The notes beneath the pieces were generated by a model. The model was not told where the DNA came from, ran no database searches, and saw only the letters and a list, made by a program, of their open reading frames with translations. Positions 1-29,422 of a stretch of 29,422 nt of DNA are shown here, in pieces. The translations under genes and the position numbers were made by a program. The stretch is from Chloroflexota bacterium. Its GTDB lineage: Bacteria > Chloroflexota > Dehalococcoidia > UBA1151 > TMED-70. The DNA lies in NCBI GenBank assembly GCA_002711965.1, contig PASM01000020.1, forward strand, positions 9,750 to 39,171, read 5' to 3'. Numbering within the stretch: the first letter of the stretch is position 1; every line of letters starts with the position of its first letter.

Positions 1-816
1 AAATTTTGTCCAGATCCATGTAATAGCGAATTGCTTCACTCAGAAGATGAAGTATCGGTAAGATGCATAGATTCATCATGTCCTAATAAATTTGAAAGAC
101 TTCTACAGTATTTTGCTTCAAAAAACTGTATGGATATTGAGGGTTTAGGGTCTAGAATTTGCAGTATCTTATTCAAAGAAAAACTTATTACAAGTCTTGA
201 TGAAATTTATTTACTAAAAGATAAAAAAAATGAATTATTAGACATTGAAGGTTTTGGAGAACTAAGCATTGAAAAACTTTTTGAAAGTATAGAAAACTCC
301 AAAAATAAATCATTTAGTAATTTAGTAACCTCTTTTGGAATTGAGGGCGTTGGTGTAGAAATTGCAGACTTAATAACAGAAAAGGTATCAAATTTAATAG
401 AAATAAAAGAATACTCAAAAGATCAAAGTAGCTTTAGAGACTTTTTAGAAAATATTGATGGGATTGGCCCTATAGTCGCAGAAAAAATAATTATTTGGTT
501 CAAAGAAGATAAAAATATTGATCTTATTGAAAAATTTATAGACTTAAATATCGGAACAAAAATAGCACAAAAACAATATTCATCTAACTCCCTTGAAGGA
601 AAAACATTTGTTGTTACAGGTTCTTTTGATAAATACAGCAGAAATGATATTGAAACTATAATAAAAGATAATGGAGGAAAAGTTACTAGCAAAGTATCAT
701 CTAAAACAAATCACTTGATATTGGGAGCAAATCCTGGGTCAAAATTAGATGATGCTCAAAATAATAATGTAGAAATATTGGATATATCAGATTTTTTAAA
801 TTTGATTTCTAGCTAG
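1..816 (+). CDS. ligA: NAD-dependent DNA ligase LigA, C-terminal part (5' end outside window)
   Basis: This is the C-terminal part of bacterial NAD+-dependent DNA ligase, which seals nicks during replication and repair. The reading frame is open from base 1, so the gene begins upstream of the window; the TTG at 31 is internal. In order it shows a four-cysteine zinc finger (Cys3, Cys7, Cys22, Cys27 counted from base 1) and helix-hairpin-helix repeats (DIEGLG, DIEGFG, GIEGVG, NIDGIG). It ends with a BRCT domain over roughly the last 75 residues (EGKTFVVTGSF, then TNHLILG and GSKLDDA). The adenylation and OB domains are missing because of the window edge. The first zinc pair is spaced C-x3-C where C-x2-C is usual. 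pth follows 8 nt after the stop, so the two are probably co-transcribed. Identification is secure. Confidence 0.96.
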   Translation, partial: KFCPDPCNSELLHSEDEVSVRCIDSSCPNKFERLLQYFASKNCMDIEGLGSRICSILFKEKLITSLDEIYLLKDKKNELLDIEGFGELSIEKLFESIENSKNKSFSNLVTSFGIEGVGVEIADLITEKVSNLIEIKEYSKDQSSFRDFLENIDGIGPIVAEKIIIWFKEDKNIDLIEKFIDLNIGTKIAQKQYSSNSLEGKTFVVTGSFDKYSRNDIETIIKDNGGKVTSKVSSKTNHLILGANPGSKLDDAQNNNVEILDISDFLNLISS

Positions 817-824
817 AGAGTAAT

Positions 825-1394
825 ATGAATAATTGGTTAATTTTGGGTCTTGGAAATCCTGATAAAAAATACGAAAAAACAAAACATAATGTTCCTTGGT
901 GGGTTTTGGATATTTTAGAGAAAAAATTTTCTGAGAATAAACAATACGAAAAGAATGAGAAAAATCATTTCGAAGTTCGCTTAGATTTTGATCAATTCAG
1001 TGTGTACCTTATTTATCCTTCTACATATGTAAATAACTCAGGTATAGCCATGAAAGATCTAATTCAAAAGGAAAAATTTTCTATAGAAAAAACAATAGTT
1101 ATTTCTGATGATATTAGGCTAGAAGAAGGCAGATTAAGAATTCGTAGAAAAGGAAGTAGTGGTGGGCACAATGGATTGAATTCAATCATAAACCACATAG
1201 GAACAGAAGAATTTTTAAGACTAAAGATTGGTGTAGGTATGCCTCATGAAAATGAAGATCAAATAAAATTTGTACTTTCAAAAGTAAAAAATTTTGAATT
1301 AGTAAATAAAAGCTGTATAGAAGCTGCTGAAGCTTGCATAAGTATTATCGAAGAAGGAACAAAAATAGCCATGGAAAAATATAATGGAGTATAA
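825..1394 (+). CDS. pth: Peptidyl-tRNA hydrolase
   Basis: Cytoplasmic peptidyl-tRNA hydrolase frees tRNA from prematurely released peptidyl-tRNA. The 189-aa length is normal for the family. Active-site residues are visible: Asn11 in GLGNP, His21 in TKHN, Asp95 in VISDD, plus Asn70 in STYVNNSG and Asn116 in GGHNG. The usual GNPG and HNxGF are GNPD and HNVPW here, a local variation that leaves the catalytic residues intact. The ATG at 825 lies 8 nt after the ligA stop, and the next gene starts 3 nt after the pth stop, so this is a ligA-pth-OYE transcription unit. Confidence 0.95.
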   Translation: MNNWLILGLGNPDKKYEKTKHNVPWWVLDILEKKFSENKQYEKNEKNHFEVRLDFDQFSVYLIYPSTYVNNSGIAMKDLIQKEKFSIEKTIVISDDIRLEEGRLRIRRKGSSGGHNGLNSIINHIGTEEFLRLKIGVGMPHENEDQIKFVLSKVKNFELVNKSCIEAAEACISIIEEGTKIAMEKYNGV

Positions 1395-1397
1395 AAC

Positions 1398-2486
1398 ATG
1401 AGTAAATTATTTGAACCAATAAAAATAAGAGAAGAGAATATTCGAAACAGATCTTGGGTTTCGCCAATGTGTCAGTATTCTTCTGAGGATGGCTTCTCTA
1501 ATAATTGGCACATGGTTCATTTAGGATCTAGAGCAGTTGGAGGCGCAGGATTAGTTATGACTGAAGCCGCAGCAGTAGAACCTGAAGGGAGAATAAGTCC
1601 ATGGGATTTGGGAATATGGAAAGATGAACATATTTCTGGATTAAAAGAAATTACTAATTTTATTGCATCACAAGGATCTACTCCTGCAATACAAATTGCT
1701 CATGCTGGTAGAAAAGCATCTACAAAAAGACCTTGGCAAGGTAGGGGCAAAATCCTAAAAGAAGATGGAGGATGGGTGCCTAAAGGCCCTAGTGCAATTG
1801 CATTTGATGAAGAATCTCAAGTTCCTGAAGAGATGTCGAATGCAGAGGTTCAAAAGATTATTGATAAATTTGTTTCTGCAGCTCAAAGATCTGTAGAAGC
1901 TGGATTTAAATGCATTGAACTACACTTGGCGCATGGATATTTAGCGCATGAATTTTTTTCTCCTATATCAAATACTCGAGAAGATGAATATGGGGGTAAT
2001 TTTGATAACAGAACAATTTTTGGTGTTGAAATTGCAAAAAATATACGAAAAGAAATTGGAGAAAAGATTCCTCTAATAGCAAGGATTTCTGTTACTGAAT
2101 ATCATAATAATGGATGGGATACAGACTCCTCTATAAGGTTATCTAAAAAGCTAAAAGATGCTGGAGTGGATATGATTGATTGCTCTTCAGGAGGAAATTA
2201 TTCGGAACAAAAAATTGAACTTGGTCCTGGCTATCAAGTTCCATTGTCTAAAAGCATTAAAGAAAAAGCTGAAATACTTACAGGAACAGTTGGATTGATA
2301 ACTGAAAACAGGCATGCTGAAGAAATTTTAGAAAACGGAGAAGCAGATGTTATCTTCTTAGGCAGAGAATTATTAAGAAATCCATACTGGAGTCTATATG
2401 CAGAAGGTGAAATAGAAAAATGGCCTGTTCAATATCAAAGATCTTTTGAAGGTTCAAATAAAATAAATTATATTAGAGAAACCTAA
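1398..2486 (+). CDS. NADH:flavin oxidoreductase, Old Yellow Enzyme family (YqjM/NamA-like)
   Basis: FMN-dependent ene-reductase of the Old Yellow Enzyme family, a TIM barrel that reduces activated C=C bonds with NAD(P)H. It has 362 aa. YqjM-class signatures are present: PMCQYSS with Cys25 and Tyr27, QIAHAGRKAS at 99-108, and HLAHGYLAHEFFSP with the substrate-binding pair His176/His179 and Tyr181. It continues with SPISNTREDEYGG and the late phosphate-binding segment FLGRELLRNP. Starting 3 nt after pth, it is the last gene of the unit, and its stop overlaps the convergent serS stop by 4 nt. The in vivo substrate cannot be told from the sequence. Confidence 0.92.
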   Translation: MSKLFEPIKIREENIRNRSWVSPMCQYSSEDGFSNNWHMVHLGSRAVGGAGLVMTEAAAVEPEGRISPWDLGIWKDEHISGLKEITNFIASQGSTPAIQIAHAGRKASTKRPWQGRGKILKEDGGWVPKGPSAIAFDEESQVPEEMSNAEVQKIIDKFVSAAQRSVEAGFKCIELHLAHGYLAHEFFSPISNTREDEYGGNFDNRTIFGVEIAKNIRKEIGEKIPLIARISVTEYHNNGWDTDSSIRLSKKLKDAGVDMIDCSSGGNYSEQKIELGPGYQVPLSKSIKEKAEILTGTVGLITENRHAEEILENGEADVIFLGRELLRNPYWSLYAEGEIEKWPVQYQRSFEGSNKINYIRET

Positions 2487-3742
2487 ATTGTCTCAAATCC
2501 AGTGTAAGGAACGAGCACCTCTGGAATAACTATAGATCCATCTGGCTGTTGCCCATTTTCTATTATGGCAACCCATATTCTAGGTAAAGCTAATCCTGAT
2601 CCATTTAATGTATGGGGGAATGATGTAGGTGAAGATTGAGTTTGTTTATATCTTGTGTTGTTTCTCCTAGTCTGAAAATCAAAACAGTTAGAAATTGAAG
2701 ATACTTCTAACCACTCTTTTGATCCCGCAGCCCAAACCTCAATATCAAAAGTAATACCAGATTGAAATCCTATATCTCCAGTGGACAATTGAATCAGTTT
2801 AGAGGCTAGACCTAATCTATCACATAAAGTTCTTGCATGTTCGATCATTTTATCTAAATCTTGCATAGAATTTTCAGGTTCTACAAACTTAAACATTTCT
2901 ACTTTAAAAAATTGATGTACCCTCTTGATACCCCTAATGTCTCTACCTGCAGAAGTATGTTCTTTTCTAAAACTTGGAGTTCTTGCTACATAACTTAATG
3001 GCAACATTTCAGGCAATATAATTTTACCTTGATGTAATGCATTTAAAGAAACTTCAGCAGTTGGTATTAACCACAAATCAGTTTCTTCGTCTCTATATAA
3101 ATTATCCCTAAATTTAGGTAAATTTCCGGAACCTATCATAGTTTCTTCTTTAACTAAATACGGAGGATCAATTTCAGAATAACCAAATTCATCAGTGTGA
3201 GTATCAACCATCCAATTCATTAGAGCTCTATGCAATCTAGCTCCTTTTTCTTTAAGAACAAAAAACCTTGCTCCAGAAATATTTGCCCCAGCTTCTAAAT
3301 CTAAAATATCTTTTTCAGGACCAATATCCCAATGTGGAATAATGTAATCTTCTTCCTTGAGAGATCCTCTAATATCGATTTCTATGTTTGCAGAGTCATC
3401 TTTTCCGACAGGTACTGAATCATGAGGAAGATTAGGGATTTCTAGCATAATAGCTCTTAAGTTATTATTGATTCTGTTCAAATCATTATCAATATTTTTT
3501 AATTCTTCTGATAGATTTTTTATAAAAGAAGTTTCTTCATCAGTAGGTTTTCTTTTTTCATTACCTATAGTTTTTGATATTTCATTTCTCTGAGCTCGTT
3601 TTTTATCTCCTTCAGTAATCAAAGTACTTCTAGAATCACTTAGAGAAATAATTTCATCTAAATTCGAAACATCATATCCTCTATTCAAAAGACCTTCTGA
3701 ATATAATTTTTTATTCTCTATAATTTTTTTTATATCTAACAC
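2483..3742 (-). CDS. serS: Serine--tRNA ligase
   Basis: Class II seryl-tRNA synthetase, 419 aa, charging tRNA-Ser. The N-terminal residues up to about 100 form the long helical arm that holds the tRNA. Class II motif 2 runs from FRKEH (258-262) through SAGRDIRGIKRVHQF to Glu282. Motif 3 is GSGLALPRI with Arg388, followed by ENGQQPDGS. The start is a GTG whose first base is the last base of the lysS TAG stop (TAGTG), so translation is probably coupled to lysS. The 3' end overlaps the convergent OYE gene by 4 nt and leaves no room for a separate terminator. Confidence 0.97.
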   Translation of the reverse strand: MLDIKKIIENKKLYSEGLLNRGYDVSNLDEIISLSDSRSTLITEGDKKRAQRNEISKTIGNEKRKPTDEETSFIKNLSEELKNIDNDLNRINNNLRAIMLEIPNLPHDSVPVGKDDSANIEIDIRGSLKEEDYIIPHWDIGPEKDILDLEAGANISGARFFVLKEKGARLHRALMNWMVDTHTDEFGYSEIDPPYLVKEETMIGSGNLPKFRDNLYRDEETDLWLIPTAEVSLNALHQGKIILPEMLPLSYVARTPSFRKEHTSAGRDIRGIKRVHQFFKVEMFKFVEPENSMQDLDKMIEHARTLCDRLGLASKLIQLSTGDIGFQSGITFDIEVWAAGSKEWLEVSSISNCFDFQTRRNNTRYKQTQSSPTSFPHTLNGSGLALPRIWVAIIENGQQPDGSIVIPEVLVPYTGFETI

Positions 3743-5235
3743 TATTCTCTTGACCTTAACTGAGGAAATAATAAAACTTCCCTTATTTGATCTTGTTCTG
3801 TTAGCAACATTACAAGTCTATCTATTCCAATACCAAGTCCTCCAGTTGGAGGCATTCCATGCTCTATAGAAACTAAAAAGTCTTCATCAAGTCTATCTGC
3901 CTCTTGATCACCTACATTTTTTCTAAGATTTTCTTGTTCAATAAATCTATTTCTTTGATCTATTGGATCATTTAATTCTGAAAACGCATTGGCTAACTCA
4001 TGTCCTAAAACAAACGCTTCAAATCTTTCAACAATTTCCTTAGATCCTGGTTTTAATTTTGCTAAAGGTGACATTTCTATAGGATAATCAAGTAAAAATG
4101 TTGGCTTTATTAATTTTGTTTCAACTCCCTGAGAAATAAGCCTATCTAATAGTACTCCCCATGCCTCTTTAGAATCAGCAACATATCCTTTTTCTATCAT
4201 TTTTTTTGATAATAGATCACTTGTCTTGAATTCTAGAAAATCAATTCCTGTATTGTTGATTATAGTCTCTCTCAAATCTACTCTGTCCCAAGGTGGAGAT
4301 AAATCAATATATTTATCTTCAGAAATCTTAATTTTAGTTGTTCCATTTACTTCTTTAGCGACAAATGAAACGAGATCTTCAACCATTTTCATTACTGTAT
4401 TATAATCCTCATAAGATTCGTATGATTCCATAGTTGTAAACTCAGGATTATGATCATGATCTATACCTTCATTTCTAAATAGTCTTCCTATCTCATAAAC
4501 TTTTTCAATACCACCAACAATAAGTTTTTTTAAATGTAATTCTGTCGCTATTCTTAAAAATAATTTTTTATCTAGTGTATTATGAAAAGTTTCAAAAGGT
4601 ATAGCTCGACCTCCTGCAGGAATATCTACCAGAATAGGTGTTTCAACTTCAAGAAATCCTCTATTATTCATAAAATTTCTTACAGATGAGACTATTTTAG
4701 ATCTTTTTATAGCAATCTCTTTTGATTCATCATTGGAAATTAGATCTAAATATCTTTGTCTGTATCTTATTTCATTATCTTTTAAACCAGACCACTTATC
4801 AGGTAAAGGCCTAATTGACTTTGTAAGTAAAATTATTTTTTTAAGATCTAGTGTGATCTCTCCTCGTCTAGTTCTAAATATAACTCCGTCAACACCTATA
4901 ATATCTCCTATATCTAAAAGATCTAAAAATTCTTTAGAGATTTCATTTTCTTCTTCTTTATAATGAAGTTGAATTTTTCCTGTTTGGTCTTTTAAATCAA
5001 AGAATACAACTTTACCCATACCTCTTTTAGCCATAATTCTACCTGATATAGAAAAAATTTCAGTAGAAATATTTTTTCCAGATTCTTCACTGCCTATAAA
5101 TAAATCAACAATCTCTCCTATAGATTTTCTTTCACTGTCCCAACGACTTGGATATGGATCTATATTTAAGCTTTTTATTTTCTCAAGCTTTTCAATTCTA
5201 TCTTTTATGATTCTGTCTTCTGAAGGGTTTTCCAT
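3742..5235 (-). CDS. lysS: Lysine--tRNA ligase (class II)
   Basis: Class II lysyl-tRNA synthetase, 497 aa. An N-terminal OB-fold anticodon-binding domain (about 50-150, ISGRIMAKRGMGKVVFFDL) precedes the catalytic core. The core shows VETPIL, the motif 2 region FLRIATELHLKKL with GRLFRNEGIDHDHNPEFT, and motif 3 GGLGIGIDRLVMLL with VLLFPQLR at the C terminus. It is first in a lysS-serS pair that share one base (TAGTG). The ATG has no clear Shine-Dalgarno sequence. The 132-nt gap upstream is shared with a divergent acetyltransferase gene. Confidence 0.97.
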   Translation of the reverse strand: MENPSEDRIIKDRIEKLEKIKSLNIDPYPSRWDSERKSIGEIVDLFIGSEESGKNISTEIFSISGRIMAKRGMGKVVFFDLKDQTGKIQLHYKEEENEISKEFLDLLDIGDIIGVDGVIFRTRRGEITLDLKKIILLTKSIRPLPDKWSGLKDNEIRYRQRYLDLISNDESKEIAIKRSKIVSSVRNFMNNRGFLEVETPILVDIPAGGRAIPFETFHNTLDKKLFLRIATELHLKKLIVGGIEKVYEIGRLFRNEGIDHDHNPEFTTMESYESYEDYNTVMKMVEDLVSFVAKEVNGTTKIKISEDKYIDLSPPWDRVDLRETIINNTGIDFLEFKTSDLLSKKMIEKGYVADSKEAWGVLLDRLISQGVETKLIKPTFLLDYPIEMSPLAKLKPGSKEIVERFEAFVLGHELANAFSELNDPIDQRNRFIEQENLRKNVGDQEADRLDEDFLVSIEHGMPPTGGLGIGIDRLVMLLTEQDQIREVLLFPQLRSRE

Positions 5236-5367
5236 AAATTGATTTTCTTTTATTATTTGTATTAAGTAATTTTATAACTTTTTTTTGTAGAAGCCTTAGT
5301 AGATTTTCAGTTCAGATTTAGTTTAATATCTAATATTATTATTTTTAACAAATAAAATTTAATTTAA

Positions 5368-5901
5368 ATGAATATAAAAAAACCCCAAAACATAAAAACA
5401 AAAAGATTAACATTAAGACCAATAGAAATCGAAGATTTAGAAATCATTCAAAATTATTCTATTGATGAAGAATGGCATAGATTTTTAGACTTTCACACTA
5501 AAGAAAGCGTAGAAGAATTTGTCCACAAAGCGGTTAACTCTCTCTGGGAAGAACATGCTAGATTTTCTATTTTAATAAATAATCAAATGATTGGAGGGGT
5601 AGGTCTTTATATTGAAATGAAAGAAAAAAGAGCTGAAATAGGATACTCATTGTCCAAAGATTATTGGGGTAAAGGGATAATTCCTGAAGCGGTAACAAGA
5701 GTTATAAAATATGGATTTGAAGATTTGGGACTTGAAAAAATTTTTGCTCAAACTGACTTAAGAAATAAGCCTTCTCAAGAAGTAATGAAAAAAATGGGGA
5801 TGACAAAAGAAGGAATTTTTCGAAAACATGCAATTGCTCAAAATAAAAGAAGAGATATTATTTATTTTTCTATATTAAAGTCTGAATGGAGAGAGAAATA
5901 G
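5368..5901 (+). CDS. GNAT acetyltransferase, RimJ/RimL type
   Basis: Acetyl-CoA-dependent N-acetyltransferase of the GNAT_3 type (RimJ/RimL-like), 177 aa. The fold begins with the typical TKRLTLRPIEIEDLE. The acetyl-CoA loop is DYWGKGIIPEAV (98-109), followed by the characteristic DLRNKPSQEVMKKMGM (130-145). Members modify ribosomal protein N termini, antibiotics or amino sugars, and the sequence does not say which. It stands alone between the divergent lysS and the convergent SDR gene, whose stop is 3 nt away. The ATG has no evident Shine-Dalgarno sequence. Confidence 0.88.
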   Translation: MNIKKPQNIKTKRLTLRPIEIEDLEIIQNYSIDEEWHRFLDFHTKESVEEFVHKAVNSLWEEHARFSILINNQMIGGVGLYIEMKEKRAEIGYSLSKDYWGKGIIPEAVTRVIKYGFEDLGLEKIFAQTDLRNKPSQEVMKKMGMTKEGIFRKHAIAQNKRRDIIYFSILKSEWREK

Positions 5902-5904
5902 TTT

Positions 5905-6657
5905 TTACCAGCAAGTCTCTCCTCCATCAATTACTAATTCTGAACCAGTAACCCAAGAAGATTCATCAGAAGCAAGGTAAAGAGCCCCATATGCGATATC
6001 CTCAGGTGTTCCTAGTCTACCCATTGGAGTCATTGCTAATCTTTCATTCCTAACTTCATCTATAGAATGAATGTCTTCTGTCATGGGTGTATCTGTAAAT
6101 CCAGGGTGAATAGAATTTGATCTTATATTATATTTTCCGTATTGAGCAGCAATTGTTTTCGTAAATATTCTAGAAGATCCTTTTGATGCATGATAGGCGG
6201 TTGAACTTCTTGCACTACCAATTAATCCAAAAATTGAAGAAACATTAATAATTGAACCTGATTTATTTTCTTTCATATTTCCTATTACATTCTGTGTACC
6301 AAGCATAACTGCGGTAGAATTTACAGAAAAAACTTTATCCCATTCATTTTTTTTCATTTCTTCAAAATTTGACCTTAACGACATCCCTGCATTATTTACT
6401 AAAATATCGATTTTATTCCATTTATCTAAAATACTAGTAACACAATTTTTCCATTTATCTTCATTTGAGACATCAAAATTAAAAGTAATTAGGTCTTCAT
6501 TAGAATTTATTTTATTTTCTATAGATTTCAATTTATCCAAATTATTATCTATTACGCAAATTTTAGAACCTTCTTCATAAAAAATTTTAGAAATTGCCTC
6601 TCCAATACCCGATGCTCCACCAGTAATAATACTAACTTTATTTTTTAAGCGATTCAT
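5905..6657 (-). CDS. Short-chain dehydrogenase/reductase (SDR), classical
   Basis: Classical NAD(P)-dependent SDR, 250 aa. The Rossmann motif TGGASGIG is at 12-19, NNAG at 88-91, and the catalytic set Asn113, Ser141, Tyr155, Lys159 is complete. The C terminus ends in the usual VTGSELVIDGG. I chose the ATG at 6657 over the longer open frame reaching 6825. At 6657 there is a good Shine-Dalgarno (AGGAG, 5 nt spacing), the family's normal N terminus follows, and the extension is low-complexity sequence overlapping the divergent cupin gene. Asp37 after the second beta strand suggests NAD(H) preference (inference). The substrate is unknown. Confidence 0.92.
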   Translation of the reverse strand: MNRLKNKVSIITGGASGIGEAISKIFYEEGSKICVIDNNLDKLKSIENKINSNEDLITFNFDVSNEDKWKNCVTSILDKWNKIDILVNNAGMSLRSNFEEMKKNEWDKVFSVNSTAVMLGTQNVIGNMKENKSGSIINVSSIFGLIGSARSSTAYHASKGSSRIFTKTIAAQYGKYNIRSNSIHPGFTDTPMTEDIHSIDEVRNERLAMTPMGRLGTPEDIAYGALYLASDESSWVTGSELVIDGGETCW

Positions 6658-6690
6658 ATAAACTCCTAATATTAAATTACTTAGAAAAAC

Positions 6691-6724
6691 TTTATCATAA
6701 AAAAAAAATAATTTATCATAAAAA
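6691..6724. promoter_or_regulatory. Divergent promoter region with a 13-bp direct repeat
   Basis: The 82-nt gap between the divergent SDR and cupin genes carries TTTATCATAAAAA twice, beginning at 6691 and 6712 (21 bp apart, two helical turns). Read on the minus strand each copy contains TATGAT, one mismatch from a -10 box, so one copy may be the SDR promoter. The equal phasing could also suit a dimeric regulator. In sequence this AT-rich, chance repetition is possible. Confidence 0.35.
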
Positions 6725-6739
6725 TAAAGAAAATTAAAA

Positions 6740-7120
6740 ATGGTACAAAATCCAATAAATTTTGGTTCAAATAAAAAAGATACAAAAACAGAAAGACCAT
6801 GGGGAAGTTTTGAAATTCTTTGCAAAGGACCAGGATATCAATCAAAAAGATTAACAATAAATCCTAAAAGCAGACTGTCTCTTCAAACTCATAAGCATAG
6901 AGATGAAGAATGGGTAATCGCCAGAGGAACAGCTCAAGTTACTGTTGGAGAGAAACAAACTGTTCTAGGCAAAGGAGAATCAGCGAGTGTGCCAAGAACT
7001 ATAGCTCATCGCATAGAAAATATATCAGAAATAGATCCGTTAGAAATTATTGAGGTTCAAATAGGTGACTATATCGATGAGGATGATATAGAAAGACTAG
7101 ATGATGATTATGGAAGATAA
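6740..7120 (+). CDS. Stand-alone cupin, mannose-6-phosphate isomerase type II C-terminal domain
   Basis: A 126-aa single-domain cupin resembling the C-terminal isomerase domain of bifunctional ManC/AlgA proteins. It has RPWGSFEIL near the N terminus, then LQTHKHRDEEW with the metal-ligand pattern His51, His53, Glu57, and His90 in VPRTIAHRI. The nucleotidyltransferase domain found in ManC is absent, so this would be phosphomannose isomerase only, or another small-sugar cupin function. There is no mannose gene beside it. The ATG at 6740 lies in an A-rich stretch without a Shine-Dalgarno. The stop is 5 nt from that of the convergent coiled-coil gene. Confidence 0.85.
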   Translation: MVQNPINFGSNKKDTKTERPWGSFEILCKGPGYQSKRLTINPKSRLSLQTHKHRDEEWVIARGTAQVTVGEKQTVLGKGESASVPRTIAHRIENISEIDPLEIIEVQIGDYIDEDDIERLDDDYGR

Positions 7121-7125
7121 ACCTA

Positions 7126-7734
7126 TTAGTTTTGCTCCATAGTTATATTTTCATTCTCATTTTCAGCAGGATCATCAAGCAAATCTAAACCGCTTCTTAC
7201 CTGACTCAAAATTGTTGCTATTCTTTCCTCTAAAGCATATAAAACTTCTTTAGCATAATTATCTGCACCATCTCTTCTATCTGCAGAAACTTGCTCTGAC
7301 TCTTCTAGCATTCTACTTGATTCTTGTTGTGCATTTAGAATAATATTTTCTGATTGAGATTGTGCATCATTCAATATTTCTTCAGATTTTTTGTTTGCAC
7401 CTTCAACTATAGAAGTTTCTTGAATCATAGCTTCTGCTTTTTCTTCCGCAACAGACAAAATTTCAGCAGCATCTCTTTTTGCTATTTCTCTCATAGTAGA
7501 TGCTTCTTCGTCAGCATAATTTCGTATTCTTGCAGCTTCTTTATCAGCTTGATCAATAATAGCCTCTTTTTGCCTTGAAACCATTCCTGCTTCATCAAGT
7601 TCAGATGGTAATCCAGATATTATTTGATTTACAATATCCATGGCCTTTGATTTATCTAAACCTTTTCCAGGTATCAGTGAATTTGAATCACCTATTAATT
7701 TTTCTAAGTTTTTTAGTTCTTCAATAATATTCAT
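7126..7734 (-). CDS. Coiled-coil protein, DivIVA/SepIVA-like
   Basis: A 202-aa soluble protein with no signal peptide or membrane segment. A short N-terminal region (MNIIEELKNLEKLI) is followed by a long charged coiled coil, about residues 50-170, rich in Ala, Glu, Gln and Lys, with an acidic tail. This is the shape of DivIVA-type scaffolds. In actinobacteria a DivIVA-family septation protein (SepIVA) is encoded near coaD or the rpmF-rnc genes, so the position just downstream of rsmD-coaD supports a division or envelope role. That is inference; similarity to ATP synthase b-type stalks is also possible. The ATG has a strong Shine-Dalgarno (GGAGG) close upstream. It is the last gene of the minus-strand run. 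Confidence 0.6.
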   Translation of the reverse strand: MNIIEELKNLEKLIGDSNSLIPGKGLDKSKAMDIVNQIISGLPSELDEAGMVSRQKEAIIDQADKEAARIRNYADEEASTMREIAKRDAAEILSVAEEKAEAMIQETSIVEGANKKSEEILNDAQSQSENIILNAQQESSRMLEESEQVSADRRDGADNYAKEVLYALEERIATILSQVRSGLDLLDDPAENENENITMEQN

Positions 7735-7790
7735 ATTTCCTCCATATAAGTAAATTCTATTTCATTGATACATCAAAATACTTTAATTTT

Positions 7791-8276
7791 TTAAGCGGAT
7801 TTTTTTATTCTTTCCATAAAAGGAGGCAATACATGATCTGGAACTAAAGAACTTACATCTCCTCCTAACTGAGCTATTTCTTTTACCCTGCTAGAACTAA
7901 CATACTGATATTTCAATGAGGAAATCAAACAGACTGTATCTATATTTGAATTCATTTCTCTATTTGTCAGCGCCATTTCTCTCTCATACTCAAAATCAGC
8001 ACCTATTCTCAATCCTCTAATAATCACACTAGCTCCTAATTCTTCAGCTAAGTTAACGGTTAAATTATTAAATTTGATTACATTAACATTGTTTAATTTT
8101 GATATAGTTTCTTGAATCATCTGTACTCTTTCATCAACATTAAAAATAACATTTTTCATTGAACCTGAATAAACACATACAGTAACCTCATCAAATAATT
8201 TTGATGCTCTTTCAACAATGTCATAATGACCTCTTGTTACAGGATCAAATGTCCCTGGATAAATGCCTTTTACCAT
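7791..8276 (-). CDS. coaD: Phosphopantetheine adenylyltransferase
   Basis: Penultimate enzyme of coenzyme A synthesis, joining ATP and 4'-phosphopantetheine to make dephospho-CoA. The 161-aa length is standard. The nucleotidyltransferase signature GTFDPVTRGHYDI contains the T/HxGH motif (Thr14, Gly16, His17). RGLR is at 88-91 and SSSRVKE, the equivalent of ISSTxxR, at 127-133. The ATG is preceded by AGGGA. It starts 10 nt after the rsmD stop, an arrangement (rsmD-coaD) conserved across many bacterial phyla. Confidence 0.97.
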   Translation of the reverse strand: MVKGIYPGTFDPVTRGHYDIVERASKLFDEVTVCVYSGSMKNVIFNVDERVQMIQETISKLNNVNVIKFNNLTVNLAEELGASVIIRGLRIGADFEYEREMALTNREMNSNIDTVCLISSLKYQYVSSSRVKEIAQLGGDVSSLVPDHVLPPFMERIKKSA

Positions 8277-8286
8277 AATTCCCTTT

Positions 8287-8799
8287 TTAAGAAGAGTAAA
8301 CGGAGATCATAGTGTCTCCATATTTTTTTTCTTGTATTTTTTTAAATATTTTATACTCATCAGTTAATTTTATTCTAGATGAATGTTCTAAAAATAACTT
8401 AGTTTTTTCATGCGTAAGTTTGTAATTTATTAGCTGATCAAAAATTTTTTCAAAAGGAATTTGATCATATGGAGGATCAATAAAAATATAATCAAAAAGC
8501 TTATCTAATTTATTTAATTGATTTTCACAATTTGCCTTTATAACAGTTGACCTTTCAGCAAAGTTTAATTTATTTAGTTTTTGTCTAATTAATCTTAGAA
8601 ACTCATGATTTATATCAACAAAATAACAATTTCCAGCACCCAGATCTAAAGATCTTATTCCAACGCTACCAGTTCCTGAATAAAGATCTAGAAAGTTTTT
8701 TTTCTCTAAATTTGAATGACCTATCATAGAAAATATAGCTCCAAGAACTTTTGATGTTGTAGGGCGTAAATTTAGATTTTTATGCTGTTGTTTTTTCAA
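8287..8799 (-). CDS. rsmD: 16S rRNA (guanine966-N2)-methyltransferase RsmD, short N terminus
   Basis: SAM-dependent methyltransferase that modifies G966 of 16S rRNA. RPTTSKVLGAIFSM at 12-25 is the family signature, FLDLYSGTGSVGI at 36-48 is the SAM site, and DPPY at 108-111 is the catalytic motif. The only usable start is the TTG at 8799, since an in-frame stop lies three codons further upstream. This leaves ten residues before LRPTT, where RsmD normally has 20-35 including the RIIxGxxxGRxL strand. The reading frame overlaps the end of dus by 20 nt. Function is probably retained because the catalytic core is complete. Confidence 0.93.
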   Translation of the reverse strand: MKKQQHKNLNLRPTTSKVLGAIFSMIGHSNLEKKNFLDLYSGTGSVGIRSLDLGAGNCYFVDINHEFLRLIRQKLNKLNFAERSTVIKANCENQLNKLDKLFDYIFIDPPYDQIPFEKIFDQLINYKLTHEKTKLFLEHSSRIKLTDEYKIFKKIQEKKYGDTMISVYSS

Positions 8800-9769
8800 G
8801 GTTAGTTTCTATCATTTCAAAATTTTCTCTAAGATTTAGAATAAAAAATTCAATTATATTATCAATGTTTTCATCTGATCTAAAAATTTTTAATCTTAAT
8901 TCTTTGGAATTTTTAAACCCTTTAGAATAATAAGATAATTGTTTTTTTATTTGTAAATCTACAATTCTTTCAGAAAAAAAATCTTTCATAAGTTCAACAT
9001 GAAATGAAATATCTGAAATGATTTTATTTAATTTTTCTTTATCTGATAATTTTTGATAATTAAAGTTAAATATCCACGGATTTCCTATTGCTGCCCTTCC
9101 AATCATTACTGAATCACATTTGGTAAATTGAATCATATCATCAGCATCCTTAAATGACTTTATATCCCCATTCCCAGTAACTGGAATTTTTACACCATCA
9201 ACTATTTTTTTTATAATTTCCCATTTTGATAGTCCTGCATATCTTTGATTTCTTGTCCTAGGGTGGATAGTTATGGAATCGATTCCTTCATCTTCTAACA
9301 TTTTTGAAAATTCTAAAGCATTTTCATTTTCGTCATTCCAACCACTTCTAATTTTTGCCGTTAGTGGAATTTTTGTTGCTTGTCTCATTGTTTTGACCAA
9401 TTTAGATGTCTCAGAAATATCTTTCATTAGTGCAGAACCTTTGCCCTTTTTAGTAATTTTAGGCACTGGACATCCCATGTTTATATCAATAATATCTGCA
9501 CCCATATCTTGCAAGATAACTGATGCTTCAGACATTATTTTTGGATCACATCCTAAAAGCTGCATAGCAATGGGTTTTTCTCTTTTATAAAAACTAGAAA
9601 TTTCTTTTGTTCTATTTGATTGGTTATATACTAAAGATGTCGCATCTATCTCTTCAGTTGTTACAAATCCAGCATCATTCAATAAACATATTTCTCTGTA
9701 TGGTGAATTTGTAACTCCAGCCATTGGAGCTAATCTTAATTTGTTTTTTTCTAGAAGTTTTTTAATCAT
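8780..9769 (-). CDS. dus: tRNA-dihydrouridine synthase, DusB-like
   Basis: FMN-dependent enzyme reducing uridine to dihydrouridine in tRNA, 329 aa. LAPMAGVTNSPYR is at 13-25. The catalytic Cys100 sits in DINMGCPVPK. TAKIRSGW, HPRTRNQRYAG, VTGNGDI and MIGRAAIGNPW follow in the family order. I chose the ATG at 9769, directly after the TAA of the upstream lipoprotein gene (one base between), rather than the longer frame to 9859. The longer frame would run through the neighbouring gene, and the family normally starts a few residues before LAPM. The 3' end overlaps rsmD by 20 nt. Confidence 0.94.
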   Translation of the reverse strand: MIKKLLEKNKLRLAPMAGVTNSPYREICLLNDAGFVTTEEIDATSLVYNQSNRTKEISSFYKREKPIAMQLLGCDPKIMSEASVILQDMGADIIDINMGCPVPKITKKGKGSALMKDISETSKLVKTMRQATKIPLTAKIRSGWNDENENALEFSKMLEDEGIDSITIHPRTRNQRYAGLSKWEIIKKIVDGVKIPVTGNGDIKSFKDADDMIQFTKCDSVMIGRAAIGNPWIFNFNYQKLSDKEKLNKIISDISFHVELMKDFFSERIVDLQIKKQLSYYSKGFKNSKELRLKIFRSDENIDNIIEFFILNLRENFEMIETNLEKTTA

Positions 9770-9770
9770 A

Positions 9771-10352
9771 TTAATAATTATCAAATAATATATTTGATAA
9801 TTTCTCCCCTTCAGCTGCGTATCCAACTGATCTATGAATTTCATTTCCATTTTTATCAAAAATTATATAAGTAGGAGTACTTACTATTTCATAAAACATT
9901 AATGCGTCAGTTACATCCTCTAAATATCTATTTGAAACATCTACTATCAAAAAATTTACATTTTCAGAATGCTCTTCTTTTAAATTTTTCAGGGCAACTT
10001 CTCCCATTTTGCAGTAAACACAACTTTCACTCCAACCTTCTAAGAAAGTAGGCTTCCCAGAATCGATAATATTTTGAATTTTGGATAAATCTGTGACTAT
10101 ACCCATTTTTCTATATTGAGATTCTCGCATTAATTCAAATGTTTCAAATATACCTAGATTAAATCTAAGATCCTCATAATATTCAAAATCATCATTGTTT
10201 TTCCACAATGAATAATCATTTTTGAAAGTTCTTACAAGCTCACTATTCGACTTTTCAAATTGCTGGATTTTAAATGTGCTTTCAGCAACTTGATTAGTTG
10301 AATTACAAGAAATCAAAAATAAACAATAAATAATTATTAAAAAAAATTTCAT
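9771..10352 (-). CDS. Thioredoxin-fold lipoprotein
   Basis: A 193-aa predicted lipoprotein with a hydrophobic signal and the lipobox LISC, giving Cys16 as the lipid-anchored residue. The second half is a thioredoxin fold: KPTFLEGWSESCVYCKMG with the redox pair Cys111-Val-Tyr-Cys114, and STPTYIIFD with the cis-proline Pro160. The mature protein should face outward from the cytoplasmic membrane and could reduce, oxidise or isomerise disulfides or serve cytochrome maturation. The partner is unknown. It begins 7 nt after the MFS gene and ends 1 nt before dus, so it belongs to this operon. Confidence 0.87.
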   Translation of the reverse strand: MKFFLIIIYCLFLISCNSTNQVAESTFKIQQFEKSNSELVRTFKNDYSLWKNNDDFEYYEDLRFNLGIFETFELMRESQYRKMGIVTDLSKIQNIIDSGKPTFLEGWSESCVYCKMGEVALKNLKEEHSENVNFLIVDVSNRYLEDVTDALMFYEIVSTPTYIIFDKNGNEIHRSVGYAAEGEKLSNILFDNY

Positions 10353-10359
10353 AAATTAA

Positions 10360-11784
10360 TTATATTTGTTTTGAACGAGCAAGAAAAATATTTGGGATAA
10401 GAGATATAAGCAAAAAGAATACTGAAGAGAAATAAATAAATTTCCAAGCATTAAGAAATACATTCATTGAATCTTTATCTAAAGAATTTAATCCTGCAAT
10501 ATCACCATTATAATTAGCTCCTATGATTAAAAATGCTGTCAAAATCAATGTCGATAATGTTTGACCAAATGTATTTCCCATATTTCTAATAAAACTTATT
10601 ATTGACGAAACAAATCCAGTTAAACCTTTATCTAATGAACTATATGTCAACGCCATATTTGGAGATCCCCAAAATCCCATTCCTAACCCACTTATCAAAA
10701 GAATTACAGTTATAAATGATTTTGAGGTAGTTGTATTAAATTGAGATATAAATATATAAGAAAAAATCATTAATGAAAGACCAAAAATAATAAATTTCAT
10801 TCTTCCAAATTTATCTGAGAGCCTACCTCCTAAACTTGCTGCAAAAGCCATGCCTAACGATTGAAAAATCAACATCAAACCAACTCTTGATTCATTAATA
10901 TTTAGCAACCCTGTCAAAAAAATTGGCATCATTATCATATTTGCAGACATAGCTAAAAAAGCAAAAAATCTAGTATTTACAGCAATGCTGAAATCTTTAA
11001 TTTTAAATAAATTAAAGTTTAAAATTGGATTACTCGATCTAATTTCTGTATAAATGAAAAGTAAAGCAAAAGGAAAAGATAAGAGAACAAATAAAAGTGC
11101 ATAATTAGAAAAAATATCCTCGAATGTTAAATTTTTCATTCCTAAAATAATAAAAATTATGAATCCTATGCCAAAAATAGTTCCTTTGTAATCAAATTTT
11201 TGATTCTTTTTTATACTAGTTTTTAAATTATCTTTTCGTAATAAAAAATAACCCAATATAAAAGCTAGAATCATTGGGAAAAGTAAAGATAAGTAAACAA
11301 GTTGCCATCCTAAGTTATATACAATAACTCCTCCAATTACGGGACCTACAGTTTGGCCTAATCCTACAGTTGTACTCATAAGTCCTAATGATTTTCCTCT
11401 TTCATTTTCAGGAAATAAATTAGTTACAATTGCTCCTCCCACAGCTTGTCCCATTCCAGAACCTATAGCCATAATTATTCTTGAAAAAATCAAAATAAAG
11501 AAATTTGGAGAAAAAAAACCTATTGTTGTTCCTAAAATAAAAAAAGCTAAACCAAACATATGAACTTTTTTATGACCAAATCTATCGGCAATAGATCCTG
11601 CAGGAAGCAATATTGCCGTAACTGTAAGAAGATGAATAATAACCAACCACGATACTTGATGAATTGAGGTCTCAAAGTATACTGAAATTTCTTTTAGGGA
11701 TATTAGAATTGCTCCCATGCTCGATACGTTAACAAAAAGAGCTATTGCAACGGCAAAAAAAGCAAACCACTTATAATTATTCAT
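10360..11784 (-). CDS. MFS transporter, DHA2 (14-TM) drug-exporter type
   Basis: Polytopic major facilitator of 474 aa with about 14 hydrophobic segments, as in EmrB/QacA proton-coupled exporters. Motif A appears as GSIADRFGHKKVHMFGL after the second helix. FSRIIMAIGSGMGQAVGGAIVTNLFPENERGK and the antiporter motif C, GLGQTVGPVIGG, follow. A second motif A-like stretch, GGRLSDKFGRMKF, opens the second half. Substrates are likely small amphipathic compounds, but specificity cannot be read from the sequence. No Shine-Dalgarno is visible at the ATG. It precedes the thioredoxin-like lipoprotein gene by 7 nt. Confidence 0.9.
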   Translation of the reverse strand: MNNYKWFAFFAVAIALFVNVSSMGAILISLKEISVYFETSIHQVSWLVIIHLLTVTAILLPAGSIADRFGHKKVHMFGLAFFILGTTIGFFSPNFFILIFSRIIMAIGSGMGQAVGGAIVTNLFPENERGKSLGLMSTTVGLGQTVGPVIGGVIVYNLGWQLVYLSLLFPMILAFILGYFLLRKDNLKTSIKKNQKFDYKGTIFGIGFIIFIILGMKNLTFEDIFSNYALLFVLLSFPFALLFIYTEIRSSNPILNFNLFKIKDFSIAVNTRFFAFLAMSANMIMMPIFLTGLLNINESRVGLMLIFQSLGMAFAASLGGRLSDKFGRMKFIIFGLSLMIFSYIFISQFNTTTSKSFITVILLISGLGMGFWGSPNMALTYSSLDKGLTGFVSSIISFIRNMGNTFGQTLSTLILTAFLIIGANYNGDIAGLNSLDKDSMNVFLNAWKFIYFSSVFFLLISLIPNIFLARSKQI

Positions 11785-11828
11785 ATAAGAAAGTATGATA
11801 GCACAGCAAAATCATTGTTGATCATGAA

Positions 11829-12266
11829 TTATTTTTCTAATTTTTTAAACATTTCTATATGTTTTATACCCGCTTCAAGAAATATATTCCCTCTTTCTTT
11901 ATAGTCATGATTTTTATAAAATTTCATAACATATTCCTGTGCATGTAGAGAGATTTCATTTATATTTTTTTCAACTGCTTTTTTTTCAAGAAATAGCAAA
12001 ACTTTACTTCCAACTCCAGTCCTTCTAAACTGAGATAAAACAGCCATTCTACCAATTTTAGCGAAGCTTTTGTTAGAAAGAATAAGTCTTCCTGTCGCAA
12101 CAGGTTTGTTATCAACTAAGGCTAATGCATGTATTGATATATCATCATATGGATCTAACTCTTCTTCAACTGGAACGCCTTGCTCTTCTACGAAAACTTT
12201 TTTACGAATATCAAAGCAGTGGCTAATTTTATTTGATTCTTTTGCATCAATTATTTCAATTTTCAT
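11829..12266 (-). CDS. GNAT acetyltransferase, ElaA/YjcF-like
   Basis: A 145-aa single-domain GNAT acetyltransferase. The early FDIRKKVFVEEQGVPVEEELDPYD is typical of the ElaA/YjcF group. The acetyl-CoA pyrophosphate loop is RRTGVG at 81-86, and HAQEYVMKFYKNHDYKERG is the usual late beta5-alpha4 segment. The acceptor is unknown. It lies 44 nt upstream of the MFS exporter on the same strand and may be the first gene of the long minus-strand run reaching coaD. Confidence 0.88.
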   Translation of the reverse strand: MKIEIIDAKESNKISHCFDIRKKVFVEEQGVPVEEELDPYDDISIHALALVDNKPVATGRLILSNKSFAKIGRMAVLSQFRRTGVGSKVLLFLEKKAVEKNINEISLHAQEYVMKFYKNHDYKERGNIFLEAGIKHIEMFKKLEK

Positions 12267-12321
12267 TAATTATAAATATGCTGTGTTTATTAGAAATATA
12301 TATTTTACGTTTATATAAATC

Positions 12322-12327
12322 TATAAT
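12322..12327 (+). promoter_or_regulatory. -10 box (TATAAT) upstream of the enolase-superfamily pair
   Basis: A perfect TATAAT lies 38 nt before the ATG at 12366, in the 99-nt gap between divergent genes. No convincing -35 hexamer sits at normal spacing, so only the -10 element is claimed. A start about 7 nt downstream would leave a leader of around 30 nt containing AGGGA just before the ATG. Confidence 0.45.
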
Positions 12328-12365
12328 AAGATAACTAAAAATATAGGAATGAAGTATAGGGACTT

Positions 12366-13466
12366 ATGAAAATTACAAATGTAAAAGTAGAGTTATTCGA
12401 TTGGAAAACAGAACCTTGGAAAACAAATGATCATACACAATTTGGAAATACTGTACAACTAGGAGTAGTAACAGTAGAAACAGATGAAGGAATTTCTGGA
12501 AATTCTTTTTTGGGATCATCAAGAGTTGGTGCAGATCACCATGCTCCTGGATTAATAGAGTTTATTAAACCTATTATTATGGGTAGAAACCCACAGGATA
12601 TAGGAGCAATTTGGTCTGATCTATGGAAAATGAATAGATCTGTTTCAACTTATGTTATTGGAGCAATAGATATTTGTTTATGGGATATAAATGGAAAAAT
12701 TGCAAATCAACCCATACACAGATTAATAGGTACATGTAAGGAAACAGTTCCTGTATACTCATCTACTGCATTTCATGAAACAAAAGAACAATACGCAGAA
12801 GAAGCTTTGATTTTCAAAAATAAAGGTTGGACTGCACATAAAATTCATCCTCACGGAAACCCCAGTTATGATATTGAAATTTGTAAAGCTGTAAGAGAAG
12901 CAGTCGGAGATGATATGAAACTAATGCTAGACTCAATGTGGGCTTATCAATACGAAGATGCAATAAGAGTTGGAAGAGCAATAGAAGATTTAAATTTTTA
13001 CTGGTACGAAGACCCTTTAGTTGAAGAGGACATTTATAATTATAAAAAATTACACCAAAAATTGGATATTCCAATTATGTCAACAGAATATGCTCCCGGC
13101 AGATTTTATGGAATGGCTGAATGGATCACTGAATATGCTACAGACTTCTTAAGAGGCGATGTTGCAGTTACTGGAGGAATAACTCCAATGATCAAATTAG
13201 CAAACTTAGCAGAAGGATTTAATATGAAATGTGAAATCCATCATGGAGGGAATTCATTAAATAATGTTGCTAATTTACATGTAACAATGGCCGTACCTAA
13301 TTGTGAATTTTTTGAGTTTTTCCCTTGTACGGGAGCTAATATGTTTGGATTAGTAGAGGATATTAATTTTGATAATGGTTTCGTTACAGCTCCTACAAAA
13401 CCTGGATTAGGGTATGAAATAGATTGGGATCTATTGAAAAAAGGGCATACTGCTACTCTTGAATAA
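12366..13466 (+). CDS. Enolase-superfamily enzyme, mandelate racemase/muconate lactonizing type (copy 1)
   Basis: Mg2+-dependent enolase-superfamily enzyme of 366 aa: an N-terminal capping domain and a modified TIM barrel that abstracts a proton alpha to a carboxylate. Likely metal ligands are Asp189 (LMLDSM), Glu215 (YWYEDPL) and Glu241 (STEY). The second-strand catalytic motif is K159-I-H161 rather than the usual KxK. The opposite-face acid/base pair would be Asp265 (RGDVA) and His292 or His293 (EIHHGG), and Glu317 closes the barrel. This pattern fits the mandelate racemase subgroup, probably an acid-sugar dehydratase or racemase. The substrate is not assignable. The paralogue starts 2 nt after its stop. 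Confidence 0.9.
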   Translation: MKITNVKVELFDWKTEPWKTNDHTQFGNTVQLGVVTVETDEGISGNSFLGSSRVGADHHAPGLIEFIKPIIMGRNPQDIGAIWSDLWKMNRSVSTYVIGAIDICLWDINGKIANQPIHRLIGTCKETVPVYSSTAFHETKEQYAEEALIFKNKGWTAHKIHPHGNPSYDIEICKAVREAVGDDMKLMLDSMWAYQYEDAIRVGRAIEDLNFYWYEDPLVEEDIYNYKKLHQKLDIPIMSTEYAPGRFYGMAEWITEYATDFLRGDVAVTGGITPMIKLANLAEGFNMKCEIHHGGNSLNNVANLHVTMAVPNCEFFEFFPCTGANMFGLVEDINFDNGFVTAPTKPGLGYEIDWDLLKKGHTATLE

Positions 13467-13468
13467 GC

Positions 13469-14572
13469 ATGAAAATTAAAAATATAAAGTTAGATGTTTT
13501 TGAATGGAAAGGAACTCCATGGAAAACAAATTATCGAAATATTTTTGGACAAAATGTAAACCTAAGTGTGTTGAGCATAGAAACTGATGAAGGAATAACA
13601 GGAAATTCTTTTTTAGGCTCTTCAAAAGTAGGCTCCGAACATCACAATAAGAACATAATAAATTTTGCTAAGACTTTTTTAATAGGAGAAAATCCTCAAA
13701 ATATAGGGAAGATTTGGAATCATTTATGGAAAATGAACAGATCTCTATCATTAAATTCCATAGCCTCAATAGACATAGCATTATGGGATATTAATGGAAA
13801 AATTACAAATCAACCCATTCACAAGCTATTGGGAAGCTACAAAGAAAAAGTCCCTGTTTATAGCAGTACACCATTTCATAAAAATATAAAAGATTACGTC
13901 GATGAAGCTAGGTTTTTTAAAAATAAAGGATGGACTGCGCACAAAATACATCCTCACGGGAATCCTTATAAGGATGTAGAAATTTGCATTGCTGTAAGAG
14001 AAGAAGTTGGAGAAGATATGAATCTAATGCTTGATTCAATGTGTGCTTATGATTATGAAAATGCATTAATGGTAGGTAAAGCCATCCAGAAATTAAATTT
14101 TTACTGGTATGAAGATCCTTTAGTTGAGGAAGATATTTACAATTATAAAAAATTGAATGAAAAATTAGATATACCTATAGTTTCAACAGAATTTATCCCA
14201 GGCAGGCTATATTCAATTCCTGAATGGATCCGTGAAAAATCTACAAATATCGTGAGAGGAGATGTAGTGGCTATGGGAGGAATCACTCCTCTTATTAAAC
14301 TTACCAATATTGCTGAATCCTTTAAATTAAAATGTGAAATTCATTCAGGTTCTAGTAATTCTATGGATAATGTTGCTAACCTACATGTAATTATGGCTTC
14401 TCCAAATTGTGAATTTTATGAATTTTTCCCTTCTACAGGAGAAAACAGATTTGGGCTAATAAATGAAATTGAGTTTAAAAATGGGTATGTTCATGCTCCC
14501 AAAAAACCTGGTCTGGGCTATGAAATTAATTGGGAAGAATTAAAAAAAACATACATTGGAACTATTGAGTAA
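13469..14572 (+). CDS. Enolase-superfamily enzyme, tandem paralogue (copy 2)
   Basis: A 367-aa paralogue of the preceding gene, about 60% identical over the first 50 residues by eye and colinear throughout apart from a one-residue insertion near 297. Metal ligands Asp189, Glu215 and Glu241, the K159-x-H161 pair, Asp265 and His292 are all kept. Pocket residues differ: His293 is Ser, Trp192 is Cys, and the loop EIHHGGNSLNN becomes EIHSGSSNSMDN. Conserved catalysis with a changed pocket suggests divergence in substrate rather than decay. The ATG lies 2 nt after the copy 1 stop, so they share one transcript. Confidence 0.9.
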   Translation: MKIKNIKLDVFEWKGTPWKTNYRNIFGQNVNLSVLSIETDEGITGNSFLGSSKVGSEHHNKNIINFAKTFLIGENPQNIGKIWNHLWKMNRSLSLNSIASIDIALWDINGKITNQPIHKLLGSYKEKVPVYSSTPFHKNIKDYVDEARFFKNKGWTAHKIHPHGNPYKDVEICIAVREEVGEDMNLMLDSMCAYDYENALMVGKAIQKLNFYWYEDPLVEEDIYNYKKLNEKLDIPIVSTEFIPGRLYSIPEWIREKSTNIVRGDVVAMGGITPLIKLTNIAESFKLKCEIHSGSSNSMDNVANLHVIMASPNCEFYEFFPSTGENRFGLINEIEFKNGYVHAPKKPGLGYEINWEELKKTYIGTIE

Positions 14573-14623
14573 AAGGATTTAAAGGGAATATAATTGAATA
14601 AACAATTATTTTAGGAGCTCATT

Positions 14624-15472
14624 TTGGTAAATGGTGGATTTTTTGGAAATATTTCAAATACAATTCAACTAATGAAATCATGTGTAAAGGTACTAAAAAA
14701 AGATAAAGAACTTATCTTATTTCCTATTATGGCTGCAATTTTTGTTATTGTTTTATTAGGATTAATTTACTCAACAGGATCCATAGATTTATCTGCTGCT
14801 AATGAAGAAGAAATGTCAATCTTGCCCGTTGCAATATTGATTTTTGGTGCAAATTTTATAATTGTATTTTTCAACTCAGCCTTGATATCTGCTGCTTTAG
14901 AAAGATTAAGAGGTGGAGATCCAAATATTTCATCAGGTCTAAGCCATGCTTTCAAACATATTCATCATATTTTCTTTTGGTCTATTATTGTCACAATAAT
15001 GGGTCTGATTTTTGCCGCAATAAAAGCCAATGGGAGGCAAAGAGGTGGTTTTGGCGGAATGATGACTCAAATTTTTGCAAGCTTTTTAGAAGCAGGTTGG
15101 GCTATGATGACTTTTTTTGTAGTACCAATAATAGTGTCAGAAAACATAAGTCCATTATCGGCAATTAAAAGATCCTCAAGTTTATTTAAACAAACATGGG
15201 GAAATCAGGTTGCAGCGAACTTTGGTTTTGGTATTTTTCAAATAATAGCCATTCTAATTAGTCTTGGCATTGGTTGGTTTTTTGGACTAATTAATGGGAC
15301 TTTAGGTATTGCAATAGGATTATTGTGCGCAACCACTTCAATATCTATAATTTATACTCTTGAAGGAATCTATAAAGCTGCTTTATATGAGCATGCTCTA
15401 GGAGAAAAACCATTGGAATTTGAAGAACAAGATCTTAGAACTGCTTATAGAGCCAGTTCTGCAATGGCTTAA
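14624..15472 (+). CDS. Multi-pass membrane protein, DUF6159-like
   Basis: A 282-aa integral membrane protein of unknown function. The N-terminal SCVKVLKKDKELILFPIMAAI, and later FFVVPIIVSENISPLSAIKRSSSLFKQTWGNQVAANFG, match what I remember of the DUF6159 family. About six hydrophobic segments are visible, then a short cytoplasmic tail ending AYRASSAMA. The start is a TTG at 14624 with a perfect AGGAG six nt upstream; no in-frame ATG is nearby, and the ATG at 14631 is out of frame. It follows the enolase pair by 51 nt and may be co-transcribed. Its stop is 2 nt from the convergent oxidoreductase gene. Confidence 0.8.
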   Translation: MVNGGFFGNISNTIQLMKSCVKVLKKDKELILFPIMAAIFVIVLLGLIYSTGSIDLSAANEEEMSILPVAILIFGANFIIVFFNSALISAALERLRGGDPNISSGLSHAFKHIHHIFFWSIIVTIMGLIFAAIKANGRQRGGFGGMMTQIFASFLEAGWAMMTFFVVPIIVSENISPLSAIKRSSSLFKQTWGNQVAANFGFGIFQIIAILISLGIGWFFGLINGTLGIAIGLLCATTSISIIYTLEGIYKAALYEHALGEKPLEFEEQDLRTAYRASSAMA

Positions 15473-15474
15473 AA

Positions 15475-16578
15475 TTAAGCAAATCTTTTATGTGAAAAAG
15501 GTTCTATAGGAATCTCAGTTTTTTTAGACATTAGATTATCTAGAATCAATTTACCCATTGCTGGACCTAAAAGAATACCTTGCCTACCAGTACCAGAAGC
15601 TAGGTATAAATTTCCAAAATCTGATTTTGATAATATTGGAGATTTGTCAATTGCTAATGGCCTGAGACAAGCTGTTTGAAGAACTAACTCTGCGTTCTCT
15701 AAAAAAGGAAAAACTCTGATTAATGATTCCATAATTGACTGAAGTCCAAAACTGGATGGGTTTTCGTCAAATCCTACATCCTCTTCAGTTGTTCCTGCCC
15801 AAATTAATCCATCTTGCTTTGTGGTCACATAGTTGGGCCCCCAATGAAACCCATTTTCAATAATTTGATCACTTTTTAATCTTAATATCTGACCTTTTAA
15901 TGGTCTTATAGGAATATCAAAACCAAAAGATTTAGCAAAATTTGAACTCCAAGGTCCAGCTGCTAGCAAAACATGTTCTCCGATAATTTCTTTATTATTT
16001 AATGTTGAAATAATAATAGAATTATCATTCTCAATTTTAATATTTTTCACTTCGGAATTAAGTATTTTTACTCCATTTTTTTCTGCCGCAATACTTAAAG
16101 CTAATGTTAATTTATAAGGTTCTTCCCCACTAGAAAGTTTTGTCACAAGTGCGGACATGACACTAGGGCCTAATCTTTTTTCTATTTTTTTCAAATCATC
16201 TTTAGAGCACCATTCATAAATATCAGAATTAGAATTTTTTTTGTAGATTGACATTAGATCTTTGTCATCTTCTTCATTCAATGCAAGTTCAAAATTTGGG
16301 TAAGTCCTGTATCCATAATCTATTCCTGAAATTTCTGGGATTTCGTTTGCAAGCGATTTATGCAAATGATAAGAATATTTGCTTATTTGATTATAAGGAT
16401 CATTATCTTCAAGGCCTACATGAGGTGTAATTCCTCCATAAGCAAATCCAGATGCATGACTTGCAATTGAATCTTTTTCTATCAACAGAACTTTTTTTCC
16501 CTCATTTGAAGCATAATATGCTGCAGAGCAACCTACTATTCCTCCTCCAATAATTACTATGTCATATGAATTGTTCAT
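15475..16578 (-). CDS. FAD-dependent oxidoreductase, DAO family
   Basis: A 367-aa flavoprotein of the D-amino acid oxidase/glycine oxidase family. The ADP-binding motif is YDIVIIGGGIVGCSAA (5-20) with the acidic residue Glu34 ending the second strand. HVLLAAGPWSS in the middle and LYLASGTGRQGILLGPAMG near the C terminus are the conserved FAD contacts. The size is close to ThiO glycine oxidase, but sarcosine oxidase-like or hydroxy-acid dehydrogenases are equally possible. It starts 26 nt after the FGGY kinase gene on the same strand, suggesting one catabolic operon. Confidence 0.88.
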   Translation of the reverse strand: MNNSYDIVIIGGGIVGCSAAYYASNEGKKVLLIEKDSIASHASGFAYGGITPHVGLEDNDPYNQISKYSYHLHKSLANEIPEISGIDYGYRTYPNFELALNEEDDKDLMSIYKKNSNSDIYEWCSKDDLKKIEKRLGPSVMSALVTKLSSGEEPYKLTLALSIAAEKNGVKILNSEVKNIKIENDNSIIISTLNNKEIIGEHVLLAAGPWSSNFAKSFGFDIPIRPLKGQILRLKSDQIIENGFHWGPNYVTTKQDGLIWAGTTEEDVGFDENPSSFGLQSIMESLIRVFPFLENAELVLQTACLRPLAIDKSPILSKSDFGNLYLASGTGRQGILLGPAMGKLILDNLMSKKTEIPIEPFSHKRFA

Positions 16579-16604
16579 TAGTTTAATGTTTGTTTAAATA
16601 TATT

Positions 16605-18092
16605 CTAATTATTCATCATTTTTTCATAAAGCTTTAAATGAGAACCTATTAATTCTTTATGAATTTTATGATTTTTTTTGTCAGGATAATATTTTTCTTC
16701 TATTTCGGTATCAAAATCTTCAAAATTTCGTATTTGACCCAAAGCTTTTAGAATCATTATTGCCACGCCTTTTCCAGTGTCTTGATTATCTTTTGAAATA
16801 TTTATTTCCTTATTTAAAACATCAGATGTAGTTTGAATCCACCATGGTAAATTTTTAATTGCCCCTCCGCTTGCTATAACTTCTGAATCATCATCTAGAA
16901 AGTCTTCTAAAATTTTATAAACCAAAAATAATCTATAACTAATAGATTCTAAAAAAGACTGCAATATTTCTATAGAAGTATTCGAATATTTCAATCCAGA
17001 GATTATTCCTTTAGAATTATTTGACCATCCTAATGCTCTTTCTCCTAATAAAAAAGGTAAAACTGTAATTCCGTGCGCTGCTGGTTGTAATTTTAATAAT
17101 TCACTATTTAAATTTTCTAGTTTTGGAAGTTTTAAATTATTATAAGCCCAATTAATTAGATTCCCTCCTTCTGAAAATGAACCTCCAAGAAGTGAATAGT
17201 TATTTAGTAATCTATAACACCATAAACCTTTTGGGACCTCATTTACTTTTGAATCTAAGAGTATTCTTATCGCTCCTGTACTCCCTACAGTAATAGCAAT
17301 TTTTTTTCTTCCATAACACCCACTTCCAATTGTTGCTGCCATACCATCACCAACAGATAAAAAAAATGGAGTTTCTGATAACTTTTTCCATCGCTTTGAG
17401 TAATGATTATTTAGACCTTTTTCATAGTCATCATATGGTCTTAATACAGGTAATTTATCCTCTGAAATATCCAGGTAATCAATTAAATCAGAATGCCATT
17501 TCAATTTATTTTTATCTAATAATCCGCTCCAAGAAGAAATACTATAGCTAGCTTTAAAATTTTTATTTTCAAACCATTTTGAATAAATATAAGTAGAAAA
17601 ATCAACAAATTTATCAATATCTTTAAAATTCTTTTGATTATCTCTAATCCACATTATTTTTGAAGGAATATAAGAAGTGTGCTGCGCTGCTCCAGTTTCT
17701 TGATGAAGTATAGTTTCGTTAAAATCTTTCTTGATTTTATAAACTTCATTATTTGATCTAGTGTCAGCATATGTATATATTGGAGTTATAGGTTTTCCAT
17801 CTTTATTTATACCCAATAGTGTGCTGGCCATAGAATCTAAACCCACCCCTACTATTTCTTCTATATATCCTTCAGCTTTTTCTAAAACAATATCGATAGA
17901 TTCTTCAACTATAGATCTCAAAATCTCTGGATCCTGTTCTGAAGTTCCATCATTTTTACTTATTATGCTATGCGGTATAGATGTAGAAAATTTTGGTAAA
18001 TTATTACCTTCTAAATCAAAAATTGAGGTTTTTACAGATGAAGTTCCTATATCAACCACAATTATTGATTCTTTTATTTTTCTTTGATTCAA
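16605..18092 (-). CDS. FGGY-family carbohydrate kinase (gluconokinase/xylulokinase-like)
   Basis: A 495-aa sugar kinase of the FGGY family with an actin-like ATPase fold. The phosphate-1 loop DIGTSSVK is at 14-21 and YADTRSNNE at 108-116. The catalytic base is probably Asp249 in SVGDGMAATIG. VGSTGAIRIL, LLGGSFSEGGNLINW and ASGGAIKNLPWW complete the family signature. The GSTGAIR and GGSFSEGG stretches look closer to FGGY gluconokinases than to glycerol kinases. The start is uncertain: the TTG at 18092 has no Shine-Dalgarno, and the next option, a GTG at codon 12, would trim close to the phosphate loop. Probably the first gene of a kinase-oxidoreductase operon. Confidence 0.87.
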   Translation of the reverse strand: MNQRKIKESIIVVDIGTSSVKTSIFDLEGNNLPKFSTSIPHSIISKNDGTSEQDPEILRSIVEESIDIVLEKAEGYIEEIVGVGLDSMASTLLGINKDGKPITPIYTYADTRSNNEVYKIKKDFNETILHQETGAAQHTSYIPSKIMWIRDNQKNFKDIDKFVDFSTYIYSKWFENKNFKASYSISSWSGLLDKNKLKWHSDLIDYLDISEDKLPVLRPYDDYEKGLNNHYSKRWKKLSETPFFLSVGDGMAATIGSGCYGRKKIAITVGSTGAIRILLDSKVNEVPKGLWCYRLLNNYSLLGGSFSEGGNLINWAYNNLKLPKLENLNSELLKLQPAAHGITVLPFLLGERALGWSNNSKGIISGLKYSNTSIEILQSFLESISYRLFLVYKILEDFLDDDSEVIASGGAIKNLPWWIQTTSDVLNKEINISKDNQDTGKGVAIMILKALGQIRNFEDFDTEIEEKYYPDKKNHKIHKELIGSHLKLYEKMMNN

Positions 18093-18179
18093 AATATTAG
18101 TATCTATTTTTTTTGTATTAGGTAGGATTATATATATATTTTACTATCCATTTTTTGATAAGGATTACATAAAGTAAAA

Positions 18180-19391
18180 ATGTTTTTACAAAATATAAAA
18201 ATAAAAGAAAACTTATTATTTAAAAATAAAAAATTTCAAAGCTTAATGACAGGATTTTTCTTTTTTATATGCTCTGAATGGATAGAAAGATTATGTTTAA
18301 GTTGGTTAGTTTTAAAATCAACTAATTCAATCTTCGCAACACTTGTTTCATTTGCAATAACTCAGGTTGTTCAAACTATTTTTTCCCCTTTCACAGCCGC
18401 CGCGGCGGATAAATTTGGAAGGAATAAAATTATTATTTTAGTTGGATTTACAAGGTTTTTTGTATTATGCATATTTGCATTATTAGTTTTTCAAAATAAA
18501 AATTTCTTATTACTCGCTTATATTGCATCTGGAATGACTGGAATAACAAGATCATTTGTAGTTCCTGCTATACAAGGAAGTGTAATTAACTCTGTTGGAG
18601 AAAATCAAAAAATTACAGCAATGTTAATTTATTCAATGATAATGAGATTTACCGGAGTAATAGGATCTCTATTAGGAGGAGCTTTTTCAATATTATTTGG
18701 AATAGAACAGGCTATTTTATTATCTGGTTTATTTGGATTAATAGGATCAATTATTTTATTAATAAAATCTTCAGAATTCAATGAAGAAAAAAATTCAGGC
18801 AATTACTTTAAAAATATAAAAGATGGACTTAAGATAGTTTTTGGTAATTTTTATACTAGAAATTTATTACTTTTTGCTGGAATTGTTGAAATTTTTGGAT
18901 TTTCTATTTTTAGTTTATTATCATCAATAACGAAATTTATATTGGAATCAGAAATAGGAATTCTAAGTATTTTGCAAACAGCAATATCTATTGGAGGATT
19001 TTTAGGTATTTTAGGATTATTTAGATGGAAAGATATAAACAAAGCACACTCTATAGTAACAGTTATTTCTGTGATTTTTGGTTTGTCTATACTAATGATC
19101 GCGCTAATAAATAATTTATATCTAGCAATTTTTTTCTTGGCTATTGTAGGTGCTTGTGGAGCCAGCTTTGATGCAGTTCAATGGACCTATCTTCAAAAAA
19201 ATGTTCCTCCTCAATTAAGAAGCACAGCCGTTTCTGCATGGTTTATAACTATAGGATTAGGTTGGGTAGGACATCTTTTGATAGGCTACATGTCAGATAA
19301 GATAAGTTTGAATTTTTCTATTTTATTTACAGGTAGTATTTTGATTTGTTCATCATTTATTTTCTTTATAATTAATAGTAAGTATAAATAA
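18180..19391 (+). CDS. MFS transporter (MFS_3-like)
   Basis: Polytopic membrane protein of 403 aa with roughly 12 hydrophobic segments. Motif A appears after helix 2 as FTAAAADKFGRNKIIIL, and GFTRFF and VPAIQGSVINSVG follow as in the MFS_3 (enterobactin exporter-like) group. RSTAVSAWF precedes the last helices. The substrate is unknown. The A-rich region before the ATG lacks a Shine-Dalgarno at a useful distance. The gene for an exported protein begins 13 nt after its stop. Confidence 0.87.
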   Translation: MFLQNIKIKENLLFKNKKFQSLMTGFFFFICSEWIERLCLSWLVLKSTNSIFATLVSFAITQVVQTIFSPFTAAAADKFGRNKIIILVGFTRFFVLCIFALLVFQNKNFLLLAYIASGMTGITRSFVVPAIQGSVINSVGENQKITAMLIYSMIMRFTGVIGSLLGGAFSILFGIEQAILLSGLFGLIGSIILLIKSSEFNEEKNSGNYFKNIKDGLKIVFGNFYTRNLLLFAGIVEIFGFSIFSLLSSITKFILESEIGILSILQTAISIGGFLGILGLFRWKDINKAHSIVTVISVIFGLSILMIALINNLYLAIFFLAIVGACGASFDAVQWTYLQKNVPPQLRSTAVSAWFITIGLGWVGHLLIGYMSDKISLNFSILFTGSILICSSFIFFIINSKYK

Positions 19392-19404
19392 ATCAATAAT
19401 TATT

Positions 19405-20094
19405 TTGAAAAATAAAATTAAGATAATCTCTATATTTTTTTTACAATTTTTTGGATTATTCTTCTTTGTAGATACAATTCAAGCTCATCAACCATTTGGT
19501 ATTAATGATAAAACAGAAAAAAATTATATAGAAATAAGTGATGCAACAGTATCTCATGCTTTTTATGGAGAGTTTGTAAATAAAAATGAAGAAATGATAC
19601 TTGATTTTAAATTAAAAGAAGGCGATACATTTGATTTCAGTTTATTAATACCAAATCTGGAACCTGAAAATCTAAAAGACTCAAGTGAATTCCCTTACCT
19701 ATTAATTAATGATGTTAAGTATTTACCTAATCAAACTTCAAATTTTTACGAACCATACAGCAGAATGAATCTTATAAGAATAATATCTGAAAGACAAAAT
19801 ATAGAAAAAAATACAGATATAAATGTAAAAGTCATTTCTAGAGGAAATACAAGATATGTTTTTTCAATCGGATATAAAGAAATATTTAACAATACCTATG
19901 CATCAGGTAATGTTAGAAGGTTCAGCATGAATGATCTAAACGAATGGTATAACAGATTATATACCCCTGATGCTATTGAAGAAAAAAATAATTTAACAAT
20001 TATATTAGCCATTTTAATTGGGTTTACTGTTTTTCTTAGTGCAGTATTTTATTATCGACAAGACATATTAGAAAAATTTAATAACAATCATTGA
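19405..20094 (+). CDS. Exported, C-terminally anchored protein with predicted N-terminal histidine
   Basis: Not a named family that I can place. The 229-aa product has a signal peptide (1-27) ending TIQA, with cleavage predicted before His28, so the mature protein would begin HQPF. A beta-rich domain follows (SHAFYGEF, FDFSLLIPNLEP, FYEPYSRMN, RYVFSIGYKEIF). A transmembrane helix at about 196-217 and a short basic tail end it. I recall similar secreted proteins of unknown function that also start with His after an Ala-His cleavage site. An N-terminal His can bind copper, but nothing else here proves that. The start is a TTG without a Shine-Dalgarno, 13 nt after the MFS gene. The stop overlaps the convergent acr3 by 7 nt. 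Confidence 0.75.
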   Translation: MKNKIKIISIFFLQFFGLFFFVDTIQAHQPFGINDKTEKNYIEISDATVSHAFYGEFVNKNEEMILDFKLKEGDTFDFSLLIPNLEPENLKDSSEFPYLLINDVKYLPNQTSNFYEPYSRMNLIRIISERQNIEKNTDINVKVISRGNTRYVFSIGYKEIFNNTYASGNVRRFSMNDLNEWYNRLYTPDAIEEKNNLTIILAILIGFTVFLSAVFYYRQDILEKFNNNH

Positions 20095-21107
20095 AATCTA
20101 AATTTATCCGAAGTTTTGTTAACTATATAAACCAAAGACATCATAACTGGAACTTCAACTAAAACACCTACAACAGTAGCCAGAGCAGCACCAGAGTTAA
20201 TACCAAACATTCCTATAGCAACTGCTACAGCAAGTTCAAAAAAATTTGAAGTTCCAATTAAGCAAGCAGGAGCAGCAATCTTATGAGGGAGTTTTAAAAT
20301 ATAGGCTGAAAAATAAGCCAATAAAAATATTCCATAAGTTTGAATCAAGAGCGGAATTGCAATTAATATTATAAGCAAAGGAGAATTTATGATTTTTTCC
20401 CCTTGGAATCCAAATAACAAAATTACAGTAAGTAGCAGACCTTGAACTATAAATGGTTTAAATTTTTTATTAAATTTATTCAACCTTGAGATATTTTCTT
20501 GCAAAATAAATTTCCTTGTAAAAAAACCAAGAATCAAAGGTATTAAGACATAAAGTATAACTGAAATAAGTAGAGTGTCCCATGGAACTACAATCGAAGT
20601 CACTCCTAAATATAAAGCAGCGATAGGAGCAAATGCAAATATCATAATTATGTCATTTATAGAAACTTGCAATAATGTATAATTTGGATCTCCTTTAGTA
20701 AGAGAACTCCATACAAAAACCATTGCTGTACAAGGGGCAACTCCCAATAAAATCATACCTGCTATATATTGCTTGGAATCATCCGGAGATATCAGGTTTA
20801 CAAAAAATACTTCAAAAAATAGAATCCCAAGCATTGCCATAGTGAATGGTTTAACTACCCAATTGATAATCAAGGTAAGTAATAGACCCTTAGGACTAGA
20901 CTTAAAATCTAATATTTTTAAAAAATCTATATTTACCATCATAGGGAAAATCATTACCCATATAAAAAAAGCGATAAGAAGATTTACTTTTTGATATTCC
21001 AAATCAGCAATAAAGTCAAAAAATCCTGGAATTATAAAACCCAATATAGTTCCAGATATGATGCTTAAAGCTATCCAAACTGATAAATATTTTTCAAAAA
21101 TGCCCAA
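20088..21107 (-). CDS. acr3: Arsenite efflux permease, Acr3 family
   Basis: A 339-aa membrane carrier with about ten helices that exports arsenite, or antimonite in some members. It begins with the family's usual MGIFEKYLSVWIAL. The essential cysteine is Cys126 in LLGVAPCTAMVFVWSSLTKGDP, and the essential glutamate is Glu291 in GTSNFFELAVAVAIG. They correspond to Cys129 and Glu305 of the studied Alkaliphilus protein. The start codon is a TTG at 21107 with no Shine-Dalgarno. No arsC or arsR lies next to it; the only candidate partner is a 58-aa ORF upstream. Confidence 0.93.
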   Translation of the reverse strand: MGIFEKYLSVWIALSIISGTILGFIIPGFFDFIADLEYQKVNLLIAFFIWVMIFPMMVNIDFLKILDFKSSPKGLLLTLIINWVVKPFTMAMLGILFFEVFFVNLISPDDSKQYIAGMILLGVAPCTAMVFVWSSLTKGDPNYTLLQVSINDIIMIFAFAPIAALYLGVTSIVVPWDTLLISVILYVLIPLILGFFTRKFILQENISRLNKFNKKFKPFIVQGLLLTVILLFGFQGEKIINSPLLIILIAIPLLIQTYGIFLLAYFSAYILKLPHKIAAPACLIGTSNFFELAVAVAIGMFGINSGAALATVVGVLVEVPVMMSLVYIVNKTSDKFRFQ

Positions 21108-21176
21108 TTATAATATGAAAGTTTATAAAATGATCTTAGACCAACAAATCATTTATATATTAAACTAAAGTTAAAT

Positions 21177-21353
21177 TTACTTATAGTACTTTTTATACAA
21201 TTCTAAAATTGATACTTCATCAGTTTTTACCGATAAATCTTTACCAAGATTTTCATTTTGAAAATTTTCTGCAAGAATTCTGTGCTGAACCTCTTCTTTA
21301 TAACTGACTGAATTGAAAAAATTTTGACTAGCTTTAGCAATTAATGAAAACAA
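21177..21353 (-). CDS. Possible 58-aa protein or gene remnant upstream of acr3
   Basis: This is the only coding-like signal in the 464-nt stretch between acr3 and the B12-type regulator. From a TTG at 21353, with AAAGG six nt upstream, a 58-codon frame ends at TAA (21177-21179). The frame is open back to 21386 without an ATG. The product begins MFSLIAKASQNFFN and ends LELYKKYYK, with ordinary amino acid composition. I do not recognise it. It may be a small gene co-transcribed with acr3 (69 nt gap) or the tail of a broken gene; another frame just upstream (GISDLAFNKY, stop) would join it by one frameshift at an A-tract near 21370. Confidence 0.35.
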   Translation of the reverse strand: MFSLIAKASQNFFNSVSYKEEVQHRILAENFQNENLGKDLSVKTDEVSILELYKKYYK

Positions 21354-21431
21354 TTTGTACCTTTCTTTTTTAGTATTTATTAAATGCTAAATCTGAAATG
21401 CCAACATATATATAGATAAATGTTAAATATT

Positions 21432-21450
21432 TGTTACGAAATTAGTAACA
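21432..21450. repeat. Inverted repeat TGTTAC-n7-GTAACA
   Basis: A perfect 6-bp inverted repeat with a 7-nt centre, upstream of the possible 58-aa ORF and acr3. Its size fits an operator for a small dimeric repressor, but no bound protein is implied by the sequence. A second inverted repeat begins 15 nt further on. Confidence 0.4.
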
Positions 21451-21464
21451 TAAAGTCTTTTGTG

Positions 21465-21488
21465 TCTAATTGCAAATGACTAATTAGA
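21465..21488. repeat. Inverted repeat TCTAATT-n10-AATTAGA
   Basis: A perfect 7-bp inverted repeat with a 10-nt centre, between the 3' end of the B12-type regulator gene (21572) and the acr3 side. No T-run follows on either strand, so a terminator role is unlikely. A protein-binding site is possible. AT-rich sequence gives such repeats by chance at some rate. Confidence 0.35.
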
Positions 21489-21571
21489 GAATTTTTAGTA
21501 TAAATCTCAAACGAATTGCGATCATTTCACTACTTAATATTTATAAATAAAAATATTTTACGGTATTCGTA

Positions 21572-22462
21572 TCAATCTCCCAGCAGTGTTGACATTGTGA
21601 CTCCAAGTGAGTCTGAAATTGATTTAAGCGAGCCTAGGGATACGTTTTGCTTTCCTTGCTCCACTGCGCTTATAAATGTTCGAGCAAGTCCCGATTTCTT
21701 TGAAAGCTCACTTTGGCTAAGATTTCTGTTTTTTCTTACCGTATGAATTTTATCTCCTAGTGACAAAAGGACTGATTCTAAAGGCATCAAGGCGGGATTT
21801 GTTTCAACAAGAGAGTTTGCAACATATGTTGCTTTTAATGGATCGCCTGCAAAACCGTCAATATACCTGTTAGTATCTTTTATCAATGATGCAGCGGGGC
21901 CTCCAATAATAACTTTAATATTTTTATTTAGTTCCTTAATGGATTGAATGGCCTCTTCAAGTTTATTGTTACTATTTGGAAAAGTAGATGATAAAAGAAC
22001 AAAGTTAGGAACGGTTGTGTCTATATATTTTATTAAATCTGCATTTGGGATAGAGCTCCCTAAAAGCTCTACATTCCATCCGTCCCATCTAAAAAAATCT
22101 GCAGTCATATACAAACCAATCACATGAGTGTCATCCTCTATAGCCGACATAGATATTTTCATTCCATTTGGAGTAGGAAGCCTAAAATTGTTTCTAACCC
22201 TATCCATTAATAAGAGGCAAAATTGAGTCGCTCTATGCTCTTCAGTAATCAATATTTTCCCTTGATGCCATAAATTGCCTATATGGTTTAGAGAAACTCT
22301 AATCAAATCAAGGTAAATAACAGCAGGTGACCATTGCTGAGAAATCAACATTCGCGAAATTAAATTAGCCTGGTTATAATGACCATTAACCAAACTTGAA
22401 GTAAGCTGCTTAGAAACAGCCTGAATTTCAGTTTTAGGTGGCACGTACCAGTTTGAATTCAT
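21572..22462 (-). CDS. CarH-like cobalamin-binding regulator with C-terminal XRE helix-turn-helix
   Basis: A 296-aa predicted one-component regulator. Residues about 1-95 form a B12-binding helical bundle with the CarH signature Wx9EH (Trp65, Glu75, His76). Residues 100-215 form the Rossmann cobalamin domain with DxHxxG (Asp111, His113, Gly116), LLSST at 156-160 and IIGGP at 185-189. Residues 235-296 are an XRE/Cro helix-turn-helix (LSQSELSKKSG, then RTFISAVEQGK). CarH/LitR photoreceptors carry a MerR domain at the N terminus, so the DNA-binding class and domain order differ here. Adenosylcobalamin-dependent light sensing is inferred from the motifs only. The ATG has GAGGG close upstream, and an extended -10 (TGATATACT) reads toward the gene at 22498-22490. 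Divergent from the 22579 operon. Confidence 0.85.
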   Translation of the reverse strand: MNSNWYVPPKTEIQAVSKQLTSSLVNGHYNQANLISRMLISQQWSPAVIYLDLIRVSLNHIGNLWHQGKILITEEHRATQFCLLLMDRVRNNFRLPTPNGMKISMSAIEDDTHVIGLYMTADFFRWDGWNVELLGSSIPNADLIKYIDTTVPNFVLLSSTFPNSNNKLEEAIQSIKELNKNIKVIIGGPAASLIKDTNRYIDGFAGDPLKATYVANSLVETNPALMPLESVLLSLGDKIHTVRKNRNLSQSELSKKSGLARTFISAVEQGKQNVSLGSLKSISDSLGVTMSTLLGD

Positions 22463-22489
22463 ATACCCTCATTTACTACTTACATGATT

Positions 22490-22498
22490 AGTATATCA
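22490..22498 (-). promoter_or_regulatory. Extended -10 promoter of the B12-type regulator
   Basis: Read on the minus strand this is TGATATACT: an extended -10 TG followed by TATACT. A transcript would start about 20 nt before the ATG at 22462 and include its GAGGG ribosome-binding site. No good -35 is needed for an extended -10 promoter. Confidence 0.45.
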
Positions 22499-22501
22499 GA
22501 C

Positions 22502-22513
22502 AAATAATTATTT
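22502..22513. promoter_or_regulatory. Palindrome between divergent promoters, candidate operator
   Basis: AAATAATTATTT is a perfect 12-bp palindrome centred in the 116-nt gap between the B12-type regulator and the small-protein operon. It lies between the regulator's -10 and the candidate plus-strand elements. XRE-type dimers bind palindromes, so this is a reasonable operator candidate. Its pure A/T content makes chance occurrence a real possibility. Confidence 0.3.
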
Positions 22514-22523
22514 TTGCACAATA

Positions 22524-22550
22524 TTTACATCTTTTATAAGAATATATAAG
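22524..22550 (+). promoter_or_regulatory. Probable promoter of the 22579 operon
   Basis: TTTACA (22524-22529) and TATAAG (22545-22550) are spaced 15 nt. An alternative is TTGCAC (22514-22519) with a first TATAAG copy (22535-22540), also 15 nt. The TATAAG hexamer is repeated exactly 10 bp apart. Both spacings are short of 17 nt, which is common for activator-dependent or regulated promoters. Confidence 0.3.
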
Positions 22551-22578
22551 TATAAACAATTTATAAAGGGGCAAGAAA

Positions 22579-22749
22579 ATGTCAATGTTATTAAAAATGT
22601 GTCCTAACTGTAAGGGCGACTTAATGGATATGGTAGATCAAGATAATTTTAGTATCTATAAATGTGCTCAATGTTCGAGAGAGTTTTCAAAAGAATTGTT
22701 TAATAAAAAAGGAAATCATTCCCATGAAAATAGCTTCCACAAAGTCTAA
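22579..22749 (+). CDS. Small zinc-ribbon protein, 56 aa
   Basis: A 56-aa protein with two CxxC knuckles, MCPNCKGDL (Cys8, Cys11) and YKCAQCSREF (Cys29, Cys32). The 17-residue spacing is that of a TFIIB-like zinc ribbon. The C-terminal third is basic and His-rich (NHSHENSFHKV). The ATG at 22579 has AAGGGG about 8 nt upstream. It is first in a compact plus-strand operon divergent from the CarH-like regulator, and the next gene overlaps it by 26 nt. A role as a zinc-binding adaptor or nucleic-acid-binding protein is inference. Confidence 0.75.
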   Translation: MSMLLKMCPNCKGDLMDMVDQDNFSIYKCAQCSREFSKELFNKKGNHSHENSFHKV

Positions 22750-22894
22750 AGATTGCAAATTATGCTCATTGCCAAAAGAAGAGCACATTTCAGATAAATC
22801 TTTTGGAGGAGTTTTAATTGGGTGTAAATTTGAAAATAATTTATTCAAAAATTATGTAAATAATTTGAAAGAAGTTGTTAGTAAATGGATTTAG
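22724..22894 (+). CDS. Small CxxC protein of unknown function, 56 aa
   Basis: A second 56-aa product, in another frame. It overlaps the zinc-ribbon gene by 26 nt and the SDR gene by 10 nt. The sequence opens MKIASTKSKDCKLCSLPKEE, with Cys11 and Cys14, His18-type residues nearby and Cys34 in IGCKF, so it could bind a metal. I chose the ATG at 22724 rather than the TTG at 22664. The TTG would overlap the first gene by 86 nt, and AAGGA lies upstream of the ATG. I do not recognise the family. Overlap on both sides argues for coupled translation. Confidence 0.55.
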   Translation: MKIASTKSKDCKLCSLPKEEHISDKSFGGVLIGCKFENNLFKNYVNNLKEVVSKWI

Positions 22895-23607
22895 ATAATA
22901 GAAAAATAATTGCCTTTGGAGCAAGTAGTGATATGGCTAAATCTTTTCTTGAAAATAAATCTATTGCAAACAATGAAATTTATGCCATCAGCAGAAATGA
23001 AATCTCTGTAGGTCAAAACATTAATTTCGTTAATGTTAAAAATTACATGGATGTATCAGAGGTAATCAAAGATATAGAAATAGAAAACAGTGAAATCTCA
23101 GTTGTAAATTTTGCAGGATCTGTAAATTTAAAGCCTCTTCATCTAGCAAAAGATGAAGAGATGTATGAAGTACTTGAAATTAATTTAATGTCTAATTTTA
23201 GGATACTTACTAGTTTACTAAAAAATAATATGAAATCACTTAGCTATGTTTGCTTCTCCTCCGTAGCAGCAAATTATGGATTACCTAACCACGAACTCAT
23301 TTCTGCTGCTAAATCCGGGGTAGAAGGCTTAATAAGATCTTGTGCGGCCACATATGGGTATAAAAATTATAGATTCAATTGCATAGCACCTGGTCTAATA
23401 GAAACAAAATTATCTAAAAGAATGATTTCAAATGACAAATCAAGAGAGATGGTTAAAAACATGTATCCTCTTAAAAAGATCGGAGCTCCAATAGACATTG
23501 AAGAATGTTTACTTTGGTTGCTTTCCAATAGTTCCTCATTCGTTACAGGGCAAACAATCAGCATAGACGGGGGATTAAACAATATAAATTCAAGGATTTT
23601 ACAATAA
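22885..23607 (+). CDS. SDR-fold protein lacking the catalytic tyrosine
   Basis: A 240-aa short-chain dehydrogenase-type Rossmann protein. The nucleotide loop is FGASSDMAK (11-19) in place of the usual GASxGIG. VNFAG (74-78) replaces NNAG. The catalytic serine (Ser125 or Ser126) is present. In the YxxxK motif the tyrosine is Ile139 while Lys143 is kept (ISAAK). The end, VTGQTISIDGG, is normal. Losing the tyrosine while keeping the fold suggests altered chemistry or a binding role. The ATG at 22885 overlaps the previous gene by 10 nt, and the stop overlaps the next ATG (TAATG). Confidence 0.85.
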   Translation: MDLDNRKIIAFGASSDMAKSFLENKSIANNEIYAISRNEISVGQNINFVNVKNYMDVSEVIKDIEIENSEISVVNFAGSVNLKPLHLAKDEEMYEVLEINLMSNFRILTSLLKNNMKSLSYVCFSSVAANYGLPNHELISAAKSGVEGLIRSCAATYGYKNYRFNCIAPGLIETKLSKRMISNDKSREMVKNMYPLKKIGAPIDIEECLLWLLSNSSSFVTGQTISIDGGLNNINSRILQ

Positions 23608-23732
23608 TGAAAGAATATATTACCAAAACACCTAACTTAGATTATTCATATGATAACAATGTTGAAAACTTTATTTCTATAAATATAGAAAATGAGAAAT
23701 ATAATAGGTTGCTTCAAGAATTGTTTCATTAA
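23607..23732 (+). CDS. Small peptide, 41 aa, coupled to the SDR-like gene
   Basis: A 41-codon frame whose ATG shares one base with the SDR-like stop (TAATG), the arrangement expected for translational coupling. The product starts MKEYITKTPNLDYS and ends NRLLQELFH. It is acidic to neutral, soluble and without cysteine. I do not recognise it. Its reality rests on the coupled start and operon position only. Confidence 0.4.
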   Translation: MKEYITKTPNLDYSYDNNVENFISINIENEKYNRLLQELFH

Positions 23733-23790
23733 TAAGTAATAATAATCTTAAAAAGCTTGAGTTGATTCAATAGGATATACAAGATTAGAA

Positions 23791-23796
23791 TATAAT
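23791..23796 (+). promoter_or_regulatory. -10 box (TATAAT) before the MFS-SIMPL-lipoprotein operon
   Basis: A perfect TATAAT 22 nt before the ATG at 23819, within an 86-nt gap after the 41-aa frame. A start near 23804 would give a very short leader. TTGATT lies 23 nt upstream, too far for a normal -35. It suggests the downstream operon can be expressed separately from the 22579 operon. Confidence 0.4.
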
Positions 23797-23818
23797 AATT
23801 TCCATAATATTTTCTAAA

Positions 23819-25030
23819 ATGGCCTACTACTCAGATCTATTTAACTTAAAAGAAGAAAAGTTTTTTAAAAATCTAGCGCTATCAAGTATATATATTTATA
23901 CTATAAGATTTATTGATTTTGCTTTAATAACCTGGGTATTAACTAATATAGCTAAAAGCCCATCAAGTATTGGATTCCTTGTTTTTGTCAAATTTGCTCC
24001 AATGGTTTTTTCAGGTTTTTTTTCAGGATGGTTAGTTGATAAATTTGCAAGATTAACTCTTATTCGAGCTGTTATTGTTTTTACCTCTATGTATCTTTTA
24101 TTTTGGTCCGTATATCTTTTTTTATTTGACCCAAGTTTAACTGTTATTTTTCTACTAACATTTATATCAGGAATATTAATAAGCTTAGATATCTCATCAA
24201 GACAATCTTACTTGGCAAGTTTAGTTGGTAGAAAAAACCTTAAGGCTGGTATAGCTCTAAATATAATTTTATTAAATGCTGCATGGTTTATAGGTCCAAA
24301 TATCGGAATGTTTTTTATGAACTTTATGAATCTAGATAAACTATATTTAGTTCTCGTATTTGTTAATAGTATAAATTTATTATTTTTATATAAAATGCCT
24401 AAGTTATCTATTTCAAGATCAGAAAAAAATAAATACTCAGGGATAAGCAAAGGAATAAATTTTGCTCTCTCTAATAAAATTATATTTTCTACCCTTCTGA
24501 TAATCTCTGTAGGAAACTTAACAGCATTCACATTCGAGTCAATGACCCCTTATTTTGCAAGATTTATTTATAATGCAACTCCTGAACAGTTTTCTCTTAT
24601 GATTTCTCTACAAGGGCTAGGCGCATTAATTGGGTCAATAATTTTTTTCCCTTTATTAATAAGAATTACAAGACCTGGAATAATTTTTGCAATGTCAACA
24701 ATTATGCTGTGTATTGGAAGTTTCATTTTTACGACAAATAGCTCATTTTTATCTGGGTGTATTACTGTAGCAATTTTAGGTGCAGGGACAACTTTTTTTA
24801 TGAATATGCATTCTAGAATCCTATTATCTCAAACCCCTAACCCTCTAAGAGGTAGAATACAAGGCTTAGCTCAACTAGGGATAGGATTTTTTCCAATTGG
24901 AAGTTTATTAGTTGGTCTTTTAGGAGACAATATTGGTATTCTTAATAGTATGAGAATATTTTCATACGTAGGGATAATTACTACTGCAATAATATTAATA
25001 TTCTTCAAAGAATTAAAAAATAAATTATGA
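23819..25030 (+). CDS. MFS transporter (MFS_3-like)
   Basis: A 403-aa polytopic protein with about 12 hydrophobic segments. Motif A follows helix 2 as FFSGWLVDKFARLTLI. The central DISSRQSYLASLVGRKNLKAG is typical of MFS_3 exporters, and RGRIQGLAQLGIGFFPIGSLLVGLLGD forms the late region. The substrate is unknown. No Shine-Dalgarno precedes the ATG. The stop overlaps the SIMPL-protein ATG by 4 nt (ATGA). Confidence 0.87.
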   Translation: MAYYSDLFNLKEEKFFKNLALSSIYIYTIRFIDFALITWVLTNIAKSPSSIGFLVFVKFAPMVFSGFFSGWLVDKFARLTLIRAVIVFTSMYLLFWSVYLFLFDPSLTVIFLLTFISGILISLDISSRQSYLASLVGRKNLKAGIALNIILLNAAWFIGPNIGMFFMNFMNLDKLYLVLVFVNSINLLFLYKMPKLSISRSEKNKYSGISKGINFALSNKIIFSTLLIISVGNLTAFTFESMTPYFARFIYNATPEQFSLMISLQGLGALIGSIIFFPLLIRITRPGIIFAMSTIMLCIGSFIFTTNSSFLSGCITVAILGAGTTFFMNMHSRILLSQTPNPLRGRIQGLAQLGIGFFPIGSLLVGLLGDNIGILNSMRIFSYVGIITTAIILIFFKELKNKL

Positions 25031-25857
25031 TAAATAAAATAAAAAAAACTTTTTATATTAATACTCTAATTATTGCTACTATATTTTTATTTTTCGGATG
25101 TAGCAACACATCAGATAAAGAAGATAAAACCATAGCAGCAACTCAAAACAATCAACTTAGAGCCTCCAATCAAATGCTGATGGAAGATAAAGACTATTCG
25201 AATATCTTTTGGATCAAGGGAACTGGTTCAGTAAAGCAAAAACAAGATATTGTTGAGGTAAACATAGCTATTGAAAATAGAGATAAAGAAATAATAAATG
25301 CTACTAAAGTTGTTAATGAAAATATAAGTAAAATTATTAATATTGCAGAAACTATTGGAATTGAAAAAGACCAAATAGTAACTTCAGAATATTCTATTAC
25401 CCCTGTAACTAGATGGGTTGAAAAAGAAGATGAATATGGAAATTATGGAGAGAGTCAAATTATTGCTTACAAAGTTTATAATTCTGTGATAATAAGTTCA
25501 GAAGATAAAGATAAAATAACTAATTTTATAGATAAAGCAAGTCTAGAAACAGGCAATTCATTTAGGGTAAATAATATAAGATTTAAAGCTAAAGTGAATG
25601 ATGAAAATAAAATTTTAGCGAGAGAAAAAGCAGTCGATGACGCTACTAGCAAAGCTAAATTTTATGAAAAAGAATTAGGTATAAAACTTGGAAAAATAAT
25701 ATCTTTTGAAGAATTTCAACCAGGTACTCCTATCAATAAATCTGCTTATGATATGCCTATGATGAGAATGTCAGCAGAAGCAATGCCATCCACAGAATTA
25801 TTTGCAGGGGAATCTGAAATAATTAGTGAAGTTTATATAGGATTTGAAATAGAATGA
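25027..25857 (+). CDS. SIMPL-domain (DUF541) lipoprotein
   Basis: A 276-aa predicted lipoprotein: a basic N terminus, a hydrophobic segment and the lipobox LFFGC (Cys25). A linker of about 30 residues leads to the SIMPL/DUF541 domain. IKGTGSVKQKQDIVEVNIAIE is the family's opening, SEYSITPVTRW and VYNSVIISSED lie in the middle, and REKAVDDATSKA comes near residue 205. The biochemical role of SIMPL proteins is poorly defined; they are secreted or periplasmic and implicated in envelope and oxidative stress. It overlaps the MFS gene upstream and the lipoprotein gene downstream by 4 nt each (ATGA), so the three are translated together. Confidence 0.88.
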   Translation: MINKIKKTFYINTLIIATIFLFFGCSNTSDKEDKTIAATQNNQLRASNQMLMEDKDYSNIFWIKGTGSVKQKQDIVEVNIAIENRDKEIINATKVVNENISKIINIAETIGIEKDQIVTSEYSITPVTRWVEKEDEYGNYGESQIIAYKVYNSVIISSEDKDKITNFIDKASLETGNSFRVNNIRFKAKVNDENKILAREKAVDDATSKAKFYEKELGIKLGKIISFEEFQPGTPINKSAYDMPMMRMSAEAMPSTELFAGESEIISEVYIGFEIE

Positions 25858-26513
25858 ACGTAAAATATTTATTATTTTTTTTAATATTATTATTTATTTC
25901 GTGTAATCAATTGGAAGATAATTATAAATTATGTGATTCAAATTACATATATTGTAATTTTTTTGAAATACAATTTCCAGAAATTTCCCAAATTACAGAT
26001 GATAACGCTCAACTTGCTATAGAAGACCTAAATACTTACAGACAATTAAGTGAAGATCATAAAAACAACCCATCATCAAAATCTGTATTTGAAACTTACA
26101 CAGAAATTTTTATTCCAAGATTTTCTTATCAAATTTTGGATGTAAATGCATTAGAAAAATTATGGTTTGGGCTAGCTTTATATCCTCTTGATCAAAAAAA
26201 TAATCTAACATCTACAACTGATTATTTTTATAGCAATTATCAAACTATAAATAAATCTATATACGGCGAATGTGTTAAGGATAATAATTCATACCTGGAT
26301 TCAGAAAAAAGCAAAATTTATAATTGTTCAAAAGATGGTGTAAAAAGCTATGATTTTTGGGTTTCTGATGATCAATTTATGTGGAGGATGAAATGTGTAT
26401 GGGAAGATGATAAATTTGAGGGAGTAAATCTAAATATTGTAAAATCTGAAATTGTAAAAGCTTCTGATACTTGCAGAAAATCATTTGAAAGCTTTAAGTC
26501 AAAAATTAATTAG
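25854..26513 (+). CDS. Lipoprotein of unknown function
   Basis: A 219-aa predicted lipoprotein with hydrophobic signal and lipobox LFISC (Cys17). The mature part is acidic, rich in Asn, Tyr and Ser, and has several further cysteines (Cys27, Cys34 early; ECVKD, YNCSKD, MKCVWE and DTCRKS late) that could pair in disulfides. No family is recognised. The ATG overlaps the SIMPL stop by 4 nt, and the stop overlaps the convergent sufS by 4 nt. Confidence 0.72.
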   Translation: MNVKYLLFFLILLFISCNQLEDNYKLCDSNYIYCNFFEIQFPEISQITDDNAQLAIEDLNTYRQLSEDHKNNPSSKSVFETYTEIFIPRFSYQILDVNALEKLWFGLALYPLDQKNNLTSTTDYFYSNYQTINKSIYGECVKDNNSYLDSEKSKIYNCSKDGVKSYDFWVSDDQFMWRMKCVWEDDKFEGVNLNIVKSEIVKASDTCRKSFESFKSKIN

Positions 26514-27745
26514 ATTTTACTCGTTTTAAAATAATCAACAGCTTCTTTTAAAGAATCAATAAAGATGTCTATTTCTTTATAAGTATTATAGAGATAAAAG
26601 CTTGCTCTACAAGCTGCAACAATTTCATATGATCTAACTAATGGCATTGCACAATGATGCCCTGTTCTAATAGCCACTCCATATTTGTCTAGAATTTCTC
26701 CAATATCATGTGGATGAACAGAATTATGTGTAAAAGAAATTACTCCTCCTCTATTATTCATATCAATAGGCCCAATAACTTTATAATCAGGTAATTCTTT
26801 TATTTTATCTAAAGCATAGCTTGTTATTTCATCCTCATGCTTTGCTATATTATCCATACCCACTTCAACTAAATAATCTACTGCATAACCTGTAGCAATC
26901 GCATCTGCTATATTTGGAGTTCCAGCCTCAAATTTATAAGGTAAATCATTCCATTTTGCACCTTCATAAGTTACTTCTGAAATCATATCACCACCAAAAT
27001 AAAAAGGATCCATCTTATCAAGTAAATCTTCTTTTCCAAATAGAACTCCTATACCAGTAGGACCTAGCATTTTATGAGCAGAAAAAGCAAAAAAATCACA
27101 ATCTATTTCTTTCATATCAACTGAAAAATGAGGAGCACTTTGAGCTCCATCTAAAACTAATATCGTACCATTTTTCTTAGACATTTCTCTTAATTCATGT
27201 ATGGGATTAATGACACCCAATACATTAGACATATGAGTAATTGCAATTATTTTAGTTTTTTTATCTATAATTTTTTTAGCATTATCTAGATCAATTCTTC
27301 CTTCTAAATCATGATCTAAGTATCTTAATTCAGCATTCTTTTCTAAGCACAATTGTTGCCAAGGCACTAGATTTGAATGATGCTCCATTCTTGAAACTAC
27401 AATATTGTCCCCCTGATTAACTTCTTCTTTTAAACCTATTGAAACAATATTTAAAGACTCACTTGTATTCCTTGTCCAAATAGTTTCATTTGGGGACGCA
27501 TTAATAAAATTAGCAACCTTTACTCGTGAATTTTCATATTCGTCGGTTGCTTCAACAGATAATTTATGAACACCTCTATGTACATTTGAATTGTAGTTAG
27601 TGTAATAGTCATTTAATGACTGAATTACTAAATTAGGTTTCTGAGAAGTTGCAGCATTATCTAAATATACAAGCTTTTTATTGTTCACTTGTCTATCTAA
27701 TATTGGGAAATCGTTTCTTATTTTTTCTATATTGAAATTTGCCAT
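26510..27745 (-). CDS. sufS: Cysteine desulfurase SufS
   Basis: PLP-dependent group II cysteine desulfurase of 411 aa. It removes sulfur from cysteine as a persulfide for Fe-S cluster assembly. YLDNAATSQKP near the start, the PLP lysine Lys225 in FSAHKMLGPTGIGVL, and the persulfide cysteine Cys365 in RTGHHCAMPL match the E. coli positions (226 and 364) within one residue. The ATG at 27745 has AGGAA upstream. No sufBCD or sufU is adjacent. It stands divergent, 67 nt away, from the cysteine leader peptide of the sulfur-transporter gene, which places sulfur use and import side by side. Confidence 0.96.
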   Translation of the reverse strand: MANFNIEKIRNDFPILDRQVNNKKLVYLDNAATSQKPNLVIQSLNDYYTNYNSNVHRGVHKLSVEATDEYENSRVKVANFINASPNETIWTRNTSESLNIVSIGLKEEVNQGDNIVVSRMEHHSNLVPWQQLCLEKNAELRYLDHDLEGRIDLDNAKKIIDKKTKIIAITHMSNVLGVINPIHELREMSKKNGTILVLDGAQSAPHFSVDMKEIDCDFFAFSAHKMLGPTGIGVLFGKEDLLDKMDPFYFGGDMISEVTYEGAKWNDLPYKFEAGTPNIADAIATGYAVDYLVEVGMDNIAKHEDEITSYALDKIKELPDYKVIGPIDMNNRGGVISFTHNSVHPHDIGEILDKYGVAIRTGHHCAMPLVRSYEIVAACRASFYLYNTYKEIDIFIDSLKEAVDYFKTSKI

Positions 27746-27798
27746 AATTTTTCCTGAGATACTTATATTTTAACATTAAATACCAAAAAAAATTATGT

Positions 27799-27804
27799 TA
27801 TTAT
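27799..27804 (+). promoter_or_regulatory. -10 box for the cysteine leader transcript
   Basis: TATTAT, one mismatch from TATAAT, ends 8 nt before the ATG at 27813. Normal -10 to start spacing puts the transcription start at 27811-27813, on or next to the leader ATG, so the mRNA may be leaderless. No clear -35 is seen at 17 nt. Confidence 0.45.
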
Positions 27805-27812
27805 ACAAGTCT

Positions 27813-27884
27813 ATGAATATAAGAAATTTAACAAATAACGGATGTATCTGTTGCTGTTGTATGAACAGCTCCAGGTTTCTTTAA
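27813..27884 (+). CDS. Cysteine-rich attenuator leader peptide, 23 aa
   Basis: A 23-codon frame, ATG to TAA, with Cys11 and then four consecutive cysteines, Cys13-Cys16 (27843-27845 and 27849-27860), so five of six codons 11-16 are cysteine. The peptide begins MNIRNLTNNG and ends MNSSRFL. Upstream of the ATG there is no Shine-Dalgarno but there is a -10 box at leaderless spacing. Codons 21-23 contain the left arm of an antiterminator, followed by an intrinsic terminator and the YeeE/YedE transporter gene. Such runs of regulatory codons are the hallmark of ribosome-mediated attenuation: cysteinyl-tRNA shortage would stall the ribosome here. The peptide itself need have no function. Confidence 0.85.
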   Translation: MNIRNLTNNGCICCCCMNSSRFL

Positions 27885-27923
27885 TTTGTTTTAATTTCAA
27901 AAATAATACAAAATTTAGAAACC
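27874..27923 (+). promoter_or_regulatory. Antiterminator hairpin of the cysteine attenuator
   Basis: GGTTTCT (27874-27880) is perfectly complementary to AGAAACC (27917-27923), a 7-bp stem with a long AT-rich loop that can extend weakly. The right arm includes five of the seven bases of the terminator's left arm (27919-27925), so the two hairpins exclude each other. A ribosome stalled at the cysteine codons would leave 27874-27880 free. A ribosome at the leader stop (27882) would cover it and let the terminator form. Confidence 0.75.
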
Positions 27924-27943
27924 CCTTAAACGGGGTTTTTTTT
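27919..27943 (+). terminator. Intrinsic terminator (attenuator) abutting the transporter start codon
   Basis: AAACCCC (27919-27925), a 6-nt loop TTAAAC, and GGGGTTT (27932-27938) form a perfect 7-bp stem with a GC core, followed without a break by eight T residues (27936-27943). The next base is the A of the transporter ATG. It is the only strong stem-plus-T-tract I found in the window, and it sits before a gene rather than after one, as an attenuator should. Confidence 0.85.
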
Positions 27944-29185
27944 ATGGAAAATTTAATGTTAAAAACAGAAAAAATAAAAGTATCAAATCAAAAAATCTTA
28001 GGTTGGTTATTTTTTGTATTAGTATTTATATTCTCTTTTGCGATATCACAAAATAATTTCTCTGATGCGGCTATTTGGATTGCAGCATGTGGATTAGGTT
28101 TCACTCTGCAAAAATCTAGATTTTGCTTTGCATCATCTTTTAGGGATTTATTTATGTTTGGATCTGGTCATAATATGAAGGCTGTACTTTTAGCAATGTC
28201 TATAGCTTCTGTAGGTTTTGTGGGAATATTAAAATGGATATTGCCAGATCCTGTTCCAGGCGAATTTCCTTCTTCTGCACATGTGCTTCCATTTGGTTTT
28301 TCCACATTAATTGCAGGTACTGTTTTTGGCGTAGGCATGGTAACAGCAGGAGGATGTGTTTCAGGGACAATATATAGAATAGCAGAAGGGTATGTTGCTT
28401 CAATTGTCACAATGATAGGGATTTTTATAGGCACAATTTTATTAGTAATCACTTGGGATTTTTGGTGGGATAATTTTATAAGCAATGAACCAAAAATCTT
28501 TCTACCCTCAACTCAATCCATAGGTTATGGATTTTCATTATTAATTACTATGCTTGGAATTATTTTAGTATATTTCCTAGTTGTCTATATTGAAATAAAA
28601 TCTGGTGTTGGCAGTTTCTCTATATCAAAAAAATCTGATCTTAAATCTAAAAGTTTCTTTGAAACAATCAAGCAAAATATTGATACATTATTCTCAAAAA
28701 GCTGGACAGCTTACTCTGGAGGAATTGCTCTTGGGTTTATTGGAATAGTTTATTTTCTATTTCATTCTCCACCAGGTGTAACCGGTGAAATAATGAAACA
28801 ATCAATGAATATTGCTCAAGGTATAAACCTTTCAGACGGACCTTTAAAAGGAATAGCTTCACTTAGCGGGTGCTTGGGTTCTAGTATCGAATCAGGTATT
28901 ATATCTCATACTTTCGTAAGTACAGTAGGAGTGTTCTTTGGAGCCTTAGTTTCAGCATTGCTTTCTCAAGAATTTAAAATAAGAACTCCAAAAGAAACAA
29001 AAAGATATATTCAATCATTATCTGGAGGAATTCTCATGGGATACTCTGCAAGCCTTGGAATCGGTTGTACTATTGGGGCATTCTTTTCAGCAATACCTTC
29101 ATTCTCTTTATCAGGATGGCTTTTTGGAATAAGCCTTGCAATGGGGGCATTTATTGGAACTAAAATCATTAAATTTATAGGATAA
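27944..29185 (+). CDS. YeeE/YedE-family sulfur-compound transporter
   Basis: A 413-aa inner-membrane protein of the YeeE/YedE (TsuA-like) family, whose studied members import thiosulfate through conserved cysteines. About ten hydrophobic segments form two related halves. Cysteines lie in CGLGFTLQKSRFCF (Cys49, Cys61), TAGGCVSGTIYR (Cys138), SGCLGS (Cys310) and GIGCTIGAFFSAI (Cys375). I chose the ATG at 27944. The longer frame from 27842 reads out of frame through the cysteine leader and adds residues foreign to the family. Thiosulfate or a selenium compound is possible; the cysteine attenuator upstream favours a sulfur source for cysteine. GGGG in the terminator stem is the only upstream purine tract, so the hairpin might also mask initiation. 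Confidence 0.88.
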   Translation: MENLMLKTEKIKVSNQKILGWLFFVLVFIFSFAISQNNFSDAAIWIAACGLGFTLQKSRFCFASSFRDLFMFGSGHNMKAVLLAMSIASVGFVGILKWILPDPVPGEFPSSAHVLPFGFSTLIAGTVFGVGMVTAGGCVSGTIYRIAEGYVASIVTMIGIFIGTILLVITWDFWWDNFISNEPKIFLPSTQSIGYGFSLLITMLGIILVYFLVVYIEIKSGVGSFSISKKSDLKSKSFFETIKQNIDTLFSKSWTAYSGGIALGFIGIVYFLFHSPPGVTGEIMKQSMNIAQGINLSDGPLKGIASLSGCLGSSIESGIISHTFVSTVGVFFGALVSALLSQEFKIRTPKETKRYIQSLSGGILMGYSASLGIGCTIGAFFSAIPSFSLSGWLFGISLAMGAFIGTKIIKFIG

Positions 29186-29187
29186 AA

Positions 29188-29422
29188 ATGAAAAAAATAA
29201 ATGAAATAAACTTAATTAAAATTCCAGTAAAAGATCAATTATTAAGAATAAATGAAATCTTAGAAGAACTATTTTCTAGTAATGGTGGCATCGGAAACTG
29301 TAGTAAAACAAAAATACTAACGACTGATGAATTACTTGTAAAGTATATTCCACCAAAAGCAGTCGAAAAAAAAATCAAAATAAAATTCAAATATGTTGAT
29401 GATATCTGGCACATAACTTTAG
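29188..29422 (+). CDS. Unidentified ORF, partial (3' end outside window)
   Basis: An open frame of 78 codons that runs off the window, beginning 2 nt after the transporter stop and so probably in the same attenuated operon. The product starts MKKINEINLIKIPVKDQ and contains SSNGGIGNCSKTKIL with a single cysteine, then KYIPPKAVEKKIKIKF. No signal peptide or membrane segment is seen in this part. I do not recognise the family. By position it may act with the transporter in sulfur uptake. Confidence 0.65.
   Translation, partial: MKKINEINLIKIPVKDQLLRINEILEELFSSNGGIGNCSKTKILTTDELLVKYIPPKAVEKKIKIKFKYVDDIWHITL

What the first reader, a model, noticed from the sequence alone, without database searches (positions are those of the whole stretch)
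27813..27943. Cysteine-codon attenuator controlling a YeeE/YedE sulfur transporter
Seen directly: a 23-codon ORF with Cys codons at 11 and 13-16; left antiterminator arm GGTTTCT (27874-27880) inside its last codons; complementary AGAAACC (27917-27923); terminator AAACCCC/GGGGTTT (27919-27938) with eight T, ending at the transporter ATG. The two hairpins share 27919-27923, so they cannot coexist. Known: ribosome-mediated attenuation in amino-acid operons works this way, and cysteine-containing leader ORFs regulating sulfur genes have been described in mycobacteria. Inference: low Cys-tRNA stalls the ribosome, the antiterminator forms and the transporter is transcribed. With ample cysteine the ribosome reaches the stop and termination follows. 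I do not recall this for a YeeE/YedE gene in this kind of bacterium.
Basis: partly seen in the sequence, partly recalled or inferred. Interest (0 to 1): 0.88.

Follow-up and report, generated by a model that had tools for sequence, protein, structure and literature searches.

The report
Cysteine-sensing RNA switch in ocean bacteria
In a group of mostly uncultured ocean bacteria, a tiny gene rich in cysteine codons sits in front of a sulfur-import gene and looks like a switch that lets the cell make the importer only when cysteine runs short; the same kind of switch, with different letters, also precedes other cysteine-supply genes there.

Summary
Observation confirmed to the base; the attenuator reading is well supported in silico, untested in cells. 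The window is SAR202-like (marine Chloroflexota). A 23-codon ORF with Cys codons 11 and 13-16 (27813-27884) precedes a hairpin with eight T and a PF04143 (YeeE/YedE) gene; its last codons can pair with the hairpin's 5' arm. In a YeeE tree, 12 of 12 rows of the window's clade carry such a leader and 19 of 21 of the enclosing clade; 0 of 35 loci from other phyla do. The arms are nearly invariant in close relatives and wholly different in distant ones, yet pair natively better than in any of 20,000 permutations. New points: (1) the same architecture precedes sulfite reductase-like, ThiF-cysK and cysK genes, so there is a small cysteine regulon (781 kb scanned: 6 of 7 hits precede sulfur genes); (2) a -10-like box lies 6-10 nt before the leader start in 19 of 21 leaders, so the leader may be leaderless; (3) the transporter probably starts at 27956, not 27944. 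Weaker: the strict pairing test passes in 13 of 35 leaders, the looser in 28. Cys-codon attenuation is known (mycobacteria; Rhodobacterales cysS), so this is a new member of a known kind.

The parts
27796..27804 (+). Putative extended -10 promoter element (TG at 27796-27797, TATTAT at 27799-27804), ending 8 nt before the leader ATG
   Evidence: 19 of 21 YeeE leaders tested have an A2/T6 hexamer matching TATAAT in at least 4 of 6, ending 6-10 nt before the leader start; 2000 shuffles: mean 7.0, max 14; 55 of 194 long-ORF first-ATG starts. Start codons were chosen by me, in several leaders among more than one candidate and after seeing the hexamers
27813..27884 (+). Leader ORF, 23 codons (MNIRNLTNNGCICCCCMNSSRFL), stop TAA 27882-27884
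   Evidence: Cys-run leaders in relatives:
27843..27860 (+). Sensor codons: Cys 11 (27843-27845) and Cys 13-16 (27849-27860)
27874..27880 (+). Left antiterminator arm GGTTTCT inside the last leader codons
   Evidence: 27874-27882: 9 of 9 columns invariant in 8 aligned sequences, the window and 7 relatives; pairs with 27917-27923 in the nascent-RNA fold
27917..27923 (+). Right antiterminator arm AGAAACC, overlapping the terminator 5' arm
   Evidence: 94.6% of cells paired; one end pair of the 7, 27880 with 27917, is missing in 3 of 8 sequences
27918..27943 (+). Intrinsic terminator hairpin 27918-27939 (GAAACCCC/GGGGTTTT, -10.7 kcal/mol) with T tract 27936-27943
27956..29185 (+).
   Evidence: Pfam E 1.2e-59; start inferred
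29188..29422 (+). First 78 codons of the next gene (no Pfam match); in relative L001 the order is yeeE - 74-aa ORF - TusA - rhodanese

Best explanation
A cysteine-codon, ribosome-mediated transcription attenuator. RNA polymerase starts at or within a few nt of the leader AUG and a ribosome loads at once (inferred). If Cys-tRNA is scarce the ribosome stalls on codons 11-16, leaving 27874-27880 free; it pairs with 27917-27923 as soon as that is made, the terminator 5' arm is held, and polymerase reads on into yeeE and its operon. If Cys-tRNA is plentiful the ribosome reaches the stop, covers 27874-27880, the terminator forms and transcription ends near 27943. Anatomy, conservation and pairing are shown computationally; stalling, termination and the cysteine response are inferred. 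The window's unit is one of several such attenuators found in SAR202 genomes, in front of sulfur uptake, sulfite reductase-like and cysteine synthase genes.
For: Leader presence follows the YeeE tree: window clade 12 of 12, enclosing clade 19 of 21, its sister clade 3 of 10, other rows 1 of 16 (23 of 47); 6 changes against 16.0 shuffled, 0 of 500 shuffles as low. A hairpin plus T tract follows 31 of 32 leaders and the 4 added; stop-to-hairpin gap 24-47 nt. Nascent-RNA folding with the ribosome at the last Cys: fold stronger than shuffles (p < 0.05) in 28 of 35 leaders (17 of 22 YeeE, 11 of 13 others); median hold on the terminator 5' arm 0.68 when stalled, 0.10 with the ribosome at the stop. 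Unrelated terminators: 5 of 20 by the same MFE test (Fisher p = 1.2e-4); by the hold test 13 of 35 leaders against 0 of 20 (p = 0.002). Swap test on 16 of the 35 leaders, chosen one per clade or operon type: native sum -217.4 against -147.9, 0 of 20000 permutations as good, z -7.1; YeeE only, n = 10, 0 of 20000, z -4.3. The left arm keeps its letters but is read in different frames (RFL*, LVSLIC*, RVSSV*). Invariant columns in 8 aligned sequences: left arm 9 of 9, terminator 3' part with T tract 12 of 12, loop between the arms 8 of 34, hairpin loop 0 of 6. Scan of 781 kb, both strands: 7 Cys-cluster ORFs followed by a terminator, 6 of them before yeeE, ThiF-cysK, cysK or the sulfite reductase-like gene.
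Against: No expression, termination or ribosome data. Within close relatives the helices hardly vary, so there is no covariation. The stricter test, whether the terminator 5' arm is held more than in shuffles, passes in only 13 of 35 leaders (11 of 22 YeeE, 2 of 13 others); L024, L037 and L128cys are held less when stalled at the last Cys than at the stop, and L124cys is not held at all. L016, L017, L024, L030, L037, L103sir and L119cys fail the looser MFE test; L103sir's hairpin is weak (-3.1 kcal/mol). In the swap test several natives are matched by some of 15 swaps: L006 by 6, L003 by 5, L020 by 4, L101sir by 3, L024 by 2, and L025, L030 and L118cys by 1 each. At full equilibrium, 3' arm included, the terminator mostly wins even with a stalled ribosome: 4 of 35 differ by 0.5 or more and 15 of 35 beat shuffles (window 0.48 stalled, 0.96 at stop), so co-transcriptional folding must be assumed. 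cysS, a natural regulon member, showed no such leader in 18 loci from 16 genomes. Leaders are not phylogenetically independent, and the 20 control terminators are few.
Confidence: 0.86

Rival explanations
1. Translation attenuation: the hairpin hides the ribosome-binding region of yeeE and stalling on Cys codons opens it, as reported for mycobacterial poly-Cys ORFs, without transcription termination.
For: In the close relatives the T tract ends only about 12 nt before the probable gene start; the mycobacterial precedent is described as translational in PMC13236596 (passages) and PMC9031893 (passage).
Against: The hairpins carry T tracts. In L016, L017 and L019, and at the sulfite reductase-like, ThiF and cysK genes, roughly 10-60 nt follow the T tract before the start. 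GGGG of the window's 3' arm is 20 nt from the probable start 27956.
Confidence: 0.08
2. The Cys-rich peptide itself is a functional metal- or thiol-binding microprotein; the hairpin is an ordinary terminator.
For: Cys clusters such as CxCCCC could bind metal (general knowledge, not tested).
Against: Across clades little but Cys is shared; length and both ends differ (8 to about 50 residues depending on the start) and the C-terminal codons change frame while the nucleotides stay. The targets are cysteine-supply genes.
Confidence: 0.04
3. Chance ORF in front of a plain terminator.
For: Cys-rich short frames do occur: 145 Cys-cluster candidates in 781 kb on both strands before asking for a terminator.
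Against: Conservation across the YeeE tree, the controls, and recurrence at other sulfur operons. The upstream gene sufS is divergent, so there is no upstream gene for the hairpin to end.
Confidence: 0.01

Closest known systems
Mycobacterial leaderless poly-Cys short ORFs (Canestrari et al. 2020, doi 10.1111/mmi.14498; paper not held; known here from passages in PMC9031893, PMC13236596 and PMC9094748)
   Same: Poly-Cys short ORF, possibly leaderless here too, upstream of sulfur/cysteine genes, read as cysteine-responsive attenuation.
   Different: Other phylum; here an intrinsic terminator and antiterminator are present, whereas the mycobacterial cys leaders show no conserved terminator hairpins (PMC1262725, passages); the targets here include a YeeE/YedE transporter.
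uORFC-8-2 motif upstream of cysS in Rhodobacterales (PMC8632094, passages)
   Same: Predicted ribosome-mediated attenuator with tandem Cys codons and an intrinsic terminator.
   Different: Alphaproteobacteria, cysS only, two Cys codons usually at positions 14-15, lying inside a stem; in SAR202 no such leader was seen at cysS in 18 loci from 16 genomes.
Classical trp/his/phe operon attenuators
   Same: Control codons, terminator/antiterminator switch, ribosome at the stop codon masks the left arm (recalled textbook mechanism).
   Different: Cysteine codons, an uptake gene, an RNA with probably almost no 5' UTR; Rfam Phe_leader scores 26.4 bits against a gathering score of 55.

Membership tests
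Ribosome-mediated transcription attenuators | Leader ORF with a run of codons for the sensed amino acid | tested here: met
   5 Cys in 6 codons in the window; relatives; some ThiF-cysK leaders have only two Cys
Ribosome-mediated transcription attenuators | Intrinsic terminator between leader ORF and structural gene | tested here: met
   31 of 32 leaders (the miss is L097; L103sir's hairpin is weak); 4 of 4 further leaders
Ribosome-mediated transcription attenuators | Mutually exclusive antiterminator whose left arm is masked at the stop codon | tested here: met
   Window: terminator 5' arm held 0.75 (stalled) against 0.21 (stop), p = 0.02. All: MFE test 28 of 35, hold test 13 of 35; swap test. 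Weak at equilibrium
Ribosome-mediated transcription attenuators | Regulated gene supplies the sensed amino acid | tested here: met
   cysK and ThiF-cysK units; for yeeE only by operon context, TusA and rhodanese; substrate not shown
Ribosome-mediated transcription attenuators | Read-through depends on charged tRNA and leader translation | not testable with these tools
   needs reporter or RNA data
Mycobacterial leaderless poly-Cys attenuators | Leader ORF starts at the RNA 5' end | tested here: inconclusive
   -10 hexamer 6-10 nt before the chosen start in 19 of 21 leaders; no mapped RNA ends; leaders L117, L118, L119, L133 and L003sir lie directly behind a gene instead
Mycobacterial leaderless poly-Cys attenuators | No conserved intrinsic terminator | tested here: not met
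   terminator present; contrast PMC1262725
uORFC-8-2 (Rhodobacterales cysS) | Located upstream of cysS | tested here: not met
   window unit precedes PF04143; no cysS leader seen in 18 loci
Rfam Phe_leader RF01859 | Score above gathering threshold | tested here: not met
   26.4 bits against 55
YeeE/TsuA thiosulfate transporter | PF04143 domain over its cut-off | tested here: met
   202.9 bits against 27
YeeE/TsuA thiosulfate transporter | Curated TsuA model over its cut-off | tested here: not met
   NF052577 121.2 bits against 400, NF041049 95.4 against 645; YedE/FdhT NF033796 190.3 against 350

The most novel reading that the evidence does not exclude
SAR202 bacteria run the path from imported reduced sulfur to cysteine through a set of separate poly-Cys attenuators, one per operon and several of them leaderless, whose sequences turn over completely while the architecture is kept, so that Cys-tRNA charging is the sulfur sensor of a lineage that mostly appears to lack sulfate reduction; the leader then also tells that this YeeE/YedE branch serves cysteine supply.
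Probability: 0.5. Interest if true: 0.8.

Novelty: new member of a known kind. Interest (0 to 1): 0.62.

Why it matters
It would be a regulatory mechanism readable from sequence alone in an ocean group that is abundant and mostly uncultured (recalled), and it links a transporter of undecided substrate (its best curated model is a selenium-metabolism one, below cut-off) to cysteine supply. A PAPS reductase family (PF01507) matched strongly in only 1 of 19 genomes, G009, which has no Cys leader on yeeE; weaker matches occur in 5 more, one of them (G008) 0.4 bits over the cut-off. None of the 17 genomes with a yeeE leader has a strong match, but neither has G080, which lacks the leader; the MAGs are of unknown completeness. 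Import of reduced sulfur may therefore be a main route to cysteine. The SAR202 strain Ca. Lucifugimonas marina JH1073 (L018, G009) carries a leader of this kind before its sulfite reductase-like gene, which could make the idea testable if it is available in culture (recalled).

Tried and rejected
Rfam gave nothing above threshold. Counting covariation among the 8 aligned close sequences gave none. Equilibrium folding with the 3' arm showed a weak effect; folding of nascent RNA followed; both are reported. cysS was tested as a regulon member: no leader seen in 18 loci; Cys-containing frames in L209, L210 and L222 were judged by eye to lie in other frames of the preceding gene. The sulfite reductase-like gene of G064 (L102) has a Cys-containing frame that does not look like a leader. 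At cysK, a leader was recognised at 9 of the 19 genomes' best loci (L117-L119, L122, L124, L126-L128, L133); the other upstream regions were screened only for 3 Cys in 6 codons and partly read by eye. One search read L077-L100 as stored, which is wrong for the 15 minus-strand loci; 9 of these were re-read, and the other 6 lie on contigs of the same length as those of L003, L007, L021, L022, L027 and L029, read before. L097 was dropped before because no hairpin with a full T tract was found; L009, L035, L038 and L045 (N-rich or duplicates) were not used or in the tree, and L041 was not in the tree. The solved-structure, structure-prediction, phage, plasmid and E. coli searches were not used.

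Full report
What is there. The gene behind them is a PF04143 protein (E 1.2e-59). Named proteins among its close relatives are SAR202 or Dehalococcoidia, and the window lies among Chloroflexota in the YeeE tree. The gene on the other side, 26510-27745 on the minus strand, is a SufS-family cysteine desulfurase (577.5 bits against a cut-off of 475.1), divergently transcribed, so the hairpin at 27918-27943 ends no upstream gene.

Conservation. An alignment-based scan of genome contigs gave 76 loci (the best 80 of 84 matches were kept). Of 42 upstream regions taken as Chloroflexota (window, L001-L038, L040, L041, L045; redundancy and the unassigned L033 included), 25 hold a short ORF with at least 3 Cys in 6 codons; of 35 loci from other phyla none does (maximum 2; L070 had only 108 nt upstream). 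Control regions: 13 of 439, of which the two highest are themselves leaders before a sulfite reductase-like gene. Two more Chloroflexota YeeE leaders, L080 and L097, came from whole genomes. In a tree of 47 YeeE rows the label needs 6 changes against 16.0 in shuffles; 12 of 12 rows in the window's clade carry it, 19 of 21 in the enclosing clade, 3 of 10 in its sister clade, 1 of the other 16 (some long branches, so deep placement is unsure).

Which letters are held. In 8 aligned sequences (window and 7 relatives) the left arm (9 of 9 columns) and the terminator 3' arm with T tract (12 of 12) are invariant; the right arm with the terminator 5' arm has 7 of 9, the Cys run 12 of 18, leader codons 2-10 7 of 27, the loop between the arms 8 of 34 and the hairpin loop 0 of 6. 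The left arm is read as RFL*, as LVSLIC* (L004) and as RVSSV* (L006-L008), so its nucleotides are kept and its peptide is not. In L003 and L011, whose YeeE is 78% identical to the window's, the arms are wholly different letters, yet the same architecture is present.

The switch. A hairpin with a T tract follows 31 of 32 leaders examined, 24-47 nt after the stop; the four added also have one. With the ribosome placed on the last Cys codon (RNA masked up to 13 nt from the codon's first base, an assumption) and the RNA ending after the terminator's 5' arm, the RNA folds more strongly than shuffles (p < 0.05) in 28 of 35 leaders; the 5' arm is held at a median of 0.68, falling to 0.10 when the ribosome sits at the stop. 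The stricter question, whether the 5' arm is held more than in shuffles, is met in 13 of 35. Unrelated terminators from the same loci pass the first test in 5 of 20 and the second in 0 of 20. Exchanging right arms among 16 leaders, chosen one per clade or operon type, never matched the native sum in 20000 permutations, though five of the 16 natives are matched by two or more single swaps and three more by one. Against this, folding at equilibrium with the 3' arm present gives a weak effect in most loci, seven leaders fail the MFE test, four show no gain in hold on stalling (L024, L037, L124cys, L128cys), and the close-relative alignment has no covariation.

Leader start. In 19 of 21 YeeE leaders a -10-like hexamer ends 6-10 nt before the leader start codon (shuffles mean 7.0, maximum 14 of 21; other ORF starts 55 of 194), with a TTGACA box at a spacing of 17 in L003, L011, L016, L024 and L037. 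The start codons were my choice, in several leaders among more than one candidate and after the hexamers were seen, so the excess is somewhat flattered. It suggests that the RNA starts at or close to the leader start codon. Leaders before the ThiF gene in L117-L119, before cysK in L133 and before the sulfite reductase-like gene in L003 lie directly behind a gene of the same strand and are more likely co-transcribed.

A regulon. The same anatomy precedes a NIR_SIR gene in L003 (G002), L011, L101 (G009, Ca. Lucifugimonas marina) and L103 (G007, with a weak hairpin and a gene frame that one search reports with a stop inside), the ThiF-cysK unit in L117-L119, L122, L124 and L126-L128, and cysK itself in L133. 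That is 3 of the 4 genomes with a NIR_SIR match, plus L011, and 9 of the 19 genomes searched for cysKM, the rest not all read by eye. The second leader of G001, the genome of the window's nearest relative in the tree (L001), has only two Cys codons (L122). A scan of 781 kb (window and parts of G001, G002, G006) found 145 Cys-cluster ORFs, 7 with a terminator behind them, 6 of these before yeeE (3), ThiF-cysK, cysK and the sulfite reductase-like gene. The contigs were partly chosen because they hold such genes, so this shows specificity, not frequency, and leaders with two Cys codons are missed. The NIR_SIR protein of L003 fits nitrite and sulfite reductase models below cut-off, so sulfite reductase is an inference. 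An Rrf2-family gene lies upstream of several ThiF-cysK units, so a protein regulator may act there too.

Metabolic setting. In 19 genomes cysKM matches were found in 19 (6 over the curated cut-off) and NIR_SIR in 4. PF01507 (PAPS reductase) matched in 6 of 19, over the cut-off in 2, strongly only in G009. The MAGs are of unknown completeness, so absence is weak evidence. In L001 yeeE is followed by a 74-aa ORF without a family, a TusA-family gene and a rhodanese with two matched stretches; [quoted passage not shown] coli (PMC11073785, passages). NCBIfam places the transporter below every cut-off, with a higher score to YedE/FdhT than to TsuA, so thiosulfate remains an inference.

Prior work. 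Candidate Cys leader peptides without terminators in Actinobacteria: PMC1262725 (passages). Mycobacterial leaderless poly-Cys ORFs: known through passages of citing papers. Rhodobacterales cysS attenuator with Cys codons and terminator: PMC8632094 (passages). A 2010 survey knew no leader-peptide systems outside Proteobacteria and Actinobacteria, ermC and its own Firmicutes finding apart (PMC2965389, passages). Searches for SAR202 with YeeE (0 papers), Chloroflexi with leader peptide, attenuation and cysteine (1 paper, unrelated by its listing) and Chloroflexota with ribosome-mediated attenuation (0 papers), and the broader listings, showed no report of this case; most listed papers were not opened and the library lacks most subscription journals.

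Verdict.

Noticed in passing
L014, L018, L036, L040, within about 150 nt upstream of yeeE: These yeeE genes lack a Cys leader but carry a CCCC/GGGG-type hairpin followed by a T-rich stretch, which may be another kind of premature terminator (seen by eye).
   Followed up: no
L023 and L041, upstream of yeeE: Two high-GC Chloroflexi share a short frame with a CAGG(I/L)C(S/A)CS motif upstream of yeeE, possibly a diverged Cys leader.
   Followed up: no
L117 87-560 and similar ORFs in L118-L121, L129, L131: An Rrf2-family regulator gene (tested for L117 only; 68.0 bits to CymR, below its cut-off of 195) lies upstream of the ThiF-cysK unit; in L117-L119 the Cys leader sits between the two.
   Followed up: partly
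window 12366-14572: Two adjacent, similar ORFs of 366 and 367 aa that look like a tandem duplication of an enolase-superfamily gene (by eye; no family search run).
   Followed up: no
L016 and L017 upstream of yeeE: Their leaders fail the MFE test with the ribosome at the last Cys but pair natively better than all 15 swaps when the region from the first Cys on is allowed; why the tests differ was not worked out.
   Followed up: partly
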